From NCBI RefSeq assembly GCF_008728835.1, contig NZ_CP042582.1, positions 5,501,001 to 5,565,000 of the forward strand: 64,000 nucleotides of DNA, in the 5' to 3' direction. Both the position numbers and the translations under genes were made by a program. The stretch's first letter is position 1; the number at the start of each line of letters is the position of its first letter. This DNA is from Hypericibacter adhaerens. Its GTDB lineage: Bacteria > Pseudomonadota > Alphaproteobacteria > Dongiales > Dongiaceae. The notes beneath the pieces are model-generated. The model was not told the origin of the DNA. It worked only from the letters and a program-made list of their open reading frames with translations, and ran no database searches. This document shows, in pieces, positions 1-64,000 of the stretch.

Positions 1-155
1 AAGGCCTGCAGATCCTTGCTGGTGCCGGAAGACTGCCATTCGGTATAGCGGGGCGTGGCGGTCGTGTCGTCCGCCCGGACGGCGCCGGGGGCCAGCGCCG
101 CGAGGCCGAGGAGGAGGCCGGCCAGAACCCGCATCGGTGCGCGCATCGATCGCAT
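1..155 (-). CDS. Secreted protein of unknown function, N-terminal part only
   Basis: Only the first ~50 codons lie in the window; the gene continues past base 1. The reverse strand reads an Arg-rich start, a Leu/Ala-rich hydrophobic core and a likely signal-peptidase site after VRA, followed by DDTTATPRYTEW. This predicts a Sec-exported periplasmic protein. In-frame ATGs are at 155, 146 and 134; none has a clear ribosome site. A TTGCCG-N16-TATAAA promoter-like pair (189 to 162) would start transcription close to 155, so a leaderless start is possible. It diverges from phoR. The function is not recognised. Confidence 0.6.
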   Translation of the reverse strand, partial: MRSMRAPMRVLAGLLLGLAALAPGAVRADDTTATPRYTEWQSSGTSKDLQA

Positions 156-161
156 AAATGC

Positions 162-189
162 TTTATACAAGCGGCGCGGCGAGCGGCAA
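162..189 (-). promoter_or_regulatory. Sigma70-like promoter for the leftmost secreted-protein gene
   Basis: Read on the minus strand, TTGCCG (189-184), a 16-base spacer and TATAAA (167-162) form a plausible housekeeping promoter directly before the signal-peptide gene. The -10 box is close to consensus and the -35 is weaker. This rests on motif reading only. Confidence 0.4.
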
Positions 190-327
190 AGAGCCGATCG
201 AAAGGCCGGCCGAAATCCGATCTTCTCCCCGTCGAATCGGCTTGAGACGGCATCGGGTCTCTCGTTATTTGAAGCGGGACGGCGGGTCGGCCGGCCCTGC
301 GCGCGGAAAGCCGGCGGAACCTGAAGG

Positions 328-1716
328 ATGGCGTTGACGAAGGAGATCATGCAGCCCGGCCTCGCGGATAGCTGGCGCCTCGTCGGCATGGCGATCGTCC
401 CGCCGCTGCTCATCCTGCTGCTCCTGGCCGGCGGCGGCTGGCTCGCCCTCGAGCCGGCCCTGATCGGGGCGGCGGCTACGATCCTTCTGTCCGGCCTGGG
501 GATTTATGCCTGGCGGCGCAAGCCCGCCGCCCCCGCGCCCGAGATGCCGGTCGAGGCGCCCCCGGCCCCGCCGCCCGCTCCGCCCGAGCCCGCAGCGCCG
601 GCCGTGGCCGATCGCGTGCTCCAGGCGCTCCCCGATCCGGTGCTGCTGGTCGATGGCGAGCGCCATGTGGTGCAGGCGAACGCGGCGGCGGAGAGCCAGT
701 TCGGCGCCAACGCCGTCGGCCGCGATCTCTCGGCGATGGTGCGCCATCCGGCCCTGATCGACGCGGTCGAGGCTGTCCTCGAAGGCGGCGCCGGCCGCGA
801 GGTCGAGCTGGTGTTTCCGGTGCCGGTCGAGCGCATTCTGCGGGCCCGCGTCGAGCCCCTGGCCGGCGGGCCGGGCGAGCTTTTCGCCCTGATCGCCTTC
901 CAGGACATGACCGCCGCCAAGCGCACCGACCAGATGCGCGCGGATTTCGTGGCCAATGTCAGCCATGAGCTGCGCACGCCGCTCGCCAGCCTGATCGGCT
1001 TCATCGAGACCCTGCAGGGGCCGGCGCGCGACGATCCGGAGGCGCATCAGCGCTTCCTCGCCATCATGCAGCAGCAGTCGCAGCGCATGGCGCGGCTGAT
1101 CGCGGATCTGCTGTCGCTCTCGCGCATCGAGCTCAACGAGCACAAGCCCCCGACCGGCGAGGCCGAGCTCGGACCCATTCTGGGCGGGCTCGCCGATGCG
1201 CTGGCGCTGAAGGCGGCCGAGCGCAACATGACGATCCGCCTGGGGGCGCCGGCGCCCATCACCGGCGTCGAAGCCTTCGCCGATCTCGGCAGCATGCCGG
1301 CGGTCCAGGGCGACCGCGACGAGCTGACCCAGCTGTTCCAGAACCTGATCGACAACGCGATCAAGTATGGCCGGACCGGCACCGCCGTGCGCGTCGCCTG
1401 CTGGCGAGAGCCGACCGAGCTGCCCGGCCGCCGGTCCGGCGGCCGGCCCTCCCTCGCCATCGCGGTCATCGACGAGGGCGAGGGGATCGCGCGCGAGCAT
1501 CTCCCGCGCCTGACCGAGCGTTTCTACCGGGTCGACAAGGCGCGCTCGCGCGATATGGGGGGCACGGGACTCGGTCTTGCCATCGTCAAGCACATCGTGA
1601 ATCGGCACCGCGGCCGGCTCTCCGTCGAGAGCACGCCGGGCCTGGGATCGGTTTTCACCGTCCATCTGCCCCTGGCAGAGGCCCGCAAGAAGGCCTCTGC
1701 CCTGCAAAAGACGTAA
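328..1716 (+). CDS. phoR: PhoR-type phosphate sensor histidine kinase
   Basis: This is a 462-residue membrane sensor kinase that should phosphorylate PhoB when phosphate is low. Two hydrophobic N-terminal segments (about residues 18-37 and 41-62) precede a Pro-rich linker and a PAS-like domain (about 95-195). The HisKA motif SHELRTPL follows, with the phospho-acceptor at about H213. The ATPase part shows the N box NLIDNAIKYG, the G1 motif DEGEGI and the G2 motif GGTGLGLAIV. phoU and phoB follow, which supports the Pho assignment. The pstSCAB genes that often sit between phoR and phoU are absent. An alternative ATG at 349 lies just after AAGGAG, so the start is not fully settled. Confidence 0.93.
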   Translation: MALTKEIMQPGLADSWRLVGMAIVPPLLILLLLAGGGWLALEPALIGAAATILLSGLGIYAWRRKPAAPAPEMPVEAPPAPPPAPPEPAAPAVADRVLQALPDPVLLVDGERHVVQANAAAESQFGANAVGRDLSAMVRHPALIDAVEAVLEGGAGREVELVFPVPVERILRARVEPLAGGPGELFALIAFQDMTAAKRTDQMRADFVANVSHELRTPLASLIGFIETLQGPARDDPEAHQRFLAIMQQQSQRMARLIADLLSLSRIELNEHKPPTGEAELGPILGGLADALALKAAERNMTIRLGAPAPITGVEAFADLGSMPAVQGDRDELTQLFQNLIDNAIKYGRTGTAVRVACWREPTELPGRRSGGRPSLAIAVIDEGEGIAREHLPRLTERFYRVDKARSRDMGGTGLGLAIVKHIVNRHRGRLSVESTPGLGSVFTVHLPLAEARKKASALQKT

Positions 1717-1758
1717 ATTTTACAAAGCCTTGACAGCTTGCGCCGGTGCCGGCAAGTC

Positions 1759-1789
1759 CCGTCACGTGATTGTCATAAAATCGTATTAT
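1759..1789 (+). promoter_or_regulatory. Candidate Pho box and -10 element upstream of phoU-phoB
   Basis: CCGTCAC (1759-1765) and TTGTCAT (1770-1776) are 11 bases apart, start to start. They match the CTGTCAT-N4-CTGTCAT Pho-box pattern at 5 of 7 and 6 of 7 positions. A weak third repeat, TCGTATT, follows in the same phase (1781-1787). TATTAT (1784-1789) could be the -10. The gene-free stretch 1717-2110 (394 bases) holds this site and otherwise nothing I can call coding; the implied leader before phoU is about 300 bases. PhoB binding is inferred. Confidence 0.5.
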
Positions 1790-2110
1790 TTCTGTTGGCT
1801 GCGGCGAATAGGTTCGGCCGGGACCAAGGGCGGCGCGCCGTGACCGGCGAGGGCCGCCGGCGGTTCCGGGCGCGGGAAATCGCGATCTGAGACGGCCTGT
1901 TGGGGGTGGTTCTGTCCCATCCAAGAGTTCGCTCGCGGAAAGGTCTGGTGGCGATGGCCCTGGGGCAAAAGGAGCCGATCCAGCGACGCGCGGTTCCGCC
2001 GCGCTCCCGCCCGATGAAAAACCTGCCGGACGCAGCCTTCAGCGGCGGCGCCGGTTGACCCGGACCGGCTGCAAGGGCCGAACGACCCTCGAAAGGGAGC
2101 AGAACGCGAC

Positions 2111-2839
2111 ATGACCGCCGAACATATCGTCAAGTCCTTCGACGACGAGCTCAAGCTCTTGAGCCGGACGATCGCCCAGATGGGCGGATTGTCGGAAGTA
2201 CAGCTGCAGACGGCGACCGACGCGCTGATGCGCCGGGATGCCGAGCTTGCCGGCAAGGTGATCCAGTCCGACAAGCGCATCGACGAGATGGAGCAGCAGA
2301 TCGGCGACATGGCCATGCGCATGCTGGCCCTGCGCCAGCCGATGGCCTCCGATCTGCGCGAGGTGGTGGCGGCGCTGAAGATCTCCGCCGATCTCGAGCG
2401 GATCGGCGACTACGCCACCAACATCGCCAAGCGCGCCATCGCCATCTCGCAGACGCAGCCCGTGAGCACGCTCCAGGCGATCCCGCGCATGGCCCAGCTG
2501 GTGCAGAGCATCATCAAGGACGTGCTCGATGCCTATGTCGACAAGAACGCGGAACGGGCGGTCGCCGCCTGGAATCGCGATGAGGAGGTCGACTCGCTCT
2601 ACAACAGCCTGTTCCGCGAGCTTCTGACCTACATGATGGAGGATCCGCGCAATATCGGCTCCTGCATCCATCTCATGTTCATCGCCAAGAACATCGAACG
2701 CATCGGAGACCATGCAACAAATATTGCGGAGACCGTCTATTTCCTCGTCCATGGCCGCGGGATCGAAGTCGCGAGACCCAAGGGGGATGTCACCAGCTAT
2801 GCCATCGCACCCACGCCCGGCGGACGCACCGGCGCCTAG
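2111..2839 (+). CDS. phoU: Phosphate signalling protein PhoU
   Basis: This 242-residue all-helical protein matches PhoU in length and in its two repeated three-helix units. Each unit carries an ERIGDYATNIAK / ERIGDHATNIAE motif (about residues 97-108 and 197-208), the acidic metal-binding signature of the family. PhoU links the Pst transporter to PhoR and helps keep the Pho regulon off when phosphate is plentiful. The ATG at 2111 is preceded by AAAGGGAG at good spacing. phoB begins 11 bases after the stop, so the two are probably co-transcribed. Confidence 0.95.
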   Translation: MTAEHIVKSFDDELKLLSRTIAQMGGLSEVQLQTATDALMRRDAELAGKVIQSDKRIDEMEQQIGDMAMRMLALRQPMASDLREVVAALKISADLERIGDYATNIAKRAIAISQTQPVSTLQAIPRMAQLVQSIIKDVLDAYVDKNAERAVAAWNRDEEVDSLYNSLFRELLTYMMEDPRNIGSCIHLMFIAKNIERIGDHATNIAETVYFLVHGRGIEVARPKGDVTSYAIAPTPGGRTGA

Positions 2840-2849
2840 GCCGCAGTCC

Positions 2850-3554
2850 GTGCAGAAACAGCAGGCGAAGCCGCTCGTCCTCGTGGTCGAGGACGAGGCC
2901 GCACTGGTCACCCTGCTGCGCTACAATCTCGAGCGCGAAGGCTTCGAGGTGATCGAGGCCCGCGACGGCGAGGAAGCTCTGCTGCTGGCCAAGGAGCGGC
3001 GCCCCGATCTCGTGCTGCTCGACTGGATGCTGCCGCTGGTGTCGGGCATCGAGGTCTGCCGGCAGTTGCGCCGCCTGCCCGAGACGCGGGCGGTGCCGGT
3101 CGTGATGCTGACGGCGCGCGGCGAGGAGGCCGACAAGGTCCGCGGCCTCGACAGCGGCGCCGACGATTACGTGACCAAGCCGTTCAGTCCCGGTGAGCTT
3201 GTGGCCCGCCTGAGAGCATTGCTGCGGCGTTCCCGCCCGGCGCTCGACGGCGACAATCTGCAGTACGAGGATCTGGTGATGGACCTGGTCGCGCATCGCG
3301 TGCGCCGGGCCGGGCGCGACATTCATCTGGGCCCGACCGAGTTCCGGCTGCTGCGCCATCTGATGGAGCATCAGGGTCGCGTCTTCACCCGCGAGCAGCT
3401 GCTCGACGTGGTCTGGGGTCCCGATGTCTATGTCGAGCCGCGCACGGTCGACGTTCATATCCGCCGGCTGCGCAAGGCGATCAACGATAACGCGGATTAC
3501 GATCTGATCCGCACGGTGCGTTCCGCCGGCTATTCGCTGGACCGCGAGCAGTAA
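2850..3554 (+). CDS. phoB: Phosphate regulon response regulator PhoB
   Basis: This is an OmpR/PhoB-type response regulator of 234 residues if the GTG at 2850 is used, close to the usual 229. The receiver domain has the acidic pocket VVEDE, the phospho-acceptor in LLDWMLP (about D58) and the conserved lysine in VTKPFSPGEL. The C-terminal winged helix holds GPTEFRLLRHLM and the VDVHIRRLRKAI recognition region. An in-frame ATG at 2787 inside phoU would add 21 residues and has AAGGGGG very close by, so the start is open. A strong terminator follows the stop. Confidence 0.93.
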   Translation: MQKQQAKPLVLVVEDEAALVTLLRYNLEREGFEVIEARDGEEALLLAKERRPDLVLLDWMLPLVSGIEVCRQLRRLPETRAVPVVMLTARGEEADKVRGLDSGADDYVTKPFSPGELVARLRALLRRSRPALDGDNLQYEDLVMDLVAHRVRRAGRDIHLGPTEFRLLRHLMEHQGRVFTREQLLDVVWGPDVYVEPRTVDVHIRRLRKAINDNADYDLIRTVRSAGYSLDREQ

Positions 3555-3583
3555 TCCGCCGACCACGCGATCGAATGCGAAGC

Positions 3584-3618
3584 AACCGTAAGCAGGGCTG
3601 CCCTGCTTACGGTTTTTT
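3584..3618 (+). terminator. Rho-independent terminator after phoB
   Basis: A perfect 14-base inverted repeat (AACCGTAAGCAGGG at 3584-3597, complement at 3601-3614) with a three-base loop runs into six Ts. It lies 30 bases after the phoB stop and should end the phoU-phoB transcript. Confidence 0.95.
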
Positions 3619-3736
3619 CGTGCGCTTCCGTCACGCGGCGCGAGGACCGATAGGTCCGAAGCGAAACCTTCATTACGACTTTCTTAACCACGATTCCGCT
3701 ATGGCTCTTCCATCGGCATTCGGAGGGAGAGCTCTC

Positions 3737-4222
3737 ATGTCGCTTCCGGCACGCAAGCTGGCCGTGGCCTTCGCCGCCTTCGTCAGCAGCCTGTTCTCGG
3801 CCGCGGCCTTGGCGTCGGCCGGCGAACCGTCTTCCCCGTTCGCGGCCGCCGGTCTGGCGGAAGAACAGCCGCTCTCCGACAGGGAGATGACGGCGCTGCG
3901 CGGCGGCGGCTTCGTCGCCGATCTGTCGGCCGCACTGCAGGCGGGCATGAACGGCGGCGGGCTGGTTCCGCAGGCGATCGGTGCCGGCAACCGGAGCGGC
4001 GCCGGCGACTGGCTCTCCGCGCTGTTCGGCGGCCTGCCCGCGGTCAATCTGGTCGCGGCCCAGCTGAACGATCAGCCAACCGTGATGCGGATCGGCATCG
4101 GGCCGCAATCGCTCGGCTGCGGCAACGGCCTGAGCTGTCCCGCCGGCATGATCGTCGATCTCGCCGCGAGCAACAGCGGCGCGGCCGGCGACCTGTCGCT
4201 CAATATCGCCGTCGCGCCTTAG
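3737..4222 (+). CDS. Unknown secreted protein A, paralogue of the next gene
   Basis: The product is about 161 residues. It starts at an ATG preceded by GGAGGGAG, has a Sec signal peptide (Arg-Lys n-region, Ala/Phe-rich core, ALASA cleavage region), then a low-complexity Gly/Ala-rich protein. Two blocks are shared with the gene at 4445: LSDREMxxLRGGGFV soon after the signal peptide, and QLNDQPTVMRIGIGPQSLGC plus LSC near the C-terminus, which provide two conserved cysteines. The first block resembles the L-D-x-E-L/M-x-x-L-R-G-G-F stretch I recall from various small proteobacterial exported proteins. I do not recognise the function. Its own promoter is likely because phoB ends in a strong terminator. 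Confidence 0.75.
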   Translation: MSLPARKLAVAFAAFVSSLFSAAALASAGEPSSPFAAAGLAEEQPLSDREMTALRGGGFVADLSAALQAGMNGGGLVPQAIGAGNRSGAGDWLSALFGGLPAVNLVAAQLNDQPTVMRIGIGPQSLGCGNGLSCPAGMIVDLAASNSGAAGDLSLNIAVAP

Positions 4223-4444
4223 CGTCTCGGCCGCGCGAAGCGGCGATGATTCATCTGACCGCCAATCATCCTTGCGCGTTCGGTGCGGCGCCGACTCAGG
4301 ACTGCTTCCGGTTGCGCCTGACCTAAAAAATTCATCGCACCTGTAACTTTTGTTGGCGTCTCTTTCCTGGATCGGGCACGGGACGGTGATATGATTCGCC
4401 ATCACCACATCTTGTCAGGCCCGTTCTTTCAGCGGAGGCGCTCC

Positions 4445-4927
4445 ATGCGGGGTCCAGCATGCCAGCTGGCATTCATCGCCATTGCCGGCAGCCTGTCGTT
4501 GCTTTCATTCCCATGCCATGCCGATCAAACCCTTCTCAGTGCCGATCGCATCGGTTCGATCGATGCGGTGGCCTTGACGGATCAGGAGATGGGCGATTCG
4601 CGCGGCACCGGCTTCGTCACGGCTCTCACGCAAGGGCTGCTCGCGGCCCTGTCGAAAGCGGCCAATGCCGCGGCTTCTGCTCAAGGAACGGAGACGGGCG
4701 CGGCCGTCACCGGCTTCCTGCCCGCGCTCCTGGCCGTGCTGCCGCCCGGCAATACCGTCTCGGCGCAGATCGACGATCAGCCGACCGTGACGATGAACGG
4801 CCTCGGCCCGCAATCGCTCGGCTGCGGCGGCGGCCTCTCCTGCGGGCCGAATATCTCCATGTCCCTGTCGAGCAGCCTGGGATCGGCTTCGGCCCAAACC
4901 TCGATGGGTGGTGCCACCCTGCACTGA
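4445..4927 (+). CDS. Unknown secreted protein B, paralogue of the previous gene
   Basis: About 160 residues from the ATG at 4445, which follows GCGGAGG at good spacing; an upstream ATG at 4391 has no ribosome site and would bury the signal peptide. A hydrophobic core ends at FPCHADQ, suggesting export. It repeats the design of protein A: LTDQEMxxSRGTGFV, a Gly/Ala-rich centre, then QIDDQPTVTMNGLGPQSLGC, GGGLSC and a Ser-rich tail. The region 4223-4444 between the paralogues holds no gene I can support. The pair looks like an ancient tandem duplication. Function unknown. Confidence 0.75.
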   Translation: MRGPACQLAFIAIAGSLSLLSFPCHADQTLLSADRIGSIDAVALTDQEMGDSRGTGFVTALTQGLLAALSKAANAAASAQGTETGAAVTGFLPALLAVLPPGNTVSAQIDDQPTVTMNGLGPQSLGCGGGLSCGPNISMSLSSSLGSASAQTSMGGATLH

Positions 4928-5009
4928 CAAAGCGCGCGGCGGCCTTCGACGCAGGCCGGGCCGCCGCCGGGCGCCTTCGCGCCGGAAGGTTCCCGGCGGC
5001 GCAGGACGA

Positions 5010-5735
5010 TTACTTGCCGCGGATCTCGGTCGCCGCGCGCCGCAGGATCGCGGCGATGCGCGCCTGTTCCTCCGGCGAAGCGTCCGACTGCTCGCGCAGC
5101 GCATGCTTGAGATCGCGCCGCGCGTCGAGGATCTCGGGCAGCACGCCGCCGCGCCGGCGACGGCCGAGCGGCCAGGCATCGCGATCCTCGCGCCGATCGT
5201 CGTCGCCGCGCTCGCCCGCCTCGCCCGCTTCGCCGCCCTCCTCCATCCAGCGCTGCGCCTTGGCGAAGCGCGCGCCGACCTCGGCGAGCTCGGCCAGGAT
5301 CGCCTCCGCGGTGGCGCGGTTCTCGGCGAGGAAGGCCTCGCCCGCCTCGTTGATGCGGTAGAGCTTCTTGTTGGCCTCGGCCTCGACCGTGGCGAACCCG
5401 ATCTCCTCGAGATAGGTCAGCGCCGGATAGATCATGCCGGGGCTCGGCGCATAGAAGCCGTGGCTGCGATCCTCGAGCTCCTTGATCAGCTCATAGCCAT
5501 GGCGCGGCTGCTCGGCCAGAAGCGCCAGCAGGATCAGCTGCAGGTCGCTCGAGCCCAGCCGGCGCCCCATGCGGAAGCCGCGCCCGCCATGATGGCCGCC
5601 ATGCCCGCCACGGCCCCGGCCGCCGAAGAGCCCGCGGAACTCGCCGTCCCGCCCGCCGCGGCCGCCGCAATGGCGAGGCCCGCGGTGACGGCCCCAGCCG
5701 CCCCTATCGTCTTGATCGTCAATCTGAACTCTCAT
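5010..5735 (-). CDS. PadR-family regulator with Gly/His-rich N-terminus (YqjI-like)
   Basis: The protein is 241 residues from the ATG at 5735, which follows AAAGGA at six bases; an upstream ATG at 5756 is possible. Residues ~10-60 are a Gly/Arg/His-rich segment with a cysteine. The PadR winged helix follows, with the HGYELIKELE and SPGMIYPALTYLEE motifs, then a long charged helical tail. A metal-binding N-terminal tail in front of a PadR domain is the architecture of the E. coli nickel-responsive repressor YqjI, so metal sensing is a reasonable inference. No yqjH-like ferric reductase neighbour is present, so the target is unknown. A TATC-N4-GATA inverted repeat lies upstream and may be its own operator. 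Confidence 0.85.
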   Translation of the reverse strand: MRVQIDDQDDRGGWGRHRGPRHCGGRGGRDGEFRGLFGGRGRGGHGGHHGGRGFRMGRRLGSSDLQLILLALLAEQPRHGYELIKELEDRSHGFYAPSPGMIYPALTYLEEIGFATVEAEANKKLYRINEAGEAFLAENRATAEAILAELAEVGARFAKAQRWMEEGGEAGEAGERGDDDRREDRDAWPLGRRRRGGVLPEILDARRDLKHALREQSDASPEEQARIAAILRRAATEIRGK

Positions 5736-5763
5736 GGGATGTCCTTTCATTTCCATCTTCAGA

Positions 5764-5779
5764 TGTATCGTAAGATATG
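5764..5779. promoter_or_regulatory. Candidate PadR operator (inverted repeat)
   Basis: TGTATC-GTAA-GATATG is an inverted repeat with five of six arm bases paired, about 30 bases before the PadR start in an unusually AT-rich patch. PadR proteins commonly repress their own gene by binding such repeats. Binding here is inferred. Confidence 0.4.
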
Positions 5780-5821
5780 TTTTTTGAGAGAAATGTCAAG
5801 ACACGGAAGCGGGCCAAGGAA

Positions 5822-6334
5822 TCAGGCGAGGGCCTGGCGGTAGGCCGCGATGGCCTCGGGCCCGAAGCAGGCGAAGACCACCCGCCCGGGCGCTCCGGGC
5901 CGTTCCAGCTCCTCGCGGACCGTCGCGACGGCGATGCGGGTGGCGGGCGCGAGCGGATAGCCATAGATGCCGGTCGAGATCGCCGGGAACGCGATCGAGC
6001 GGCAGCCGCGATCGGCCGCGATGCGCATCGCCGCCCGATAGGCGCCCGCGAGCTTGTCGGGCTCGCCCTGCCCGCCGCCCTGCCAGACCGGCCCCACCGC
6101 ATGGATGACGAGCCGCGCCTTGAGCCGGAAACCCGGCGTCGCCCGCGCGCCGCCGGTAGGACAGGGACCGATCCGCGCGCAGGCTTCGGCCAGTTCCGGC
6201 CCCGCCGCGCGATGGATCGCCCCGCAGACACCACCGCCGGGCGCGAGACGTTCGTTGGCCGCGTTCACGATCGCATCGACATCGAGCGTGGTGATGTCGC
6301 CCTCGAAGATCCCGATGCGAGGATTACTCGTCAC
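5822..6334 (-). CDS. Macro-domain protein (O-acetyl-ADP-ribose deacetylase-like)
   Basis: A single 170-residue macro domain of the YmdB/MacroD type, expected to bind ADP-ribose and remove ADP-ribose or acetyl-ADP-ribose adducts. It shows GDITTLDVDAIVNAANE, the GGGVCGAIHRAAG loop, AVGPVW and FPAISTGIYGYP, which line the nucleotide pocket in this family. Its start overlaps the PIN toxin stop by 11 bases, so the two are likely translationally coupled in one transcript with the Phd antitoxin. Macro domains act as antitoxins in DarTG, but no DarT-like gene is visible. A role in the toxin operon is inference. Confidence 0.9.
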   Translation of the reverse strand: MTSNPRIGIFEGDITTLDVDAIVNAANERLAPGGGVCGAIHRAAGPELAEACARIGPCPTGGARATPGFRLKARLVIHAVGPVWQGGGQGEPDKLAGAYRAAMRIAADRGCRSIAFPAISTGIYGYPLAPATRIAVATVREELERPGAPGRVVFACFGPEAIAAYRQALA

Positions 6335-6794
6335 TGCCCGCTTCCTCCAGGAGGAAAGCCAGCGACTTCGGCGCAGGACGCGCGAAAGGATTCACGATCT
6401 CGACCTGGCCCAGCTTGCTCTTTCCGGCGAAATCCTCGCTCAGCAACAGGTGGCACTCGTGAGCCTGGAGACAGGCGACCAGCATCGCTTCCGCCAATGC
6501 CGCGCGGCCGGCGGTCACCAGCGCCAAGGCCGCGTCCAGATCGGCCGCCGTGGGCGAGACCACGGGAAAGATCGAGATCCAGTCGCGCACGATCTGGGCC
6601 GCTTCGTTCGAGGGCATCTTCCCCTTTTGCGTCACGGCGGCCATGAACTCCGTCACCGCCTGCAGCGAGAGAATGCAATCGCCATCGAGCGCCCTTGCGA
6701 CGAGCTGCGATGCCATGCGGTGCTTCTCCCCGGCCGACCGGTCGATCGCGTAAAACAGGATGCCCGCATCGAGCGAGAAACGGTCAATCGCCAT
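6324..6794 (-). CDS. PIN-domain ribonuclease toxin (VapC-like)
   Basis: The product is 156 residues from the ATG at 6794. The PIN fold shows the acidic set expected of a metal-dependent RNase: FSLDAGILFYAID near the N-terminus, the glutamate in AVTEFMAAV, the acidic helix around PTAADLDAALAL, and SEDF near the C-terminus. The start overlaps the antitoxin stop by 11 bases, the usual coupling for type II toxin-antitoxin pairs. The stop overlaps the macro-domain gene by another 11 bases. A longer in-frame version to 6860 would overlap the antitoxin far more and is unlikely. Confidence 0.88.
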   Translation of the reverse strand: MAIDRFSLDAGILFYAIDRSAGEKHRMASQLVARALDGDCILSLQAVTEFMAAVTQKGKMPSNEAAQIVRDWISIFPVVSPTAADLDAALALVTAGRAALAEAMLVACLQAHECHLLLSEDFAGKSKLGQVEIVNPFARPAPKSLAFLLEEAGSDE

Positions 6795-7035
6795 AGATGT
6801 CTTTCCGGCTCGGCGCCTTGCCGCCAAGATGAAACCCCTTCTCCATCGCGCGCCGGACACGCTTCCACGCCGCCTCCTGCGCCGGCGTCAGCTTGCGCTT
6901 CTTCGAGACGGGCTCGATGCGCGCGACCGGCTGGCCGCGCCGCGTGACGATGAAGGTCTGGCCGGATTCGACCTGGCGCACGATCTCGGCGAACTGCTGG
7001 TTGGCGTCGCGCAGCGAGATGGTCTTCTCGTCCAT
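6784..7035 (-). CDS. Phd/YefM-family antitoxin
   Basis: This is an 83-residue Phd/YefM antitoxin. The N-terminal part (ISLRDANQQFAEIVRQVESG, then TRRGQPVARIEP) is the typical DNA-binding dimer fold, and the basic C-terminal half should wrap the PIN toxin. It is the first gene of the antitoxin-toxin-macro operon. A perfect 22-base palindrome centred ~30 bases upstream of its ATG is the likely site of autorepression. Confidence 0.9.
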   Translation of the reverse strand: MDEKTISLRDANQQFAEIVRQVESGQTFIVTRRGQPVARIEPVSKKRKLTPAQEAAWKRVRRAMEKGFHLGGKAPSRKDIYGD

Positions 7036-7053
7036 GGGGGCAGCCTCCGATGA

Positions 7054-7075
7054 AGGGGCTACAATTGTAGCCCCT
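7054..7075. promoter_or_regulatory. Perfect 22-bp palindrome, candidate antitoxin operator
   Basis: AGGGGCTACAA (7054-7064) is followed directly by its exact complement (7065-7075), with a TACAATTGTA core. It lies 19 bases before the Phd antitoxin start and includes the last bases of the upstream AmpG gene. Antitoxins of this class bind such palindromes. As RNA it could also fold into a stem at the end of the ampG message. Confidence 0.7.
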
Positions 7076-8396
7076 AGGGCGAGGAGGGCAAGGGCTTGGC
7101 CTGGGCCGGATAGAGCCGCATCAGCCAGAAGAGCAGCAGCAGGCCCGGCACGGCGAGGAAGGCCGTGGCGATGAAGAAGGGCGCCCAGCCGAGCTGCGCG
7201 GCCAGCCAGCCCGAGCCCGAGGACAGCATGGTGCGGCCCGCCGCCATGAAGGAGGTGAGCAGCGCATATTGCGTGCCGGTGAAGGCGACGTTGCAGAGGG
7301 CCGAGAGATAGGCCACGAAGGCGGCCGAGCCCACGCCGTTGGCGAGGTTGTCGGCGCCGATCGTGACGGTCAGCGCCGTCAGGCTATGGCCCTCGACCGC
7401 GACCCAGGCATAGAGCAGGTTCGTCACCGCCTGCAGCACGCCGCCCAGCACCAGCGCGCGGAAGAGGCCGTAGCGGGCCACCAGCAGGCCGCCGGCCGCC
7501 ACGCCGACCAGCGTCATGATCACGCCAAAGACCTTGGAGATGGCGGCGATCTCGGTCCCGGTGAAGCCCATCTCGGCGTAGAAGGGATTGGCCATGGTGC
7601 CGCCGATGGCATCGCCGAACTTGTAGAGCAGCACGAAGGCGAGCACGACCAGCGCCCCCGGCCGGAACAGGAACTCGGCGAAGGGATCCCAGACCGACTG
7701 CTTGATCTGCTGGAACAGAGGCGCGCGATCGAGCTTGCGCCAGCCCTCGGGCGGCACGGGCTCCGGCGCCAGCAGCACCGCGATCATGCCGATCCCGACC
7801 GCGGCGGCGAGGCCGGCGAAGATGACGGGCCAGCCGATGAAGTCCGAGGCCGCGAGCGCCCCGGCGCCCGCCAGGATCAGCCCCAGCCGGTAGCCCGCCT
7901 GGGTGGCGGCGGCACCGGCGCCCTGCTCCTCCTCGGTGAGGATCTCGATGCGATAGGCATCGATGGCGATGTCCTGCGTCGCCGAGAAGAAGGCGACCAG
8001 CAAGGCCGCCAGCGCCGTCCACCAGGGATCGATCGCGGGATCCGTGGCGCCCATGAAGAGGATGGCGCCGATGAGGCAGGCCTGGGCCAGGAACGCCCAG
8101 CCGCGCCGGCGCCCGAGCCAGCGCGTGAGCAGCGGCAGGCGGAGCTGGTCGACCAGCGGCGCCCAGACGAACTTGAAGCTGTAGGGCACGCCCACCAGCG
8201 CGAACAGGCCGATGGTGGTGAGGTCGACGCCGACCTTCTTGAGCCAGTAGGAGAGGGTCGAGAGGGTCAAGAGCAGCGGCAGGCCGCTGGAGAAACCCAT
8301 CAGCAGGATGACCAGCATGCGCCGGTCGAGATAGACCTTGAGCGTGTCCTGCCAGTTGCGGCGGCCCGGGGCAGGCCGGGCGGTGACGCTGTTCAT
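7074..8396 (-). CDS. ampG: AmpG-like muropeptide permease, MFS family
   Basis: This is a 440-residue inner-membrane transporter with about 12 hydrophobic segments. The first portion (GFSSGLPLLLTLSTLSYWL and VGVPYSFKFVWAPLVDQ) carries the AmpG hallmarks. AmpG imports anhydromuropeptides released during wall turnover, for recycling and, in many species, for beta-lactamase signalling. It lies immediately upstream of the toxin-antitoxin operon on the same strand, and its stop falls inside the palindrome. Family membership is firm; the exact substrate is inferred. Confidence 0.9.
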   Translation of the reverse strand: MNSVTARPAPGRRNWQDTLKVYLDRRMLVILLMGFSSGLPLLLTLSTLSYWLKKVGVDLTTIGLFALVGVPYSFKFVWAPLVDQLRLPLLTRWLGRRRGWAFLAQACLIGAILFMGATDPAIDPWWTALAALLVAFFSATQDIAIDAYRIEILTEEEQGAGAAATQAGYRLGLILAGAGALAASDFIGWPVIFAGLAAAVGIGMIAVLLAPEPVPPEGWRKLDRAPLFQQIKQSVWDPFAEFLFRPGALVVLAFVLLYKFGDAIGGTMANPFYAEMGFTGTEIAAISKVFGVIMTLVGVAAGGLLVARYGLFRALVLGGVLQAVTNLLYAWVAVEGHSLTALTVTIGADNLANGVGSAAFVAYLSALCNVAFTGTQYALLTSFMAAGRTMLSSGSGWLAAQLGWAPFFIATAFLAVPGLLLLFWLMRLYPAQAKPLPSSP

Positions 8397-8482
8397 CGAC
8401 GGGTATTCATCGACTCGGGGCCTCGCGAGATTCCGCGGCCCTTATAACGCAATCGGGCTGCGGCTGTCGCCCGAAGCCGGCG

Positions 8483-10324
8483 TCAGGAGGCCTCCGCCTC
8501 GGCCGCGCGCGAGGCGCGCTTGCGGGCGTTGGGGTCGAGCAGCTTCTTGCGCAGCCGGATCGACTTCGGCGTCACCTCGACCAGCTCGTCCTCCTCGACA
8601 TAGGCGATCGAGGCCTCGAGCGACATCTGGCGCGGCGGGGTCAGGCGGATCGCCTCGTCCTTCGAGGTGGTGCGGATGTTGGTGAGCTGCTTGGTCTTGA
8701 GCGGGTTGACCTCGAGATCGTTGCCGCGGCTGTGCTCGCCGATGATCATGCCCTCATAGACGGCCTCGCCCGGATTGATGAAGAGGGGGCCCCGCTCCTC
8801 GAGATACCAGAGCGCATAGGCGACCGCGGTGCCGGCGCCGGTCGAGATCAGCACGCCGTTGCGCCGCCCCTCGATCGGGCCCTTATGCGGCGCATAGCCG
8901 TGGAAGAGGCGGCTCATGATGCCGGTGCCGCGCGTGTCGGTCAGGAACTCGCCGTGATAGCCGATGAGGCCGCGCGAGGGGACCAGGAAGTTGACGCGGG
9001 TCTTGGCGCCGCCCGAGGGGCGCATGTCGGTCATCTCGCCGCGCCGCTGGCCCAGCTTCTCCACCACCACGCCGACATAATCCTCGTCGACATCGACCAC
9101 GACCTCCTCGATCGGCTCGAGGCGCTGGCCGGTGGCCGGGTCGTTGCGGTAGATCACGCGCGGCCGGCTGATCGACATCTCGTAGCCTTCGCGGCGCATG
9201 GTCTCGATCAGCACGCCGAGCTGGAGCTCGCCGCGGCCCGACACCTCGAAGGCGTCCTTGTCCGCGGATTCGCGCACCGTGATGGCGACATTGCCCTCGG
9301 CCTCGCGCAGCAGGCGGGCGCGCAGCATGCGGCTCGTGACCTTGTCGCCCTCGCGCCCCGCCAGCGGCGAATCGTTGATGGTGAAGGTCATCGACAGCGT
9401 CGGCGGGTCGATCGCCTGGGCCGCGATCGGCGTCTCCACGGCGGGGTCGCAGATGGTGTCGGCCACCGTCGTCTCGGTCAGGCCGGCGATGGCGACGATG
9501 TCGCCCGCCTCGACCTCCTCGACCGGCACCCGCTCGATGCCGCGGAAGGCGAGGAGCTTGGTCAAGCGGCCCTGCTCGATCGCCGTGCCGTCGGGCCGGA
9601 GGCTCTTCACCGTCATGTTGGCGCGGGCGCGGCCCGAATGGATGCGGCCCGTCAGCACGCGGCCCAGATAGGAATCGTACTCGAGCGTCGTCACCAGCAT
9701 GGCGAAGGGCGCCTCGGCATCGGCTTCGGGCGCGGGCACATGGCGCACGATCAGGTCGAAGAGCGGCGCCATGTCCTTGTGCTCGCCCTCGAGCTCGGTC
9801 GAGGCCCAGCCCTGCTTGGCCGAGGCAAACAGGGTCGGGAAATCGAGCTGCTCGTCATTGGCGTCCAAAGCCGCGAACAGGTCGAACACCTCGTCATGGA
9901 CCTGGTGCGCGCGCGCGTCGGGCCGGTCGGCCTTGTTGATGACCACGATCGGCCGCAGGCCCTTGGCCAGCGCCTTGGTGGTGACGAACTTGGTCTGCGG
10001 CATCGGCCCTTCGGCCGCGTCCACCAGCACCACCACGCCATCGACCATCGAGAGGATGCGCTCGACCTCGCCGCCGAAATCGGCATGGCCCGGCGTGTCG
10101 ACGATGTTGATCTGGGTGCCCTTCCAGGTGACCGAGGTGCATTTCGCCAGGATGGTGATGCCGCGCTCGCGCTCGAGGTCGTTCGAATCCATCACCCGTT
10201 CCGCCACCTGCTGGTTGGCTCGGAAGGTGCCGGACTGGCGCAGGAGCTGGTCGACCATCGTCGTCTTGCCATGGTCGACATGGGCGATGATGGCGATGTT
10301 GCGCAGATGATTGTGGTCGGTCAT
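8483..10324 (-). CDS. typA: Ribosome-associated GTPase TypA/BipA
   Basis: At 613 residues this is the standard length for TypA/BipA. The GTPase domain shows AHVDHGKTT (P loop), [19 protein letters not shown] and [11 protein letters not shown]-like domains and the BipA-specific C-terminal part follow ([31 protein letters not shown]). The protein binds the 70S ribosome and aids assembly and stress adaptation. It is followed by AmpG on the same strand, 86 bases away, and preceded by adenosine kinase. Confidence 0.96.
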
Positions 10325-10353
10325 GGAATCGAGCCCTGGTTCAACACATCGGA

Positions 10354-11358
10354 TCAGACGAAATCGGACAACACCTGTTCGGCGAGCGGCACTTCCGGCC
10401 GCGCGCCCAGATGCTGGATCACCTCGGCGGCGGCCAGGCTGGCGATCCGGCCGCAGGAGGCGAGGCTGCGGCCCGTCACCAGGCCGTAGAGGAAGCCCGC
10501 CGCATACTGGTCGCCGGCCCCCGTGCTATCCACCACGCGCGTGACGGGCGCGGGGTCGACCACATGAATTTCACGCCCCGACAGCACCACCGATCCCTTC
10601 TCGCTGCGCGTCAGCGCCGCGATCCGGGTCTTGCCGCGCGTCACCTGGAGCGCCTGGTCGAAATCCTCCGCCTCCCACAGCGAGCAGATCTCGAGCTCGT
10701 TGGCGAAGAGGATGTCGACATGGTTCGACACCAGCTGCTGGAACTCGGCGCGGTGGCGGTCGACGCAGAAGGCGTCGGAAAGGCTCAAGGCCACCAGCCG
10801 GCCCGCGCGATGCGCCGCCTCGGCCGCCTTGAGGAAGGCGAGCTTGGCGTGCGGCGGATCCCACAGATAGCCTTCCAGATAGGTGATCTTGGCCCGCGCC
10901 ACCAGAGCCTCGTCGATATCGTCTTCGGTCAGGTCGAGGCAGGCGCCGAGGAAGGTCGCCATGGTGCGCTGGCCGTCGGGTGTCACGAAGACGAGGCAGC
11001 GCGCGGTCGGCGCCCCTTCGGTCGCGGGGAAGGTGTCGAACAGGATGCCGAGCGACTTGATGTCGTGGCGGAAGATGCCGCCGAACTGGTCGTTGGAGAC
11101 CTTGCCGATGAAGGCGGCGCGCGCGCCCAGCGAGGCGAGGCCGGCGATGGTGTTGGCGGCCGAGCCGCCCGACGCCTCCATGGCGGGACCGGCCGCGCGA
11201 TAGAGCTGGTCGGCGCGCTCGGCATCGATCAGCGACATGCTGCCCTTGGGCAGGTCGGCCCGGTCGAGGAAACGCTCGTCGGCATGGCTCAGCACATCGA
11301 CGATCGCGTTGCCGATGCCGAGCACGTCGATGTCGGCGGGAGCCGGGTTGTTGGCCAT
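10354..11358 (-). CDS. Adenosine kinase-like PfkB sugar kinase
   Basis: This 334-residue PfkB/ribokinase-fold enzyme is of the alphaproteobacterial adenosine-kinase type. The N-terminal GNAIVDVL and SGGSAANTIAGLASLG motifs bind the nucleoside, and DSTGAGDQYAAGFLYGL carries the anion hole and catalytic aspartate. The expected reaction is adenosine + ATP to AMP + ADP, salvaging adenosine released from the S-adenosyl-homocysteine cycle. A sigma70-type promoter and a long hairpin leader lie upstream, which suggests post-transcriptional control. The sugar substrate is inferred from the subfamily. Confidence 0.9.
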   Translation of the reverse strand: MANNPAPADIDVLGIGNAIVDVLSHADERFLDRADLPKGSMSLIDAERADQLYRAAGPAMEASGGSAANTIAGLASLGARAAFIGKVSNDQFGGIFRHDIKSLGILFDTFPATEGAPTARCLVFVTPDGQRTMATFLGACLDLTEDDIDEALVARAKITYLEGYLWDPPHAKLAFLKAAEAAHRAGRLVALSLSDAFCVDRHRAEFQQLVSNHVDILFANELEICSLWEAEDFDQALQVTRGKTRIAALTRSEKGSVVLSGREIHVVDPAPVTRVVDSTGAGDQYAAGFLYGLVTGRSLASCGRIASLAAAEVIQHLGARPEVPLAEQVLSDFV

Positions 11359-11450
11359 GGCGTCGCTCTCGATCCTGGAAGCCGCGTCAGGGGCTCCCTC
11401 TCCTGCTGCAGCACCGAACCCCTGGGGCAGGGGGCGGGCGGCGGGATGGC

Positions 11451-11517
11451 GCTTTTTCGGAAAAGCAGGCGCCGCCCAAAGGGCCTGAAGTCATGTTCAG
11501 GCCGTTCCGGGCGGCGC
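11451..11517 (-). ncRNA. Structured 5' leader of the adenosine kinase gene
   Basis: On the minus strand the transcript is predicted to begin at a compound hairpin. Its outer arms of nine bases (11517-11509 with 11477-11469) enclose inner arms of eight bases (11503-11496 with 11489-11482) and a six-base loop. A second hairpin, GCTTTT-N4-AAAAGC, follows (11466-11451). The kinase start is ~90 bases further on. No known riboswitch class is recognised. The gene-free stretch 11359-11767 otherwise holds only the promoter below and the cysZ upstream region. Confidence 0.45.
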
Positions 11518-11523
11518 GGGCGG

Positions 11524-11551
11524 AGTATAGCCAGCGGCCGCCCGATCTCAA
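11524..11551 (-). promoter_or_regulatory. Sigma70-type promoter of the adenosine kinase gene
   Basis: On the minus strand TTGAGA (11551-11546), a 16-base spacer and TATACT (11529-11524) are both near consensus. The expected start point, about 11517, is the base of the leader hairpin. Confidence 0.55.
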
Positions 11552-11767
11552 GCTTGCTGCCGCCGGCCAGCGCTTCCGCCGCAGGGGGATGGACCTTTGA
11601 AAAGACCGGTTTTTCCGGTGCTTCCAAGGCCGTCACCCCTGGCAAGGCGGGCCTTTCATTCCCAATTCCAGGGCCAAGCCGGATTGATCGCCCCGCCCGG
11701 GCCGGCTAAATCCTTGGCAATCATCGCCTTTCACGGTCATTCCCGCAGCCCCCGAGGCCCCTCCCCC

Positions 11768-12451
11768 ATGTTCAGCGCCCTTGCCGCCGCCTTCGGCGAC
11801 CTTGGCAACCCTCGCATCCGGGGGGTGCTCTGGAAGAGCCTGGCCCTGGCCCTGGCGGTGCTGGTGCTGCTGGCGGTCGGCCTCTGGTTCCTGACGGCCT
11901 GGCTCGCGCATTTCGATATCGGCTGGCTCGACAAGGTGATCGAGTTCGCCGCCGGTTTCGGCGTGGTGATTCTCGCCTGGTTCCTCTTCCCGGCCGCCGT
12001 CACCAGCACGCTCGGCATCTTCCTCGACGAAGTCAGCGAAGCCGTGGAGCAGCGGCACTACCCGATGCTGGGGCCGGCACGTCCGCAATCCTGGGGCGAG
12101 ATCATCCGCCAGACCCTGGCCTTCGCGGGCGTGGCCCTGGGGCTCAACCTGCTGCTGCTGCCGATCTACCTGCTGCTGCTCTGGTTCCCGCCGGCCTATG
12201 CCGCGGTCTTCTACGGGGTGAACGGCTATCTGCTGGGACGCGAGTATTTCGAGCAGGTGGCCATGCGCCGGATGGACCCGGATTCCGCGCGCCGCCTGCG
12301 CCAGGCGCATCAGGGACGGATCATGCTGGCCGGCGCCGCGATCGCCTTCCTGCTGACGGTTCCCATTCTCAACCTGATTGCGCCGGTGCTCGCGACCGCC
12401 TTCATGGTTCATCTCACCGTGACGCTGCTGGGCGACGGCCGGCGTCGATAG
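11768..12451 (+). CDS. CysZ/EI24-like multi-spanning membrane protein
   Basis: The 227-residue product (ATG at 11768; in-frame upstream codons have no ribosome site) has about four to six long hydrophobic segments. The pattern of the EI24/CysZ family is present, including the internal GYLLGREYFEQVAMRRM stretch, which resembles the conserved yLxxrEffexvaxRhl motif. Family members such as CysZ conduct sulfate, but a sulfate role is not shown here because no cysteine genes are nearby. The bases before it (11552-11767) contain nothing else I can support. Confidence 0.8.
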   Translation: MFSALAAAFGDLGNPRIRGVLWKSLALALAVLVLLAVGLWFLTAWLAHFDIGWLDKVIEFAAGFGVVILAWFLFPAAVTSTLGIFLDEVSEAVEQRHYPMLGPARPQSWGEIIRQTLAFAGVALGLNLLLLPIYLLLLWFPPAYAAVFYGVNGYLLGREYFEQVAMRRMDPDSARRLRQAHQGRIMLAGAAIAFLLTVPILNLIAPVLATAFMVHLTVTLLGDGRRR

Positions 12452-12686
12452 CACCGTTCCGTGACGAACGATCGCCCCCTCGCGGAATCCGAATGGCTGT
12501 GCCTCAAAAAAATCTTAGGAAAGTTTTCCGAAAATGCGGCAAAACCCGGTGACGAATCAGTAACGATTGTGTCATAGCCTTTCAGCGCGACGAGATCGGC
12601 GCGACGCCCGGGTGGGCGGTCACGCGCCGGACAATCGGATGGGCATCTCGCCGCGCAGGGCGCCGGTCGCACCGGCGGTGATTTTT

Positions 12687-13157
12687 ATGTTGGCTATCAA
12701 TAGGTTGTCGGGGATGGTCGCGACCGGGCTGATGGCCCTGGCGTTGGCCGCCTGCGCTGCCCGGACCCTGCCGCCGAGCGCCTCGGCCACGCCCGCCGCG
12801 ACACCGGCACCCGCCGCCGCTGACGCTTCCAGCCCGGCACCGGCCGTCCAGCAGGCCACCGCGACGACGCCCGCCGCGACCGAAAGCAGCGATGCGAAGG
12901 ATCTCGTCGGGCTCGGCCCGGACGAGCTGCAGCACCTCTTCGGCCATCCCCAGCTCGTGCGCAACGAGACCGGCGCCGAGGTCTGGCAGTATCGCGCGCA
13001 GGCTTGCGTGCTCGATCTCTATCTCTACCCGCAGGAATCCGAAGGCACGCCGCTGCGCGTGACCTATCTCGAGGCGCGCGACCGCTCGGCGGCGAGCCTC
13101 GCCACGGCCCCCTGCGTCTCGGCGCTCATGACCGAGAAGCGCATCAGCTCGCTCTAG
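12687..13157 (+). CDS. Small lipoprotein, function unknown
   Basis: The 156-residue product starts at the ATG at 12687, giving a short positive n-region, a hydrophobic core and a lipobox ending ALAAC (about residue 23). An Ala/Pro/Thr-rich linker follows, then a compact ~75-residue domain: VGLGPDELQHLFGHPQLVRNE, VWQYRA, CVLDLYLYP. That domain resembles SmpA/OmlA-like outer-membrane lipoprotein folds, where a similar LGxxxxxVxxxLGxP element occurs; this is an impression. It converges on nth, overlapping its end by 14 bases. The 235 bases before it hold no gene. Confidence 0.75.
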   Translation: MLAINRLSGMVATGLMALALAACAARTLPPSASATPAATPAPAAADASSPAPAVQQATATTPAATESSDAKDLVGLGPDELQHLFGHPQLVRNETGAEVWQYRAQACVLDLYLYPQESEGTPLRVTYLEARDRSAASLATAPCVSALMTEKRISSL

Positions 13158-13908
13158 CCGCCCGCTTCCTCCCCGCTTTCGCCTTGCCCCGCCCGGTCTT
13201 CGCCGGGCCTTTCGCCTTTGCCGGTTTCTCTTTTTTCTTCAAAGCCTTGAGCGGGGTCGGCGCGGCCGGTCCGGTGGCCAGCAGCTTGCCTTTGAACTGG
13301 CAGAGATCCTCGATCAGGCAGCGCGGGCAGTCGGGCTTCAGCGCCTTGCAGACATAGCGTCCATGCAGGATCAGCCAGTGATGGGCATGGAGCTTGTAGG
13401 CTTCGGGGACGACCTTCTCGAGCCGGTCCTCGACCTCGCGCGGCGTCTTGCCGGGGGCTAGGCCGGTGCGGTTGCCGACGCGGAAGATATGGGTATCGAC
13501 CGCGATGGTCGGCTCGGCGAAGGCGATGTTGAGCACCACATTGGCGGTCTTGCGGCCGACGCCGGGCAGCGTCTCCAGCACCGCGCGGTCGCGCGGCACC
13601 TGGCCGCCATGCTGCTCCACCAGGATCTGCGAGAGCCGGATGACGTTCCTGGCCTTGGTGTTGAAGAGGCCGATGGTGCGGATATAGGCGCGCAGGCGCT
13701 CCTCGCCCAAGGCCAGCATCTGGGCCGGCGTCTGCACGATCTTGAACAGGGGCTCGGTCGCCTTGTTGACGCTGACATCGGTCGCCTGGGCCGAGAGCAC
13801 CACCGCGACCAGCAGGGTATAGGGATTGATGTAATCGAGCTCGCCGCGCGGGTCCGGGTTCTGCGCCTGGAACCGGCGGAACATCTCCTCGATCTGGGCG
13901 GGCTTCAT
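13144..13908 (-). CDS. nth: Endonuclease III, DNA glycosylase/AP lyase
   Basis: This 254-residue HhH-GPD glycosylase removes oxidised pyrimidines and nicks the abasic site. The helix-hairpin-helix LPGVGRKTANVV includes the catalytic lysine, and the aspartate lies in VDTHIFRVGNR. The 4Fe-4S cluster ligands appear as C-X6-C-X2-C-X5-C near residues 190-210. The C-terminus carries about 40 extra residues rich in Lys/Ala/Pro, beyond the usual ~211. The tail may aid DNA binding (inference). Confidence 0.95.
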   Translation of the reverse strand: MKPAQIEEMFRRFQAQNPDPRGELDYINPYTLLVAVVLSAQATDVSVNKATEPLFKIVQTPAQMLALGEERLRAYIRTIGLFNTKARNVIRLSQILVEQHGGQVPRDRAVLETLPGVGRKTANVVLNIAFAEPTIAVDTHIFRVGNRTGLAPGKTPREVEDRLEKVVPEAYKLHAHHWLILHGRYVCKALKPDCPRCLIEDLCQFKGKLLATGPAAPTPLKALKKKEKPAKAKGPAKTGRGKAKAGRKRAARAS

Positions 13909-14048
13909 GGGCTGGCCTTCGGATTCCCCTGGCGGCGCCCGCCTTCTATAGCAGGCGCGCCCCGGCCGGCGGAATGGGGCGGGACGGCCCCAACAGGCGA
14001 CAATTGCTTCACTTTATCTGCCGGCCCCCCGGGCTCTATAGTGGGCCC

Positions 14049-14585
14049 ATGAGCCCAGAGCGAGATACCTCCCGGCCCTTCGACGGTGCGGAAGCGGCGG
14101 CCGAGAACGATGCGGCCGCTTCGGAGGAGACCGTGCTGCTGGACGCGGTGCTGACGCCCTATCGCAGCCTGCCGCCGGCCGGTTTCGCCATCCTGATGAC
14201 GGCGATCGGCGCCGTGGGCTTCTTCGCCGGCATCGCCTTCCTCACCATCGGCGCCTGGCCCATCACCGGCTTCGGCGTGGTCGAGATCGGGCTCTTCTAT
14301 CTTCTCTTCCGCCTCAACTACCGCAGCGCGCGGATGTTCGAGCGCATCCGCCTGACGCCGAGCCTGCTCACGGTCGAGCGCCACGACCTCAAGGGCCGGG
14401 TGCAGCGCTGGAGCTTCCAGCCCTACTGGCTCAAGGTCCAGCTCGACGAGCCGATCGAATCCGACACGCCGTTGCTGTTGCGCTCGCATGGCAATGCGCT
14501 CGCCATCGGCCGCTTCCTGTCGCCGGCCGAGCGGCTCGATTTCGCCAACGCGCTGAAGGCGGCCCTCGTCTCCGCGCGCCGCTGA
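14049..14585 (+). CDS. DUF2244 membrane protein
   Basis: The 178-residue protein from the ATG at 14049 has a charged Ala/Glu-rich N-terminal stretch and two adjacent transmembrane segments (about residues 45-90). A cytoplasmic domain follows with LTVERHDLKGRVQRWSFQPYW and RFLSPAERLDFANALKAAL. This matches the DUF2244 family common in Alphaproteobacteria, whose function is unknown. It diverges from nth across ~140 bases. Confidence 0.85.
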   Translation: MSPERDTSRPFDGAEAAAENDAAASEETVLLDAVLTPYRSLPPAGFAILMTAIGAVGFFAGIAFLTIGAWPITGFGVVEIGLFYLLFRLNYRSARMFERIRLTPSLLTVERHDLKGRVQRWSFQPYWLKVQLDEPIESDTPLLLRSHGNALAIGRFLSPAERLDFANALKAALVSARR

Positions 14586-14591
14586 CCCGTT

Positions 14592-15377
14592 TCAACCCTG
14601 CGCGGCGTAGCCGCCATCGACCGTGATGGCGGCGCCGGTGACGAAGTCCGAGGCCGGCGCCGACAGGAACACCGCCACGCCCGCCATATCGTCCGGCGAC
14701 CCCCAGCGTCCCGCTGGCGTGCGAGCTTCGATGCGCTCATGGAAACCCGGCATCTGGCGGCGGGTCTGGCGCGTCAGGTCGGTGTCGATCCAGCCCGGCA
14801 GCACGGCGTTCACCTGGATCTTGTCCTTGGCCCAGGCGGTGGCGAGCGCCTTGGTCATCTGCACGATGCCGCCCTTGCTCGCGGCATAGGGCACGGCGAA
14901 GGCCGCGCCGAAGATCGACATCATCGAGCCGATATTGACGATCTTGCCGCCGCCGGCCCGGCAGAGCGCCGGATGGGCCGCCTGGCTGCAGAGGAAGGCG
15001 CCGGTCAGGTTGATGTCGAGCACCCGGTGCCATTCCTCGGGCGTGTAGCTCTCGGGAGCCTTTCGGATATTGATGCCGGCATTGTTGATCAGGATGTCGA
15101 GCCGGCCGAAACGCTCGACCGTGCGCTCGACGAGGCCGCGGCAGGAGGCGGCGTCGGTGACATCGACCGCGACGAAGCCGCTGCGGGCGCCCGACGCGGC
15201 CAGCGCCATCACCGCCCCTTCGCCCTTGGCCGCGTCGCGGGCGGCGATGACGACCGTGGCGCCCGCATCGGCCAAGCCCTTGGCCATGCCGAGCCCGATG
15301 CCGCCATTGCCGCCGGTGACGATCGCGACCTTGCCGGTCAGGTCGAACAGGCCGTTCCTCGGCGATGGCATGGTCAC
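14592..15377 (-). CDS. Short-chain dehydrogenase/reductase
   Basis: A classical SDR of ~261 residues. It has TGGNGGIG (cofactor loop), NNAGI, a serine around IGSMMS, and the catalytic YAASKGG. The overall pattern (GLFDLTGKVAIVTGG start, GWIDTDLTR, VDGGYAAQG end) resembles the 2-deoxy-gluconate/glucose dehydrogenase-like subgroup, but the substrate cannot be told. The start is GTG at 15377, overlapping the dapB stop as GTGA, or ATG at 15371. Tight coupling to dapB suggests one transcript. Confidence 0.9.
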   Translation of the reverse strand: MTMPSPRNGLFDLTGKVAIVTGGNGGIGLGMAKGLADAGATVVIAARDAAKGEGAVMALAASGARSGFVAVDVTDAASCRGLVERTVERFGRLDILINNAGINIRKAPESYTPEEWHRVLDINLTGAFLCSQAAHPALCRAGGGKIVNIGSMMSIFGAAFAVPYAASKGGIVQMTKALATAWAKDKIQVNAVLPGWIDTDLTRQTRRQMPGFHERIEARTPAGRWGSPDDMAGVAVFLSAPASDFVTGAAITVDGGYAAQG

Positions 15378-16177
15378 AGCCCCAGCACGTCCTTCATCCC
15401 GTAGAGCCCGGGCGGCTGGCCTTGCGCCCAGAGGGCGGCCTTGACGGCGCCGCGGGCGAAGATCGCGCGCGAGGTGGCGATATGGCCGAGCTCGATGCGC
15501 TCGCCTTCGGCCGCGAAGATGACGCGATGCTCGCCCACCACGTCGCCGCCCCGCAGCGTGGCGAAGCCGATGTCGCCCCGCCGCCGCTCGCCGGTGATGC
15601 CGTCGCGCACGCGTTGCGACACCGCCTCGAGCTTGACGCCGCGGCCCTTGGCGGCGGCGCGGCCCAGGCCCAGCGCGGTGCCGGAGGGCGCATCGACCTT
15701 GTGGCGGTGATGCATCTCGAGGATCTCGATGTCCCAGTCGGCGTCGAGCGCCTTGGCCATCTGCTCGACCAGCAGCATCGCGAGATTGACGCCGAGGCTC
15801 ATGTTGGGTGCCAGCACGATCGCCGCCTTCGCCGCCGCCGCCTCGATGGTCGCGCGCTCGGGCGCCTCGAGCCCGGTGGTGCCGATGATATGGGCATGGC
15901 CATGCTTGGCGGCCAAGGCGGCATGGGTCGCGGTCGCCGAGGGCGCGGTGAAATCGAGCACCGCATCGCAGGCCGCGAAGAGGGCATCGCTGTCGGCGGT
16001 GAGGCCGACGCCGACGGGATCGAGGCCGGCGAGCTTGCCCAGATCCTGGCCCAGCGCCGGATTGCCCGGCCGCTCCGTGCCGCCCGCGATGACGCAGCCG
16101 GGCGTGGCCGCGATGGTCGCCAGCAGCATGCGCCCCATCCGCCCCGCCGCCCCCACGACGCCGATCCTGGTAGCCAT
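15374..16177 (-). CDS. dapB: 4-hydroxy-tetrahydrodipicolinate reductase
   Basis: This 267-residue enzyme reduces hydroxy-tetrahydrodipicolinate with NAD(P)H in the lysine/diaminopimelate pathway. VVGAAGRMGR is the cofactor loop and EMHHRHKVDAPSGTAL carries the catalytic His/Lys motif. The ATG at 16177 is chosen because AGGGGA precedes it at five bases and because it gives the standard N-terminus; a longer version to 16228 is not supported. It is followed by the coupled SDR. Confidence 0.96.
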   Translation of the reverse strand: MATRIGVVGAAGRMGRMLLATIAATPGCVIAGGTERPGNPALGQDLGKLAGLDPVGVGLTADSDALFAACDAVLDFTAPSATATHAALAAKHGHAHIIGTTGLEAPERATIEAAAAKAAIVLAPNMSLGVNLAMLLVEQMAKALDADWDIEILEMHHRHKVDAPSGTALGLGRAAAKGRGVKLEAVSQRVRDGITGERRRGDIGFATLRGGDVVGEHRVIFAAEGERIELGHIATSRAIFARGAVKAALWAQGQPPGLYGMKDVLGL

Positions 16178-16338
16178 GGCTTCCCCTGCCTCCGCCCTCA
16201 TGACGGTTCGATGATGTTGGGCGGGCATTTAGCCGGGGGATGGGCGACGGCGCAAGGCGGGAAGCTGCGTTTGAAGCACCATCTGGTATTATCTATCCGG
16301 ATTTCTACAACCGAGGAAATTGAGCCGCAGCGTTGTGC

Positions 16339-17082
16339 ATGTCAGAGAACAGCCGCGACAATCTGGAACGTGCACTGAACGAACTGTCGGAGAAGATCCG
16401 CCGCGAGCCCGACCGGGCGCAGCACCACCTCGACCGAGCCAGCATTTGGATGAGGCTGAAGAAGGATCGCGAGGCGATCAGGAACCTCGACGAGGCGATC
16501 CGTCTTAGACCTGACGACAGTGAAACCCACCACCTTCGTGGCTGGCTATGGCAGGGGCTGGGCGATGTCGAAGCGGCCGTTCGCGATTACACGCGGGCCA
16601 TTGCGCTTGATCCCGATCGCAATCACACCTTCAACAATCGCGCCAATGCTCATTCGGATATCGGAAACTACGATGCCGCAATTCATGACTTCGCTGAAGC
16701 TCTCAGACTCGATCCAGAGGATCACATTGCGATGCTAAACCGCGGGCTCATGTTCCTCGATATGGGCGATTTAGAGGCCGCACTTCGTGATTTCGACGCG
16801 ATCGATCGCTTCGTCGCCGGCTGTGAAGACATGCATGTGTGGCGCGGGCTCACACTATTGAAGCTGGGCCGCATCGACGCTGCTGCCGAGGACTTTGACA
16901 TAGCCGACCGGCTGCAATCTGGTCGGCTGCAACGGCCGAATCTTCGCGCCAGCACATTGATCGGGCGCGCTTATGTATCGCGAGCGAAAGGGGAACCGGC
17001 TCGCGCGGCAGCCGATATCGAAGCGGCCAAAGCGATCGACCCGGAGGCCGAGACTAATCTCATCAGAAGAGGGCTCGCCTGA
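16339..17082 (+). CDS. Tetratricopeptide repeat protein
   Basis: The 247-residue soluble protein (ATG at 16339) consists of about five to six TPR units. Examples are DREAIRNLDEAIRLRPDD, VEAAVRDYTRAIALDPDR, YDAAIHDFAEALRLDPED and LEAALRDFDAIDRF. TPRs mediate protein-protein contact; no catalytic domain is visible and the partner is unknown. Its base composition and codon choice are noticeably less GC-rich than its neighbours, suggesting a different history. It converges on dnaJ. Confidence 0.85.
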   Translation: MSENSRDNLERALNELSEKIRREPDRAQHHLDRASIWMRLKKDREAIRNLDEAIRLRPDDSETHHLRGWLWQGLGDVEAAVRDYTRAIALDPDRNHTFNNRANAHSDIGNYDAAIHDFAEALRLDPEDHIAMLNRGLMFLDMGDLEAALRDFDAIDRFVAGCEDMHVWRGLTLLKLGRIDAAAEDFDIADRLQSGRLQRPNLRASTLIGRAYVSRAKGEPARAAADIEAAKAIDPEAETNLIRRGLA

Positions 17083-17116
17083 TCCTTGGATCGGCGGCTG
17101 GGCGGCGCCCGCCGCC

Positions 17117-18265
17117 CTACTCCTTCAGCTCCTGCCAGAACTCCTTCACCTTGGCGAAGAAGCCTTCGGCCTCGGGGCTGTGGCTCTTGCCCTTGCCGCC
17201 GGCCTTGTCGAACTCGCCCAGCAGCTCCTGCTGCTTCTTGGTGAGATGGACCGGCGTCTCGACCGCGAGATGGACGTAGAAATCGCCGCGGTGATGCTGG
17301 CGCAGGATGCTCATGCCCTTGCCCTTGAGGCGGAACTGCTGGCCGCTCTGGGCGCCGGCCGGGATCTGCAGGCGCACCCGCGCACCGTCGATGCCCGGCA
17401 CCTCGATCGGCCCGCCCAGGGCCGCCGTCACCATCGGGATCGGCACCTTCACGTGAAGGTCGGCGCCGTCGCGCTCGAACAGGCGGTGCGGCTCGATCGA
17501 GAGGAAGATGTAGAGATCGCCCGGCGGCGAGCCGCGCAGGCCGGCCTCGCCTTCGCCGGCGAGGCGGATCCGGGTCCCGTCCTCGACGCCCGGCGGCACA
17601 TTCACGTTGAGGCTCTTGTCGCGCCGCGTGCGGCCCGAGCCGCCGCAGCTCTTGCAGGGCTTCTCGATGACGCGGCCGGTGCCGGCGCAATGGGTGCAGG
17701 TCCGCTCCATGGTGAAGAAGCCCTGCGTCATGCGGGTGCGGCCCGAGCCGTGGCAGACCGGGCAGGAGACCGGATGGGTCCCCTTCTCGCCGCCCGAGCC
17801 GGCGCAATCCTCGCATTTGACCGAGGAAGGCACGCGCACCGTGGCGGTCTTGCCGGCGAAGGCCTCCTCGAGCGTGATCTGCATGTTGTAGCGCAGGTCG
17901 CCGCCGCGGGTCTGGGCCTGGGCCCGCCCGCGCCCGCCGACGAACTCGCCGAACATCTCCTCGAAGATGTCGGCGAAGCCGCCCGCCCCGAAGCCGGCCC
18001 CGGCGCCGAAGCCGCCGCCGGGCCTGGCGCCCGCCCCGTTCTCGAAGGCGGCGTGGCCGTAGCGGTCATAGGCCGCGCGCTTCTGCTCGTCCTTGAGGAT
18101 CTCGTAGGCTTCGCTGATTTCCTTGAACTTGTGCTCGGCCGCCTTGTCGCCGGCATTGCGGTCGGGGTGGAACTTCATCGCCGCCGCGCGGTAGGCCTTC
18201 TTGATGGCCTCTGCGCTCGCGTCCTTCGGCACCCCGAGGGTCTGGTAGTAATCCTGCTTGGCCAT
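17117..18265 (-). CDS. dnaJ: Chaperone DnaJ (Hsp40)
   Basis: This 382-residue type I J protein stimulates the DnaK ATPase and delivers substrates. The J domain has HPDRNAGD with the essential HPD. It is followed by a Gly/Phe-rich stretch and four CxxCxGxG zinc-binding repeats ([32 protein letters not shown]), then the C-terminal substrate-binding domains. It lies downstream of dnaK on the same strand with 167 bases between, consistent with a dnaKJ operon. Confidence 0.97.
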
Positions 18266-18337
18266 GATGGTCAGGTTGTCGTCACTCGCCGGAACCTACG
18301 ACTCGAAGATTGAAAGACCCTTGTCAGATAACAGAAA

Positions 18338-18395
18338 CGGGGCCGGCGAGCGATGGAGCATGGTTTCGTTACGCCCCCGAGGCCCGCCGGCCCCG
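18338..18395 (-). promoter_or_regulatory. Stem-loop between dnaK and dnaJ
   Basis: An 11-base perfect inverted repeat (CGGGGCCGGCG at 18338-18348, complement at 18385-18395) encloses a 36-base loop between the dnaK stop and the dnaJ start. There is no T-run, so it is not a standard terminator. It could stabilise the dnaK message or attenuate dnaJ. Confidence 0.4.
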
Positions 18396-18432
18396 CTGAT
18401 AGTCCGTCTCTGATGGTCGAGCCCGGCTTCGG

Positions 18433-20379
<1,947 letters not shown>

Positions 20380-20524
20380 TGCTTCCTCGTTTCCATGGCA
20401 GGTCCGCCCGCGGCCTTCTCGGGTTGGCGAAGCACCGCCCCGGGACCCCCGATTTTCAAGCTGCCCTGCGGCTACCGGGCAAGACCCGATACCGCTTGGG
20501 AAAATGACCTTTTGGTCCGACGGG

Positions 20525-20554
20525 ATATATAGGCGGCCAGGGTTCGGGCGCAAG
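20525..20554 (-). promoter_or_regulatory. Sigma32 (RpoH) heat-shock promoter of dnaK
   Basis: On the minus strand CTTG (20554-20551), a 17-base spacer and CCTATATAT (20533-20525) match the alphaproteobacterial heat-shock pattern CTTG-N17/18-CYTATNT. It lies ~145 bases before dnaK. No CIRCE inverted repeat is seen, so HrcA control at this promoter is not supported. Confidence 0.75.
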
Positions 20555-20719
20555 CACCTGATGGCCGCAAAAACGCCAGAATCTGCCCCTTGGCGACATG
20601 CCGCAGGCCCCGGTCAGATGTGATTTCCAGCCTCTCGCCGCCGCCCTCCCGGACCCCTATTCTGCAGGCCCTGAACCGGCCCCGGCCGACCGGTCCCTCC
20701 AGCCCCTTCGGGATGCGCC

Positions 20720-20962
20720 ATGAGCAGCAGCCAGGAACCCGACCTGCAGAACAGCGGCATCTACCGCGTCATCAGGATCCTGTTCGGCGCCGATCTGGTG
20801 ATCGGGCTGGCGCTGGCCGCGATCGGCTATTGGGTCCTGGAGGCGCCGCCGCTCTGGATCGTCGGGCTGGGCCTGGCCGCGGTCGGCCTCCTCATGCTGT
20901 GGCTCTTCCCGCTGCTCATGCGCCGCTCGGCCGAGCGCGGCCGAAACAACCCCGGCTCATAA
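20720..20962 (+). CDS. Small two-helix membrane protein
   Basis: An 80-residue protein with two strongly hydrophobic segments (about residues 20-40 and 45-68) and a charged tail RRSAERGRNN. It stands alone between divergent dnaK and convergent grpE. The ribosome site is weak. The clean hydrophobic pattern supports a real gene, but I recognise no family and no function. Confidence 0.6.
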   Translation: MSSSQEPDLQNSGIYRVIRILFGADLVIGLALAAIGYWVLEAPPLWIVGLGLAAVGLLMLWLFPLLMRRSAERGRNNPGS

Positions 20963-21032
20963 CGCTTTGCGCCAGCCCGCTCATCCGCATTGGCTCAGGA
21001 ACTGCAGGGTTCCGCCGCCCCGAACGCCGGCG

Positions 21033-21650
21033 CTAAACGACCGTGTCGATCCGGCTGCCGGGTGCACCGCCCTCGCCGTTGGGCTTGGCCGCGGCCGGTT
21101 CGGCCTTGGCCACGCCGACCATGGCCGCGCGCAGGAGCCGGTCCTGGATCAGGTAGCCCGGCTGCAGCACCTGGACGATCGTGCCGGCGGGCTGGCCCGT
21201 GCCCGGCACCTCGAACATCGCCTGATGCAGGTTGCTGTCGAACTTCTCGCCCAGGGGCTCGATGCGCCGGATGCCATGGCGCTCGAAGGCCGCCACGAGC
21301 TGGCGCTCGGTCGCGGCCACGCCGTCATAGAGGGTCTTCAGGGCCGGGTCGCTGTCGAGCTGCTCGGCCGGGATATGCTGCAGGGCGCGGCCCAGATTGT
21401 CGGCCACGGCCAGCATATCCTTGGCAAAAGCGGTGGCGGCATAGCGTTGCGCGTCCTCGCGCTCGCGCTGCCCCCGCCGGCGCACATTCTCGGTCTCGGC
21501 CAGCGCCCGCAGGAGCTGGTCCTTGAGCCGGCCGATCTCGGCCCTGGCCTCCTCGAGCGGGTCGGTCCCGGGGGCCGCCGCGGCCTCGGCCGGCACAGCG
21601 CTGTCATTGGCGGGCGCGGGCGCGCCCTCGTCTCTCTTCTCGTCCGTCAT
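21033..21650 (-). CDS. grpE: Nucleotide exchange factor GrpE
   Basis: The 205-residue product has the GrpE layout: an acidic low-complexity N-terminus, a long coiled coil (EIGRLKDQLLRALAETENVRRR), then the beta-domain with GVAATERQLVAAFERHGIRRI and HQAMFEVPG. It releases ADP from DnaK to reset the chaperone cycle. It lies 22 bases after hrcA on the same strand, the classical hrcA-grpE arrangement. Confidence 0.96.
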   Translation of the reverse strand: MTDEKRDEGAPAPANDSAVPAEAAAAPGTDPLEEARAEIGRLKDQLLRALAETENVRRRGQREREDAQRYAATAFAKDMLAVADNLGRALQHIPAEQLDSDPALKTLYDGVAATERQLVAAFERHGIRRIEPLGEKFDSNLHQAMFEVPGTGQPAGTIVQVLQPGYLIQDRLLRAAMVGVAKAEPAAAKPNGEGGAPGSRIDTVV

Positions 21651-21672
21651 GGTCTTCCTTCGGTCGGCGGGG

Positions 21673-22809
21673 TCAGGACCGGGTTATGGGGTCCCCGGAC
21701 GGCCGGATCAAGGCCCCTCCCGTCCCCAGCACGCGCCCGATCACCTTGGCGGTGTAGTCCACCATGGGGATGATGCGGGCATAATTGACGCGGGTCGGGC
21801 CGATCACCCCCACGGCCCCCACGATCCGCTCGTCGGAATCGCGATAGGGCGCGATCACGACCGAGCAGCCCGACAGGCTAAACAGCTCGTTCTGCGCGCC
21901 GATGAAGATCTGGATGCCCTCGGCCCTGTCGGCCGCCTCGAGCAGGCGGGCCAGCGATTCCTTGGTCTCGAGCGCGGCGAAGAGGGCCCGGACCCTTTCG
22001 AGGTCGGCAATCTCTTTCACATCCTCGAGCAAACGCGACTGGCCGCGCACGATGAGGGCGCCGTCCTTGTTGCCGCCGGCCCAGCTGGCGAGGCCCGCCT
22101 CCACCACCTTGGCCGCCAGCTGGTCGAGCTCGGCGCGCTGGCTGCTGATCTCGGCCATGATATCGGCCCGGGCAGCGTCGAGCGTGCGGCCCACCAGCTT
22201 GGCCGCCAGATAGTTGCCGGCCTCGATCAGCGAGGAAGGCGGCAGGCCGATCGGGAGATCCAGGATGCGGTTCTCGACGATGCCGTCCTCGGTCACCAGC
22301 ACGGCGAGCGCGCGGCCGGGGCCCAGATGCACGAACTCGATATGCTTCAGCGGCCGGGCGGATTTGGGCGCCACCACCAGCCCGGCGCAATGCGAGAGGC
22401 CGGCCAGCATCTGGGTCGCCTGCTCCAGCACCTGCGGCAGGCTGCGGCCCGAGGCCGCGCATTCGCTGTCGATGGTCTGGCGCTCGTCCTCGGTCAGGCC
22501 GCCGATCTCGAGGAGCCCGTCCACGAACATGCGCAGGCCCAGCTCGGTCGGCAGCCGGCCGGCCGAGGTGTGGCGGGCATAGAGCAGCCCCGCCTCCTCC
22601 AGATCGGCCATCACGTTGCGGATCGTGGCGGGCGACAGGCTCAGGCCCAGCCGGCGCGAGAGCGTCCGCGAGCCGACCGGCTCGCCGGTCTCGACATAGG
22701 CATCGACGATATGGCGGAAGATGTCGCGGGAGCGCTGGCTGAGCTCGGCGACGGCGTCGGGGCGTCCCGTCGCCTGCAGCGTCCGCTTGATGGAAAGAGG
22801 CGTTGTCAT
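21673..22809 (-). CDS. hrcA: Heat-inducible transcription repressor HrcA
   Basis: The 378-residue HrcA has an N-terminal winged helix (ETGEPVGSRTLSRRLGLSLSPATIRNVMADLEEAGLL), a GAF-like middle part, and the C-terminal VIAPYRDSDERIVGAVGVIGPTRVNYARIIP signature. HrcA binds CIRCE repeats upstream of groESL/dnaK operons. No CIRCE repeat was found in this window, so its targets, probably groESL, lie elsewhere. It is transcribed divergently from rph. Confidence 0.96.
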   Translation of the reverse strand: MTTPLSIKRTLQATGRPDAVAELSQRSRDIFRHIVDAYVETGEPVGSRTLSRRLGLSLSPATIRNVMADLEEAGLLYARHTSAGRLPTELGLRMFVDGLLEIGGLTEDERQTIDSECAASGRSLPQVLEQATQMLAGLSHCAGLVVAPKSARPLKHIEFVHLGPGRALAVLVTEDGIVENRILDLPIGLPPSSLIEAGNYLAAKLVGRTLDAARADIMAEISSQRAELDQLAAKVVEAGLASWAGGNKDGALIVRGQSRLLEDVKEIADLERVRALFAALETKESLARLLEAADRAEGIQIFIGAQNELFSLSGCSVVIAPYRDSDERIVGAVGVIGPTRVNYARIIPMVDYTAKVIGRVLGTGGALIRPSGDPITRS

Positions 22810-22832
22810 GGCTGGTTCCTGGCGCGTTCTAA

Positions 22833-22861
22833 AACTTAGTAATGCCGGCCGGGACCGTCAA
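22833..22861 (-). promoter_or_regulatory. Candidate sigma70 promoter for hrcA-grpE
   Basis: On the minus strand TTGACG (22861-22856), 17 bases and TAAGTT (22838-22833) give a good -35 and a weak -10 in an AT-richer patch 24 bases before hrcA. The spacing is ideal, but the -10 match is only three of six. Confidence 0.4.
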
Positions 22862-23017
22862 TGTGAGGGACATGGCCGGGGGCTCGGGCGAGGGATCCGG
22901 CCGGGTGAACCGGGCCGTCGCCCGGGCTTCGCCGAACTGGACCGGTCGGGCGTCAGAGGATAGGGTCCGGACCACCAAGCCAGACCCTCGAAACCTTTTT
23001 CCTAGGCCTCCCGATCC

Positions 23018-23740
23018 ATGCGTCCTTCCGGTCGCGCGCCCGACGCGCTTCGTTCCATCCGTCTCGACATCAATGTCAGCAAATATGCCGAGGGTTCCTG
23101 CCTCGCCGTCTTCGGCGACACGCAGGTGCTGTGCCTGGCGACCGTCGAGGAGAAGGTGCCGCCCTTCCTGCGCAATTCCGGCCGCGGCTGGGTCACGGCC
23201 GAATACGGCATGCTGCCGCGCGCGACCAACGAGCGCACCGAGCGCGAGGCCTCCAAAGGCAAGCAGAGCGGCCGCACGCTCGAGATCCAGCGCCTGATCG
23301 GTCGCTCCCTGCGCGCCGTCATCGATCTCGGCGGCTTCGGCGAGCGCCAGATCCGGCTCGATTGCGACGTGCTCCAGGCCGATGGCGGCACCCGCACCGC
23401 CGCCATCACCGGCAGCTTCGTGGCCCTCCATATCGCGCTCGCCCATATGCGCAAGCTGGGCGCGATGCCGGCCATGCCGATCAAGGACCATGTGGCGGCG
23501 ATCTCCTGCGGCATCTTCCAGGGCGTGCCGGTGCTCGATCTCGACTATGCCGAGGACAGCAATGCCGATGCCGACGCCAATTTCGTGCTGACCGGCACCG
23601 GCCAGATCGTCGAAATCCAGGGCACGGCGGAGAAGAAGCCCTTCTCCGATGCCGAGTTCGGCCAGCTCTTCGGGCTCGCGCGCAAGGGCATCGGCGAGCT
23701 GGTCGCTCTCCAGCGCGAGGCGATCCGGAAGGCCGGATGA
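23018..23740 (+). CDS. rph: Ribonuclease PH
   Basis: The 240-residue phosphorolytic exonuclease trims tRNA 3' ends. It starts [14 protein letters not shown], has the RNA-binding [33 protein letters not shown] block, the phosphate-site [10 protein letters not shown], and the C-terminal [16 protein letters not shown]. The stop overlaps the next gene as ATGA, so the two are coupled. The rph-rdgB-hemW order is common in Alphaproteobacteria. Confidence 0.97.
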
Positions 23741-24837
23741 GTGGGCCGACGGCGCGCAACGACATCCGCATCGAACCCGAGCCCGACTCCGAGCGGCGTC
23801 ACGCGCTCGTCCACGGCATCCTGACGGCCCTGCCCGACTGGTTCGGCATCCCCGACGCCATCGCACGCTATGCCGAGGAGGCCCGCGATCTGACCCTCAT
23901 GGCCGCTCGCAGCGGCGCCCGCGTCGTGGGCTTCGCCACCGTCAAGCCGCAGAGCGCCTGGGCCGCCGAGCTTCATTGCCTGGGGATCCTGGCCGACCAT
24001 CACCGGCAGGGGATCGGCCGCCGCCTGCTCAAGGCCGTCGAAGCCCATCTTTCGCCTCTCGGCGTCGAGTTCCTGTCGGTGAAGACCCTGGCGCCCGAGG
24101 CCGGGTCCGCCGCTTACGACGCCACCCGCGCCTTCTATCTCGCGATGGGATTTCGGCCGCTCGAGACTTTCCCTACCCTGTGGTCGGAAGAGAATCCCTG
24201 CCTCCTGATGGTGAAGACCCTGTCGATGGCCCGACGTTTCGAAGGAAAGACTCTGGTGGTGGCGAGCCACAACCAGGGCAAGGTCAGGGAGATCGCCGAG
24301 CTGCTGCGGCCCTTCGGCGTCGAGCCGGTCTCGGCCGCGAGCCTGGGATTGCCCGAGCCCGAGGAGACCGAGACGACCTTCCGCGGCAATGCCGAGCTCA
24401 AGGCACGCGCCGCCGCGATGGCGGCATCGCTGCCGGCGCTGGCCGACGATTCCGGCCTCGTCGTCGATGCGCTGGGCGGCGCGCCCGGCATCCATTCGGC
24501 GCGCTGGGCCGGCGAGAACCGCGATTTCGGGGAGGCGATGAAACGGGTCGAGCGCGCGCTCGAGACGCGCGGGATCAGGACCGCCGGCCATCGCCGCGCG
24601 CGTTTCGTCTGCGCCCTCTCGCTCTGCTGGCCCGACGGCCATTGCGAGACCTTCGAGGGCAAGGTCGAGGGCAGCCTCGCCTTCCCGCCCCGTGGCTTGC
24701 ACGGGTTCGGCTATGACCCCATCTTCCTGCCCGACGGCCGCACCCTCACCTTCGGCGAGATGGACCCGGCCGAGAAGCATGCGATCAGCCACCGCGCCGA
24801 CGCCTTCCGCCAGCTGGTGGCCGCCTGCTTCGCCTGA
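23737..24837 (+). CDS. GNAT acetyltransferase fused in frame to RdgB/HAM1 NTP pyrophosphatase
   Basis: One uninterrupted 366-codon frame starts at the ATG overlapping the rph stop. Residues ~1-160 form a GNAT acetyltransferase ([23 protein letters not shown] acetyl-CoA loop, then [12 protein letters not shown]). From about residue 164 (ATG at 24226) begins a complete Rdg[34 protein letters not shown], the SARWAGE region, FGYDPIF and [12 protein letters not shown]. RdgB hydrolyses ITP, XTP and dITP to keep deaminated purines out of nucleic acids. The fusion may be genuine, or internal initiation at 24226 may give free RdgB. The joint reads CTGTCGATGG, so a single extra base there could have removed an overlapping TGATG stop-start. 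Confidence 0.85.
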
Positions 24838-24847
24838 GAGAGGCGGC

Positions 24848-26071
24848 ATGATTCCGACGACGCAGGAGAAGACGGTGCCGATGCCGGGTGCCGGGGCGAG
24901 ACCCGTGCCGGGCGGCTTCGGGCTCTATCTCCATTGGCCCTTCTGCAAGTCGAAATGCCCCTATTGCGATTTCAACAGCCATGTCCGCGCCGCGATCGAC
25001 GAGACGCGCTGGCGTGACGCGCTGATCCGCGAGCTCGACCATTACGCGGCCGAGATCGAAGCGGCGGGCGGCCCCCCTCGCCGCCTCGACAGCATCTTCT
25101 TCGGCGGCGGCACGCCCTCGCTGATGCCGCCCGGCATGGTGGCGGACCTGATCGAGCGCGCGCGCCATCACTGGTCTTTCGCGCCCGGGATCGAGATCAC
25201 GCTCGAAGCCAACCCGACCTCGGTCGAGATCGGTCGCTTCAGAGCCCTCGCCCAGGCCGGCGTCAACCGCGTCTCGATCGGCATCCAGGCGCTCGACGAT
25301 GTTTCGCTCAAGTTCCTCGGGCGACAGCACAGCGCCACCGAGGCGCTCAAGGCCTTCGACGCCGCGCGCACGAACTTCCCGCGCTTCACCTTCGACCTGA
25401 TCTATGCCCGGCCCGATCAAACGCCGGCGCAATGGCGCGCCGAGCTTGCAGCAGCGCTGGCGCGCGCCGGCGGCCATCTCTCGCTCTATCAGCTCACCAT
25501 CGAGCCCGGCACGGCCTTCGAAGGGGCGGTCGCGCGCGGCGAGTTCAAGATCCCCGACGAAGCCACGCAAGCGGCGCTCTACGAGATCACGCAGGAGCTG
25601 ACCGAAGCCGCGGGTCTGCCGGCTTATGAGATCTCGAACCATGCGCGGCCCGGCGAGGAGTCGCGGCACAATCTCGTCTATTGGCGCTATGGCGACTATG
25701 TCGGCGTCGGTCCCGGCGCCCACGGCAGGCTCACGCTCGCCGGCCGCAAATGGGCCACGCGCCAGCATCGCGCGCCCGAGCCCTGGCTCGAGACGGTCGA
25801 GCGCGAGGGGCACGCCACGCGCCAGCGCGACGAGGTCGATCGCGAAGAAAGGCTCGAGGAGATGGTGCTGATGGGCCTGCGGCTCGGCGAGGGTGTCGCC
25901 CGCCAGCGCTTCATCGACGAGACCGGCGCCGAGCCCGAGGCCCTGTTCGATCGCGCCAAGCTCAAGCGGCTGATCGAGGGCGGCTTCCTCATCCTCGACG
26001 CATCGGGCTTGCGGGCCACGCCCGAAGGCCGCCAGCGCCTCAACGCCCTGCTCCCGGCGTTGCTCGGCTAA
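24848..26071 (+). CDS. hemW: Radical SAM heme chaperone HemW
   Basis: The 407-residue protein (ATG at 24848 after GAGAGGCGGC) belongs to the HemN/HemW radical SAM family. It carries the cluster motif C-X3-C-X2-C within LHWPFCKSKCPYCDF, the glycine motif FFGGGTPS, and the HemW-type C-terminal half (YWRYGDYVGVGPGAHG, MVLMGLRLGEGV). Lacking the longer N-terminus of true HemN, it is better called HemW, which inserts heme into target proteins. It follows RdgB by 10 bases and probably shares its transcript. Confidence 0.93.
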   Translation: MIPTTQEKTVPMPGAGARPVPGGFGLYLHWPFCKSKCPYCDFNSHVRAAIDETRWRDALIRELDHYAAEIEAAGGPPRRLDSIFFGGGTPSLMPPGMVADLIERARHHWSFAPGIEITLEANPTSVEIGRFRALAQAGVNRVSIGIQALDDVSLKFLGRQHSATEALKAFDAARTNFPRFTFDLIYARPDQTPAQWRAELAAALARAGGHLSLYQLTIEPGTAFEGAVARGEFKIPDEATQAALYEITQELTEAAGLPAYEISNHARPGEESRHNLVYWRYGDYVGVGPGAHGRLTLAGRKWATRQHRAPEPWLETVEREGHATRQRDEVDREERLEEMVLMGLRLGEGVARQRFIDETGAEPEALFDRAKLKRLIEGGFLILDASGLRATPEGRQRLNALLPALLG

Positions 26072-26091
26072 CCGCCACCCTGAAAAGCGAA

Positions 26092-26121
26092 AGGGCCCGC
26101 CGTTCAGGAACGGCAGGCCCT
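26092..26121 (-). terminator. Terminator-like hairpin, possibly bidirectional
   Basis: Thirteen-base arms (26092-26104 with 26109-26121, one mismatch) and a four-base loop form a strong hairpin between the convergent hemW and small ORF. The minus-strand side is followed by a T-rich stretch (TTTCGCTTTTC), favouring termination of the small gene. The same hairpin may also end hemW. Confidence 0.6.
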
Positions 26122-26178
26122 CGGTTCGCTGGCCATCAGTGATTTGCCGGACGGGGTTCGTCCCGCCCGTCCCTGGTT

Positions 26179-26397
26179 TCAGCCGCAGCCGACGGGGCTG
26201 TGGCGATCGCCATGGCGCAGGCGCGAGGCGCCGGCAGCCAGGGCCGCGATCCCGCTGTCGATCCCCTCGAGCAACCGATAGGTGCCCGACGCGATGTCGA
26301 GCGAAAGCGTATCGCGCTCGAGCTTCTGCTGGGTCGCGAGGTTCCGGTCGGAACCGAACCAGGTTTGGACCAAGCCATCAAAGAAACGATCGATCAT
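26179..26397 (-). CDS. Small unknown protein, 72 residues
   Basis: The ATG at 26397 follows GGAGG at five bases, an excellent ribosome site, which makes this short frame credible. The product begins MIDRFFDGLVQTWFG, has a charged centre (ATQQKLERDTLSLDIAS), an Ala-rich stretch and a His/Arg-rich end. A hairpin terminator lies after its stop. It is divergent from the LysR gene. No family is recognised. An earlier in-frame ATG at 26409 is less well placed. Confidence 0.55.
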   Translation of the reverse strand: MIDRFFDGLVQTWFGSDRNLATQQKLERDTLSLDIASGTYRLLEGIDSGIAALAAGASRLRHGDRHSPVGCG

Positions 26398-26518
26398 AAC
26401 ATCCTCCATTCGTTCGGCCGGGGCGCCATGAACTAATATTTCCTTCACTGAAAGAGCGGCGCCACCGGCTCTATAACGTGAAAAATGGCCCAATTGACGC
26501 CGTTTGACAAACGAGACC

Positions 26519-26531
26519 TTCTAGCCTAGAA
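26519..26531. promoter_or_regulatory. Palindrome upstream of the LysR gene
   Basis: TTCTAG-C-CTAGAA is a perfect palindrome 31 bases before the LysR start, just after a TTGACA (26504-26509). It is a candidate operator or part of the LysR promoter; function is inferred from position. Confidence 0.35.
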
Positions 26532-26561
26532 GATTAGGAAAACTATTCTGAAAGGCAGGGC

Positions 26562-27497
26562 ATGAACGCCTTTCCGCTCAATGCTTTGCGGGTCTTCGAA
26601 GCGGCCGCCCGGCATCTTTCCTTCGCCAAGGCGGCCGAGGAGCTGCATGTGACCCCGGCCGCGGTCAGCCAGCAGATCAAGACCCTGGAGGCCCGGCTCG
26701 GTCAGCCTTTGTTCCGCCGCCTGAACCGCCGGCTGATGCTGACGGACGCGGCCCAGCTCTGCCTGCCGGGCCTGCGCGAGGGGCTGGACCGGATCCAGGC
26801 CGCCATGGCGCTGGTCACCCGTGCCAACCGCAACACGCTGACCGTCTCCTCGGCGCCCACCTTCGCCGCGCGCTGGCTGGTGCCGCGGCTTGAGCGCTTC
26901 GGCGCGCTTCATCCCGAGATCGAGCTCCGGATCGACGCCACCGACCATGTGGTCGATTTCGCGATCGAGCCGATCGACGTCGCGATCCGTTACGGTGGCG
27001 GCCATTATCCGGGCCTGCGCGTCGACAAGATCATGAGCGCGCCCGAATTTCCGGTCTGCAGCCCCAAGCTGCTCGAGGGCCCGCATCCTCTGCGACGACC
27101 CGCGGACCTCAAATACCACACGCTGCTCCACAGCGACGTGCAGCCCGACAACGACCTCTATCCCAACTGGCGCATGTGGCTGCTGGCGGCCGGCGTCAAG
27201 GATGTCGATCCGACGCGCGGGCCCCGCTTCTCGCCCGAGACCATGGCGATCGACGCCGCGATCAAGGGGCAGGGAGTGGCGCTGGCGAGCCTCGTCATCG
27301 TCCAGGACGAGATCGCGGCGGGCCATCTGGTGAAGCCCTTCGACGTGATGCTGAAGCTGCAATTCGCCTATTACCTGGTGGCGCCGCGCACCACCGCCGA
27401 CCGGCCGGCGGTGAAGGCCTTCCGCGAATGGCTGCTGGAGGAGACGAAGCCGATCCGGGAAGCGGAGCAGAAGCTGGCCGAGGCGAAGCCGGCCTAA
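26562..27497 (+). CDS. LysR-family regulator, GcvA-like
   Basis: The 311-residue LysR regulator begins with LNALRVFEAAARHLSFAKAAEELHVTPAAVSQQIKTLE, the winged helix typical of the GcvA branch, followed by the periplasmic-binding-like effector domain. GcvA itself controls glycine cleavage, but many GcvA-like proteins control other divergent genes. The divergent neighbour here is only the small ORF at 26179. A 13-base palindrome TTCTAG-C-CTAGAA (26519-26531) and TTGACA (26504-26509) just upstream may be its promoter and autoregulatory site. Confidence 0.9.
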   Translation: MNAFPLNALRVFEAAARHLSFAKAAEELHVTPAAVSQQIKTLEARLGQPLFRRLNRRLMLTDAAQLCLPGLREGLDRIQAAMALVTRANRNTLTVSSAPTFAARWLVPRLERFGALHPEIELRIDATDHVVDFAIEPIDVAIRYGGGHYPGLRVDKIMSAPEFPVCSPKLLEGPHPLRRPADLKYHTLLHSDVQPDNDLYPNWRMWLLAAGVKDVDPTRGPRFSPETMAIDAAIKGQGVALASLVIVQDEIAAGHLVKPFDVMLKLQFAYYLVAPRTTADRPAVKAFREWLLEETKPIREAEQKLAEAKPA

Positions 27498-27633
27498 CGC
27501 CGACCTCGGCCGGCAGGGTCGCTCGACGGGCAGCCTCCAGGAGCGATGACCGTCTTCCTAACATTCTCCATAGACCGGCGATCCGGATCGGCCGAAGCTG
27601 GCGCCGCCGGGGCGAGGTGGCGGGAGAGGGGAC

Positions 27634-29032
27634 GTGGCGCTGACCGACCGCTGGGGCGAGCCGACGGGCACCGACAATCGCGCGGCGCTCGAGGCCTATG
27701 AGCGCGCCATCCTCGGCGTGGTGGCGCTGAGCGGCGATCCCCTGGCCGAGATCCGCGGCGCCGTCGCAGCCGATCCCGGTTTCGCCTTCGGCCATCTGAT
27801 CGAAGCGGTGCTGCATCTCTATCCGATGACGCGTCTATCCGATGACGCGCGCGCAAGCGCTGGCGGCGCAAGGCTGCCTCGCCCGCGCCGAGGCCGCCCT
27901 GCGGCCGCAGATGCCGGCGCGGCTGCGCGGCCATCTCCATGCCGCGCGCGCCTGGGCCAGCGGCCATTGGCAGGACGCGGCGGCGGCCTGGGAAGCGGTG
28001 CTGCTCGAGCATCCGCGCGATCTGTTCGCGACCAAGGTGCTTCAGGATCTCTATTTCTTCCTGGGCGACAGCGCCAATCTGCGCGACACCGTCGGCCGCG
28101 TGCTGCCGAGCTGGAGCGAAAGCGATGCCGGCTACGGCTTCCTTCTCGGCATGCTCGCCTTCGGGCTCGAGGAGAGCGGCGATTATCAGCAGGCCGAGCG
28201 GCTCGGCCGGGCCGCCATCGCGCGCAATGCCTACGACCCCTGGGCGCATCACGCCGTGGCGCATGTGCTGGAGATGCAGGGCCGCATCGGCGACGGCATC
28301 GCCTTTCTGTGGGGCGGCGCGCCCTACTGGGCCGAGAGCTTCTTCGCCGTCCATAATTGGTGGCACCTGGCGCTCTACGAGCTCGACCATGGCGACGGCG
28401 ACGCGGCGCTCGAGCTCTATGACGGTCCCTTGCGCGGCGGCGTCAGCGACCAGCCGCTCGATCTGGTGGATGCGTCGGCGCTGCTCTGGCGCCTGAAGCT
28501 CGCGGGGTTCGAGCCCGGCCGGCACCGCTGGCAGGCGCTGGCCAAGCTCTGGCAGGCCTACGCGGAAGACCTGGTCTATTGCTTCAACGACGTGCACGCG
28601 ATGATGGCCTTCGTGGGCGCGGGCGAGGAGGAGCAGGCCGAGGCCTTGCGCGCGCGCCTGGCCGCGCGATCGCTGGGCCAGGACAGCAACGCGATGATGA
28701 CGCGCGAGGTGGGGCTGCCGCTGGCCGAGGCGTTCATCGAATTCGGCCGCGACCATGACGGCGAGGCCGTCGACCTGCTGCTCGCGACGCGAAGGCGGGC
28801 CCCTCTCTTCGGCGGCAGTCATGCGCAGCGCGACCTGATCGAGCAGACCCTGCTGGCGGCGGCATTGCGCGGCGGGCAGCACCCTCTCGCCCGGGCGCTC
28901 GCCGGCGAACGGCTGGCCCGCAAGGAGACCAGCCCCGGCAATTGGCGCTGGATGGCGCGGGCCTGGCGCGGTCTCGGCCAAACGGCCCAGGCCGACGCCG
29001 CCGACCAGCGGGCGCTGGCGCAGCTGAATTGA
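27634..29032 (+). pseudogene. TTC38-like TPR protein gene, frameshifted by a 16-bp duplication
   Basis: Reading starts at GTG 27634 after GGGAGAGGGG and runs MALTDRWGEPTGTDNRAALEAYERAI...HLYPMTR, then leaves frame. The rest of the protein continues in another frame to 29032 (RAQALAAQGCLARAEAAL...WAHHAVAHVLEMQG...VHNWWHLALYELDHGD). The exact cause is a tandem duplication of 16 bases at 27818-27849; deleting one copy restores a ~460-residue protein. The content resembles tetratricopeptide-repeat-38-type proteins, soluble helical repeats of unknown role. As read, the upstream frame ends at 28356 and the C-terminal part could only be made by re-initiation at 27842. Confidence 0.85.
27818..27849. 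repeat. 16-bp perfect tandem duplication
   Basis: TCTATCCGATGACGCG occurs twice back to back (27818-27833 and 27834-27849) with no mismatch. It breaks the reading frame of the surrounding TPR gene; removal of one copy rejoins HLYPMTR to AQALAAQG exactly. Confidence 0.95.
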
Positions 29033-29048
29033 GCGAAGAAACGGCCCG

Positions 29049-30293
29049 TCAGACGCCGGGCGGCGGGAAGCTCTGCGGCGCCGGATCGACCAGGCCGAAG
29101 GCGCCGTTCTGGATCTCGAACACGGCAAGCCCGCGATCGACGCCGCCATCGGGCCGGAAGCGGAAGATGCCGTCGATGCCTGAGAACCCGTCGGGACCGG
29201 TGAGGATGCTGTTGTCGATCCGCGGATGGGCCGGGTCGCGTGTGAGAGCCGCCGCCAGCAGCGTCGCGTCATAGGCGAGGCTGGCGATGCGCGGCGGCTG
29301 CGCGCCGTAGTTCGAACGATAACGGTCGGCGAAGCCGGCCCAGGCCTCGCTGGCCGGGGCCGCGAACAAGCCGCCCACCAGCGAGGGCTCGCGCAGCAGC
29401 GACTGGTCGTTCCAGAGCGAGGTGCCGAGCAGATGCACCGTGGTCTGCTCCATGCCGTAATAGGACAGGAGCGGGGCCACGGTCCGCAGCACGTCGGCGC
29501 CCTCGGGAATGAGCAGCGCGTCGAACGATCCCTTGGCGGCGCCCAGCTTCTCCAGGAAGGGCGAGAAATCCGAGGTGCCCGGCGGATAGAACTGGACCTG
29601 GGCGAGGTTGCCGCCGGTGGCGAGAAGGGTCTGCTGGAGCTGGCCGGTCACGGCACGGCCGAAGGCGCTGTCGGGCACCAGCGCCGCCACGCGCTTGTAG
29701 CCGCGCGTCGCGGCATAGCGCACGACGCGATCGACCTGGACCTGGGGCAGGATGCCCATCACATAGACGCCGTTGCCCGCGACCGACTTGTCGGTCGAGA
29801 AGGAGATCAGCGGCACCTGCGCGGTGCGCGCGGCGGGCGCCGCCTGGGCCACGCCCGAGGCGAAGACCGGCCCCAGGATCGTCTCGACGCCGGCGGCGAC
29901 GAGCTGCTGCGAGGCGGCGGTCGCACCGCCCATCTGCTCGCTGTCGCGAACCTCGAGCGAAAGATTGTCGGATCCGGATTCGAACAGGGCCATCTCGGCC
30001 GCGTTCAGCATGGCCTGGCCCAGCCCCGCATTGGGGCCGGAGAGCGGCAGCAGCAGGCCGACCTTGGCCGGCCCCGTGGGGGTCGGCGCGGGGGCGGGGG
30101 CGGGCTCCGGAGCGGGAGCCGGGACCGGCTCGGTCGCTTGCTGGCTCGGCGGCGGCGTCGTAACAGTCTTCTGCGCGCAAGCCGCGAGCAGGCTTGCCGC
30201 CATGAGCAGGGCCACGAGCGGAAAGACCGCGCGCCGGGCAGGAGCGAAGGATGGCCAAGCGGACGGGTGGGCGAGGGCAGGGGAAGGCGACAC
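29049..30293 (-). CDS. LppC/LpoA-like lipoprotein, periplasmic-binding fold
   Basis: The 414-residue protein has a hydrophobic N-terminus with lipobox SLLAAC, a Pro/Ala/Glu-rich linker, and a type I periplasmic-binding-protein fold beginning KVGLLLPLSGPNAGLGQAML. This is the YraM/LppC group; in enterobacteria LpoA activates a penicillin-binding protein from the outer membrane. The neighbouring rsmI, yraN and BON gene are the usual yraM partners. The start is GTG at 30293, which lies inside the first codons of the divergent rsmI. Confidence 0.88.
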   Translation of the reverse strand: MSPSPALAHPSAWPSFAPARRAVFPLVALLMAASLLAACAQKTVTTPPPSQQATEPVPAPAPEPAPAPAPTPTGPAKVGLLLPLSGPNAGLGQAMLNAAEMALFESGSDNLSLEVRDSEQMGGATAASQQLVAAGVETILGPVFASGVAQAAPAARTAQVPLISFSTDKSVAGNGVYVMGILPQVQVDRVVRYAATRGYKRVAALVPDSAFGRAVTGQLQQTLLATGGNLAQVQFYPPGTSDFSPFLEKLGAAKGSFDALLIPEGADVLRTVAPLLSYYGMEQTTVHLLGTSLWNDQSLLREPSLVGGLFAAPASEAWAGFADRYRSNYGAQPPRIASLAYDATLLAAALTRDPAHPRIDNSILTGPDGFSGIDGIFRFRPDGGVDRGLAVFEIQNGAFGLVDPAPQSFPPPGV

Positions 30294-31264
30294 GGGCCGA
30301 AAGCTCCGGCGTCGATGGGGATGATGCCGCCGAGCCTAGCGATCAGGTCCCGTCAAGTAAACCCGAGCCGCCACGCGCCAGGAGCCGGAAAATCGGCGAG
30401 CGGAGCGGCGACGAGGCGCCGGCGGCGGGGCTCTATCTGGTGGCGACACCGATCGGCAATCTGGGCGACATCACCGAGCGCGCCCTGACGCTGCTGCGCG
30501 GCGTCGATCTGATCGTCTGCGAGGACACGCGCGTCACCGCCAAGCTCCTGGCGCGCTACGCCATCGCGGCGCGGACCCTGCCTTATCATGAACACAATGC
30601 CGAGCGGATGCGGCCGGAATTGCTGCGCCGCCTCGCCGAGGGCCAATCGATCGCGTTGGTGAGCGATGCCGGCACGCCGCTCGTCTCCGATCCCGGCTAC
30701 AAGCTGGTGCGCGCGGCGATCGAGGCGGGCCACGCCGTCACCGCCTTGCCCGGTGCCTCCGCTTCCCTGACGGCCCTGCTGCTGTCGGGCCTGCCGCCCG
30801 ACCGTTTCTTCTTCGCGGGATTCCTGCCGCCCAGGAGCGGCGAGCGCCGGCGCGAGCTCGAGACCATGGCCGCGATTCCCTCGAGCCTGATCTTCTATGA
30901 GAGCGCCAACCGTCTTGGCGAATCGCTGGCCGACATGGCGGCGGTGCTGGGCGACCGGCCGGCCGCGGTCGCGCGCGAGCTCACCAAGCTGCATGAGGAG
31001 GTGAGGCGAGGGACCCTCGCGGCGCTGGCCGCGCATTATGCGCAAGCCGGGCCGCCCAAGGGGGAGATCGTGGTGGTGGCGGGGCCGCCCCTGGAGGAAG
31101 CCGCCTCGATCTCGGCCGCCGATCTCGACGCGACGCTGCGCCAGGCACTCGCCCGCATGAGCCTCAAGGACGCGGTGGCGGCGGTGGCGGCCACGACCGG
31201 CCGGCCGCGCCGCGAGGTCTATGCGCGGGCGCTGGCATTGGCCGGCACCGACCCCGCGGCCTGA
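30251..31264 (+). CDS. rsmI: 16S rRNA 2'-O-methyltransferase RsmI
   Basis: The 337-residue tetrapyrrole-methylase-fold enzyme methylates the ribose of C1402 of 16S rRNA. It shows LYLVATPIGNLGDITERAL, CEDTRVTAKLL, the VSDAGTPLVSDPG loop and LPGASASLTALLLSGLP. The ATG at 30251 follows AGGAG at six bases, but gives an unusual ~55-residue charged N-terminal extension. This overlaps the divergent lipoprotein start by 43 bases. Confidence 0.93.
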   Translation: MAKRTGGRGQGKATRAESSGVDGDDAAEPSDQVPSSKPEPPRARSRKIGERSGDEAPAAGLYLVATPIGNLGDITERALTLLRGVDLIVCEDTRVTAKLLARYAIAARTLPYHEHNAERMRPELLRRLAEGQSIALVSDAGTPLVSDPGYKLVRAAIEAGHAVTALPGASASLTALLLSGLPPDRFFFAGFLPPRSGERRRELETMAAIPSSLIFYESANRLGESLADMAAVLGDRPAAVARELTKLHEEVRRGTLAALAAHYAQAGPPKGEIVVVAGPPLEEAASISAADLDATLRQALARMSLKDAVAAVAATTGRPRREVYARALALAGTDPAA

Positions 31265-31268
31265 CGCC

Positions 31269-31658
31269 ATGGCGGTTCCGCGGGGCCCCGACAGCGACAG
31301 GCGCCGCGCGGCGCTGCGGCGGGGCCGCTGGGCGGAGACGCTCGCGGTCTGGTGGCTGCGGTTCAAAGGCTATCGCATCCTGGGACGCGATCTGCGCCTC
31401 GGCGTGGGCGAGATCGACATCCTCGCGCGGCGCGGACGGCTGCTGGTGGCGATCGAGGTCAAGCATCGCGCCGACCTCCTGACCGCGGGCGAGGCCATCG
31501 ACCGGCGCGGCCAGGCCCGCATCGCGCGGGCCCTCTTGCGGTGGCTGGCGCAGCATCCCCATCTGGCCGAGCTCGATCTCAGGTTCGATGCGGTGCTGAT
31601 GGTGCCGGGCCACTGGCCGCGGCACCTGCCCGATGCCTGGCGGCCGGAGCCGGACTGA
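31269..31658 (+). CDS. yraN: YraN/UPF0102 nuclease-fold protein
   Basis: The 129-residue product (ATG at 31269, four bases after rsmI) matches UPF0102: RGRWAETLAVWWLRFKGYRIL, then the PD-(D/E)XK-like core VGEIDILARRGRLLVAIEVKHR. The acidic and lysine residues suggest an endonuclease fold, possibly linked to Holliday-junction or replication functions. The biochemical role is not settled in the family. Confidence 0.92.
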   Translation: MAVPRGPDSDRRRAALRRGRWAETLAVWWLRFKGYRILGRDLRLGVGEIDILARRGRLLVAIEVKHRADLLTAGEAIDRRGQARIARALLRWLAQHPHLAELDLRFDAVLMVPGHWPRHLPDAWRPEPD

Positions 31659-31757
31659 TCCTTGCCGACCGGCGTCATCTGGGAACGAATCGGAGGAATC
31701 CCCCGCTATTCCTTGCGGGATTGACCTTGCGGCAGGCTAGAATCGGCGCCGATTCGC

Positions 31758-32531
31758 ATGATGGCGCCGGCCCACGCTCTCACCCGTCGGCCCGAAAGCG
31801 CGTGCCGGGGGGCGCATGCTTGGGGCGGGCCCGTTCTATGGGCGCTGCTCCTGCCGGTCTTGGTGCCGGCACTGGCCGGCTGCAGCCCGATCGGCATGGC
31901 CGAGACCGCCGGCGTCTTCGTCGCGGTCCAGGCCACCCAGGAACGGGGCCTCGGCACCGCGCTGTCCGACGACGTCATCTGGACCAAGGTGCAGGCACGA
32001 TGGCTCGACAACGATGCCGACATGTTCAGCAAGGTGCGGCTGCAGATCCAGGAGGGGCGGCTGTTGCTGACCGGCGTGGTGCAGAAGGCTTCGGCCCGGG
32101 TCACGGCGGTGCGCCTCGCCTGGGAGGTCGACGGCGTCAAGCAGGTGATCGACGAGATCAAGGTCGCCGAGGCGCCCGACCTCGGCCAGGCCATCCAGGA
32201 TCAGTGGGTCGCGCAGGAGCTGCGCAACAAGATGCTGCTCGACATCAAGATCCGGTCGGTCAATTACAGCGTCGAGGCGGTGGAGGGCACGATCTATCTG
32301 ATGGGAATAGCCCAAGACAATGCCGAGCTGCAGCGCGTCATCGACCATGCGCGCGACATCTCCTATGTGCGGAGGGTTACCAGCTATGTGCGCATCAAGG
32401 GCGAACCGCCGCCGCCCTTACCCGCCCAGACCGAGCCCGCGCAGACCGAGCCCGTCCCGATTCAATCCCCGCCCGGGGATTCCGTACCGGCCACCCCTCA
32501 TGCACCGGCCGGGGCGGCCAGCACCTCGTAA
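31758..32531 (+). CDS. BON-domain lipoprotein (DolP/YraP-like)
   Basis: The 257-residue protein has a hydrophobic N-terminus ending in lipobox PALAGC, then two BON domains (about residues 75-145 and 150-220; KVRLQIQEGRLLLTGVVQ and YSVEAVEGTIYLMGIAQ), and a Pro/Glu-rich tail. DolP is an outer-membrane lipoprotein that binds anionic lipid and supports envelope integrity. Its place after lppC/rsmI/yraN mirrors the enterobacterial yra cluster. The tail of ~40 residues is an addition. Confidence 0.88.
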   Translation: MMAPAHALTRRPESACRGAHAWGGPVLWALLLPVLVPALAGCSPIGMAETAGVFVAVQATQERGLGTALSDDVIWTKVQARWLDNDADMFSKVRLQIQEGRLLLTGVVQKASARVTAVRLAWEVDGVKQVIDEIKVAEAPDLGQAIQDQWVAQELRNKMLLDIKIRSVNYSVEAVEGTIYLMGIAQDNAELQRVIDHARDISYVRRVTSYVRIKGEPPPPLPAQTEPAQTEPVPIQSPPGDSVPATPHAPAGAASTS

Positions 32532-32559
32532 TGCTTTCTTCGCCTGAGGCGAGTTGCCG

Positions 32560-33441
32560 ATGAGCGCCACCGCCGACCGTCCCCCCGTTGCAACCGTCCC
32601 GCCCTGGCCCGACGCCATGCCGGCGCGCGACTACCTGGCCTCGATCGGCGCCGCGCCGGAGGCGACCGTCGATCTGGCGAGCGCCGCCCTGGCGCTCGCT
32701 TCCCTGGACCGCCCGCAAGCGTCCCTGGCGGCGGCGCGGGCGCATCTGACGGCGCTGGGGCAGGCGGTGGCGAACGCGTTCGCCGTCGCCGGCCGCGACG
32801 ATCTCGATGCCTGCCGCTTCGCCCTCGCGGCGGTGCTGGCCCGGCAGGAAGGCTATGACGGCGACCGCGACAATTACGACGATCTCGCCAATGCCAATCT
32901 GCTGTCGGTGATCGAGCGCCGGCGCGGCCTGCCGGTGGCGCTCGGCATCCTCTATCTCCATGCCGCGCGCTGGCAGGGCTGGGACGCGGTCGGGCTCGAC
33001 TTCCCGGGCCATTTCGTGATCCGCCTCGAGCATGCGGGCGGACGGGCGATCCTCGATCCCTTCAATGGCGGCGCGGTGCTGGAAGTGGCGGAGCTGCGCC
33101 GCCTGGTGAAGGTGGTCCATGGGCCGGCGGCCGAGCTCGAGGCGCGCCACTACGATCCCCTGCCCGATCGCGCGGTGCTGCTGCGGCTCGAGAACAACAT
33201 CAAGCGGCGCCTGATCGCGGCGCGCGCGCTCAGCGCCGCGGCCGAGCATGTGCGCCGCATGCTGCTTTTCGCGCCCGACGAGAACGGTCTCTGGCGGGAG
33301 CTCGGGTTGATCGAGGCCGAGAGCGGCAATCTCCGGGCCGCGGCCGAGGCGCTCGAGCGCTTCACGGCGGCCGCTTCCGAAAGCAGCGAGCGCCAGCAGG
33401 CGCGCAGGCTGATCCGGGAGCTCAAGTCCCGGCTGAACTGA
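32560..33441 (+). CDS. SirB1-family protein (transglutaminase-like plus TPR)
   Basis: The 293-residue protein (ATG at 32560) contains the SirB1/transglutaminase-like core: YDGDRDNYDDLANANLLSVIERRRGLPVALGILYLHAAR, then GLDFPGHFVIRL. The catalytic cysteine of true transglutaminases is not evident. The C-terminal third is helical and TPR-like, ending ERQQARRLIRELKSRL. The family is widespread beside prfA and envelope genes, and its function is unclear. Confidence 0.87.
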   Translation: MSATADRPPVATVPPWPDAMPARDYLASIGAAPEATVDLASAALALASLDRPQASLAAARAHLTALGQAVANAFAVAGRDDLDACRFALAAVLARQEGYDGDRDNYDDLANANLLSVIERRRGLPVALGILYLHAARWQGWDAVGLDFPGHFVIRLEHAGGRAILDPFNGGAVLEVAELRRLVKVVHGPAAELEARHYDPLPDRAVLLRLENNIKRRLIAARALSAAAEHVRRMLLFAPDENGLWRELGLIEAESGNLRAAAEALERFTAAASESSERQQARRLIRELKSRLN

Positions 33442-33530
33442 TCCCTTGGATCGGGCCCACATTCCCAGGTCGGCGGAAAGCGCGTAACCTCCCGGGGCCG
33501 GGTTTCTCCCTTGGAAGAGAGGAAGAGGGT

Positions 33531-34844
33531 TTGCCGCTGGAGAGCGTTGAAGCGTGGGGGCGCTTTCACAAAGCGCCCCATCATGTCTCGCGCCCGGCTT
33601 TCCTGGATTCCGCCCGCGCCGAGATCGTGCGCGCAAGCGTGCCCGCCCTTGCCTATGGCCGCGGCCGCAGCTACGGCGATTCCTGCCTGAACGCCCGGGG
33701 CCGGCTGATCGAGACCCGATTCCTCGACCGCATCCTCGCCGCGGATTGGGGCACCGGCGTGATCCGCGCGGAGGCAGGCCTTAGCCTCGACGAGCTGCTG
33801 CGAATCTCGGTTCCGCGCCGCTGGTTTCCACCGGTCTGCCCCGGCACGAAGTTCGTGAGCATCGGCGGGGCGGTCGCCAATGACGTGCATGGCAAGAACC
33901 ATGAATCGGCGGGCAGCATCGGCGCTCATGTGAGGGCGATCGGGCTCGCGCGCTCGAACGGCGAGGTGCGCGAGCTGTCGGCGTCGCAAGACAACGAGCT
34001 GTTCGCGGCCACGATCGGCGGCCTCGGCCTTACCGGCCTCCTCCTCTGGGTCGAGCTGCAGCTGGCGCCGGTCGGCTCCGCCCATTTCGAGACGGAGACC
34101 CTGCCGTTCGCCGATCTGGACGGGTTCTTCCGGATCGCCGCGGACGATGCCGGCTGGGACTATTCCGCCGCCTGGATCGACGGGTTGGCGAAGGGACGGC
34201 ACCTGGGGCGAGGCCTCCATATGCGCGGCCGGCACGCGACGAACGGCGGCTTGGAGACCCATCGGGATCCCTCTCTCGCCGTGCCCTGCGATATGCCGGC
34301 CTGGCTGCTGAACGGGCGCGCCCTGCGCGCCTTCAACGCGGTCTATCGCAGCCGGCCCTGGGCATGGGGACGCGGAAGGACCCACTACGATCCCTTCCTT
34401 TTCCCGCTCGACGGAATCGGCCACTGGAACCGGCTCTACGGGAAGCGGGGCTTCTTCCAGCACCAATGCGCCATCCCGATGGCGGCGGCGCCGGACGCGA
34501 TCCGCAAGCTGCTCGCGCTGACCGTCGGGCGGAGCGAAGGATCGTTCCTCGCCGTGCTGAAGATCTTCGGCTCCCGGACCTCGCCGGGAATTCTTTCGTT
34601 CCCGATGCCCGGCGCCACGCTGGCGCTCGATTTTCCCAATCTCGGTGCCGGCACGTCGGCTCTGTTGAACGAGCTCGCCGACATTGTGCTCGAAGCGGGC
34701 GGACGGCTCTATCCCGCCAAGGATGCGACGATGTCGCCGCGGCATTTCCAGGCCGGCTATCCGAACTGGAGAAGACTCGAGGCGCAACGCGACCCCGCCT
34801 TCCTGTCCGACTTCTGGCGGCGCGTGACGGGGGTCGCGGCATGA
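33531..34844 (+). CDS. DprE1-like FAD-linked oxidase
   Basis: This 437-residue VAO-type flavoprotein matches decaprenylphosphoryl-ribose 2'-oxidase throughout. YGRGRSYGDSCLN and CPGTKFVSIGGAVANDVHGKNH bind FAD, and the C-terminal ends in LYPAKDATM with the active-site lysine. DprE1 oxidises C2' of polyprenyl-phosphoryl-ribose, the first half of epimerisation to arabinose. At the position of mycobacterial Cys387 (PGWNICVDFP) this protein reads PGATLALDFP, so the cysteine is alanine (about A365). The start is TTG at 33531 after GAGGAAGAGGG. The stop overlaps the DprE2-like gene as ATGA. Confidence 0.88.
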   Translation: MPLESVEAWGRFHKAPHHVSRPAFLDSARAEIVRASVPALAYGRGRSYGDSCLNARGRLIETRFLDRILAADWGTGVIRAEAGLSLDELLRISVPRRWFPPVCPGTKFVSIGGAVANDVHGKNHESAGSIGAHVRAIGLARSNGEVRELSASQDNELFAATIGGLGLTGLLLWVELQLAPVGSAHFETETLPFADLDGFFRIAADDAGWDYSAAWIDGLAKGRHLGRGLHMRGRHATNGGLETHRDPSLAVPCDMPAWLLNGRALRAFNAVYRSRPWAWGRGRTHYDPFLFPLDGIGHWNRLYGKRGFFQHQCAIPMAAAPDAIRKLLALTVGRSEGSFLAVLKIFGSRTSPGILSFPMPGATLALDFPNLGAGTSALLNELADIVLEAGGRLYPAKDATMSPRHFQAGYPNWRRLEAQRDPAFLSDFWRRVTGVAA

Positions 34845-35587
34845 GCGGCGCGCGCCACCTGCTCGTCCTGGGCGCGACCTCGGCGATCGCCCAAGCCTAT
34901 GCCCGGCGATGCGCGAGCGCCGATCTGCGCTGCACGCTGGTGGGCCGGCACGAAGACCGCCTGCGCGAGATCGCGGCGGACCTTCTGGCGCGCGGCGCCG
35001 CGGCCGCGGAGATCGTCACCGCCGATCTCGCGGCGATGGAGGCGATCGAGAGCCATGTCGACGCGATCCGGTCCCGCTTCGGCGAGCCGGACGAGATCCT
35101 CATCGCCTATGGGCTTCTGGGCCAGATGCCGAAGACGATGACGGATCTTTCGCAGGCCCGCCGCCTGCTCGACACCAATCTGACCAGCGCCGCCCTGTGG
35201 ACGCTGGCGCTCCTCAAGAACCGGCGGGCCGACGCGCCGCTCTCCCTCGTCGCGCTGGCCTCCGTCGCCGGCGACCGCGGCCGGGCGAAGAACCCGGTCT
35301 ATGATGCGTCCAAGGGCGGGCTCGACGTCTTCCTGCAAGGGCTCCAGAAGACCTATGACGGAACGGCGGTGCATATCCTCATCGTCAAGCCCGGCCCGGT
35401 CGATACGCCGATGACCGCGTCGCTGGAGAAGAAGCCCTTCCTGGTGTCGCCCGACCGGGTCGCGGCCGACATTTGTCGGGCGGTCTTGCGGCGGCGGCGC
35501 ATCCTCTACACGCCCTGGATCTGGCGTCCGATCATGCTGATCATCCGCCACCTGCCCTGGTTCGTCTTTCGCCGCCTCCAGATCTGA
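34841..35587 (+). CDS. DprE2-like short-chain reductase
   Basis: The 248-residue SDR starts at the ATG overlapping the DprE1-like stop. It has LGATSAIAQAYARR (cofactor loop), a serine in LASVAGDRG, the catalytic YDASKGG, and a hydrophobic Arg-rich tail (WRPIMLIIRHLPWFVFRRL), as in DprE2. With DprE1 it would reduce the 2'-keto intermediate to polyprenyl-phosphoryl-arabinose. The pairing and overlap make this more specific than a generic SDR call. Confidence 0.87.
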   Translation: MSGARHLLVLGATSAIAQAYARRCASADLRCTLVGRHEDRLREIAADLLARGAAAAEIVTADLAAMEAIESHVDAIRSRFGEPDEILIAYGLLGQMPKTMTDLSQARRLLDTNLTSAALWTLALLKNRRADAPLSLVALASVAGDRGRAKNPVYDASKGGLDVFLQGLQKTYDGTAVHILIVKPGPVDTPMTASLEKKPFLVSPDRVAADICRAVLRRRRILYTPWIWRPIMLIIRHLPWFVFRRLQI

Positions 35588-35609
35588 CGGTCATGCGGGA
35601 ACACCGATC

Positions 35610-36944
35610 TTGAGCCGTCTCGTCGTCATCGGTGCCGGTGCCATGGGCCTCGCCGCGGCCTATCACGCGATGAAGCGCGGTCACGCGGTGACGGTTCTCG
35701 AAGCGGCGCCCGAGCCCGGCGGCATGGCCGCCCATTTCGACCTGGCGGGGCTTTCCATCGAGCGCTTCTATCATTTCGTCTGCAAGGCAGATCGACCCAC
35801 CCTCGACCTGCTCGCCGAGCTCGGGCTCGCCGGCAAGATGCGATGGGCGCCGACCTCGATGGGCTACTACCTCGACGGAACGCTCTATCCCTGGGGCGAC
35901 CCGGTGTCGCTGCTCCGCTTTCCGAAGCTCGGGCTCGCCGAGAAGCTCCGCTACGGGCTGATGATGGCCCTGTCGGCGCGGCGCCGGGAAGCGGGTCGCC
36001 TCGAGACCCTGTCCGCGAAAGAATGGATCACCGCCTGGTGCGGCGGCCGGGTCTATGAGCGGATGTGGGCGCCGCTCTTCAGGCTCAAGTTCCACGACTA
36101 CGCGGACGACATCTCGGCGGCCTGGATTTGGACCCGGATCAAGCGCATCGGCAGCTCGCGCCGCTCGTTGTTCCAGGAAGAGCTGGGCTGCCTCGAGGGT
36201 GGATCGGAAACGCTGATCCGGGCCCTCGTGGATGCGATCGCCAGGGGCGGCGGCGAAATCCGGCTTTCCACGCCGGCGACGCGGATCGACATCGCCGGCG
36301 GCAGGGTCAAGGGCGTCGAGGCCGGCGGCGGCCATGTCGCCGCCGATGCCGTGATATCGACCGTGCCGACGCCGCTCGTGAGCGCGCTGGTTCCGGATCT
36401 GCCCGCGGCCGAGCGGGCCCGCTACGAGGCGATCCGGAACATCGGCGTGGTGTGCGTGGTGTTCCGCCTGACGCGATCGGTCACGCCCCATTTCTGGGTC
36501 AATATCTCGGATCCGCGCTTCGAGATCCCCGGCATCGTCGAGTTCTCCAGGCTGCGGCCGGTGACGGACACGGTTGTCTATGTTCCCTACTACATGCCGA
36601 CCACCCACCCGAAGTTCCGGCAGCCGGATGAAGCCTTCAGGACCGAGGCCTTCGGCTGCCTGAAGCGGCTCAATCCGTCCTTGCGCGACGGCGACCTCGT
36701 CGCTTGCCATGTCGGGCGCCTGCGCCACGCGCAGCCCGTATGTCCGCCGGGATTTGCCGCGATGCTGCCGCCGGTCCAGACCTCGGTCGCGGGCCTGCAG
36801 ATCGCCGACACCTGCTTCTACTATCCGGAAGACCGCGGCATCTCCGAAAGCGTCCGCCTGGGCCGATCGATGGCGGAAGCGGTGGGTCGAAGCCCGGCCG
36901 GCGAGGAAGAAGCTAGCCGCCCGGCCTCGGCTCGATCGTGCTGA
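35610..36944 (+). CDS. NAD(P)/FAD-dependent amine-oxidase-fold oxidoreductase
   Basis: A 444-residue flavoprotein with the dinucleotide motif VVIGAGAMGLAAAYHAMKRGH and a second FAD region PGGMAAHFD. The body is like phytoene-desaturase/protoporphyrinogen-oxidase-fold enzymes (GCLEGGSETLIRALVDAI, SVRLGRSMAEAVG). Such genes recur in polysaccharide and lipid-sugar clusters, but the substrate is unknown. The start appears to be TTG at 35610, 22 bases after the DprE2-like gene. The last 32 bases overlap the convergent membrane-protein gene. Confidence 0.82.
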   Translation: MSRLVVIGAGAMGLAAAYHAMKRGHAVTVLEAAPEPGGMAAHFDLAGLSIERFYHFVCKADRPTLDLLAELGLAGKMRWAPTSMGYYLDGTLYPWGDPVSLLRFPKLGLAEKLRYGLMMALSARRREAGRLETLSAKEWITAWCGGRVYERMWAPLFRLKFHDYADDISAAWIWTRIKRIGSSRRSLFQEELGCLEGGSETLIRALVDAIARGGGEIRLSTPATRIDIAGGRVKGVEAGGGHVAADAVISTVPTPLVSALVPDLPAAERARYEAIRNIGVVCVVFRLTRSVTPHFWVNISDPRFEIPGIVEFSRLRPVTDTVVYVPYYMPTTHPKFRQPDEAFRTEAFGCLKRLNPSLRDGDLVACHVGRLRHAQPVCPPGFAAMLPPVQTSVAGLQIADTCFYYPEDRGISESVRLGRSMAEAVGRSPAGEEEASRPASARSC

Positions 36945-38814
36945 TGCCGATCTCGCAAGGGTTGTGCCAGAGCAGATCGATCCATCGTCCCGAGATCTGG
37001 AAGCTCTTCACCCGCTTCCCGGCCAAGGCGGCCTCATCGCCATAGAAGGCGGCGAATTCCTGGATATTCTCCACGAGCGGCGAGACGATGAAGCCGGCCT
37101 CGGTCATTCCCGGGATCAATCGGTATTGCCGCGTCTCGCCGTTTTCCAGCTCGGCGGTGATCATGATGGCGGGCACCCGAAACAGCAGGGAGGCAAGCTG
37201 GCCGAGCAGGGTCTTCCGCAAGCCGATCTTGAGGAACAGCGGCTTGTCCGAATCCGGCAGGCCGATCGGTTCGTCGAAGCGACACGCGCCTTCAGAGACC
37301 GGCCGCAGGTCCGGCGCCGAGACATCGTCCCGACGGCGCAGGTAGAGATAGTCTCCGGCGGCCTTGTCCAACCGGTAGTCGCCGAGCAGCACGGGCCAGC
37401 TCGATCCGTCCTCGAGCGAGGGATAGCGCGCATCGATCGGTTCGATGCGGAAGATGACATTGTCGGGACCCCGCTCGAGCAGATAGGCCCGGTCCGCGTC
37501 CGCGAGCGCCGGGGTATAGGCGGCGTGCGACTGCAGGTTGGGTCGCGGCGCCCATTTGTTGCCGGACGCGATCAGCGCCGCCTGGCCATAGGAGTAGATA
37601 TCGACCGTGCCGGCCAGCGGCGGAATCTTCGTCTCGGCGCGGATCGCGGCCAGCTGCGCGAGATAGGTCGTTTCCAGATCGCCGCCGGTGATCGCCCGCT
37701 CGAGACCCGTCGCCGCCTTGATGTAGGGCCGGGTGGCCAGTTCCGCGACCAGGGATGCCGTCAGCTTGACATAGTGGGATTCGATATAGCCGGCGCCCGC
37801 GATCGAGGCCAGGACGGCCGCGGTCACCGCCAGGTTGCGCGGGATGGCGAATTTCAGCAGGGCGGCGGCGACCACAAGGGCCGCCGCGGCATTGAACGCG
37901 TGGCCGTCATGCCGGACGAATGCGGCCTTGAGCGAGAGGAAGAGATAGGCGGCGAACGAAAGAAACAGGAGCAGAGCGGAAAGCCGTGACGATCCAGGCG
38001 ACAGGATGACGGCGAGCAGGATCGCCAGGGCCATGAGGGCATAGACGATGACCTCCTTGATCGGCCCGTGGCTGGACATCGCGTCGCTATAGCCGGCGAT
38101 GACGGAGAATCCCGTCTCGAAATAGGCGGGCAGGCCGTCCAGCGGCTGGCCGGCCAGAAGCCAGGTCGCGACGAGCGTGGCCGCCGGCACGGCCAGACTG
38201 CAGACCGCGAGCCCCTTCCGGCCCTTCAGCCACAGGAAGGCGAGCTGGACCGGGATCAGGGCGGCCGTGGAAAGAAGCAGGTTGATCTTTGTCAGCGGTA
38301 TCAGGCCGAGCGGCACGAAAAGCGCCGCGACGAGGAGCGGCCGCGGCGGGCTTTCATCGTCGCCATCCTCGGCGCAATGGCGGACGAGAACGATCGAGAG
38401 GATCAGGCCGTAGGCCGTGAGCAGGGCGAGCTTGGACGCGACGACGACCAGGACCGAGAGCAGCAGAACGACGGTCCAGAGGGCGCCCGTGCCGCGGGAT
38501 ATCGCCTGGAAGGCCGCGAAAAAGAACGCGGCGAAGAGAAGGGTGACGACAACCGCTGTAAGATAGGTCGCCGGATGATACTGCTCGAAGACGGCCGCTG
38601 CGTAGGGGCCGCCGGTGAAGATGATATCGCGACCGAACACGAGCCCCTGCGCGACGGCCTGGTTGAGGCCGAGAACCCAGGACGGATCGAGCTGGGCCGT
38701 CGGCATCCAGGGCTGAAACGGAACGAGCAGGACGACGAACACGCTCGCGGCGAACAAGGACAGGAAAAGCCGTACCCACCGCTGCATTTTTAAGCCGCTG
38801 AATGAAATCGACAT
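36913..38814 (-). CDS. Polytopic membrane protein, possible GT-C-type glycosyltransferase
   Basis: About 633 residues with roughly ten to twelve hydrophobic segments in the first 400, then a ~230-residue hydrophilic C-terminal domain. The first large loop has LDPSWVLGLNQAVAQGLVFGRDIIFTGGPYA; an Asp in the first outer loop is a feature of GT-C lipid-linked sugar transferases. Together with DprE1/E2- and UbiA-like neighbours, a polyprenyl-phosphate-sugar-dependent transferase is a reasonable guess, not a demonstrated function. Possible starts are TTG 38832, ATG 38814 and ATG 38787; none has a strong ribosome site. Confidence 0.65.
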   Translation of the reverse strand: MSISFSGLKMQRWVRLFLSLFAASVFVVLLVPFQPWMPTAQLDPSWVLGLNQAVAQGLVFGRDIIFTGGPYAAAVFEQYHPATYLTAVVVTLLFAAFFFAAFQAISRGTGALWTVVLLLSVLVVVASKLALLTAYGLILSIVLVRHCAEDGDDESPPRPLLVAALFVPLGLIPLTKINLLLSTAALIPVQLAFLWLKGRKGLAVCSLAVPAATLVATWLLAGQPLDGLPAYFETGFSVIAGYSDAMSSHGPIKEVIVYALMALAILLAVILSPGSSRLSALLLFLSFAAYLFLSLKAAFVRHDGHAFNAAAALVVAAALLKFAIPRNLAVTAAVLASIAGAGYIESHYVKLTASLVAELATRPYIKAATGLERAITGGDLETTYLAQLAAIRAETKIPPLAGTVDIYSYGQAALIASGNKWAPRPNLQSHAAYTPALADADRAYLLERGPDNVIFRIEPIDARYPSLEDGSSWPVLLGDYRLDKAAGDYLYLRRRDDVSAPDLRPVSEGACRFDEPIGLPDSDKPLFLKIGLRKTLLGQLASLLFRVPAIMITAELENGETRQYRLIPGMTEAGFIVSPLVENIQEFAAFYGDEAALAGKRVKSFQISGRWIDLLWHNPCEIGISTIEPRPGG

Positions 38815-38936
38815 GAAAAGCTGTGCGGACAATCCGGCGCGCCACTATGCAGGAGAGGCGCGGGGAGCGGAAGGAGCGGCCGCTGCCGGCGACCCCGCGC
38901 CAGGAAAGCTTTCATCGTGTTTCGCAGAGTTTTTGT

Positions 38937-39815
38937 TCACAGGGCCAGGCAGAAGGCGCCGGCGACGACGAGGCCCAGCCCCAGGCTGGTGATGTCGGTC
39001 AGCGCGAAGACCACGGGGTCGGTGTGAAGCTGGCCGCGTTGCGCGAGAAGCCAGACACGCATGAGCCAGGCGGTCATCGCGACCGGAATGACATAGAGCC
39101 AGGCGCGATCCGCGTAGTAGCCGGACGGCATCGCGTCGTTGGCGAGGTAGAGCAGCATGATGACGATCGAGGCGATGCCGGCGCTGATGCCGAAGGCCAG
39201 CGTCAGCGGCCAATCCTCGGCATGGTAGCCGCGGTTGGCGATGTTCTTCTGCTGGCCGGCCGCGCCCATGAGCTCGGCATGGCGCTTCGCGAAGGCGGGC
39301 GACAGGAAGAAGCAGAGCGAGAAGGATTGCAGCCAGGGCGACGGTTCCAGCCCGATGACCACGGTGCCCATCAGGATGCGCAGCGTGTAGAGGATGGCGA
39401 TGACGAGCACGTCGATCAGGGGCACCCGCCGCAGCGCCACCGAATAGACGAGCGTCAGGACCAGATAGGCGATCAGGCCCAGCAGGAAGGGCGGCGAGAG
39501 GTAGAAGGCCGCCACCAGCGCAACCAGCCCCATGACGCCGGCCACGGCATAGCCGGTCGCGATGGAAAGACGCCCGCTCGCGAAGGGACGCCGGCGCTTG
39601 GTCGGGTGCTCGCGATCCGCGTCGCGGTCAAGGATGTCGTTGACGATGTAGTTGGCGGAGGCGAGCAGGCACATGACGACGAAGGCGATGACGGCCGTCA
39701 CGATCTTCGCCGGGTCGGCATAGGCATGGCCGACGAAGAGGGGGATGAAGAGCAGGATGTTCTTCGACCATTGATGCCATCGCAGCGCCTGAGCCCAGAT
39801 CTCGATCTGCCGCAT
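38937..39815 (-). CDS. UbiA-family prenyltransferase, phosphoribosyl-polyprenyl synthase candidate
   Basis: The 292-residue integral membrane protein has about nine hydrophobic segments. It carries the first Asp-rich motif [20 protein letters not shown] and a second acidic region near HAEDWPL. The start [16 protein letters not shown] and the HPTKRRRP pattern match the subgroup of decaprenyl-phosphate phosphoribosyltransferase (mycobacterial Rv3806c). That enzyme would make the phosphoribosyl lipid used, after dephosphorylation, by DprE1/DprE2. No phosphatase gene of this pathway is visible nearby. Confidence 0.82.
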
Positions 39816-40089
39816 TCACATTCCCCCGAAACCGGCACGTAGCCCCGCGCTGGCGAAAGGCGGAAAACGACCGCCGGTTGGCCGCCAGGTCCCCCGTGGA
39901 CGTGACCGGTCCGCTGCGACGCAAGTCCCTTGGGAATTCTGCTCGATAACCGCGGCGGAGAACAGGCCGTCCGGCGCGGGGCGCCGGCGAGGCGCGTCGT
40001 CCGTCTGCCGGCCCCGAGACGGCAACTGGCGCGACGCAGGCGGGCCGGCTTATAGTCGCGAGGCCCCACGAACAGGGATATTGCCGGCC

Positions 40090-41055
40090 ATGAGCCTTGC
40101 CGTCGCCATCCAGATGGATCCGATCGAGAGCATCAATATCGATGCCGACAGCACCTTCGTGCTGGGTCTCGAAGCGCAGCGGCGGGGCCATGCCCTGTTC
40201 CATTACGGACCGCGCCAGCTCTTCCTGCGCGACGGCCGCGTCCGGGCCCGGGCCCGGCCGATGCAGCTCCGGCGCGAGCGCGGCAATCATTTCACCCTGG
40301 GGGCCGAGCAGGTCCTCGACCTGGCGACGCTCGATATCGTGCTGATGCGCCAGGATCCGCCGTTCGACATGGCCTATATCACCGCCACCCATCTCCTGGA
40401 GCATATCCACCCGGAGACGCTGGTGGTGAACGATCCCGTTCATGTCCGCAACGCGCCCGAGAAGCTGTTCGTCACCCATTTCCCCGGCCTCATGCCGCCG
40501 ACGCTCATCACCTCGGACCGGGCCGAGGTCCTCGAATTCCGCAAGGAGCATGGCGACATCATCATCAAGCCGCTGTTCGGCAATGGCGGCTCGGGCGTGT
40601 TCCATCTCGTCCCGGCCGACGAGAACCTGAATGCGCTCCTGGAGCTCTTCACCCAGCTCTATCGCGAGCCCGTGATCGTGCAGCGCTATCTGCCGGAGGT
40701 ACGCGACGGCGACAAGCGCATCATCCTGGTCGATGGCGAGCCGATGGGCGCCGTGCTGCGGGTGCCGGCGGCGGGCGAGGCACGGTCCAACCTCCATGTC
40801 GGCGGCACGGCGACCAAGACCAAGATGACCGCCCGCGAGCGCGAGATCTGCGAGGCGATCGGGCCGGCCTTGAAGTCGCGGGGGTTGGTCTTCGTCGGGA
40901 TCGACGTGATCGGCCATCACCTGACCGAGATCAACGTCACCTCGCCCACCGGCATCCAGGAGATCAACCGCTTCGACGGCCTGCAGATCGAGGCCAAGAT
41001 CTGGGACGCGATCGAGCGGCGCTACGCCGATGGCGGGCGGCGCCGTCCGGCCTGA
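40090..41055 (+). CDS. gshB: Glutathione synthetase
   Basis: The 321-residue ATP-grasp enzyme joins gamma-glutamylcysteine and glycine. It shows [18 protein letters not shown] at the start, the ATP-binding [39 protein letters not shown], and the metal-binding [13 protein letters not shown] at the end. ATG 40090 is chosen over TTG 40081. It is divergent from the UbiA gene over a 274-base gap in which I see no gene. Confidence 0.96.
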
Positions 41056-41093
41056 GGCCAAGCTGAAGCGCCGCCGCTGAGGGCGCGCGGGCG

Positions 41094-42005
41094 TCAGCCG
41101 GAGGCGAGGGCGGCGCGATGGCGGCGGCCGACGACCGCCTCGCGATGGACGATATAGAGACCGCTGGCGACGACGATCGCGGCCCCCGCGATCAGCCAGG
41201 CATCCGGCACCTCGCCCCAGACCAGGGAGCCATAGATCATCGCGAAGACCAGCCCCAGATAGTCGAAGGGCGCGATGATCGCGACCGCGGCGCGGCGGAA
41301 GGCGGCGGTGAAGGCGAACTGCGCGACGCCGCCGATGAGCCCGATCGCGACCAGGAGCGGCATCTCCGACCAGGTCGGCATGACCGCGTCGAAGGGCAGG
41401 CTCGCGGCGCCTGCGATCGTGGCGAAGAGGGTGAAATAGAACACGATGGCGGTGCTGCCTTCGGTGCGGCTCAAGCGCCGCACCTGGGTCACGGCGAGCG
41501 CATAGCAGAAGGCGGCCGCGATCGCGACCAGAGCGCCCGCCTGGAACAGACCGCTGCCCGGCCGCATCATGACGAGCACGCCGACGAAGCCGACCACGAC
41601 GGCGCTCCAGCGCCGCGGCCCCACCTTCTCGCCCAGGAGCGGTACCGACAGCGCCGTCATGAAGAGCGGCCCCGAGGAAGCGAGCGAGACCGCTTCGCCC
41701 AGCGGCAGCAGGGCATAGCTGAGGAAGTAGCAGGCCATCGACAGGATGCCGACCCCGCTGCGCAGGAGATGCGCCAGGGGGTTGCGGGTGCGGATCGCGG
41801 ACCAGCCGCCGGAGCGCAGGATCATGATCGTCACGGGCAGGAAGGCGAAGAAGTTCCGCACGAACACGATCTGGCCGATCGGAAAGCGCTCCGCGGCCAG
41901 CTTCACCAGCATGTCCATGGTGGTGAAGAGCAGGACCGCCAGCACCATCAGCCCGATGCCGCTCATGACCGAGGGGCGGGCGGCGGGCAGGGCGGTGCTG
42001 GACAT
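41094..42005 (-). CDS. EamA/DMT-family transporter
   Basis: The 303-residue membrane protein has about ten hydrophobic segments arranged as two EamA repeats (SGIGLMVLAVLLFTTMDMLVKL and, in the second half, LVAIGLIGGVAQFAFTAAFRRA). DMT exporters move small metabolites or drugs; the substrate is not predictable. The ATG at 42005 puts a short soluble end before the first helix; a GTG at 42059 would add 18 residues. Confidence 0.88.
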   Translation of the reverse strand: MSSTALPAARPSVMSGIGLMVLAVLLFTTMDMLVKLAAERFPIGQIVFVRNFFAFLPVTIMILRSGGWSAIRTRNPLAHLLRSGVGILSMACYFLSYALLPLGEAVSLASSGPLFMTALSVPLLGEKVGPRRWSAVVVGFVGVLVMMRPGSGLFQAGALVAIAAAFCYALAVTQVRRLSRTEGSTAIVFYFTLFATIAGAASLPFDAVMPTWSEMPLLVAIGLIGGVAQFAFTAAFRRAAVAIIAPFDYLGLVFAMIYGSLVWGEVPDAWLIAGAAIVVASGLYIVHREAVVGRRHRAALASG

Positions 42006-42667
42006 TCTGGGCAATCCGGACGGGTGTTCCGGCGAGGGCCGGGGATGAGGGACCTTCACTCTATCCCGGTCTTCCGAACAAAGGTTGCGGATTCAAACCG
42101 GTCCGGGATCGAGCCTGGACCGCTTCGGCGATCTCCTTGTTTTGACGAGATTCGTTTGGCTTCCGGAGCGTCGCCTCTGCAGCGCCGATCCTGGTGCCGG
42201 CGATCTGCTCTTTCAATGCGAGCCGCCGGGTCGCGATCCGGATGGCTTCGGCGTCGACGGGTTCGTCAAGGTCGTGAACCACGACCGGATCGAGACCGCC
42301 GCATCGACCTCCACCAAGATCGCCTGCGATCGCCGCCATCGGTGCCGTCAACTTTGCGATGGGCCCGCAAAACGCGACCGTGCCCGGGTTCATCCCGCCT
42401 CGCGACGAGAACAGGGTGAAGGTCTGTAACGCGATCCGGACCGGGTTGAAGACGCAGCCGGAATCATCCGACGACCTTGCGAGGCCGGTTGGCGCGAACG
42501 GCTCGACCTTTTTCTTTAGGCGAACGCCAACGACTCGTTCCGGAACGATCCGATGGCGGCCGGTTCTAGCCTTGTTCTCCCATTGCGTCCCGCGCGGCGC
42601 AGGGGCATTAAAGGGTCCCTCCTTTCCCCGATCGGCCCCAGGAACGAGACGCCAGGAATCGAACCGA
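42006..42667. other. Gene-free 660-base stretch before the HDAC-like genes
   Basis: No reading frame here has a recognisable motif, a good ribosome site and normal codon use together. Its composition looks less GC-biased at the third codon position than true genes nearby. It could hold a decayed gene or the control region of the two deacetylase genes. I see no clear promoter or repeat. Confidence 0.4.
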
Positions 42668-43699
42668 ATGAAGACCATTTTCACCGAGGACCACCGGCTG
42701 CAGGACGGCAAGGCCGAGCTCATCGACGGCAAGCTCATGCCCTGCTTCGAGATGCCGCGCCGCGCCGAGATCCTGATCGCGCGCGTGCGCGATCAGAAGC
42801 TGGGCGAAGTGCTGGCGCCCGAAAAATTCGGTGCCGATCCGGTGCTGCGGGTCCATAAGCCGGAATTCGTCCGTTTCCTCGAAACCGCCTGGGACGAGTG
42901 GGTGGCGCAGCATGGCAGCTACGACGCCCTGCCGCTCAACTGGATCGCGCCCGGCATGCGCCGGCTCCTGCCCGAGACCATCGACGGCAAGCTCTCCTAT
43001 TTCTCCTTCGACGCCGGCACGCCGATCACCGCCGGCACCTGGCGCGCGGCGATCGCCTCGGCCGAGGTGGCGATGACGGGCATGAAGCTGGTCAAGGGCG
43101 GCGAGCGCGGCGCCTTCTCGCTCTGCCGGCCGCCCGGCCATCATGCCGGTTCCGACTTCTATGGCGGCTACTGCTTCTTCAACAATGCCGCCATCGCGGC
43201 CCAGGGCTTCCGCGACGGCGGTGCCGCGCGGGTCGCGATCCTCGATGTCGATTACCATCACGGCAACGGCTCGCAGGAAATCTTCTACAAGCGCGACGAC
43301 GTGATGACGATCTCGATCCATGCCGACCCGAAGCAGGAATTCCCCTTCTTCCTCGGTCATGCCGACGAGCGCGGCGAGGGCCGCGGCGAGGGCTTCCATC
43401 TCAACCTGCCGCTGCGCTGGGGCGCCGCCTGGGCCGAATATGGACATGCGCTCGACACCGCCATGCGGCGCCTGACCGAGTTCTCGCCCGATGTCATCGT
43501 GGTCTCGCTCGGCGTCGACACCTTCGAGAAGGACCCGATCTCGAAATTCAAGCTGAAGCACGAGGACTATTTGCGCATCGGCGAGGCCATCGCCGCGGCC
43601 GGCAAGCCGACGCTCTTCATCATGGAAGGCGGCTATGCCGTCGAGGAGCTCGGCATCAACGCGGTCAATGTGCTGCAGGGCTTCGAAGCGAAGATTTGA
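42668..43699 (+). CDS. HDAC-family deacetylase (acetylpolyamine amidohydrolase-like), copy 1
   Basis: The 343-residue zinc-dependent amidohydrolase carries the family core: LCRPPGHHAGSDFYGGYCFFNNAAIA (catalytic His pair), ILDVDYHHGNG (zinc Asp and His), the second zinc Asp in GVDTFEKDPIS, and the catalytic Tyr in MEGGYAVEELG. Length and the N-terminal IFTEDHRLQDGKAELIDG fit acetylpolyamine amidohydrolases, which remove acetyl groups from polyamines. A close paralogue follows 72 bases later. Confidence 0.92.
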   Translation: MKTIFTEDHRLQDGKAELIDGKLMPCFEMPRRAEILIARVRDQKLGEVLAPEKFGADPVLRVHKPEFVRFLETAWDEWVAQHGSYDALPLNWIAPGMRRLLPETIDGKLSYFSFDAGTPITAGTWRAAIASAEVAMTGMKLVKGGERGAFSLCRPPGHHAGSDFYGGYCFFNNAAIAAQGFRDGGAARVAILDVDYHHGNGSQEIFYKRDDVMTISIHADPKQEFPFFLGHADERGEGRGEGFHLNLPLRWGAAWAEYGHALDTAMRRLTEFSPDVIVVSLGVDTFEKDPISKFKLKHEDYLRIGEAIAAAGKPTLFIMEGGYAVEELGINAVNVLQGFEAKI

Positions 43700-43771
43700 A
43701 CCGTTCTTGAACTGCCTTCTCGCGCATCGGGTTGGTGGAGCGGCCATGCGCGAGAGGGTCAAAGGGGTCTC

Positions 43772-44812
43772 ATGATCACGATTGCCAGCGTCGATCACCG
43801 GCTACATGCGCCCAAGAGCGAGCTCGCGTTCGGCGAATTCGTGCCGCCCTACGAGAATCCGCGCCGCGTGGACAGCATCCTGTCGCGCATCGCGGAGACG
43901 AAGCTGGGGCCGGTGCTGCCGCCCGAGCGTTTCGGGCCCGAGCTGATCCGCCGCGTCCATAGCGCGCCGCTGCTGACCTTCCTCGAGACCGCCTGGAACC
44001 AGTGGTCGGCCCATTTCGGCAAGGATGCGCCGCCGGCATTGCCCTTGAGCTGGCCCGTGGGCGGCATGCGTCATATCGAGCCCGAGGGCATCGCCGGCAA
44101 GTTCGCCTTCTTCGCGCTCGACGCCTCGACCGCGATCACGCCCACCAGCTGGGCCGCGGTGCGCTCGGCGGTCGATGTGGCGCTGACGGCGCAGAAGCGC
44201 GTCGCCGACGGCGAGCGGACCGCCTTCGCGCTCTGCCGCCCGCCCGGCCATCACGCGACCGCGGACAATTACGGCGGCTATTGCTTCATCAACAACGCGG
44301 CCGTCGCGGCCGAGGCCTTCCGCCAGGGCGGGGCCCGGCGCGTCGCGATCCTCGATGTCGATTACCATCACGGCAACGGCACGCAGGCGATCTTCTACCG
44401 CCGTCCCGACGTGATGTTCGTCTCGCTCCACGGCGCGCCGGAAACGACCTATCCCTATTTCGCCGGCTATGCCGACGAGGCGGGCGAGGGTCCGGGCGAA
44501 GGCTTCAACGCGAATTATCCGCTGCGCCACGGCACCAAGTGGGACGCCTATGGCGCCGCCCTCGGCCACGCGATCCAGCGGATCGAGAATTACGGGCCCG
44601 ACGCGCTGGTGATCTCGCTCGGCCTCGACACCTTCGAGAAGGACCCGATCTCCTATCTCAAGCTGCGCAGCGAGGACTATATCCGCATCGGCGAGGCGAT
44701 CGCCCGGCTCCGGCGCCCGACGCTCTTCGTGATGGAAGGCGGCTACGCCATCGAGGAGCTGGGGCTCAACACCGTCAACCTGCTGCAGGGCTTCGAGGCC
44801 AAGGCCGGCTGA
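43772..44812 (+). CDS. HDAC-family deacetylase (acetylpolyamine amidohydrolase-like), copy 2
   Basis: The 346-residue paralogue of the preceding gene keeps every catalytic element: CRPPGHHATADNYGGYCF, LDVDYHHGNG, GLDTFEKDPIS and EGGYAIEELG. Differences cluster in the first 100 residues and in the loop after the zinc site (HGAPETTYPYFAG versus HADPKQEFPFFLG), so the two may prefer different acylated substrates. The arrangement implies a tandem duplication and one transcript. Confidence 0.92.
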   Translation: MITIASVDHRLHAPKSELAFGEFVPPYENPRRVDSILSRIAETKLGPVLPPERFGPELIRRVHSAPLLTFLETAWNQWSAHFGKDAPPALPLSWPVGGMRHIEPEGIAGKFAFFALDASTAITPTSWAAVRSAVDVALTAQKRVADGERTAFALCRPPGHHATADNYGGYCFINNAAVAAEAFRQGGARRVAILDVDYHHGNGTQAIFYRRPDVMFVSLHGAPETTYPYFAGYADEAGEGPGEGFNANYPLRHGTKWDAYGAALGHAIQRIENYGPDALVISLGLDTFEKDPISYLKLRSEDYIRIGEAIARLRRPTLFVMEGGYAIEELGLNTVNLLQGFEAKAG

Positions 44813-44816
44813 GACA

Positions 44817-45563
44817 TCAGCCGCCGACCTCAGCCTTCAGCCAGACGCGCAACGGGCCCAGCACGCGAAAGCCCGCGGCCTGAGCATCCGCCAGCGCCTC
44901 AGCCTGCTCATAGCCGACAATCGGCAGATCGGGCGCCAGCCTCCGCGCCTGTTCCCGACAGCCGGCCCATACCGCGCTGGTCAGCGCGTCAGATCCGAAC
45001 AGGTTCGACAGCCCGATCGCACCCGCGGCAAGGTTGAGGACGCAGCCAGCGACGATCCTGTCGGCCTCGATACCGGCGAGGAATGAGATCGCCGGGTCCC
45101 GCAGCAGAACGAGCCGGAAGATTGCGCTCGTCCCTGCCGGCAAATCGCGACGCCAAGCCGCTTCCCAGGCCGCCAGTGCCGCGGGCGTGGCGACCCTGTG
45201 CCAGCGGATCGACGAGCCTTCAGTCGCGGGCGGGCGCTCGTCCGGTGGCGAGGCGATCCAGCGCGCCTCGAACGGACACTCGAATCCCAGCGCCGTCAGA
45301 TCGAGCCGCGCAAAGCTGTCCTTGACCGCCCAGGGCAGGGGCGGGCCGCGTTCGATCAGAGCGGCGACACGGTTGCGCTGCGCGGCCTCGCCGCCCGCCC
45401 TGAGCGTGATCAGGTTGGGATAGAAGGGCGGGAGCTTCCGCTCGCTGTACCAGAGGTCGTCGCTGAACATGCCGGCGGCGTCATGGGACCGCGCCACCGC
45501 ATCGCACCAGGCGGCGTTGTTCCGGGCCGCATCGGCGATGGCGCCTTCGGCGCTCGTCGCCAT
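44817..45563 (-). CDS. GNAT-like protein of unknown function
   Basis: The 248-residue protein has a helical N-terminal half (FSDDLWYSERKLPPFYPNLITL) and a C-terminal half that resembles a degenerate GNAT fold (FLAGIEADRIVAGCVLNLAAGAIGLSNLF, then EQARRLAPDLPIVGYE and AQAAGFRVLGPLRVWL). The classical acetyl-CoA loop Q-x-x-G-x-G/A is absent, so activity is doubtful. Its ATG directly follows the stop of the upstream TPR-glycosyltransferase gene, as TGAATG, so it belongs to that operon. Confidence 0.7.
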   Translation of the reverse strand: MATSAEGAIADAARNNAAWCDAVARSHDAAGMFSDDLWYSERKLPPFYPNLITLRAGGEAAQRNRVAALIERGPPLPWAVKDSFARLDLTALGFECPFEARWIASPPDERPPATEGSSIRWHRVATPAALAAWEAAWRRDLPAGTSAIFRLVLLRDPAISFLAGIEADRIVAGCVLNLAAGAIGLSNLFGSDALTSAVWAGCREQARRLAPDLPIVGYEQAEALADAQAAGFRVLGPLRVWLKAEVGG

Positions 45564-47246
45564 TCAGCGAGAGCCGCCATGGCGGCCGAGCCACTCGGCC
45601 AGCGCCGGCTCGAGCTTGGCGAAGAGCCCATCCCAGTCGGCGGTGGCCGGCTGGCGGAAGAGGCGATGCTTCGGATACCAGACCGAGCGTTCCGGATCGA
45701 AGTGCCACATCCAGCCGGTGCGGTGGGGCAGGAGCAGCCAGGTCTCCTTGTCGAGCGCGCCCGCCAGATGGCCCACCGCGGTATCGACCGTGATCACCAG
45801 GTCGAGCCGGGCGATGGCCGACGCGGTATCGCCGAAATCGCGGATCAGCGGCGAGAGGTCGATCACCCGTCCCGCGCCATCCTTCGCAATCTCGGCAACG
45901 GCCGGCCCCATCTGCAGGCTGAGGAGCGTGAGATCGAGGCGCTCGGCCAGCCGCGCGAAACGATCGAGCGAGGTGCTGCGCGCCGGACCGGATTCGCGGT
46001 TGCCGACCCAGACGATGCCGATGCGGGGGCTCGGCGCTGCCTCGATCTCCCGCCATCTGCCGTCATCGGGTGGCGGCGTCAGGAAGGGGATGGGGCCCGG
46101 CAGATCCACGGTCTCGATCCCGAGGGCGAGACCGAGATCGAGCAGCGCGATCTGCGCGCCATAGGGCGGCAGGGGTTTCGCGACATCCACGACCTGCGCC
46201 ACCGCTGGCAGATGACGGAACAAGGGCATCAGGGCCGGCTGGCAGGCCAGGATCAGGTTCGGCGCCCGCGCCGCGACCTGGGGCAGGAAGCGCGCGAACT
46301 GAAGTACGTCGCCGAAGCCCAGCTCGGCCCAGACCAGCAGCGGCGCCTGGGTCGGCGCGCCGTCCCAGCGCGGGCCCTTCATCGGGCGATGCGTCGTCCG
46401 CGGCCGTTCGAACCGCCGCGCATAATGCGGCCAGGCTTCGCGCAAACGGCCGAGGCGCAGCAGCGAATAGGCCAGGTTGTAATGGAGCGTGGCGTCATCC
46501 GGCCATTGGGCCAGCGCCTGGCGCAGTACCGCGACGGCTTCCTCTTCGCGCCCCGGATCCCGGCCGGCCAGGACCGCCGCCAGGGTGAGCGCCGATTCCG
46601 GAGCCCGCGGCGCCAGCGCCGGCAGCTGGCGCGCCAGGGTCTCGGCCTCCTCCAGCGCGCCGCGCCGGCGCAGCAGCATGGCGAGGTTGTTGACGATGGT
46701 GGCGCCCCGCGGCGCCAGGGCCAGCGCCTCCCGCAAGGCCGCTTCGGCCGCATCGAGATGGAGAGCCTCGCCCGCCGGATCCCGGTCGGCCCAGGCCATC
46801 TCGATCTCGGCCCGCCCTTGCAGGATCGCCGCCACTTCACCGGGCGTGCGGCCGGGTCCGGCGTCGTCGAGCCGTTCGCGCGCGGCCTGGAACTCGCCCT
46901 TCGCCGCCAGCAACCGCGCCAGCTCGAGCCGGACCGGGATTGCGGTCGGATCGAGCGACGAGGCCCGTTCGAGCGAGGCACGGGCCGCCGTTTCGTCGCC
47001 CTCGGCCGCCAGGAGGCGCGCCAGCATGAAGTGGCTCGCGGCATCGGCGCCCGGACCGGCGACGGCCTCCGCCAGCAGCGCCTTCGCCTCGGCGAAGGCC
47101 CGGCGGTTGACCAGGAGCAGGACCAGGTTGTTGCGGGCGGAGCGGACCTCCTGGCCGGCCGCGATCGCCTGCCGGTAGAAGAATTCGGCGGCGGTGGTCT
47201 GCCCGGCCTGGTGGGCTCTGAGAGCTTCCTTGAAGAGCGAGCTCAT
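45564..47246 (-). CDS. TPR protein with glycosyltransferase-like domain, copy 2
   Basis: About 560 residues: TPR units over the first ~280 (AAEFFYRQAIAAGQEVRSARNN, LLRRRGALEEAETLARQ), then a Rossmann-like domain. The latter has WAELGFGDVLQFARFLPQV, GIVWVGN, DFGDTASAIARLDLVITVDTAVGHLAGAL and LLLPHRTGWMWHF. This matches TPR-containing glycosyltransferase-9-like proteins. The substrate is unknown; roles in protein or surface glycosylation have been proposed for relatives. The ATG overlaps the paralogous gene stop as ATGA. Confidence 0.82.
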   Translation of the reverse strand: MSSLFKEALRAHQAGQTTAAEFFYRQAIAAGQEVRSARNNLVLLLVNRRAFAEAKALLAEAVAGPGADAASHFMLARLLAAEGDETAARASLERASSLDPTAIPVRLELARLLAAKGEFQAARERLDDAGPGRTPGEVAAILQGRAEIEMAWADRDPAGEALHLDAAEAALREALALAPRGATIVNNLAMLLRRRGALEEAETLARQLPALAPRAPESALTLAAVLAGRDPGREEEAVAVLRQALAQWPDDATLHYNLAYSLLRLGRLREAWPHYARRFERPRTTHRPMKGPRWDGAPTQAPLLVWAELGFGDVLQFARFLPQVAARAPNLILACQPALMPLFRHLPAVAQVVDVAKPLPPYGAQIALLDLGLALGIETVDLPGPIPFLTPPPDDGRWREIEAAPSPRIGIVWVGNRESGPARSTSLDRFARLAERLDLTLLSLQMGPAVAEIAKDGAGRVIDLSPLIRDFGDTASAIARLDLVITVDTAVGHLAGALDKETWLLLPHRTGWMWHFDPERSVWYPKHRLFRQPATADWDGLFAKLEPALAEWLGRHGGSR

Positions 47247-48919
47247 GGCCGAGCATGGCCGCTCCCGAGCCATTCCGCCAGCGCGGCCTCGACCCGGACG
47301 AAGACCCCGTCCCAGTCATGGACCGCGGCCTGGCGGAACAGGCGCAGGTTCGGATACCAGCTCGAGCGTTCCTGATCGAAATGCCACATCCATCCGGCGC
47401 GGTGCGGCAGCAGCACCCAGGCCGGTCCGCCGAGCGCGCCGGCGAGATGGGCCATGGCGGTGTCGATGGTGATGACGAGATCGAGCCCGGCGATGGCCGC
47501 GGCTGTATCGGCGAAATCGCGGATCAGCGGCGCCAGATCCACGATCCGGCCTTCGCCCCGGCCCGCGATGTCCGCGGCAGCCGGCCCGATCTGCAGGCTG
47601 AAGAGGCGGAGATCGAGGCGCTTTGCCAGGCGCACGAAACGGTCGAGCGTCGTGCTGCGAAGCGGATCGGGTTGGCGGTTGCCGGCCCAGACGATGCCGA
47701 TTCGCGGAGCGGGCGACGCCTTGATCTCGTTCCAGGGTGCGTCGGCATCGGGGGCCTGAAGATAGGGGATCGGGCCCGGCAGGTCCTTGGCCTGGATGCC
47801 CAACGCCATGCCCAGATCGAGCAGCGGAAAATGCGCGCCATACGAGGGCAGCCTGTCCGCGAGATCCACCACCTGGCCGACGCCCGGCAGCCGCGCCAGC
47901 AGCCGCAGCAGCGGCCGTTGGCAGGCCAGCATCAGATGCGGGCTCCGGTCCGCGAGCCGCGGCAGGAAGCGCGCGAACTGGATCACCTGGCCATAGCCCT
48001 GCTCGCCCCAGATCAACAGCGGCGTGCCGGTGGGCTTGCCATCCCAGAGCGGCCCCGGCGGCGCCATGCGCTGCGGGCGCTCGAAGCAGCGCGCATAATG
48101 CCGCCAGCCCTCGGGCCAGCGCCGCAGCCGCATCAGGGAATGCGCCAGGTTCCAGGTGACCGAGGGATGGTCGGGCGCGGCCGTCCGGGTCCGCTCGAGC
48201 AGCGCCACGGCTTCGCCTTCGCGCTCCGGGTCGCGGCCCGCGAGCACCGCCGCGAGGGTGAGCGCGGATTCAGGCAGTTGCGAGGCCGCCGCCAGGAGCT
48301 GGCGCGCCTGCGTCTCGGCCTCGGCGAGCCGGCCCCGGTGGCGCAGCAGCAAGGCGAGGTTGTTGAGCAGCGCCGGTTGGTGCGGCGCCAAGGCCTGGGC
48401 ACCGCGCAAGGCTTCCTCCGCCGCCGCGAGATGAAGCTCCTCTTCCGCCGGATCGAGATCGGCCCAGGCGATCTCGATCTCGGCACGGGCGCGCAAGGCG
48501 GCGAGACGTTCGGGCACCGGCGCCTTGTCGCTTGGCAGGGCCAGCAGGCTCGAGGCGCGCGCCAGCTCGGTCCGCGCCGCCAGCAGGCGGGCCAGCTCCA
48601 GCCGGATCGGCAGCGAGCCCGGTTCCAGCGAATGGGCGAACTCGAGCGGCGGGATGGCCGCGGCCTCGTCGCCTTCGGCGATCAGAATGCGCGCCAGCAT
48701 GAAATGCGTCGCCGCATCCGCGTCGGGACTGGCGATGAGCGCGATGAGGTGGGCCTTGGCCTCGGCGAAGGCGCGCCGTTCCACCAGCAGCAGCGCCAGG
48801 TTGTGGCGGGCCGAGCGGATCTCCTCGCCGGCCGCGATCGCCTGCCGGTAGAGGGTCTCGGCGGTGGCCGCTTGGCCCGCCTGATGGGCTTGAAGCGCCT
48901 GTCGGAAGAGTGACGCCAT
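47243..48919 (-). CDS. TPR protein with glycosyltransferase-like domain, copy 1
   Basis: The 558-residue paralogue of the downstream gene has the same plan: TPR part (LFRQALQAHQAGQAATAETLYRQAIAAG), then WGEQGYGQVIQFARFLPRL, GIVWAGN, ADTAAAIAGLDLVITIDTAMAHLAGAL and LLPHRAGWMWHFDQERSSW. The Asp in TIDTAMAHLAG is the conserved residue of GT9-like sugar transferases. It is the first gene of a three-gene overlapping operon. An AT-rich divergent region lies between it and comM. Confidence 0.83.
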   Translation of the reverse strand: MASLFRQALQAHQAGQAATAETLYRQAIAAGEEIRSARHNLALLLVERRAFAEAKAHLIALIASPDADAATHFMLARILIAEGDEAAAIPPLEFAHSLEPGSLPIRLELARLLAARTELARASSLLALPSDKAPVPERLAALRARAEIEIAWADLDPAEEELHLAAAEEALRGAQALAPHQPALLNNLALLLRHRGRLAEAETQARQLLAAASQLPESALTLAAVLAGRDPEREGEAVALLERTRTAAPDHPSVTWNLAHSLMRLRRWPEGWRHYARCFERPQRMAPPGPLWDGKPTGTPLLIWGEQGYGQVIQFARFLPRLADRSPHLMLACQRPLLRLLARLPGVGQVVDLADRLPSYGAHFPLLDLGMALGIQAKDLPGPIPYLQAPDADAPWNEIKASPAPRIGIVWAGNRQPDPLRSTTLDRFVRLAKRLDLRLFSLQIGPAAADIAGRGEGRIVDLAPLIRDFADTAAAIAGLDLVITIDTAMAHLAGALGGPAWVLLPHRAGWMWHFDQERSSWYPNLRLFRQAAVHDWDGVFVRVEAALAEWLGSGHARP

Positions 48920-49091
48920 GGGAGGAGGCTGCCGGTTCGATGACCTAGATCGAACGATATGGTCAGCCTTCCTGCAACTCTTTCCGTTTCGAAGGCCCGC
49001 TTTGCCACTTGACGGCGAACAATCAAAGAACGAGTATTATTACATAAAATACAATTATAAGATGTAGACGAAAGCCGCTGGAGAGATCGCC

Positions 49092-50093
49092 ATGGATGGT
49101 TCGGTGACAGCCTTGCCGGCGGGAAGCAGGCGCGCCCGTGCCGCCGCATTCGGCACGCCCAAGCCGGGCGGACGGATCGCCAGCGTGGCCTTCCACGGCA
49201 TCGATGTGCTGGGCGTGGATGTCCAGGTCCAGACGGCCTCGGGCATTCCCGCCTTCGCCGTGGTGGGGCTGCCCGACAAGGCGGTGGGCGAAAGCCGCGA
49301 ACGGGTGCGCGCGGCCCTCGCCTCGCTAGGCCTGGCGCTGCCGCCCAAGCGCATCATCGTCAATCTGGCGCCGGCCGACCTCAACAAGGAGGGCAGCCAT
49401 TTCGATCTGCCGATCGCGCTGGCGCTGCTGGCCTCGATGGGCGTGCTGCCCGGTGCCGAGCTCGACCGTTACGCGGCGCTGGGCGAGCTGGGTCTCGACG
49501 GACGCATCGCCGCCGTCGCCGGCGTGCTGCCCGCCGCGATCAGCGCGGCGCAGCGGGGGCTGGGGCTCATCTGCCCGGCCGAGCAGGGCGGCGAGGCCGC
49601 CTGGGCCGGCGAGCTCGAGGTGGTGGCGGCACCGAGCCTGCTCGCCCTCATCAATCATTTCCGCGGCAGCCAGGTGCTGCGTCCGCCCGAGCCCAGGGTC
49701 GCGGCGCCGGAAGGCGCCCCGCTCGATCTCGCCGACATCAAGGGCCAGGAGAGCGCCAAGCGCGCGCTCGAAATCGCGGCCGTGGGCTCGCATAACCTTT
49801 TGATGTGCGGTCCTCCTGGCTCGGGCAAATCGATGCTGGCGCAGCGCCTGCCCGGAATCCTGCCGCCGCTCGAGCCGGCCGAGGCGCTCGAGGTCAGCAT
49901 GATCCATTCGGTCGCGGGCGTGCTGGCCGAAGGCCGGTTGCTGCGACGGCGTCCCTTCCGCGATCCGCATCATTCGGCGACGCTGGCGGCCTTGACCGGC
50001 GGCGGCTCGCGCGCGAAGCCCGGCGAGGTCTCGCTCGCGCATCTGGGCGTCCTGTTCCTGGACGAACTGCCCGAGTTCCCCGGAATTATGTAG
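49092..50093 (+). pseudogene. comM: comM (YifB) N-terminal fragment, cut by the transposon
   Basis: The first 329 codons of a ComM/YifB AAA+ protein are intact. They show the N-terminal domain ([37 protein letters not shown]), the Mg-chelatase-like ATPase with Walker [12 protein letters not shown], and Walker [11 protein letters not shown]. Translation then enters the insertion and stops five codons later at 50091. ComM is a branch-migration helicase that aids integration of DNA taken up by natural transformation. The fragment lacks sensor and arginine-finger regions and is not expected to work. Confidence 0.95.
50073..50080. repeat. Left 8-bp target duplication
   Basis: GAGTTCCC directly abuts the left end of the insertion and recurs at 54197-54204 after its right end. 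Joining the flanks through one copy restores LPEFPRSALESL of comM in frame. Eight bases is the duplication length of the IS1595 family. Confidence 0.93.
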
Positions 50094-50104
50094 CAGTCTC
50101 ACCT
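50081..50104 (+). repeat. Left terminal inverted repeat
   Basis: The 24 bases beginning CGGAATTATGTAGCAG are the exact reverse complement of 54173-54196; the next base differs. The stop codon of the endonuclease gene lies inside it, so the coding cargo reaches the very edge of the element. Confidence 0.95.
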
Positions 50105-50735
50105 AGAGGTTATTGAGCGCCGGCGATGGCTTCAGCGTCGGTTCTCTCAAATACAATTCATCTAGCAGCGCCTTAAAGAAAGTCGTCCCCTTCGCGTCCA
50201 TATCTTCGACGTGGGAAATGCGTTGGCCGGGCGGACGGCTACTATTGATCCTGATTAACCAAGCAGCCTCGATGAGACCCTGATTCCAAAGCGGCGCCTT
50301 CCGAATTGCGATTTTTCGCAAGTTGGATTCGAAATGGTCGGCCCAGGTGCTTCCGTCTCGGCGCTTAGAATCTTCGTGTTCATCTACAATGACGACATAG
50401 CCAATGACGATTTCCGGCGAAAGTTGCTGCACGTTCGCAGCTTCGCCCATTAGATCATCAAGCCGGTTCGGCACCGTCCCGGCCAGGTTTTTTAAGATAG
50501 ATTTCAGGGAAATAAGCAAGCGGGGTTTCCCCGCCAAGACGTACGCCAAGTCCCAATCCTTTTGGCGCCCCAGGCCACGAATACCAACTTCGTTGGCCTT
50601 GCCGCCCTGGACCCCTGGCAATCCCTCCCGCGCAAACGCTTCAATGCAGTGAGTCGCCAGCGTGTCTAGCCGGCCGGGATCTTGTGTTGGCCGTTTTAGG
50701 AGGTCGTCAACGGCGTCGGAGAGGGTGATTGGCAT
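50103..50735 (-). CDS. Type II restriction endonuclease candidate
   Basis: The 210-residue protein overlaps the end of the methyltransferase gene by 40 bases, typical of a restriction partner. A PD-(D/E)XK-like core is visible: KANEVGIRGLGRQKDWDLAYV followed by PRLLISLKS, with D62 and the S-L-K triplet at 76-78 as likely metal and catalytic residues. NLAGTVPNRLDDLMGEAANVQ follows. I cannot assign a recognition sequence or a named enzyme family. Its stop lies within the terminal inverted repeat. Confidence 0.75.
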   Translation of the reverse strand: MPITLSDAVDDLLKRPTQDPGRLDTLATHCIEAFAREGLPGVQGGKANEVGIRGLGRQKDWDLAYVLAGKPRLLISLKSILKNLAGTVPNRLDDLMGEAANVQQLSPEIVIGYVVIVDEHEDSKRRDGSTWADHFESNLRKIAIRKAPLWNQGLIEAAWLIRINSSRPPGQRISHVEDMDAKGTTFFKALLDELYLREPTLKPSPALNNL

Positions 50736-51715
50736 TCAACCAATGTTGCTTTTCTTGCCCCAAATTGCCGATGGCGGTCGATCTCGGCCTTAATGCGCGC
50801 CTCGGCCAGAGCAAGGTATTTGGGCTCGATCTCGCTGCCAATAGAGTTTCTACCTGTCCGGATGGCCGCGACGGTTGTGGACCCGGTTCCGATGAAAGGG
50901 TCCAGAACAGTGTCGCCGGCAAAAGAGAACATCTTAACAAGCCGCTCGGCGATCTCGGCGGGGTATGGGGCCGGGTGCCCAGATCGGGTTGATGCTCCCC
51001 GGATATCGGTCCAAATGGAGCGCCACCACGATTGCATTTCCTCTTTGGTCAGCATCGAAAGGGCTTTTTGCTCGGGTGATACCTTCCGGTATTCGCCACC
51101 CTTCCGCAGGAACAGGATGTACTCAATATCGTTCTTGACGATGGCGCCGGGCTGATATGGCTTGCCATAGAACCCGGCCCCGTTGCCTTCGGCCTCGGTC
51201 ACGCCGTTGGCGATCTTGTGCCAAAGGATCGGCGTCAGGCAGTCGAGACCGATGGAGCGCGCCCGCACCTGAATATCAGCGTGAAGCGGCATGACATAGT
51301 GTCGCTTCCCTTGCTTCCTCGAAATGCAAACGTCGCCAACCACGCAGCAAATCCGGCCGCCAGGGACAAGCACCCGCGCGCATTCCCGCCATACGCGATC
51401 CAACTCCGTTAGGAATTGCTCGTAGTCCGCGATGGCGCCCATCTGATGCTTGTGGTCGGCGTACTTTTTCAGCGTCCAGTAGGGCGGGGAGGTAACAACC
51501 AAATGCACCGAGCTGTCGGGAATCCATGAAAGGTCGCGTGCATCCCCGAGGCGAAGGTGGTGCTCCGTCGCGTCGAAAGGCGCCGGCCACGGCAGCTTGC
51601 GGTATTGCTCATTGACCTTACGGAGCCGCGCCAGCGCCCGCGAGGTGGCATCATTCACCGGAAGGCGGGTCAGCATCGGCCCTTGATCAGAGGCTGGGAA
51701 GCTACCGTCCATCAC
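50696..51715 (-). CDS. Site-specific DNA methyltransferase (beta class, probably N4-cytosine)
   Basis: The 339-residue enzyme has motif IV TSPPY at residues 75-79 and the AdoMet-binding motif I DPFIGTGSTT at ~272-281. That order defines the beta class of amino-methyltransferases. The S-P-P-Y form favours N4-methylcytosine over N6-methyladenine, but does not prove it. The long middle region should hold the target recognition part. Its ATG overlaps the stop of the HTH gene and its end overlaps the endonuclease gene, so the three are one operon. It protects host DNA from the partner nuclease. Confidence 0.9.
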   Translation of the reverse strand: MMDGSFPASDQGPMLTRLPVNDATSRALARLRKVNEQYRKLPWPAPFDATEHHLRLGDARDLSWIPDSSVHLVVTSPPYWTLKKYADHKHQMGAIADYEQFLTELDRVWRECARVLVPGGRICCVVGDVCISRKQGKRHYVMPLHADIQVRARSIGLDCLTPILWHKIANGVTEAEGNGAGFYGKPYQPGAIVKNDIEYILFLRKGGEYRKVSPEQKALSMLTKEEMQSWWRSIWTDIRGASTRSGHPAPYPAEIAERLVKMFSFAGDTVLDPFIGTGSTTVAAIRTGRNSIGSEIEPKYLALAEARIKAEIDRHRQFGARKATLVECQSPSPTPLTTS

Positions 51716-51945
51716 AGATTCTCCAGGTGAATTGTTCGGCAGCCGATAGCTTCAAGGCACTGGAAAAGGAAGATGGCCGTAAATGTGCCACGGTTAATTT
51801 TGTTCTTTATATTCAATTCGTTATCTTTTACCCCGATGGCCGATAGCCTCTCCGCCAGATCGGCATAGCTCAAGCCCTGCCGTTTCAGCTCGGCCTTGAG
51901 CGTTCCCTTGACCTTGGCTTTCCAGTCCTTGCCCTTGGCGGCCAT
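51712..51945 (-). CDS. Small HTH protein (DUF6471-like), candidate R-M controller
   Basis: The 77-residue protein begins with a Lys-rich helix (GKDWKAKVKGTLKAELKRQGL) and continues as a compact helix-turn-helix: SYADLAERLSAIGVKDNELNIKNK, then INRGTFTAIFLFQCLEAIG. This fits the DUF6471 family as I recall it. It is the first gene of the R-M operon, overlapping the methyltransferase start as ATGA, the position taken by C (controller) proteins in other systems. Palindromes that could bind it flank both divergent promoters. A regulatory role is inferred. Confidence 0.75.
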   Translation of the reverse strand: MAAKGKDWKAKVKGTLKAELKRQGLSYADLAERLSAIGVKDNELNIKNKINRGTFTAIFLFQCLEAIGCRTIHLENL

Positions 51946-51969
51946 CTTTGGAGTCCGGATTCGATAACG

Positions 51970-51993
51970 AAAGGCATCATAAGCGATGCTTTT
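51970..51993. promoter_or_regulatory. Inverted repeat at the R-M operon -10 region
   Basis: AAAGGCATC (51970-51978) and GATGCTTTT (51985-51993) pair at eight of nine bases around a six-base spacer and cover the -10 box of the R-M promoter. The GGCATC/GATGC half-sites recur in the palindrome at 52024, suggesting one regulator for both. Confidence 0.5.
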
Positions 51994-52004
51994 CCGGTTG
52001 ACAA
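51976..52004 (-). promoter_or_regulatory. Promoter of the R-M operon
   Basis: On the minus strand TTGTCA (52004-51999), 17 bases and TATGAT (51981-51976) are each one base from the sigma70 consensus at ideal spacing, 31 bases before the HTH gene. Its -35 shares bases with the -35 of the transposase promoter on the other strand. Confidence 0.75.
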
Positions 52005-52025
52005 GCCAACTTGAGGCACTATATT
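51998..52025 (+). promoter_or_regulatory. Promoter of the transposase gene
   Basis: TTGACA (51998-52003), 16 bases and TATATT (52020-52025) form a strong sigma70 promoter 31 bases before the transposase ATG. Five bases of its -35 are also the -35 of the divergent R-M promoter, so two polymerases cannot easily bind at once. Confidence 0.75.
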
Positions 52026-52044
52026 TGATGCCAACGGTATCAAA
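52024..52044. promoter_or_regulatory. 21-bp near-perfect palindrome between transposase promoter and start
   Basis: TTTGATGCC (52024-52032) and GGTATCAAA (52036-52044) pair at eight of nine positions around AAC. The site begins at the -10 box and ends 11 bases before the transposase start, a natural repressor site. Its GATGCC half-site matches those at the R-M promoter. Confidence 0.6.
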
Positions 52045-52055
52045 AACGGTGCTTT

Positions 52056-53018
52056 ATGGCCCAACACTTCCTCCTATCCACAGCCGCAAGGACGCTCTCC
52101 CTGAGCGTCGTTGCGCGCATGTCGGATGAGGAAGCCCGGGTCGCCTTCCAGGCGATCCGCTGGGCCGACAACGGCGGCCAGCCCTATTGCCCCAAGTGCG
52201 GTTGCCTCAAGGTCTATGGCTTCAAGACGCGGCCGGTCTGGAAATGCAGCGCGTGCCGCCACCAGTTTTCGGTTACGTCCGGAACCATCTTCGACAACCG
52301 CAAACTGCCGGTTCGGGATTATCTGCTTGCCATCGCGATCTTCGTGAACGGCGCCAAGGGCCATAGCGCCCTTCAACTCAGCCGGGATCTGAATTGCCAA
52401 TACAAGACGGCCTTCGTTCTCGCCCACAAGCTGCGGGAAGCGATGGGCGCCACGCTTGACGACGGCACCGAGTTGAAGGGCGAGGTTGAGGTTGACGGCC
52501 TCTATGCCGGCGGCCACCGCAAGCCCGCTAACGAGGTTGCGAACCGCGTTGACCGCCGCTTGGCCGAGGAACAGACCGGCAAGCGCCAGGTCGTGGTTGT
52601 AATCCGCGAGCGCAATGGCCGGGCGCTGCCCTTCGTGTTCCGCAAGGAAAGCGACGCCATCCCGACCATCCGGGCAAAGGTGGCATCGGGGACGATCCTC
52701 TTTGCCGACGAAAGCCGCCAGTGGGACGCGCTTCATGCCTCTTACGACACGCGGCGGATCAATCATTCCGAGGCTTACAGCAAGGACGGCGCTTCGACGA
52801 ATTGGGCCGAGTCCTACTTTGCCCGTCTGCGCCGCGCCGAGATCGGAACGCATCACCGCATCAGCGGCGCCTATATCGGCGCCTATGCGAACGAAATGGC
52901 GTGGCGGGAAAACATGCGCCGCACCGCTAACGGTTCACAGTGGCGCAAGGTCATGGGCGCCGCGATGGCCCATCCCGTTAGCGGGAAATGGGCCGGTTAT
53001 TGGCAGCGGAGCGCCTGA
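52056..53018 (+). CDS. IS1595-family (ISXO2-like) transposase
   Basis: The 320-residue transposase has an N-terminal zinc ribbon (C45-X2-C48, C64-X2-C67 in CPKCGC and CSACRHQF), a helical middle, and an ISXO2-like catalytic domain. The latter has D147 in EVEVDGLYAGG, D218 in ILFADES, and the TNWAESYFARLRR...GTHHRISGAYIGAYANEMAWREN signature. This gives the D-D-N/E pattern of IS1595 elements. It cuts and joins the terminal repeats, leaving 8-base duplications as seen here. It is full length with no frameshift, so the element may be active. Confidence 0.95.
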   Translation: MAQHFLLSTAARTLSLSVVARMSDEEARVAFQAIRWADNGGQPYCPKCGCLKVYGFKTRPVWKCSACRHQFSVTSGTIFDNRKLPVRDYLLAIAIFVNGAKGHSALQLSRDLNCQYKTAFVLAHKLREAMGATLDDGTELKGEVEVDGLYAGGHRKPANEVANRVDRRLAEEQTGKRQVVVVIRERNGRALPFVFRKESDAIPTIRAKVASGTILFADESRQWDALHASYDTRRINHSEAYSKDGASTNWAESYFARLRRAEIGTHHRISGAYIGAYANEMAWRENMRRTANGSQWRKVMGAAMAHPVSGKWAGYWQRSA

Positions 53019-53452
53019 TGGAAAATGATCATGTCCTGAGCGGCCTAATTCGCAAGCGCGCCGAACTGGCGGGAGAGATCGACCATCTCGCGACGGTCGT
53101 TCAACAGAAGATGATTGAATTGGACCATCTCGACGCCACGATCCGCATATTCAAGCCCGACATTGATCTTGAGACGGTGAAACCCAGGACCGTGCCGCCG
53201 CGCCATCAGGCACTTCCGGGCGAAATGATCCGCGGCGTGTTGACGGTGCTGCGCGAGAGTAAGGCGCCGCTTTCCTCGATGGAAATCACGCTGCGGCTGA
53301 TGGAGCGCCGTGTGATGAACACGGCCGACAAGATGTTAGTCCGCACCGTCTCAAAGCGGGTTGTCGCGTGCGTCCGTCACAGCCGCGCCAAGGGGCTGCT
53401 TCGCTCGACCAAGACGCCGGGGCAGCAACTCCTTTGGGAGATCGCGCGCTAA
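53018..53452 (+). CDS. Transposon accessory protein, coiled coil plus winged-helix-like
   Basis: The 144-residue product starts at an ATG sharing one base with the transposase stop (TGATG), so it is translationally coupled. Residues ~8-45 form a coiled coil (LIRKRAELAGEIDHLATVVQ). After a Pro-rich hinge, residues ~70-140 look like a winged helix (GEMIRGVLTVLRESKAPLSSMEITLRLMERR, then RTVSKRVVACVRHSRAKGLL). A DNA-binding helper of transposition is plausible. No named family is recognised. Confidence 0.8.
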   Translation: MENDHVLSGLIRKRAELAGEIDHLATVVQQKMIELDHLDATIRIFKPDIDLETVKPRTVPPRHQALPGEMIRGVLTVLRESKAPLSSMEITLRLMERRVMNTADKMLVRTVSKRVVACVRHSRAKGLLRSTKTPGQQLLWEIAR

Positions 53453-53667
53453 GCCATATCATCGTCGGTGAGGTAGCCCGCTTTGTGAGCGTCGCGTACC
53501 CCGGCCTCAATCATAGATGTCATGATCTTGGGAACGCTGGTGCCGTGAGTGCCGCGTTTCTTCAGTTTTCTCAGTCTCTCAATGGTCTTGAGCGATAGCG
53601 TGCAATAGCGCCGCTTATTCGGTTCTTCTTCTTCGTCTGCATCAACGGTGTCATCGGCCGGGGCCAT
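53449..53667 (-). CDS. Small acidic-basic protein, possibly ribbon-helix-helix
   Basis: The 72-residue protein has an acidic start (DDTVDADEEEEP), then RRYCTLSLKTIERLRKLKKRG and a helical remainder ending GYLTDDDMA. A short strand followed by two helices is suggestive of a ribbon-helix-helix DNA-binding protein. It converges on the accessory gene, overlapping its end by four bases. Real, but function unknown; a shadow frame cannot be fully excluded. Confidence 0.5.
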   Translation of the reverse strand: MAPADDTVDADEEEEPNKRRYCTLSLKTIERLRKLKKRGTHGTSVPKIMTSMIEAGVRDAHKAGYLTDDDMA

Positions 53668-53804
53668 TAGGGCACTCTAACGCCCATCAATCTGCGGATC
53701 GAGTCGTTGATGCAGATTTGCAGCTATAACGCACCCTTTTCGGTATGAAATCGCATCCTTTTTGTCCTTGACCCCTAGTCGGCACCAGGGCACCATCGGA
53801 ACAC

Positions 53805-53836
53805 AAAAAAGAGCCGGCCATCCGAAGATGACCGGC
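53805..53836 (-). terminator. Rho-independent terminator after the 38-codon gene
   Basis: On the minus strand GCCGGTCATC, loop TTCG and GATGGCCGGC (one G-T pair), positions 53836-53813, run into TCTTTTTT. It is a textbook terminator 22 bases after the small gene stop. Confidence 0.9.
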
Positions 53837-53858
53837 CCAGTTTGCGGTTAGGCTCGGC

Positions 53859-53975
53859 TTACCGGATTGGCGGGCGGCGGTAGTGAGAGCACACACTCTC
53901 CCAGCCGCCGTGCCGCAACCGGAGATAGGACCGCACATAGACGGTCTTCTCGCCGAGCGGGCTGATGACGTTCAT
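53859..53975 (-). CDS. 38-residue unknown protein with strong ribosome site
   Basis: The ATG at 53975 follows AAAGGAGG at five to six bases, one of the best ribosome sites in the window. The product runs MNVISPLGEKTVYVRSY, then LRLRHGGWESVCSHYRRPP and stops at 53859; a strong terminator follows. It is basic, with one cysteine and several aromatic residues, and would be soluble. Nothing is known to me about this sequence. Its complete expression signals within a transposon suggest a genuine passenger gene. Confidence 0.7.
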   Translation of the reverse strand: MNVISPLGEKTVYVRSYLRLRHGGWESVCSHYRRPPIR

Positions 53976-54118
53976 CGTTTCCTCCTTTCCCGGAGCGCCT
54001 TAGCTCCGCCGCCTATTCAGAGCCGGCGGCCGGTGGGAAGGATTCGCGAACGTTCAAGCCAGCATCAGGAATCCATAAGTAACCGAGGGAAGTCAACTAG
54101 GTTTTGGGGGTCTTCCCA

Positions 54119-54172
54119 GGACAACAACAAGATGTTGTCCCATTAAATCCCATGTCGTCTCACTAAATCCCA
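54119..54172. repeat. Right-end hairpin and two 20-bp tandem repeats
   Basis: GGACAACA (54119-54126) and TGTTGTCC (54133-54140) form a perfect inverted repeat. Overlapping it, two 20-base units stand head to tail at 54133-54152 and 54153-54172, identical at 17 of 20 bases (ending ATTAAATCCCA / ACTAAATCCCA). They directly adjoin the right terminal repeat and have no counterpart at the left end. They may be extra transposase-binding sites. The stretch 53976-54118 holds no gene I can support. Confidence 0.8.
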
Positions 54173-54196
54173 AGGTGAGACTGCTACATAATTCCG
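54173..54196 (-). repeat. Right terminal inverted repeat
   Basis: The 24 bases AGGTGAGACTGC...ATTCCG mirror the left end exactly. They are followed by the GAGTTCCC target duplicate at 54197-54204. Confidence 0.95.
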
Positions 54197-54826
54197 GAGT
54201 TCCCGCGCAGCGCGCTCGAATCGCTGCGCCAGCCGCTCGAGACCGGCCGCGTCACCGTGGCGCGCGCGGCCGCGCATGTGACCTATCCCGCGCGTTTCCA
54301 GCTGATCGCGGCGATGAATCCCTGCCGCTGCGGCCATCTGGGCGATGGATCGCGCGCCTGCGGCCGCCAGCCCCGCTGCGGCCAGGATTACCAGGCGCGG
54401 CTCTCGGGCCCGCTCCTGGACCGCATCGATCTGGCGATCGAGGTGCCGGCCGTGAGCCCCGCCGACCTGACCCTGCCACCCTCGGCCGAGCGCAGCACCG
54501 ATGTCGCGAAACGGGTCGCGGCCGCCCGTGCCTTCCATCGCGCCCGCGTCGAACAGCTCATGAGCGAGGCGAACGCGCCCACGCTTCCGCCGCCGCGCTG
54601 CAATGCCGAGCTCGATGGCGGCTGGCTCGAGGCGCTGGCCTCGCCCGACAGCGAGGGCCGCAAGCTCCTCGCCCAGGCGATCGAGCGCTTCCACCTCTCG
54701 GCCCGCGGCTATCACCGCATCCTCAAGCTCGCCCGCAGCTTGGCCGACCTCGAGGCCGAGCCCCAGATCCGCCGCGTGCATATCGCTGAGGCGCTGTCCT
54801 ACCGGCAGATGCAGGCGGGACTCTAG
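54197..54826 (+). pseudogene. comM: comM C-terminal fragment after the transposon
   Basis: The second part of ComM resumes at the duplicated target (EFPRSALESLRQPLETGRVTVARA). It includes the conserved NPCRCGHLGD zinc-like region, SGPLLDRIDLAIEVPA and the C-terminal LSARGYHRILKLARSLADLE. A stop codon at 54176 inside the element precedes it in frame and there is no ribosome site at the join; an ATG at 54257 could only give a fragment. Together with 49092-50080 it would encode a protein of about 536 residues. Confidence 0.95.
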
Positions 54827-54842
54827 AACCGAGCCGCGACCA

Positions 54843-55352
54843 TCACGCCGCCTTCAGGCTCGTGTTGATGACGATCGTCGAGGTCAGCGTGCGATGCACC
54901 GGGCATTTGTTCGCGATCTCGAGCAGCCGCGCGCGCTGCTCCGCATCGAGCGCGCCGATCAGCTCGATGTCGCGGTCGATATGATCGACCAGGACCTCCT
55001 TGTCGGGGCAGTCGCGGCAATCCTCGCCATGGCGCTTGGCATGGACCAGGCGCACCACGACGCGCTCCAGCGGCCAATGCTTGCGCGAGGCATACATACG
55101 CAAGGTCATCGAGGTACAGGCGCCGAGCGCCATCAGCAGCAGATCGTACGGGCCGGGGCCGGCATCGCTGCCCCCGACCTCGACCGGCTCGTCGGCCTCC
55201 AGCACATGGCGGCCCGAGAACATGAGCTGATCGAAGCGGCCGCGGCCGCTGTCGGTGACGATGACGCGGCCGGGACCGGCTTCGGCCTCGGTCTGAAGCT
55301 GAAGCCGGTCGCGGTCGGCGAGAAGCGGGGCGTGGGCGGGGGCAGGGCTCAT
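54843..55352 (-). CDS. OsmC-family peroxiredoxin-like protein
   Basis: The 169-residue OsmC/Ohr-fold protein has the two redox cysteines in LLMALGACTSMTLRMYA and NKCPVHRTL. Such proteins reduce organic hydroperoxides. The ATG at 55352 follows GGAGG at eight bases; a longer frame to 55541 is not supported. An internal HGEDCRDCPDK carries two more cysteines, a feature of the YhfA-like subgroup. It converges on the comM fragment. Confidence 0.9.
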   Translation of the reverse strand: MSPAPAHAPLLADRDRLQLQTEAEAGPGRVIVTDSGRGRFDQLMFSGRHVLEADEPVEVGGSDAGPGPYDLLLMALGACTSMTLRMYASRKHWPLERVVVRLVHAKRHGEDCRDCPDKEVLVDHIDRDIELIGALDAEQRARLLEIANKCPVHRTLTSTIVINTSLKAA

Positions 55353-55464
55353 GGCGCGATCCTCCGGGACGTGAACGCCGCTCGATGAACGAGGCTCATC
55401 ATAGATCGGCGGCATCCATCGGCAGCCTGGCGGCTGTAAGAAACCGCGGGCGGCGCGTAAGGCC

Positions 55465-56598
55465 TCAGCTGAAGGCGCCGCGCGCCTCGACCGGCCAGAG
55501 CGCCTCGACCTTGCCGTCGCGGATGCCGACCAGCCAGTCATGGAGATTGACGGTCGGATCGCAATGGCCGGGGATCAGCCGCAGCCGCTCGCCCAGCGCC
55601 GGCAGCACCGCCTCGGGCGAGGCGGGGAAGATCTGGCCATGCTCGTCGCTCGGCTGGTCGTAGCTGAGATCGGGGCGGCCGGCCACGGCCGGCATGCCGC
55701 TGTCGATGCCGTGCGACTTGTGGCCGGCATCGACCACCGCATGGCTCGCGCGCCGGCTCATCACGGTGGCGAGCAGGAACAGGCTGTTCTCGAAGGGCGG
55801 CAGCTCCGCCGCCCATTCGTTCATGCCATAGTCGCGATCCATGAAGATGTAGGAGCCCGGCTGGATCTCGTCGAAGACGCCGCTGGCGGCCTCGAGATAG
55901 AAGGTGCCGGTGCCGGCCCCGGTCACGATCAGCTTGCCCGCGCCGTGTTTCGTCAGGGCCTCGCGCAGCATCACCGTGCGGCGCACGGCGAGATCGATCG
56001 CGGCCTGCCGCTCTGTGGGGCGGCGCTTATGCTGCGCCGAGCCCTGATAGGCCTGGATGCCGGCGAGCCGCAGTTGGGCTGAGCCCGCGATCCGGTCCAT
56101 GAGCCGCAGCCCGTCCTCGACCCGCTCGATCCCGCAGCGCCTTCCGCCGACATCGAGCTCGATATAGACGTCGATCGGCTGCGCCGCCTCCACCGCCGCC
56201 ACGGCCAGCGCGTCCACCGCTTGCGGATCGTCGACGCAGATGCCGATGCGGGCCTTCGCCGTCAGCGCCACCAGCCGGCGCAGCTTCGAAGGCGTCACGA
56301 TCTCGTTCGAGACGAGCACATCATCGACGCCGCCCCTGACGAAGGCCTCGGCCTCGGAAACCTTCTGGCAGCAGAGACCGATAGCGCCGGCCTCGACCTG
56401 CGCCCGCGCGATCGCGACGCATTTATGCGTCTTGCCATGGGGCCGCAGCCGCACGTTCTTCTCTTTCGCGAACGCCGCCATGCGCGCGAGATTGCGCTCG
56501 AAGGCATCGAGCTCGACCAGGAGGGCCGGCGTATCGATCGCCTCGACGGGATCGCCGAAGGCAGCGGGCGCGGTCCGGGCGATCGCAGGCAGCATCAT
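55465..56598 (-). CDS. D-threonine aldolase / D-serine dehydratase-like PLP enzyme
   Basis: The 377-residue enzyme has the alanine-racemase-type barrel with the PLP lysine in RLRPHGKTHKC, YIELDVGGRRCGIE, the phosphate-binding VTGAGTGTF, and the metal motif PGHCDPTVNLHDW near the C-terminus. These features define the DSD1 / D-threonine aldolase group, which cleaves or dehydrates D-hydroxy-amino acids. Which reaction is used cannot be told from sequence. It is followed by osmC on the same strand. Confidence 0.9.
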   Translation of the reverse strand: MMLPAIARTAPAAFGDPVEAIDTPALLVELDAFERNLARMAAFAKEKNVRLRPHGKTHKCVAIARAQVEAGAIGLCCQKVSEAEAFVRGGVDDVLVSNEIVTPSKLRRLVALTAKARIGICVDDPQAVDALAVAAVEAAQPIDVYIELDVGGRRCGIERVEDGLRLMDRIAGSAQLRLAGIQAYQGSAQHKRRPTERQAAIDLAVRRTVMLREALTKHGAGKLIVTGAGTGTFYLEAASGVFDEIQPGSYIFMDRDYGMNEWAAELPPFENSLFLLATVMSRRASHAVVDAGHKSHGIDSGMPAVAGRPDLSYDQPSDEHGQIFPASPEAVLPALGERLRLIPGHCDPTVNLHDWLVGIRDGKVEALWPVEARGAFS

Positions 56599-56646
56599 GA
56601 GGGATCGGTGTTGGAGGACAGGCGGATCGTCGGTTGGCGCCGCGCG

Positions 56647-57033
56647 TCAGGCCTGCCGCTCGACCGCGATCATGCGGCCGAGCTTCTGGCCGCCGAAGAT
56701 ATGCACATGGAGATGCGGCACCTCCTGGTGCGAGTTCGGCCCGTGATTGGCGAGCAGGCGATAGCCGCTCTCGACCACGCCGAGCTTTTCCGCCGTCTTG
56801 CCGACGGCGCGGACGAAGCCCGCGATCTCCTGGTCGCCGGCCTTGGCCGCGAAATCGGCCATCGACACATAGGCGCCCTTCGGGATCACCAGCACATGGA
56901 TCTTCGCCTGCGGATTGATGTCGTAGAAGGCGAGCGCGTGCTCGTCCTCATAGACCTTCTTGCAGGGGATCTCGCCGCGCAGGATGCGCGCGAAGATGTT
57001 GTGTTTGTCGTAGGCGGGAATGCCGGCGCTCAT
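56647..57033 (-). CDS. HIT-family nucleotide hydrolase (HinT-like)
   Basis: The 128-residue protein carries NIFARILRGEIPCKKVYED and the histidine triad HLHVHIFGG near the C-terminus. HinT-type enzymes hydrolyse purine phosphoramidates and adenylated amines. Its ATG overlaps the hisE stop, an arrangement conserved in many Alphaproteobacteria. Confidence 0.95.
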   Translation of the reverse strand: MSAGIPAYDKHNIFARILRGEIPCKKVYEDEHALAFYDINPQAKIHVLVIPKGAYVSMADFAAKAGDQEIAGFVRAVGKTAEKLGVVESGYRLLANHGPNSHQEVPHLHVHIFGGQKLGRMIAVERQA

Positions 57034-57377
57034 TTGATCTGACCTCTCGCCTTCTTCTCCTCGATCCCGGAGATGCCTTCGCGGGCGGCCAGGGTGTTCC
57101 AGACCTCACCGGGCTTCAAGCCCCGGTCGGCCCAGAGCACCAGCAGGTGATAGAGCAGATCGGCGCTCTCGGAGGCCAAATCCTTCTTGCGCCCGCGCAC
57201 GCCCTCGATGACGGCCTCGACCGCCTCCTCGCCCAGCTTCTGGGCGATCTTGTCCGTGCCCCGGGCGAAGAGCCGGGCCGTGTTGGACTTGGACGGATCG
57301 CCCCCCTTCCGGCTCTCGATCACCTTGTAGAGCCGGTCAAGAACCGTTCCATCCAGGCTCGCCGAGCTGCGCGCCAT
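57030..57377 (-). CDS. hisE: Phosphoribosyl-ATP pyrophosphatase
   Basis: The 115-residue enzyme carries out the second step of histidine synthesis, releasing pyrophosphate from phosphoribosyl-ATP. LDRLYKVIESRKGGDPSKSNTARLF and KIAQKLGEEAVEAVIEG, with its Glu-rich metal site, plus DLLYHLLVLWADRGL are typical. ATG 57377 is preferred over upstream codons at 57386 and 57395. It is separated from hisF by about 3.4 kb of unrelated genes. Confidence 0.95.
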   Translation of the reverse strand: MARSSASLDGTVLDRLYKVIESRKGGDPSKSNTARLFARGTDKIAQKLGEEAVEAVIEGVRGRKKDLASESADLLYHLLVLWADRGLKPGEVWNTLAAREGISGIEEKKARGQIK

Positions 57378-57481
57378 GCCTTTCATCCTCCCCACCTAGG
57401 ATGAAACGCACCCTACACCCCCAACATCTGGGGGGCAATGTCACGAAACCATCACAATTGGTGGAGGGGCCGAAGATTGGC

Positions 57482-57982
57482 TCAGACGGCCGGCTTGCCG
57501 GCCCGGGCCGGCAGGATCGCCACCCAGATTTGTGACATTACCGGCTGGTCGGCTTGGTTCTTCGTCACCACCCGCGAGATGAAGATGCCGCGATCGGGCC
57601 GCGTCCTGGAGGCGCGTTTTTCCAGCACCTCGCTCTCGGCATGGAGCCGGTCGCCGGCCCGGACCGGCCGCTCGAACTTGAGCTCGCGGATCTCGAGACC
57701 GATCAGCGGCGTCGACCCCAAGGGCTTCGCGTCGACCATCAGGCGGAAGGTGACGCAGGCGGTCTGCCAGCCGCTGGCGATCAGCTCGCCGAAGAAGCTC
57801 GGGGCGGCCGAGGCCTCGTCCAGATGCATGGGCTGCGGGTCGTACTGGCGGGCGAAGGCGACCAGATTCTCGCGCGTCACCTCGAACTCGGCGCTGCGCA
57901 CCCGCTCCCCGACCGCCACATCCTCGAAATAGCGCGGCTGGTCGCCGCCGATGACGGCGCCTGAAGACCCGGTTTCGGCCAT
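57482..57982 (-). CDS. MaoC-family hot-dog dehydratase
   Basis: The 166-residue hot-dog protein begins at ATG 57982 after AGGGAGAAGG. It has YFEDVAVGERVRSAEFEVTRENLVAFARQYDPQPMHLDE, the MaoC dehydratase motif with the catalytic Asp/His, and PSFFGELIASGWQT. Such enzymes hydrate enoyl-CoA thioesters. It is divergent from the HxlR regulator over a perfect palindrome, so it is probably the regulated target. Confidence 0.9.
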   Translation of the reverse strand: MAETGSSGAVIGGDQPRYFEDVAVGERVRSAEFEVTRENLVAFARQYDPQPMHLDEASAAPSFFGELIASGWQTACVTFRLMVDAKPLGSTPLIGLEIRELKFERPVRAGDRLHAESEVLEKRASRTRPDRGIFISRVVTKNQADQPVMSQIWVAILPARAGKPAV

Positions 57983-58042
57983 GATGCCTTCTCCCTTCCG
58001 GTCGATGGTCCGGCGCAGCTTAGCCGCTTTGCCCGCTCGACA

Positions 58043-58063
58043 ATACTTCAGTTTCTGAAGTAT
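58043..58063. promoter_or_regulatory. 21-bp palindrome, candidate HxlR operator
   Basis: ATACTTCAG (58043-58051) and CTGAAGTAT (58055-58063) are perfect nine-base arms around TTT. The site lies two bases before the HxlR start and ~60 bases before maoC, so one bound dimer could govern both genes. HxlR proteins bind such repeats. Confidence 0.75.
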
Positions 58064-58065
58064 CA

Positions 58066-58614
58066 ATGATCATGCGTCTTTCACATATCGGCGAGGCCAC
58101 CTGTTCCGTCGCCCGGGCGCTGGGCGCCATCGGCGATGCCTGGACCCTGCTGATCCTGCGCGAGCTGTTCCTGGGCCAGCACCGCTTCGAGGGGTTCCAG
58201 GCCCAGACCGGCATGGCGCCCCATCTTCTCTCGCGCCGCCTCGCCAAGCTGGTCAAGGAGGGTATCGTCACCCGCACCGCCTATCGCCAGCGCCCGGCCC
58301 GCCATGAATACCGCCTGACCGAGAAGGGCCGCGACCTCCATGCCGTCGTGGTCTCGCTCGCCCGCTGGGGCGATCGCTGGGCCTCGGGGGCCGAGGGGCC
58401 GCCTTTGACCCTGATCCACAAGGCCTGCGGCCAGGAGACGAGCCCGGTCCTCACCTGCTCGGCCTGCGGCGAGCGGGTCGGCCCCCACGATCTGCGCGCC
58501 CGCATCGGCCCCGCCATGCGGGCCGAGCGCGAGGCCAGGCGCGACCGCTTCCTCGCCCGCACCCGCAAGCCCTCGCGCCAAGCCGCGACCGAAACGGAGC
58601 CCTCCGCCTCATGA
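58066..58614 (+). CDS. HxlR-family transcriptional regulator
   Basis: The 182-residue regulator has the HxlR winged helix: CSVARALGAIGDAWTLLILRELFLG, GMAPHLLSRRLAKLVKEGIV and EYRLTEKGRDL. A C-terminal Cys-containing part (HKACGQETSPVLTCSACGERV) may bind zinc. The palindrome ends two bases before ATG 58066 (a second ATG is at 58072), so the message may be nearly leaderless. It overlaps the DUF2000 gene as ATGA. Confidence 0.92.
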   Translation: MIMRLSHIGEATCSVARALGAIGDAWTLLILRELFLGQHRFEGFQAQTGMAPHLLSRRLAKLVKEGIVTRTAYRQRPARHEYRLTEKGRDLHAVVVSLARWGDRWASGAEGPPLTLIHKACGQETSPVLTCSACGERVGPHDLRARIGPAMRAEREARRDRFLARTRKPSRQAATETEPSAS

Positions 58615-59027
58615 GCATGACCTTCGATACCAAGATCGCCGTGGTGCTGCGCGACGATCTGCCGGTCTGGCAGAAGCTCAATGTCACGGCCTTCACCGTC
58701 AGCGGCATCGCGGCGAAGGTCGCGGACGTCACCGGCGAACCCTACGAGGACGGTTCGGGCAACCGCTACCTGCCGATGTTCAAGCAGCCGGTGCTGGTCT
58801 TTGCCGGCGATGCGGCCTCGATCCGGCGCGCCTATGAACGGGCGCGCGAACGCAACCTCGAGTTCTCGCTCTTCACCGAGGAGCTCTTCGCCACCGGCAA
58901 CGACATCGACAACCGCGCGGCCATGAAGGCGGTGCCCGAGGCGGATCTGCGCATCGTGGGCCTGGCGCTGCGCGCGGAGAAGAAGACCGTCGACAAGGTG
59001 CTCAAGGGCCTGTCGCTGCACCGGTGA
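58611..59027 (+). CDS. DUF2000 protein
   Basis: The 138-residue protein matches DUF2000 (KIAVVLRDDLPVWQKLNVTAF, VLVFAGDAASIRRAYERA, LFTEELFATGNDIDNRAA). The family has a peptidyl-tRNA-hydrolase-like fold and no settled role. Translational overlap with HxlR suggests both belong to one response. Confidence 0.9.
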   Translation: MSMTFDTKIAVVLRDDLPVWQKLNVTAFTVSGIAAKVADVTGEPYEDGSGNRYLPMFKQPVLVFAGDAASIRRAYERARERNLEFSLFTEELFATGNDIDNRAAMKAVPEADLRIVGLALRAEKKTVDKVLKGLSLHR

Positions 59028-59031
59028 GGAA

Positions 59032-59709
59032 TCACTCCGGCGCCGACGTGACCGCCGCGAAGCGGAACAGGCCGGCGAGCGCCAGCAGGACCGACAGGAG
59101 CGGAAGCCAGGCCTGCGTCTCGCCCATCGTGCCCAGCGTGGCCGCGCTGAACAGCAGCCAGAGCAGCGGGATGGGAAAGAGCAGCCCGAGCAGCCGGCCG
59201 CGCGCGGCCAGCAGAAATCCCAATGTCGCGATCGCGGTGGGATCCGGCGCAAGGCCGAAAATCTCCGCTTCCGGCCAAGCCCGTCCGAAGACTGCCGGCA
59301 GGAGGGGATAGGCGACCACCCCGAGGAAAGCCAGCAGAAGGCCGATGCCGCGGGGAACGCCGCCACGGTCGAAAGCGAGACCGCCCCAGGCGGTGCCGGC
59401 GATCAGCAGCAGCGCCGCCTCGAGCAGGAAGAGCGGCGCCACATAGTCGATCGCCCAGTTGATGGCCGCGTAACGGCTCCACAGAAACGACCAGCCGACG
59501 AACAGCCAGATCGCCGCGAGCAGGGGCGGAATCGCGCTGGCATAGCTCGAGGATCGCCGGAGCACGAGAACAAGGATCGCGGCCGCGACCGCGAGCATCG
59601 GCAGATGCAAGGGCCAGAGCGCTTCGTTCTGCAGCTCGAACAGGCGCCAATAGGCGCGCGGGGAGAAGAGCAGGAAGTCTTGCGGCCGGTAGCTCCACCA
59701 TTCTGACAT
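59032..59709 (-). CDS. DUF6064-like membrane protein
   Basis: The 225-residue protein has about six to seven hydrophobic segments and a start, EWWSYRPQDFLLFSPRAYWRLFE, that I associate with DUF6064. WPLHLPMLAVAAAILVL follows. The function is unknown. It converges on the DUF2000 gene with a four-base gap and follows the aldo/keto reductase by 15 bases on the same strand. Confidence 0.8.
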   Translation of the reverse strand: MSEWWSYRPQDFLLFSPRAYWRLFELQNEALWPLHLPMLAVAAAILVLVLRRSSSYASAIPPLLAAIWLFVGWSFLWSRYAAINWAIDYVAPLFLLEAALLLIAGTAWGGLAFDRGGVPRGIGLLLAFLGVVAYPLLPAVFGRAWPEAEIFGLAPDPTAIATLGFLLAARGRLLGLLFPIPLLWLLFSAATLGTMGETQAWLPLLSVLLALAGLFRFAAVTSAPE

Positions 59710-59724
59710 CAGAGACCGCGATGC

Positions 59725-60642
59725 TCAGAGATCGCGGACATAGGCGGCCATGCGCTCGCGCTGCGCCGTATCCGGCATCGGTCCCGAGGCGGCGGCCAGG
59801 TTCTCGCGCACATGATCGGCCCGCGAGGTGGCCGGGATCGCGACTGTGACGGCCGGATGCGAGATGATGAATTTGAGGAGGAACGGTGCCCAGCCCGTGG
59901 CGCCGATCTCGGCGGCCCAGCCCGGCAAGGGCTTGCCCTCGAGCTCTTGCGTCAGCGCGCCGCGCTGGAAGGGACGGTTGACGATCACCGCCATGCCGCG
60001 CTCGGCCGCGAGCGGCAGGAGCCGCTCCTCCGCCTCGCGATCGACGATGTTGTAGGTGAACTGCACGAAATCGAGCGGCTGGCTGCGCATGACCTGCTCG
60101 AAGAGATCGTGGCGCCGGCCTTCCGAGGTGGTGATGCCGACATAGCGGAGCTTGCCCGCCGCCTTCATCTCGAGCAGCAGCGGCAGATGCGCTTCCCAGG
60201 CCAGCAGGTTGTGCACCTGGAGCAGGTCGAAGCGCTCGACGCCCCAGAACCGGCGCGACCGCTCGATCTGGGCGGGCCCGTCCCCGGCCGAGGAGGTCCA
60301 GACCTTGTCCGCCGCGAACAGCGCCGGGGGCCGCCCGAGCTTGTCGAGCCCATGGCCGATGACGGGCTGGGAGGAGCCATACATGGGCGAGCTGTCGATC
60401 AGCCGCCCGCCCGCCTCGAAGAAGGCGCCCATCACCCCGGCACATTCATCCCGGAGCTCGGGATCGTCGCCGACATTGAAGGTGACCCAGCTGCCGAGCC
60501 CCACCGCCGGAATCGTCTCGCCGGTCGAAGGAATTGGACGCATCGCCGGGCTTGCGGGCTGGCCGAACGCCGCGACCGGCAGAAGCCCGGCCGCCGCCGT
60601 CGCGGCAGCGCCTTGCACGAATCTGCGGCGCGTCATCCTCAT
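59725..60642 (-). CDS. Tat-exported aldo/keto reductase
   Basis: The 305-residue protein begins with a twin-arginine signal (TRRRFVQGAAATAAAGLLPVAAFG), so it should be exported folded with its cofactor. The reductase part has GLGSWVTFNVG, the catalytic Asp/Tyr in IDSSPMYGSSQ, the Lys in FAADKVW and the His in LLQVHNL. Substrate unknown. Export of an AKR is a known but less common subgroup. Confidence 0.9.
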   Translation of the reverse strand: MRMTRRRFVQGAAATAAAGLLPVAAFGQPASPAMRPIPSTGETIPAVGLGSWVTFNVGDDPELRDECAGVMGAFFEAGGRLIDSSPMYGSSQPVIGHGLDKLGRPPALFAADKVWTSSAGDGPAQIERSRRFWGVERFDLLQVHNLLAWEAHLPLLLEMKAAGKLRYVGITTSEGRRHDLFEQVMRSQPLDFVQFTYNIVDREAEERLLPLAAERGMAVIVNRPFQRGALTQELEGKPLPGWAAEIGATGWAPFLLKFIISHPAVTVAIPATSRADHVRENLAAASGPMPDTAQRERMAAYVRDL

Positions 60643-60766
60643 GCCTGCCTCCCGGGTTCGACCTGGATCGCTCCCTCCGTTCTATTTCGGGACGGCTTCG
60701 GCCCGCGCCAAGGGCGCGCTCAATTCATCGTGGGGCGAAGCTTGTGGCGCGAAGCGCGGGCGGGTT

Positions 60767-61531
60767 TCAGCCGATCGGGCGGATCGCGACGCCGCCGGCG
60801 GCGAGCGCCGCCTTGGCCTGCGCGATCGAGTAAGTACCGAAATGAAAGATCGAGGCCGCCAGCAGCGCGCTGGCATGACCCTCGCGCACCCCGGCCACCA
60901 GATGATCGAGCGTGCCCACGCCGCCGGACGCGATCACCGGCACCGTCACGGCATCGCTCACCCGGCGCAGCAGGCCCAGATCGTAGCCCTGCTTGGTGCC
61001 GTCGCGGTCCATCGAGGTCAGTAGGATCTCGCCGGCACCCGATTCCGCCATGCGCCGGGCCCATTCGACCGCGTCGAGACTGGTCGGCTTGCGGCCGCCA
61101 TGGGTATAGACCTGCCACTTCCCAGGCCCGTCGGCCTTGGCGTCGATCGCGACCGTCACGCATTGCGCGCCGAACTTCTCCGCCGCCGCCGTCACCAGCG
61201 CCGGATTCTCGACCGCCGCGGTGTTGACCGAGACCTTGTCGGCACCCGCCAGCAGCAATTTGCGGAAATCCTCGACCTGGCGCACGCCGCCGCCCACCGT
61301 CAGCGGCATGAAGACCTCGGCCGCCGTGCGCGCCACCACGTCGAGGATGATCGCGCGCTCCTCGTGGCTCGCCGTGATGTCGAGGAAGCAGAGCTCGTCG
61401 GCGCCAGCCTTGTCATAGGCGCGCGCCTGCTCGACCGGATCGCCGGCATCGATCAGGTCGAGGAACTTCACGCCCTTGACCACGCGGCCCGCATGCACGT
61501 CGAGGCAGGGGATGATGCGGGTCTTCAGCAT
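60767..61531 (-). CDS. hisF: Imidazole glycerol phosphate synthase subunit HisF
   Basis: The 254-residue TIM barrel cyclises PRFAR with ammonia from His[42 protein letters not shown] and [12 protein letters not shown] carry both phosphate sites and catalytic aspartates. It overlaps hisA by seven bases. The gap 60643-60766 holds nothing else. Confidence 0.97.
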
Positions 61532-62292
61532 AGCTGGGTCTTCCTCGGATCGCGTTCCGGCGACTGGCGGCGCGCGGAGGCCAGAAGCGCCAGCGCCTCG
61601 CCGAGATCGAGCCGCCCGTCATAGAGCGCGCGGCCGGCGACGACGCCGGCGATGTCGCCCGCGGCCAGAAGCCGGCGCAAATCCTCGAGCCCCGCCACGC
61701 CGCCCGAGGCGATCACCGGAATCCGCGTGCGCCGCGCGAGCGCCGCCGTCGCCTCGACATTGACGCCCTTGAGCAGCCCGTCGCGATCGATGTCAGTGTG
61801 GATGATGGCGGCGACGCCGGCATCCTCGAAGCGCGCGGCGAGCTCCTCGACCGTGAGCGCGCTGGTCTCGGCCCAACCCTCGACCGCGACGAAGCCGCCC
61901 TTGGCATCGATGCCGACGGCGACGCGTCCCGGAAAGAGCCGGCAGGCCTGGCGCACCAGATCGGGATCGCGCACCGCGACCGTGCCCAGGATCACCCGCG
62001 ACAAGCCGCGCGCGAGCCAGGCCTCGATCGCGGCCAGATCGCGGATGCCGCCGCCGAGCTGGCAGGGGCGGTTGGCGGCTTCGAGGATCGCCTCGACCGC
62101 GGCGCCGTTGACCGCGCGGCCGGCGAAGGCGCCGTCGAGATCGACGATATGGATCCATTCGGCGCCGGAAGCGGCGAAGCGGCGCGCCTGGTCCGCCGGG
62201 TCGGGGTTGAACACGGTCGCCTGCGCCATGTCGCCCTGGCGCAGCCGCACGCATTGCCCGTTCTTGAGATCGATCGCGGGGTAGAGGATCAC
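61525..62292 (-). CDS. hisA: Phosphoribosyl isomerase HisA
   Basis: The 255-residue TIM barrel isomerises ProFAR to PRFAR. It shows [15 protein letters not shown], the [16 protein letters not shown] phosphate site, [13 protein letters not shown] and [15 protein letters not shown]. It immediately precedes hisF in the operon. Confidence 0.97.
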
Positions 62293-62376
62293 CGGCGGCC
62301 TCGAACTGTTTTTCTTTCCTCTACGCTAAAGCGAGCGCGAGGCCACATCGTCAAAGGTGGGCGCGTTCTCTCTTTC

Positions 62377-62470
62377 GTCATCCTCGCGAAGGCGGGGATC
62401 CATGAACAGCCGTCGAGCAAGACGGGGCAGAATCCTGCGTTCATGGATGCCGGCCTAAAGCCGGCATGAC
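62377..62470. repeat. Intergenic palindromic repeat element
   Basis: Nested inverted repeats GTCAT (62377) / ATGAC (62466) and ATCCATGAA (62398-62406) / TTCATGGAT (62440-62448) plus an inner CCGGC-N5-GCCGG-type hairpin form a ~94-base element between hisA and the GNAT gene. Its opening, a GTCATCC-CGCGAAGGCGGGGATCCAT pattern, resembles dispersed intergenic palindromes in many proteobacteria. The surrounding 62293-62557 has no gene. Confidence 0.65.
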
Positions 62471-62557
62471 AAAGAGGGCCAGCCCTCACTTCGACCTTGT
62501 CTCCCGCTTCGCGAACGAAGAGGGAAGAGACAGGCTTTGTGATCTCGAGGCCCGAAC

Positions 62558-63076
62558 TCACACCAGATCCTTGTAGAAGAACAGACCTGCCACGCTCTTG
62601 CCCTGGACCTTGGCGTAGTGCGGGTGCGTGCCCCAATGCACATAGCCCAGCGACTGATAGAGCTGGATCGCGGCCTCCTGGCTTTCGCGCACGTCGAGGT
62701 TCAGCACCTGCGCGCCGATCTCGCGCGCGGCCTCCTCGACCGCGACCAGGATCGCCTTGGCGAGGCCGTGGCCGCGCGCCCAGGGCGCCACGAAATGCGT
62801 CGTCATGGTCGCCCAATGGGCCTGGGCCTCGTTGTTCTTGCCGGGCCGCAGGAGCTGGGCCGAGCCGACGATGGTGTTGTCGAGCCGGCCGACGAAGAGC
62901 CGCCGCTCCGGCACCAGCAGCACGCCCTTCCAATAGGCCTCCATCACCTCGCGCGTCGGCGGTGTCAGCCAGCCGAAACCGCCGCCGGCGCGGATGCCGT
63001 CCTCGGCCGCGTCGCAGAGATCGGCGAGATCCGTGCCAGAATATTTCTTGAGCAGCTCGACGGCGGTCTTGGCCAT
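62558..63076 (-). CDS. GNAT-family N-acetyltransferase in the his cluster
   Basis: The 172-residue protein (ATG 63076) has a helical start (AKTAVELLKKYSGTDLADLCD) and a GNAT core: VAPWARGHGLAKAILVAVEEAAREIG, then LNLDVRESQEAAIQLYQSLGYVHWG. A GNAT gene at this place between hisH and hisA recurs in relatives. The substrate is unknown, and a role in histidine metabolism is not shown. Confidence 0.88.
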   Translation of the reverse strand: MAKTAVELLKKYSGTDLADLCDAAEDGIRAGGGFGWLTPPTREVMEAYWKGVLLVPERRLFVGRLDNTIVGSAQLLRPGKNNEAQAHWATMTTHFVAPWARGHGLAKAILVAVEEAAREIGAQVLNLDVRESQEAAIQLYQSLGYVHWGTHPHYAKVQGKSVAGLFFYKDLV

Positions 63077-63165
63077 GGCGATGTTCCCCGAAGGGGCTCC
63101 CGAGGGATACGATTCTCGTTCAGCGATTGGGCGTTCAGGGCCGATCCTGGGTCGCCGATCGTGAC

Positions 63166-63810
63166 TCAGGGTCTCCAGGCAAGGAAGTTGGCCAGAAGCT
63201 GGAGGCCCAAGGCCTGGCTCTTCTCCGGATGAAACTGGGTTCCCACCATATTCTCCCTTGCGACGGCGGCCGTCACCGGCCCGCCATAGTCGCAAAGGGC
63301 GAGCAGGTCGGCCGGGTTCTCGGCGGCCAGGTGATAGCTATGCACGAAATAGGCGTGCGATCCGGTGACAAGGCCGGCAAAAACCGGATGCGGCCGGAGA
63401 ATCTCCAGCTCGTTCCATCCCATATGGGGAACCTTGAGCCGCGTTCCATCGCGCCCGGCTCCCGGCTCGAGCAGCCGGACCTCGCCCGCGATCCAGCCCA
63501 GGCCCGGCGTCACGCCGAACTCGCGGCCCGCCGTCGCCATGAGCTGCATGCCGACACAGATGCCGAGGAAGGGCTTGGCCTGACGGCGCACGGCGTGCTC
63601 CAGACCCTCGAGCATGCCCGGCCGCGCCGCGAGGCCCGCCTTGCAGTCGGCGAAGGCGCCCACGCCCGGCAGCACGATATGGGTCGCCCGGTCGAGCGCG
63701 TCGGCCTCGGCCGACACCTCGATGCGGGCGCCGGCCGGCGCCGCGCGCTCCAACGCCTTGGCCGCCGATCGGAGGTTGCCCGAGCCGTAATCGACGATGA
63801 CCGCCTTCAC
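63166..63810 (-). CDS. hisH: Imidazole glycerol phosphate synthase subunit HisH
   Basis: The 214-residue class I glutamine amidotransferase supplies ammonia to HisF. It has VDYGSGNL, the nucleophile in [18 protein letters not shown] and the His-Glu pair in [10 protein letters not shown]. The start is GTG at 63810, overlapping the hisB stop. Confidence 0.96.
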
Positions 63811-64000
63811 GTGAGCGAGCCGCCCAGCACGCCTTTGGTCGAGGGCACCTCGCCCGCCTTGCGCGGATCGATCGCGACCGCGGCCCGGAGCGCGCGCGCC
63901 AATCCCTTGAAGCAGCTCTCGACGATATGGTGGTTGTTCTCGCCGTAGAGATTCTCGATATGGAGCGTCAGGCCCGCATGCTGGGCGAAGGCCTGGAACC
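63807..64000 (-). CDS. hisB: Imidazoleglycerol-phosphate dehydratase, C-terminal part
   Basis: Only the last ~64 codons are inside the window; the gene starts beyond base 64000. The frame reads [19 protein letters not shown], then [19 protein letters not shown] with the manganese-binding NHHIVE, and ends [11 protein letters not shown]. This is the expected hisB C-terminus. Its stop overlaps the hisH start. Confidence 0.93.

Follow-up and report, generated by a model that had tools for sequence, protein, structure and literature searches.

The 64,000-nt window analysed here, i.e., the whole stretch of Hypericibacter adhaerens DNA, contains at positions 50081-54196 a single transposon of the IS1595 family inserted in the comM gene. 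This element is probably an autonomous transposon whose cargo, a Type II-like restriction-modification (R-M) pair, was acquired by capture. The pair is composed of a DNA methyltransferase (M) and a putative endonuclease (R) and lies behind the likely repressor gene of the transposon itself.

Ends and insertion site

The terminal inverted repeats (CGGAATTATGTAGCAGTCTCACCT) are 24 bp long, and the left repeat (50081..50104, forward strand) is the perfect reverse complement of the right one (54173..54196, reverse strand), with 24/24 identical bases. They are flanked by two copies of the target site GAGTTCCC, at 50073..50080 on the left and in the 8 bases outside the right end (54197..54204), beyond which lie the 5' part (49092..50080) and the 3' part (54205..54826) of the interrupted comM, both on the forward strand. 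When the element is excised in silico and one GAGTTCCC is kept, a continuous ComM frame of 536 aa is restored, and in a genome of the same genus (G001, locus L151) the site is empty, with an uninterrupted comM and one GAGTTCCC at the same position. The original prediction of an IS1595-type transposon with defined ends is thereby confirmed, and the ends, the target duplication, the empty site and the gene order are established at the level of the sequence; the element may also be mobile at the present day.

The host genome (5.87 Mb) contains one copy of the element, given that a search for the 24-mer end with up to three mismatches found two places only, both of them the element ends, with none for the reversed control. 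The G+C content is 58.1% in the element versus 68.5% in the remaining window. Ends arising by chance were rejected on the basis of a shuffle control, in which the end-finder accepted 1/200 loci with shuffled flanks (40 elements with 5 shuffles each).

Transposition genes and survey of the clade

The transposase (52056..53018, forward strand, 320 aa) contains the DDE_Tnp_IS1595 domain (PF12762, 6e-41; NF033547, 8.4e-41, above the cut-off) and an N-terminal zinc ribbon (PF12760, 6.2e-13), and its residues D147, D218 and E252 are invariant in six aligned sequences, namely that of the window and those of five relatives. These two domains, the terminal inverted repeats and the 8-bp target duplication place the element in the IS1595 family, where it may belong to the ISNwi1 subgroup of ISfinder. 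The accessory gene of this clade (52988..53452, forward strand) overlaps the 3' end of the transposase, starting either at the ATG in 52988 or at a TGATG restart in 53018, and although it matches no Pfam family at E <= 1, a relative was found by iterated profile in 79/80 delimited elements, in agreement with the expectation of an intact transposase with a coupled accessory gene. The minor parts on the right side are a small gene of 72 aa without a family match (53449..53667, reverse strand), with a related ORF in 2/80 elements (83.6% identity in L064), and a terminator-like hairpin (53811..53838, reverse strand), of a class of sites that shows no excess, given the 4 found and the 5.0 expected in shuffles.

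In the survey, one selection step kept 80 of 438 relatives, and the final collection has 80 distinct elements, including that of the window, which were delimited by inverted ends and 8-bp duplications (77 exact; in L042, the two duplication mismatches counted are N). They came from a set of 107 loci, of which 25 were not delimitable and 2 were exact duplicates; L001-L021, which comprise the window locus, distant loci and duplicates that were short or cut, stayed outside this set (L006 is also delimitable), and L074 and L076 belong to the same genome. The cargo scan covered 130 ORFs of at least 140 aa from 65 of the first 68 non-window elements and, for the later elements, 23 ORFs of at least 100 aa from 9/11, with cargo families taken among the matches listed, that is, the best 25 of 34 and then the best 25 of 83. 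The typical order in the clade is an end repeat, a variable left slot, the gene of the DUF6471 family, divergent promoters with operator-like palindromes, the transposase, a variable right slot, the accessory gene and the other end repeat.

The methyltransferase and its partner

In the window copy, the left cargo slot holds M followed by R, and overlaps connect them to DUF6471. M (50696..51712, reverse strand) has 338 aa from an ATG, or 339 from the GTG one codon upstream, and by its family (PF01555, 1.5e-40) it is an N4/N6 DNA methyltransferase, in which the SAM and catalytic motifs were recognized as DPFIGTGST at 271 and TSPPY at 74, the SPPY presumably pointing to N4-cytosine methylation. 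It aligns over 262 residues with PDB 2zie (4e-99), deposited merely as a putative modification methylase and which we assume to be the locus TTHA0409.

R (50103..50735, reverse strand, 210 aa) is a putative PD-(D/E)XK-like restriction endonuclease, recognized from its paired relatives, their alignment and a predicted fold, with no match in Pfam (E <= 1), NCBIfam or the PDB sequences and a weak match in PADLOC (0.024; none for two R relatives). W61-D62 and S76-L-K78 are conserved in 3/3 aligned sequences; S-x-K in place of D/E-x-K would make it a variant site. The predicted model (pLDDT 78.5, pTM 0.80) resembles PD-(D/E)XK nucleases with moderate scores, the fold matches being of the BbvCI, NucC, BstEII and EcoRI types together with a viral "restriction endonuclease" (1.5e-4). 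Nucleases top both structure comparisons, with a TM-score of only 0.37 and an rmsd of 11.5 A for the top Foldseek match, and Z scores of 9.6-8.8 with an rmsd of 3.6-4.2 in a second aligner, where unrelated folds begin at Z 7.2.

The pairing of these genes elsewhere argues that M and R are true partners. Both clear relatives of R that were found (42-46% identity) adjoin a relative of M (57-58% identity), in tandem in L107 and convergently in L116, and no transposase of this type was found near the pair in L107/L123 or L116. The gene pair that was first proposed has thus been encountered again, with the nuclease identity of R still putative, and the two proteins would share a recognition site at which R may cleave. 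The family evidence for R is weak and another IS1595 element (L186) carries a lone methylase, which would suit the reading of M as an orphan methylase serving to protect or time the transposon, with R as a partner of another kind or a degenerate nuclease; against this stand the recurrent adjacency in different orientations, the conserved D62 and S76-L-K78 and the nucleases that lead both structure comparisons, and we consider this reading quite improbable.

The original prediction had named the same genes without terminal repeats as evidence against it, and the pair does occur without this transposase at L107/L123 and L116, going by a search of these loci for the transposase. Rather than counting against the element, this suggests that a pair already in existence was captured.

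Searches for R alone found few relatives. Neither the window R nor the R of L107 has a match in 72,556 plasmid records, and the window R has none in 50,697 phage records; one contig matched among viral contigs. Across 385 genomes of the host's class there were 2 matches, one being the host, and a three-row profile gave 4, strong only in G275; across 398 genomes of the phylum, the R of L107 gave 8, the host of the window element and seven weak ones (E 1.3e-4 to 0.0093). No relative of M was found within the short flanks of the weak places L109-L115 and L119-L122. G275 contains a further weak R piece (L122) and, close to its pair, a piece of 65 residues.

The window M and the window R each occur in 1/80 delimited elements, and no second M-R was found inside such ends. 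This, together with the single host copy, would be expected if the left slot had been filled after insertion at this site, the element then being a resident that captured the pair locally and not a mobile carrier of R-M genes. This course of events is unlikely, given that the repeat search turned up no further end-like repeat pair in the stretches from M-R to the element ends and that the stop codon of R extends 2 bases into the left terminal repeat.

DUF6471 and the promoter region

The DUF6471 gene (51712..51945, reverse strand, 77 aa; PF20075, 2.8e-30) encodes a predicted XRE/C-protein-like transposon repressor. It overlaps M through TGATG, and M and R overlap by 40 nt, so DUF6471, M and R look like one operon and may be read as one transcript, which leaves the overlaps of the HTH-methyltransferase-endonuclease operon first proposed standing; the role of the HTH gene as the R-M system's own regulator does not stand, given that 54 of the 55 elements with DUF6471 lack this M-R. 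The gene is present in 55/80 delimited elements (absent from 25/80), always upstream of the transposase and divergent from it (55/55), and judging by this distribution it belongs to the transposon and is not the regulator of the R-M system.

The promoter region between the divergent genes has two promoter-like sites, TTGTCA-17-TATGAT for DUF6471-M-R (51976..52004, reverse strand, 10/12) and TTGACA-16-TATATT for the transposase (51998..52025, forward strand, 11/12), which are the best two among five in the region, and the -10 box of each is covered by an operator-like palindrome, GCATCATAAGCGATGC (51974..51989) and GCACTATATTTGATGC (52016..52031), respectively. A palindrome of at least 11/15 lies within 140 bp upstream of the transposase in 38/45 held-out elements with DUF6471 and in 0/25 without it (25/45 of the former at the stricter 12/15), with a density of 11.97 per kb in this 140-bp zone against 0.386 per kb elsewhere in the same elements. 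Eleven sequences, 10 of which are in the final set, served to choose the consensus by visual inspection, and given that a table of common 8-mers over all 55 elements was in view at this point, the hold-out is not fully blind. The 64-kb window has 5 sites of at least 12/15, 3 of them outside the DUF6471-transposase promoter region. The co-occurrence of the palindrome with DUF6471, and DUF6471 as a common gene of the clade, can be read directly from the sequences, and the survey suggests an IS1595 transposon repressor with a candidate operator, which DUF6471 would bind and repress.

A complete C-M-R unit captured as such, with DUF6471 as a dedicated C protein, would also place this gene first in the operon and behind palindromes. 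The top PDB matches of the DUF6471 model are C.BclI (the closest, rmsd 1.7 A) and C.Esp1396I (1.5-2.0), with HipB mostly at 2.5 or above, and these matches have probabilities of up to 0.99 and weak E-values. L116 has, upstream of its R, a small ORF of HTH-like appearance by eye, so the pair may have had its own regulator elsewhere. However, this ORF fails the DUF6471 profile (probability 0.6%, E 0.09) and has no plausible PDB sequence match, tblastn around the M-R relatives of L123 and L116 found no DUF6471, and the palindromes also flank the transposase promoter. A regulator that is part of the R-M system is disfavoured above all by the 54 elements with DUF6471 and without this M-R, and we regard it as highly improbable.

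Internal promoters are common among R-M genes, and the cargo may thus be independent of DUF6471, with M and R driven by a promoter of their own and an incidental overlap. This arrangement would fit the 37/55 DUF6471 elements without a same-strand ORF of at least 150 aa beside the DUF6471 stop codon (18/55 have one). It is nevertheless doubtful, given the TGATG and 40-nt overlaps, which leave zero gap, and a consensus scan for sigma-70-type sites that found no promoter-like site on the reverse strand of 51945-50103. Membrane-like cargo was also observed behind DUF6471 in 16/80 elements.

Restriction-modification cargo in other elements and in known systems

The search proposed for copies with different cargo was productive, and the idea that an R-M system in such an element was a lone case must be abandoned. 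For example, L067, of the same clade, has a C5-methylase and a NotI-like nuclease inside the element. The window M also matched L007 and L014, two of the 16 loci with a transposase match below 50%, and the follow-up led to two more distant cases: L186, an IS1595 element that was delimited and carries a methylase alone, and L185, where a transposase, a methylase and an HNH nuclease lie between repeats matching at 21/23 positions, which were spotted by eye in the flanks and then tested, with no 8-bp duplication found at them. Going by these gene contents, R-M-type cargo is not unique to the window element within the IS1595 family.

R-M systems are known from plasmids and phages as well as from IS-flanked transposons and Tn7-like elements, the last being larger, multi-protein and targeted. 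An ISNwi1 subgroup that carries passenger genes is reportedly named in Siguier 2009. That some IS copies contain such genes is stated in PMC3129680, citing Siguier 2009. The transporter ISs (tIS) of the IS1595 family share with the window element the Zn-ribbon and DDE transposase, the inverted ends, the 8-bp duplication and the presence of genes not involved in transposition, whereas the cargo here is a methylase-nuclease pair overlapped with the repressor gene of the element; Siguier 2009 may list methylases. A search of titles and abstract openings found none on an R-M pair inside an IS1595 element, and no papers on DUF6471; an earlier description may exist in this main paper on IS1595 passengers.

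IS-flanked R-M systems that may transpose, one of them from Rhizobium, are cited in PMC3031569, whereas the window element is one autonomous unit with a single pair of ends and both the transposase and the R-M genes inside. A composite transposon was also rejected here, given one transposase of this type, one pair of ends and no two flanking ISs. R-M modules are the commonest defence cargo of Tn7-like transposons, of which PMC8649781 gives 947; the window element differs in its transposase family, its 4.1 kb and its one transposase gene. As in the C-protein regulation of R-M systems (PMC3874152), such as BclI and Esp1396I, a small XRE-like regulator, by a model with a weak E-value, appears first in the operon, with palindromes at divergent promoters, although the regulator here belongs to the transposon and is common to elements without this R-M.

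Proposed mechanism and significance

Given that M-R is overlapped behind DUF6471, restriction seems to be plugged into the repressor circuit of the transposon. DUF6471 dimers would bind the palindromes at the -10 boxes, thereby repressing the transposase as well as the operon that encodes them, so that in a new host cell without the repressor the transposase, the repressor, M and R would all be expressed, until the accumulation of DUF6471 damped transposition and the R-M operon jointly. Afterwards, M would shield the chromosome and R would cut incoming unmethylated DNA, and if the element were lost, the residual R would threaten the host, which may become addicted to it. It is possible, and we put it forward tentatively, that the transposon repressor also serves the captured R-M system as its control protein, with transposition and restriction released jointly on entry and later silenced jointly, and that addictive or defensive transposons of this kind have arisen in this IS family on several occasions, with different enzymes.

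The window element is a very small autonomous carrier, of about 4 kb and similar to an insertion sequence, from a family whose other members have taken up different methylases, alone or paired with a nuclease. If the proposed wiring is real, it would offer a concrete, testable explanation of how restriction genes can establish themselves in a naive genome without killing it, and of how a transposon may become hard to lose.

A complete IS1595-family transposon within comM

The element of 50081-54196, an IS1595-family transposon, is bounded by 24-bp terminal inverted repeats which match perfectly, with one copy of GAGTTCCC outside each end, and it interrupts comM, whose 536-aa frame is restored when the element and one copy of the duplication are excised. 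The perfect repeats, the 8-base duplication, and the intact comM of the original prediction are thus all confirmed, and an empty site may be added to them, i.e., the uninterrupted comM of a same-genus genome, with a single GAGTTCCC at the corresponding point. The G+C content of the element (58.1%) is lower than that of the remaining window (68.5%).

Two gene sets diverge within the element. On the minus strand, the DUF6471 gene (51712-51945; 77 aa), which encodes a helix-turn-helix (HTH) protein, starts at 51945 and runs leftward, followed by the DNA methyltransferase gene M (50696-51712; 338 aa) and the putative endonuclease gene R (50103-50735; 210 aa), with a TGATG overlap at the DUF6471/M junction and one of 40 nt between M and R, as expected of the overlapping HTH, methyltransferase, and endonuclease genes described previously. 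On the plus strand, the transposase gene (52056-53018; 320 aa) starts at 52056 and runs rightward, and its end is overlapped by the accessory gene that had been seen as coupled to it, which follows in the same direction.

The element family and its cargo

A search for other copies of the termini or the transposase with different cargo, which had been suggested with the original prediction, found none in the host genome, where a scan of the whole sequence revealed no further copy of the 24-bp ends at up to three mismatches and the sole other transposase match is 33% identical; relatives do exist elsewhere, and their cargo differs. Six aligned transposases served as the query for a scan of the GTDB genomes, which returned 438 relatives; 80 of these were retained, and more loci were added from plasmid and whole-genome searches. 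The resulting 107 loci yielded 80 distinct elements, including that of the window, whose limits are set by inverted ends together with 8-bp duplications (77/80 exact); the same end-finding procedure accepted one of 200 shuffled controls. Their lengths lie between 1.1 and 7.6 kb, with a median of 3.87 kb, and the consensus of their target duplications, taken as the most frequent base per position, is GAAATTTC, which is palindromic.

The accessory gene is found in 79 of the 80 elements, on a variable strand, and DUF6471 in 55, each time upstream and divergent, whereas the M and R of the window are found in one. Other cargo, among the matches listed, includes Panacea antitoxin-like (five ORFs), KilA-N (five), P63C (three), and Abi_2 (one) proteins, IrrE-type peptidases (one and two), a PemK-like toxin (one), and many ORFs without a family. 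A protein family of approximately 310 aa is present in 16 elements, in 14 of which it occupies the DUF6471-coupled place held by M in the window element, immediately after DUF6471 and codirectional with it (e.g., positions 97-1062 of the locus L051), and a hydrophobic N-terminal stretch was seen in it by eye. The largest delimited relative (L130; 7610 bp) carries an RmrA/CapP-like regulator (3.5e-148 to the RmrA model) and other cargo. In the window element, 53449-53667 encodes 72 aa with 83.6% identity over 61 aa to a gene of the locus L064, whose transposase is just 59% identical, and this common gene may reflect exchange between the elements.

A methyltransferase and a rare partner

M is assigned to the N4/N6 DNA methyltransferases by PF01555, with 2zie as its closest solved relative (4e-99), and its TSPPY motif precedes DPFIGTGST; an SPPY motif suggests an N4-cytosine methyltransferase. 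R matched no family in Pfam or NCBIfam, and the model of its structure, built on a three-sequence alignment (pLDDT 78.5, pTM 0.80), most closely resembles restriction enzymes and nucleases of defence systems. The Foldseek top match was BbvCI (3e-4), but with a TM-score of 0.37 and an rmsd of 11.5 A, while a second aligner returned NucC (Z 9.6), BstEII (Z 9.6), and BbvCI (Z 9.0) as its best matches, with 144-158 residues aligned at an rmsd of 3.6-4.1; unrelated folds begin at Z 7.2. In a comparison with viral models, the second place was taken by a named restriction endonuclease (1.5e-4). Given these moderate scores, together with the residues D62 and S76-L-K78, which are identical in all three aligned sequences, a fold of the restriction or defence nuclease type is likely for R, although not certain.

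R is rare, with two clear relatives, one in the genome G275 (locus L107; 46% identity over the matched part) and the other in a contig of a viral collection (L116; 43%). Both adjoin a relative of M, which supports the earlier pairing of the methyltransferase with the endonuclease: in L107, the M relative (57% identical) is in tandem with R and the genes overlap, while in L116, the M relative (58% identical) is convergent with R. The 17 kb surrounding the L107 pair and the 10.6 kb of the L116 contig contained no match to the transposase of the window element or to DUF6471. As the pairing survives this change of orientation, the comparison argues for M and R being a functional pair, which would have been taken up by the transposon. 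In L116, two further ORFs were judged by eye: a small one upstream of R (4492-4797), which looks HTH-like and had no match to the DUF6471 profile, and one beyond M (6742-7767), which looks transposase-like.

DUF6471 and the divergent promoters

The model of DUF6471 is a four-helix domain (pLDDT 87.4), for which the top PDB matches were C.BclI (rmsd 1.7 A), a Silicibacter DNA-binding protein, HipB, and C.Esp1396I, none with an E-value better than 0.26. Of the five promoter-like sites in the region, the two that scored best are placed back to back in the gap separating DUF6471 from the transposase, and the palindrome GCATCATATNCGATGC overlaps the -10 box of each. The palindrome consensus was picked by eye from 11 sequences, ten of which are in the final set. 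Among the elements outside those ten, at least 11/15 positions were matched in 38/45 with DUF6471 versus 0/25 without it, and 12/15 in 25/45 versus 0/25, in a hold-out that was not fully blind, because the consensus was picked with the frequent 8-mers of all 55 elements in view. At 12/15, the whole window has five sites, two of which are the promoter pair. In a sample of 318 genomes, an IS1595 transposase was found in the short flanks of 14 of the 25 DUF6471 places, and beside 13 of the 14 strongest (E <= 1.4e-25).

Given the presence of DUF6471 in 55 of the 80 elements, its fold, the promoter palindromes, and the IS1595 transposases nearby elsewhere, it most probably serves as an autorepressor of the transposon itself, with M and R attached behind it. 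The assignment of this regulator to the restriction-modification (R-M) module is therefore not upheld, since the M-R pair of the window occurs in one element.

A solo DUF6471 gene also lies in the host genome, approximately 18 kb to the right of the element and outside the window (L181, 7347-7595). An IS1595 transposase is absent from the nearest 1.5 kb, and the 16 kb of sequence covered contained no element end that was convincing. Three palindromes resembling the operator candidates of the element (12/15) are found upstream of this gene, which could cross-repress the transposon. The genome G001, of the same genus, also has a solo gene (81% identity over 196 bp), which lies in another genomic context and is accompanied by two palindromes of lower score (11/15) at a spacing of 61 bp.

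Other probable captures and a proposed common switch

Within the clade of the window element, a 4805-bp element of Magnetospirillum sp. 64-120 (L067; ends 22/24, duplication exact) carries a C5-methylase (PF00145, 1.1e-68) and a NotI-like nuclease (PF12183, 3.3e-9; PADLOC Type II nuclease, 4.6e-40), neither of which resembles M or R. In the transposase tree, L067 stands apart from the window element, and its sister, L068, has a KilA-N protein as cargo instead. Methylases were also found in 2 of the 16 loci with a transposase below 50% identity and short flanks. One is a 2593-bp IS1595 element from the bacterial family of the host (L186, 5990-8582), whose ends match and whose duplication is exact; it encodes a transposase and a DNA methylase of 541 aa, and the C-terminal Mrr-like match of this methylase is weak and below the cut-off. 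In the other, L185 (6022-8677), an IS1595 transposase, an N4/N6 methylase (PF01555; 27% identical to M), and an HNH nuclease (PF01844; unlike R) are consecutive; the inverted repeats match at 21/23, against a best of 18 among 20 shuffles, and a target duplication was looked for and not found. Four IS1595 backbones, with L185 as a probable member, would thus carry a methylase, and three of them a nuclease as well, and they are read as separate captures.

R-M systems on transposons are documented for IS-flanked composites (PMC3031569) and Tn7-like elements (PMC8649781), as are IS elements with passenger genes (PMC3129680). The literature searched, in which the coverage of IS1595 passenger genes is incomplete, yielded no report of an IS1595 element with an R-M pair as cargo and no paper naming DUF6471. 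The novelty proposed originally may hold in relation to this literature, but not for the window element alone, as L067 holds another R-M pair and L185 probably does. The combination, apparently undescribed, is therefore a variation on a known theme.

Finally, in a naive cell, both divergent promoters would be free, so that the transposase would be active and M and R produced, until the accumulating repressor lowered both. The circuit that we infer for the window element would resemble zygotic induction, in that its promoters are open on entry into a naive cell and repressed later, and the R-M operon and transposition would be governed by one common switch.
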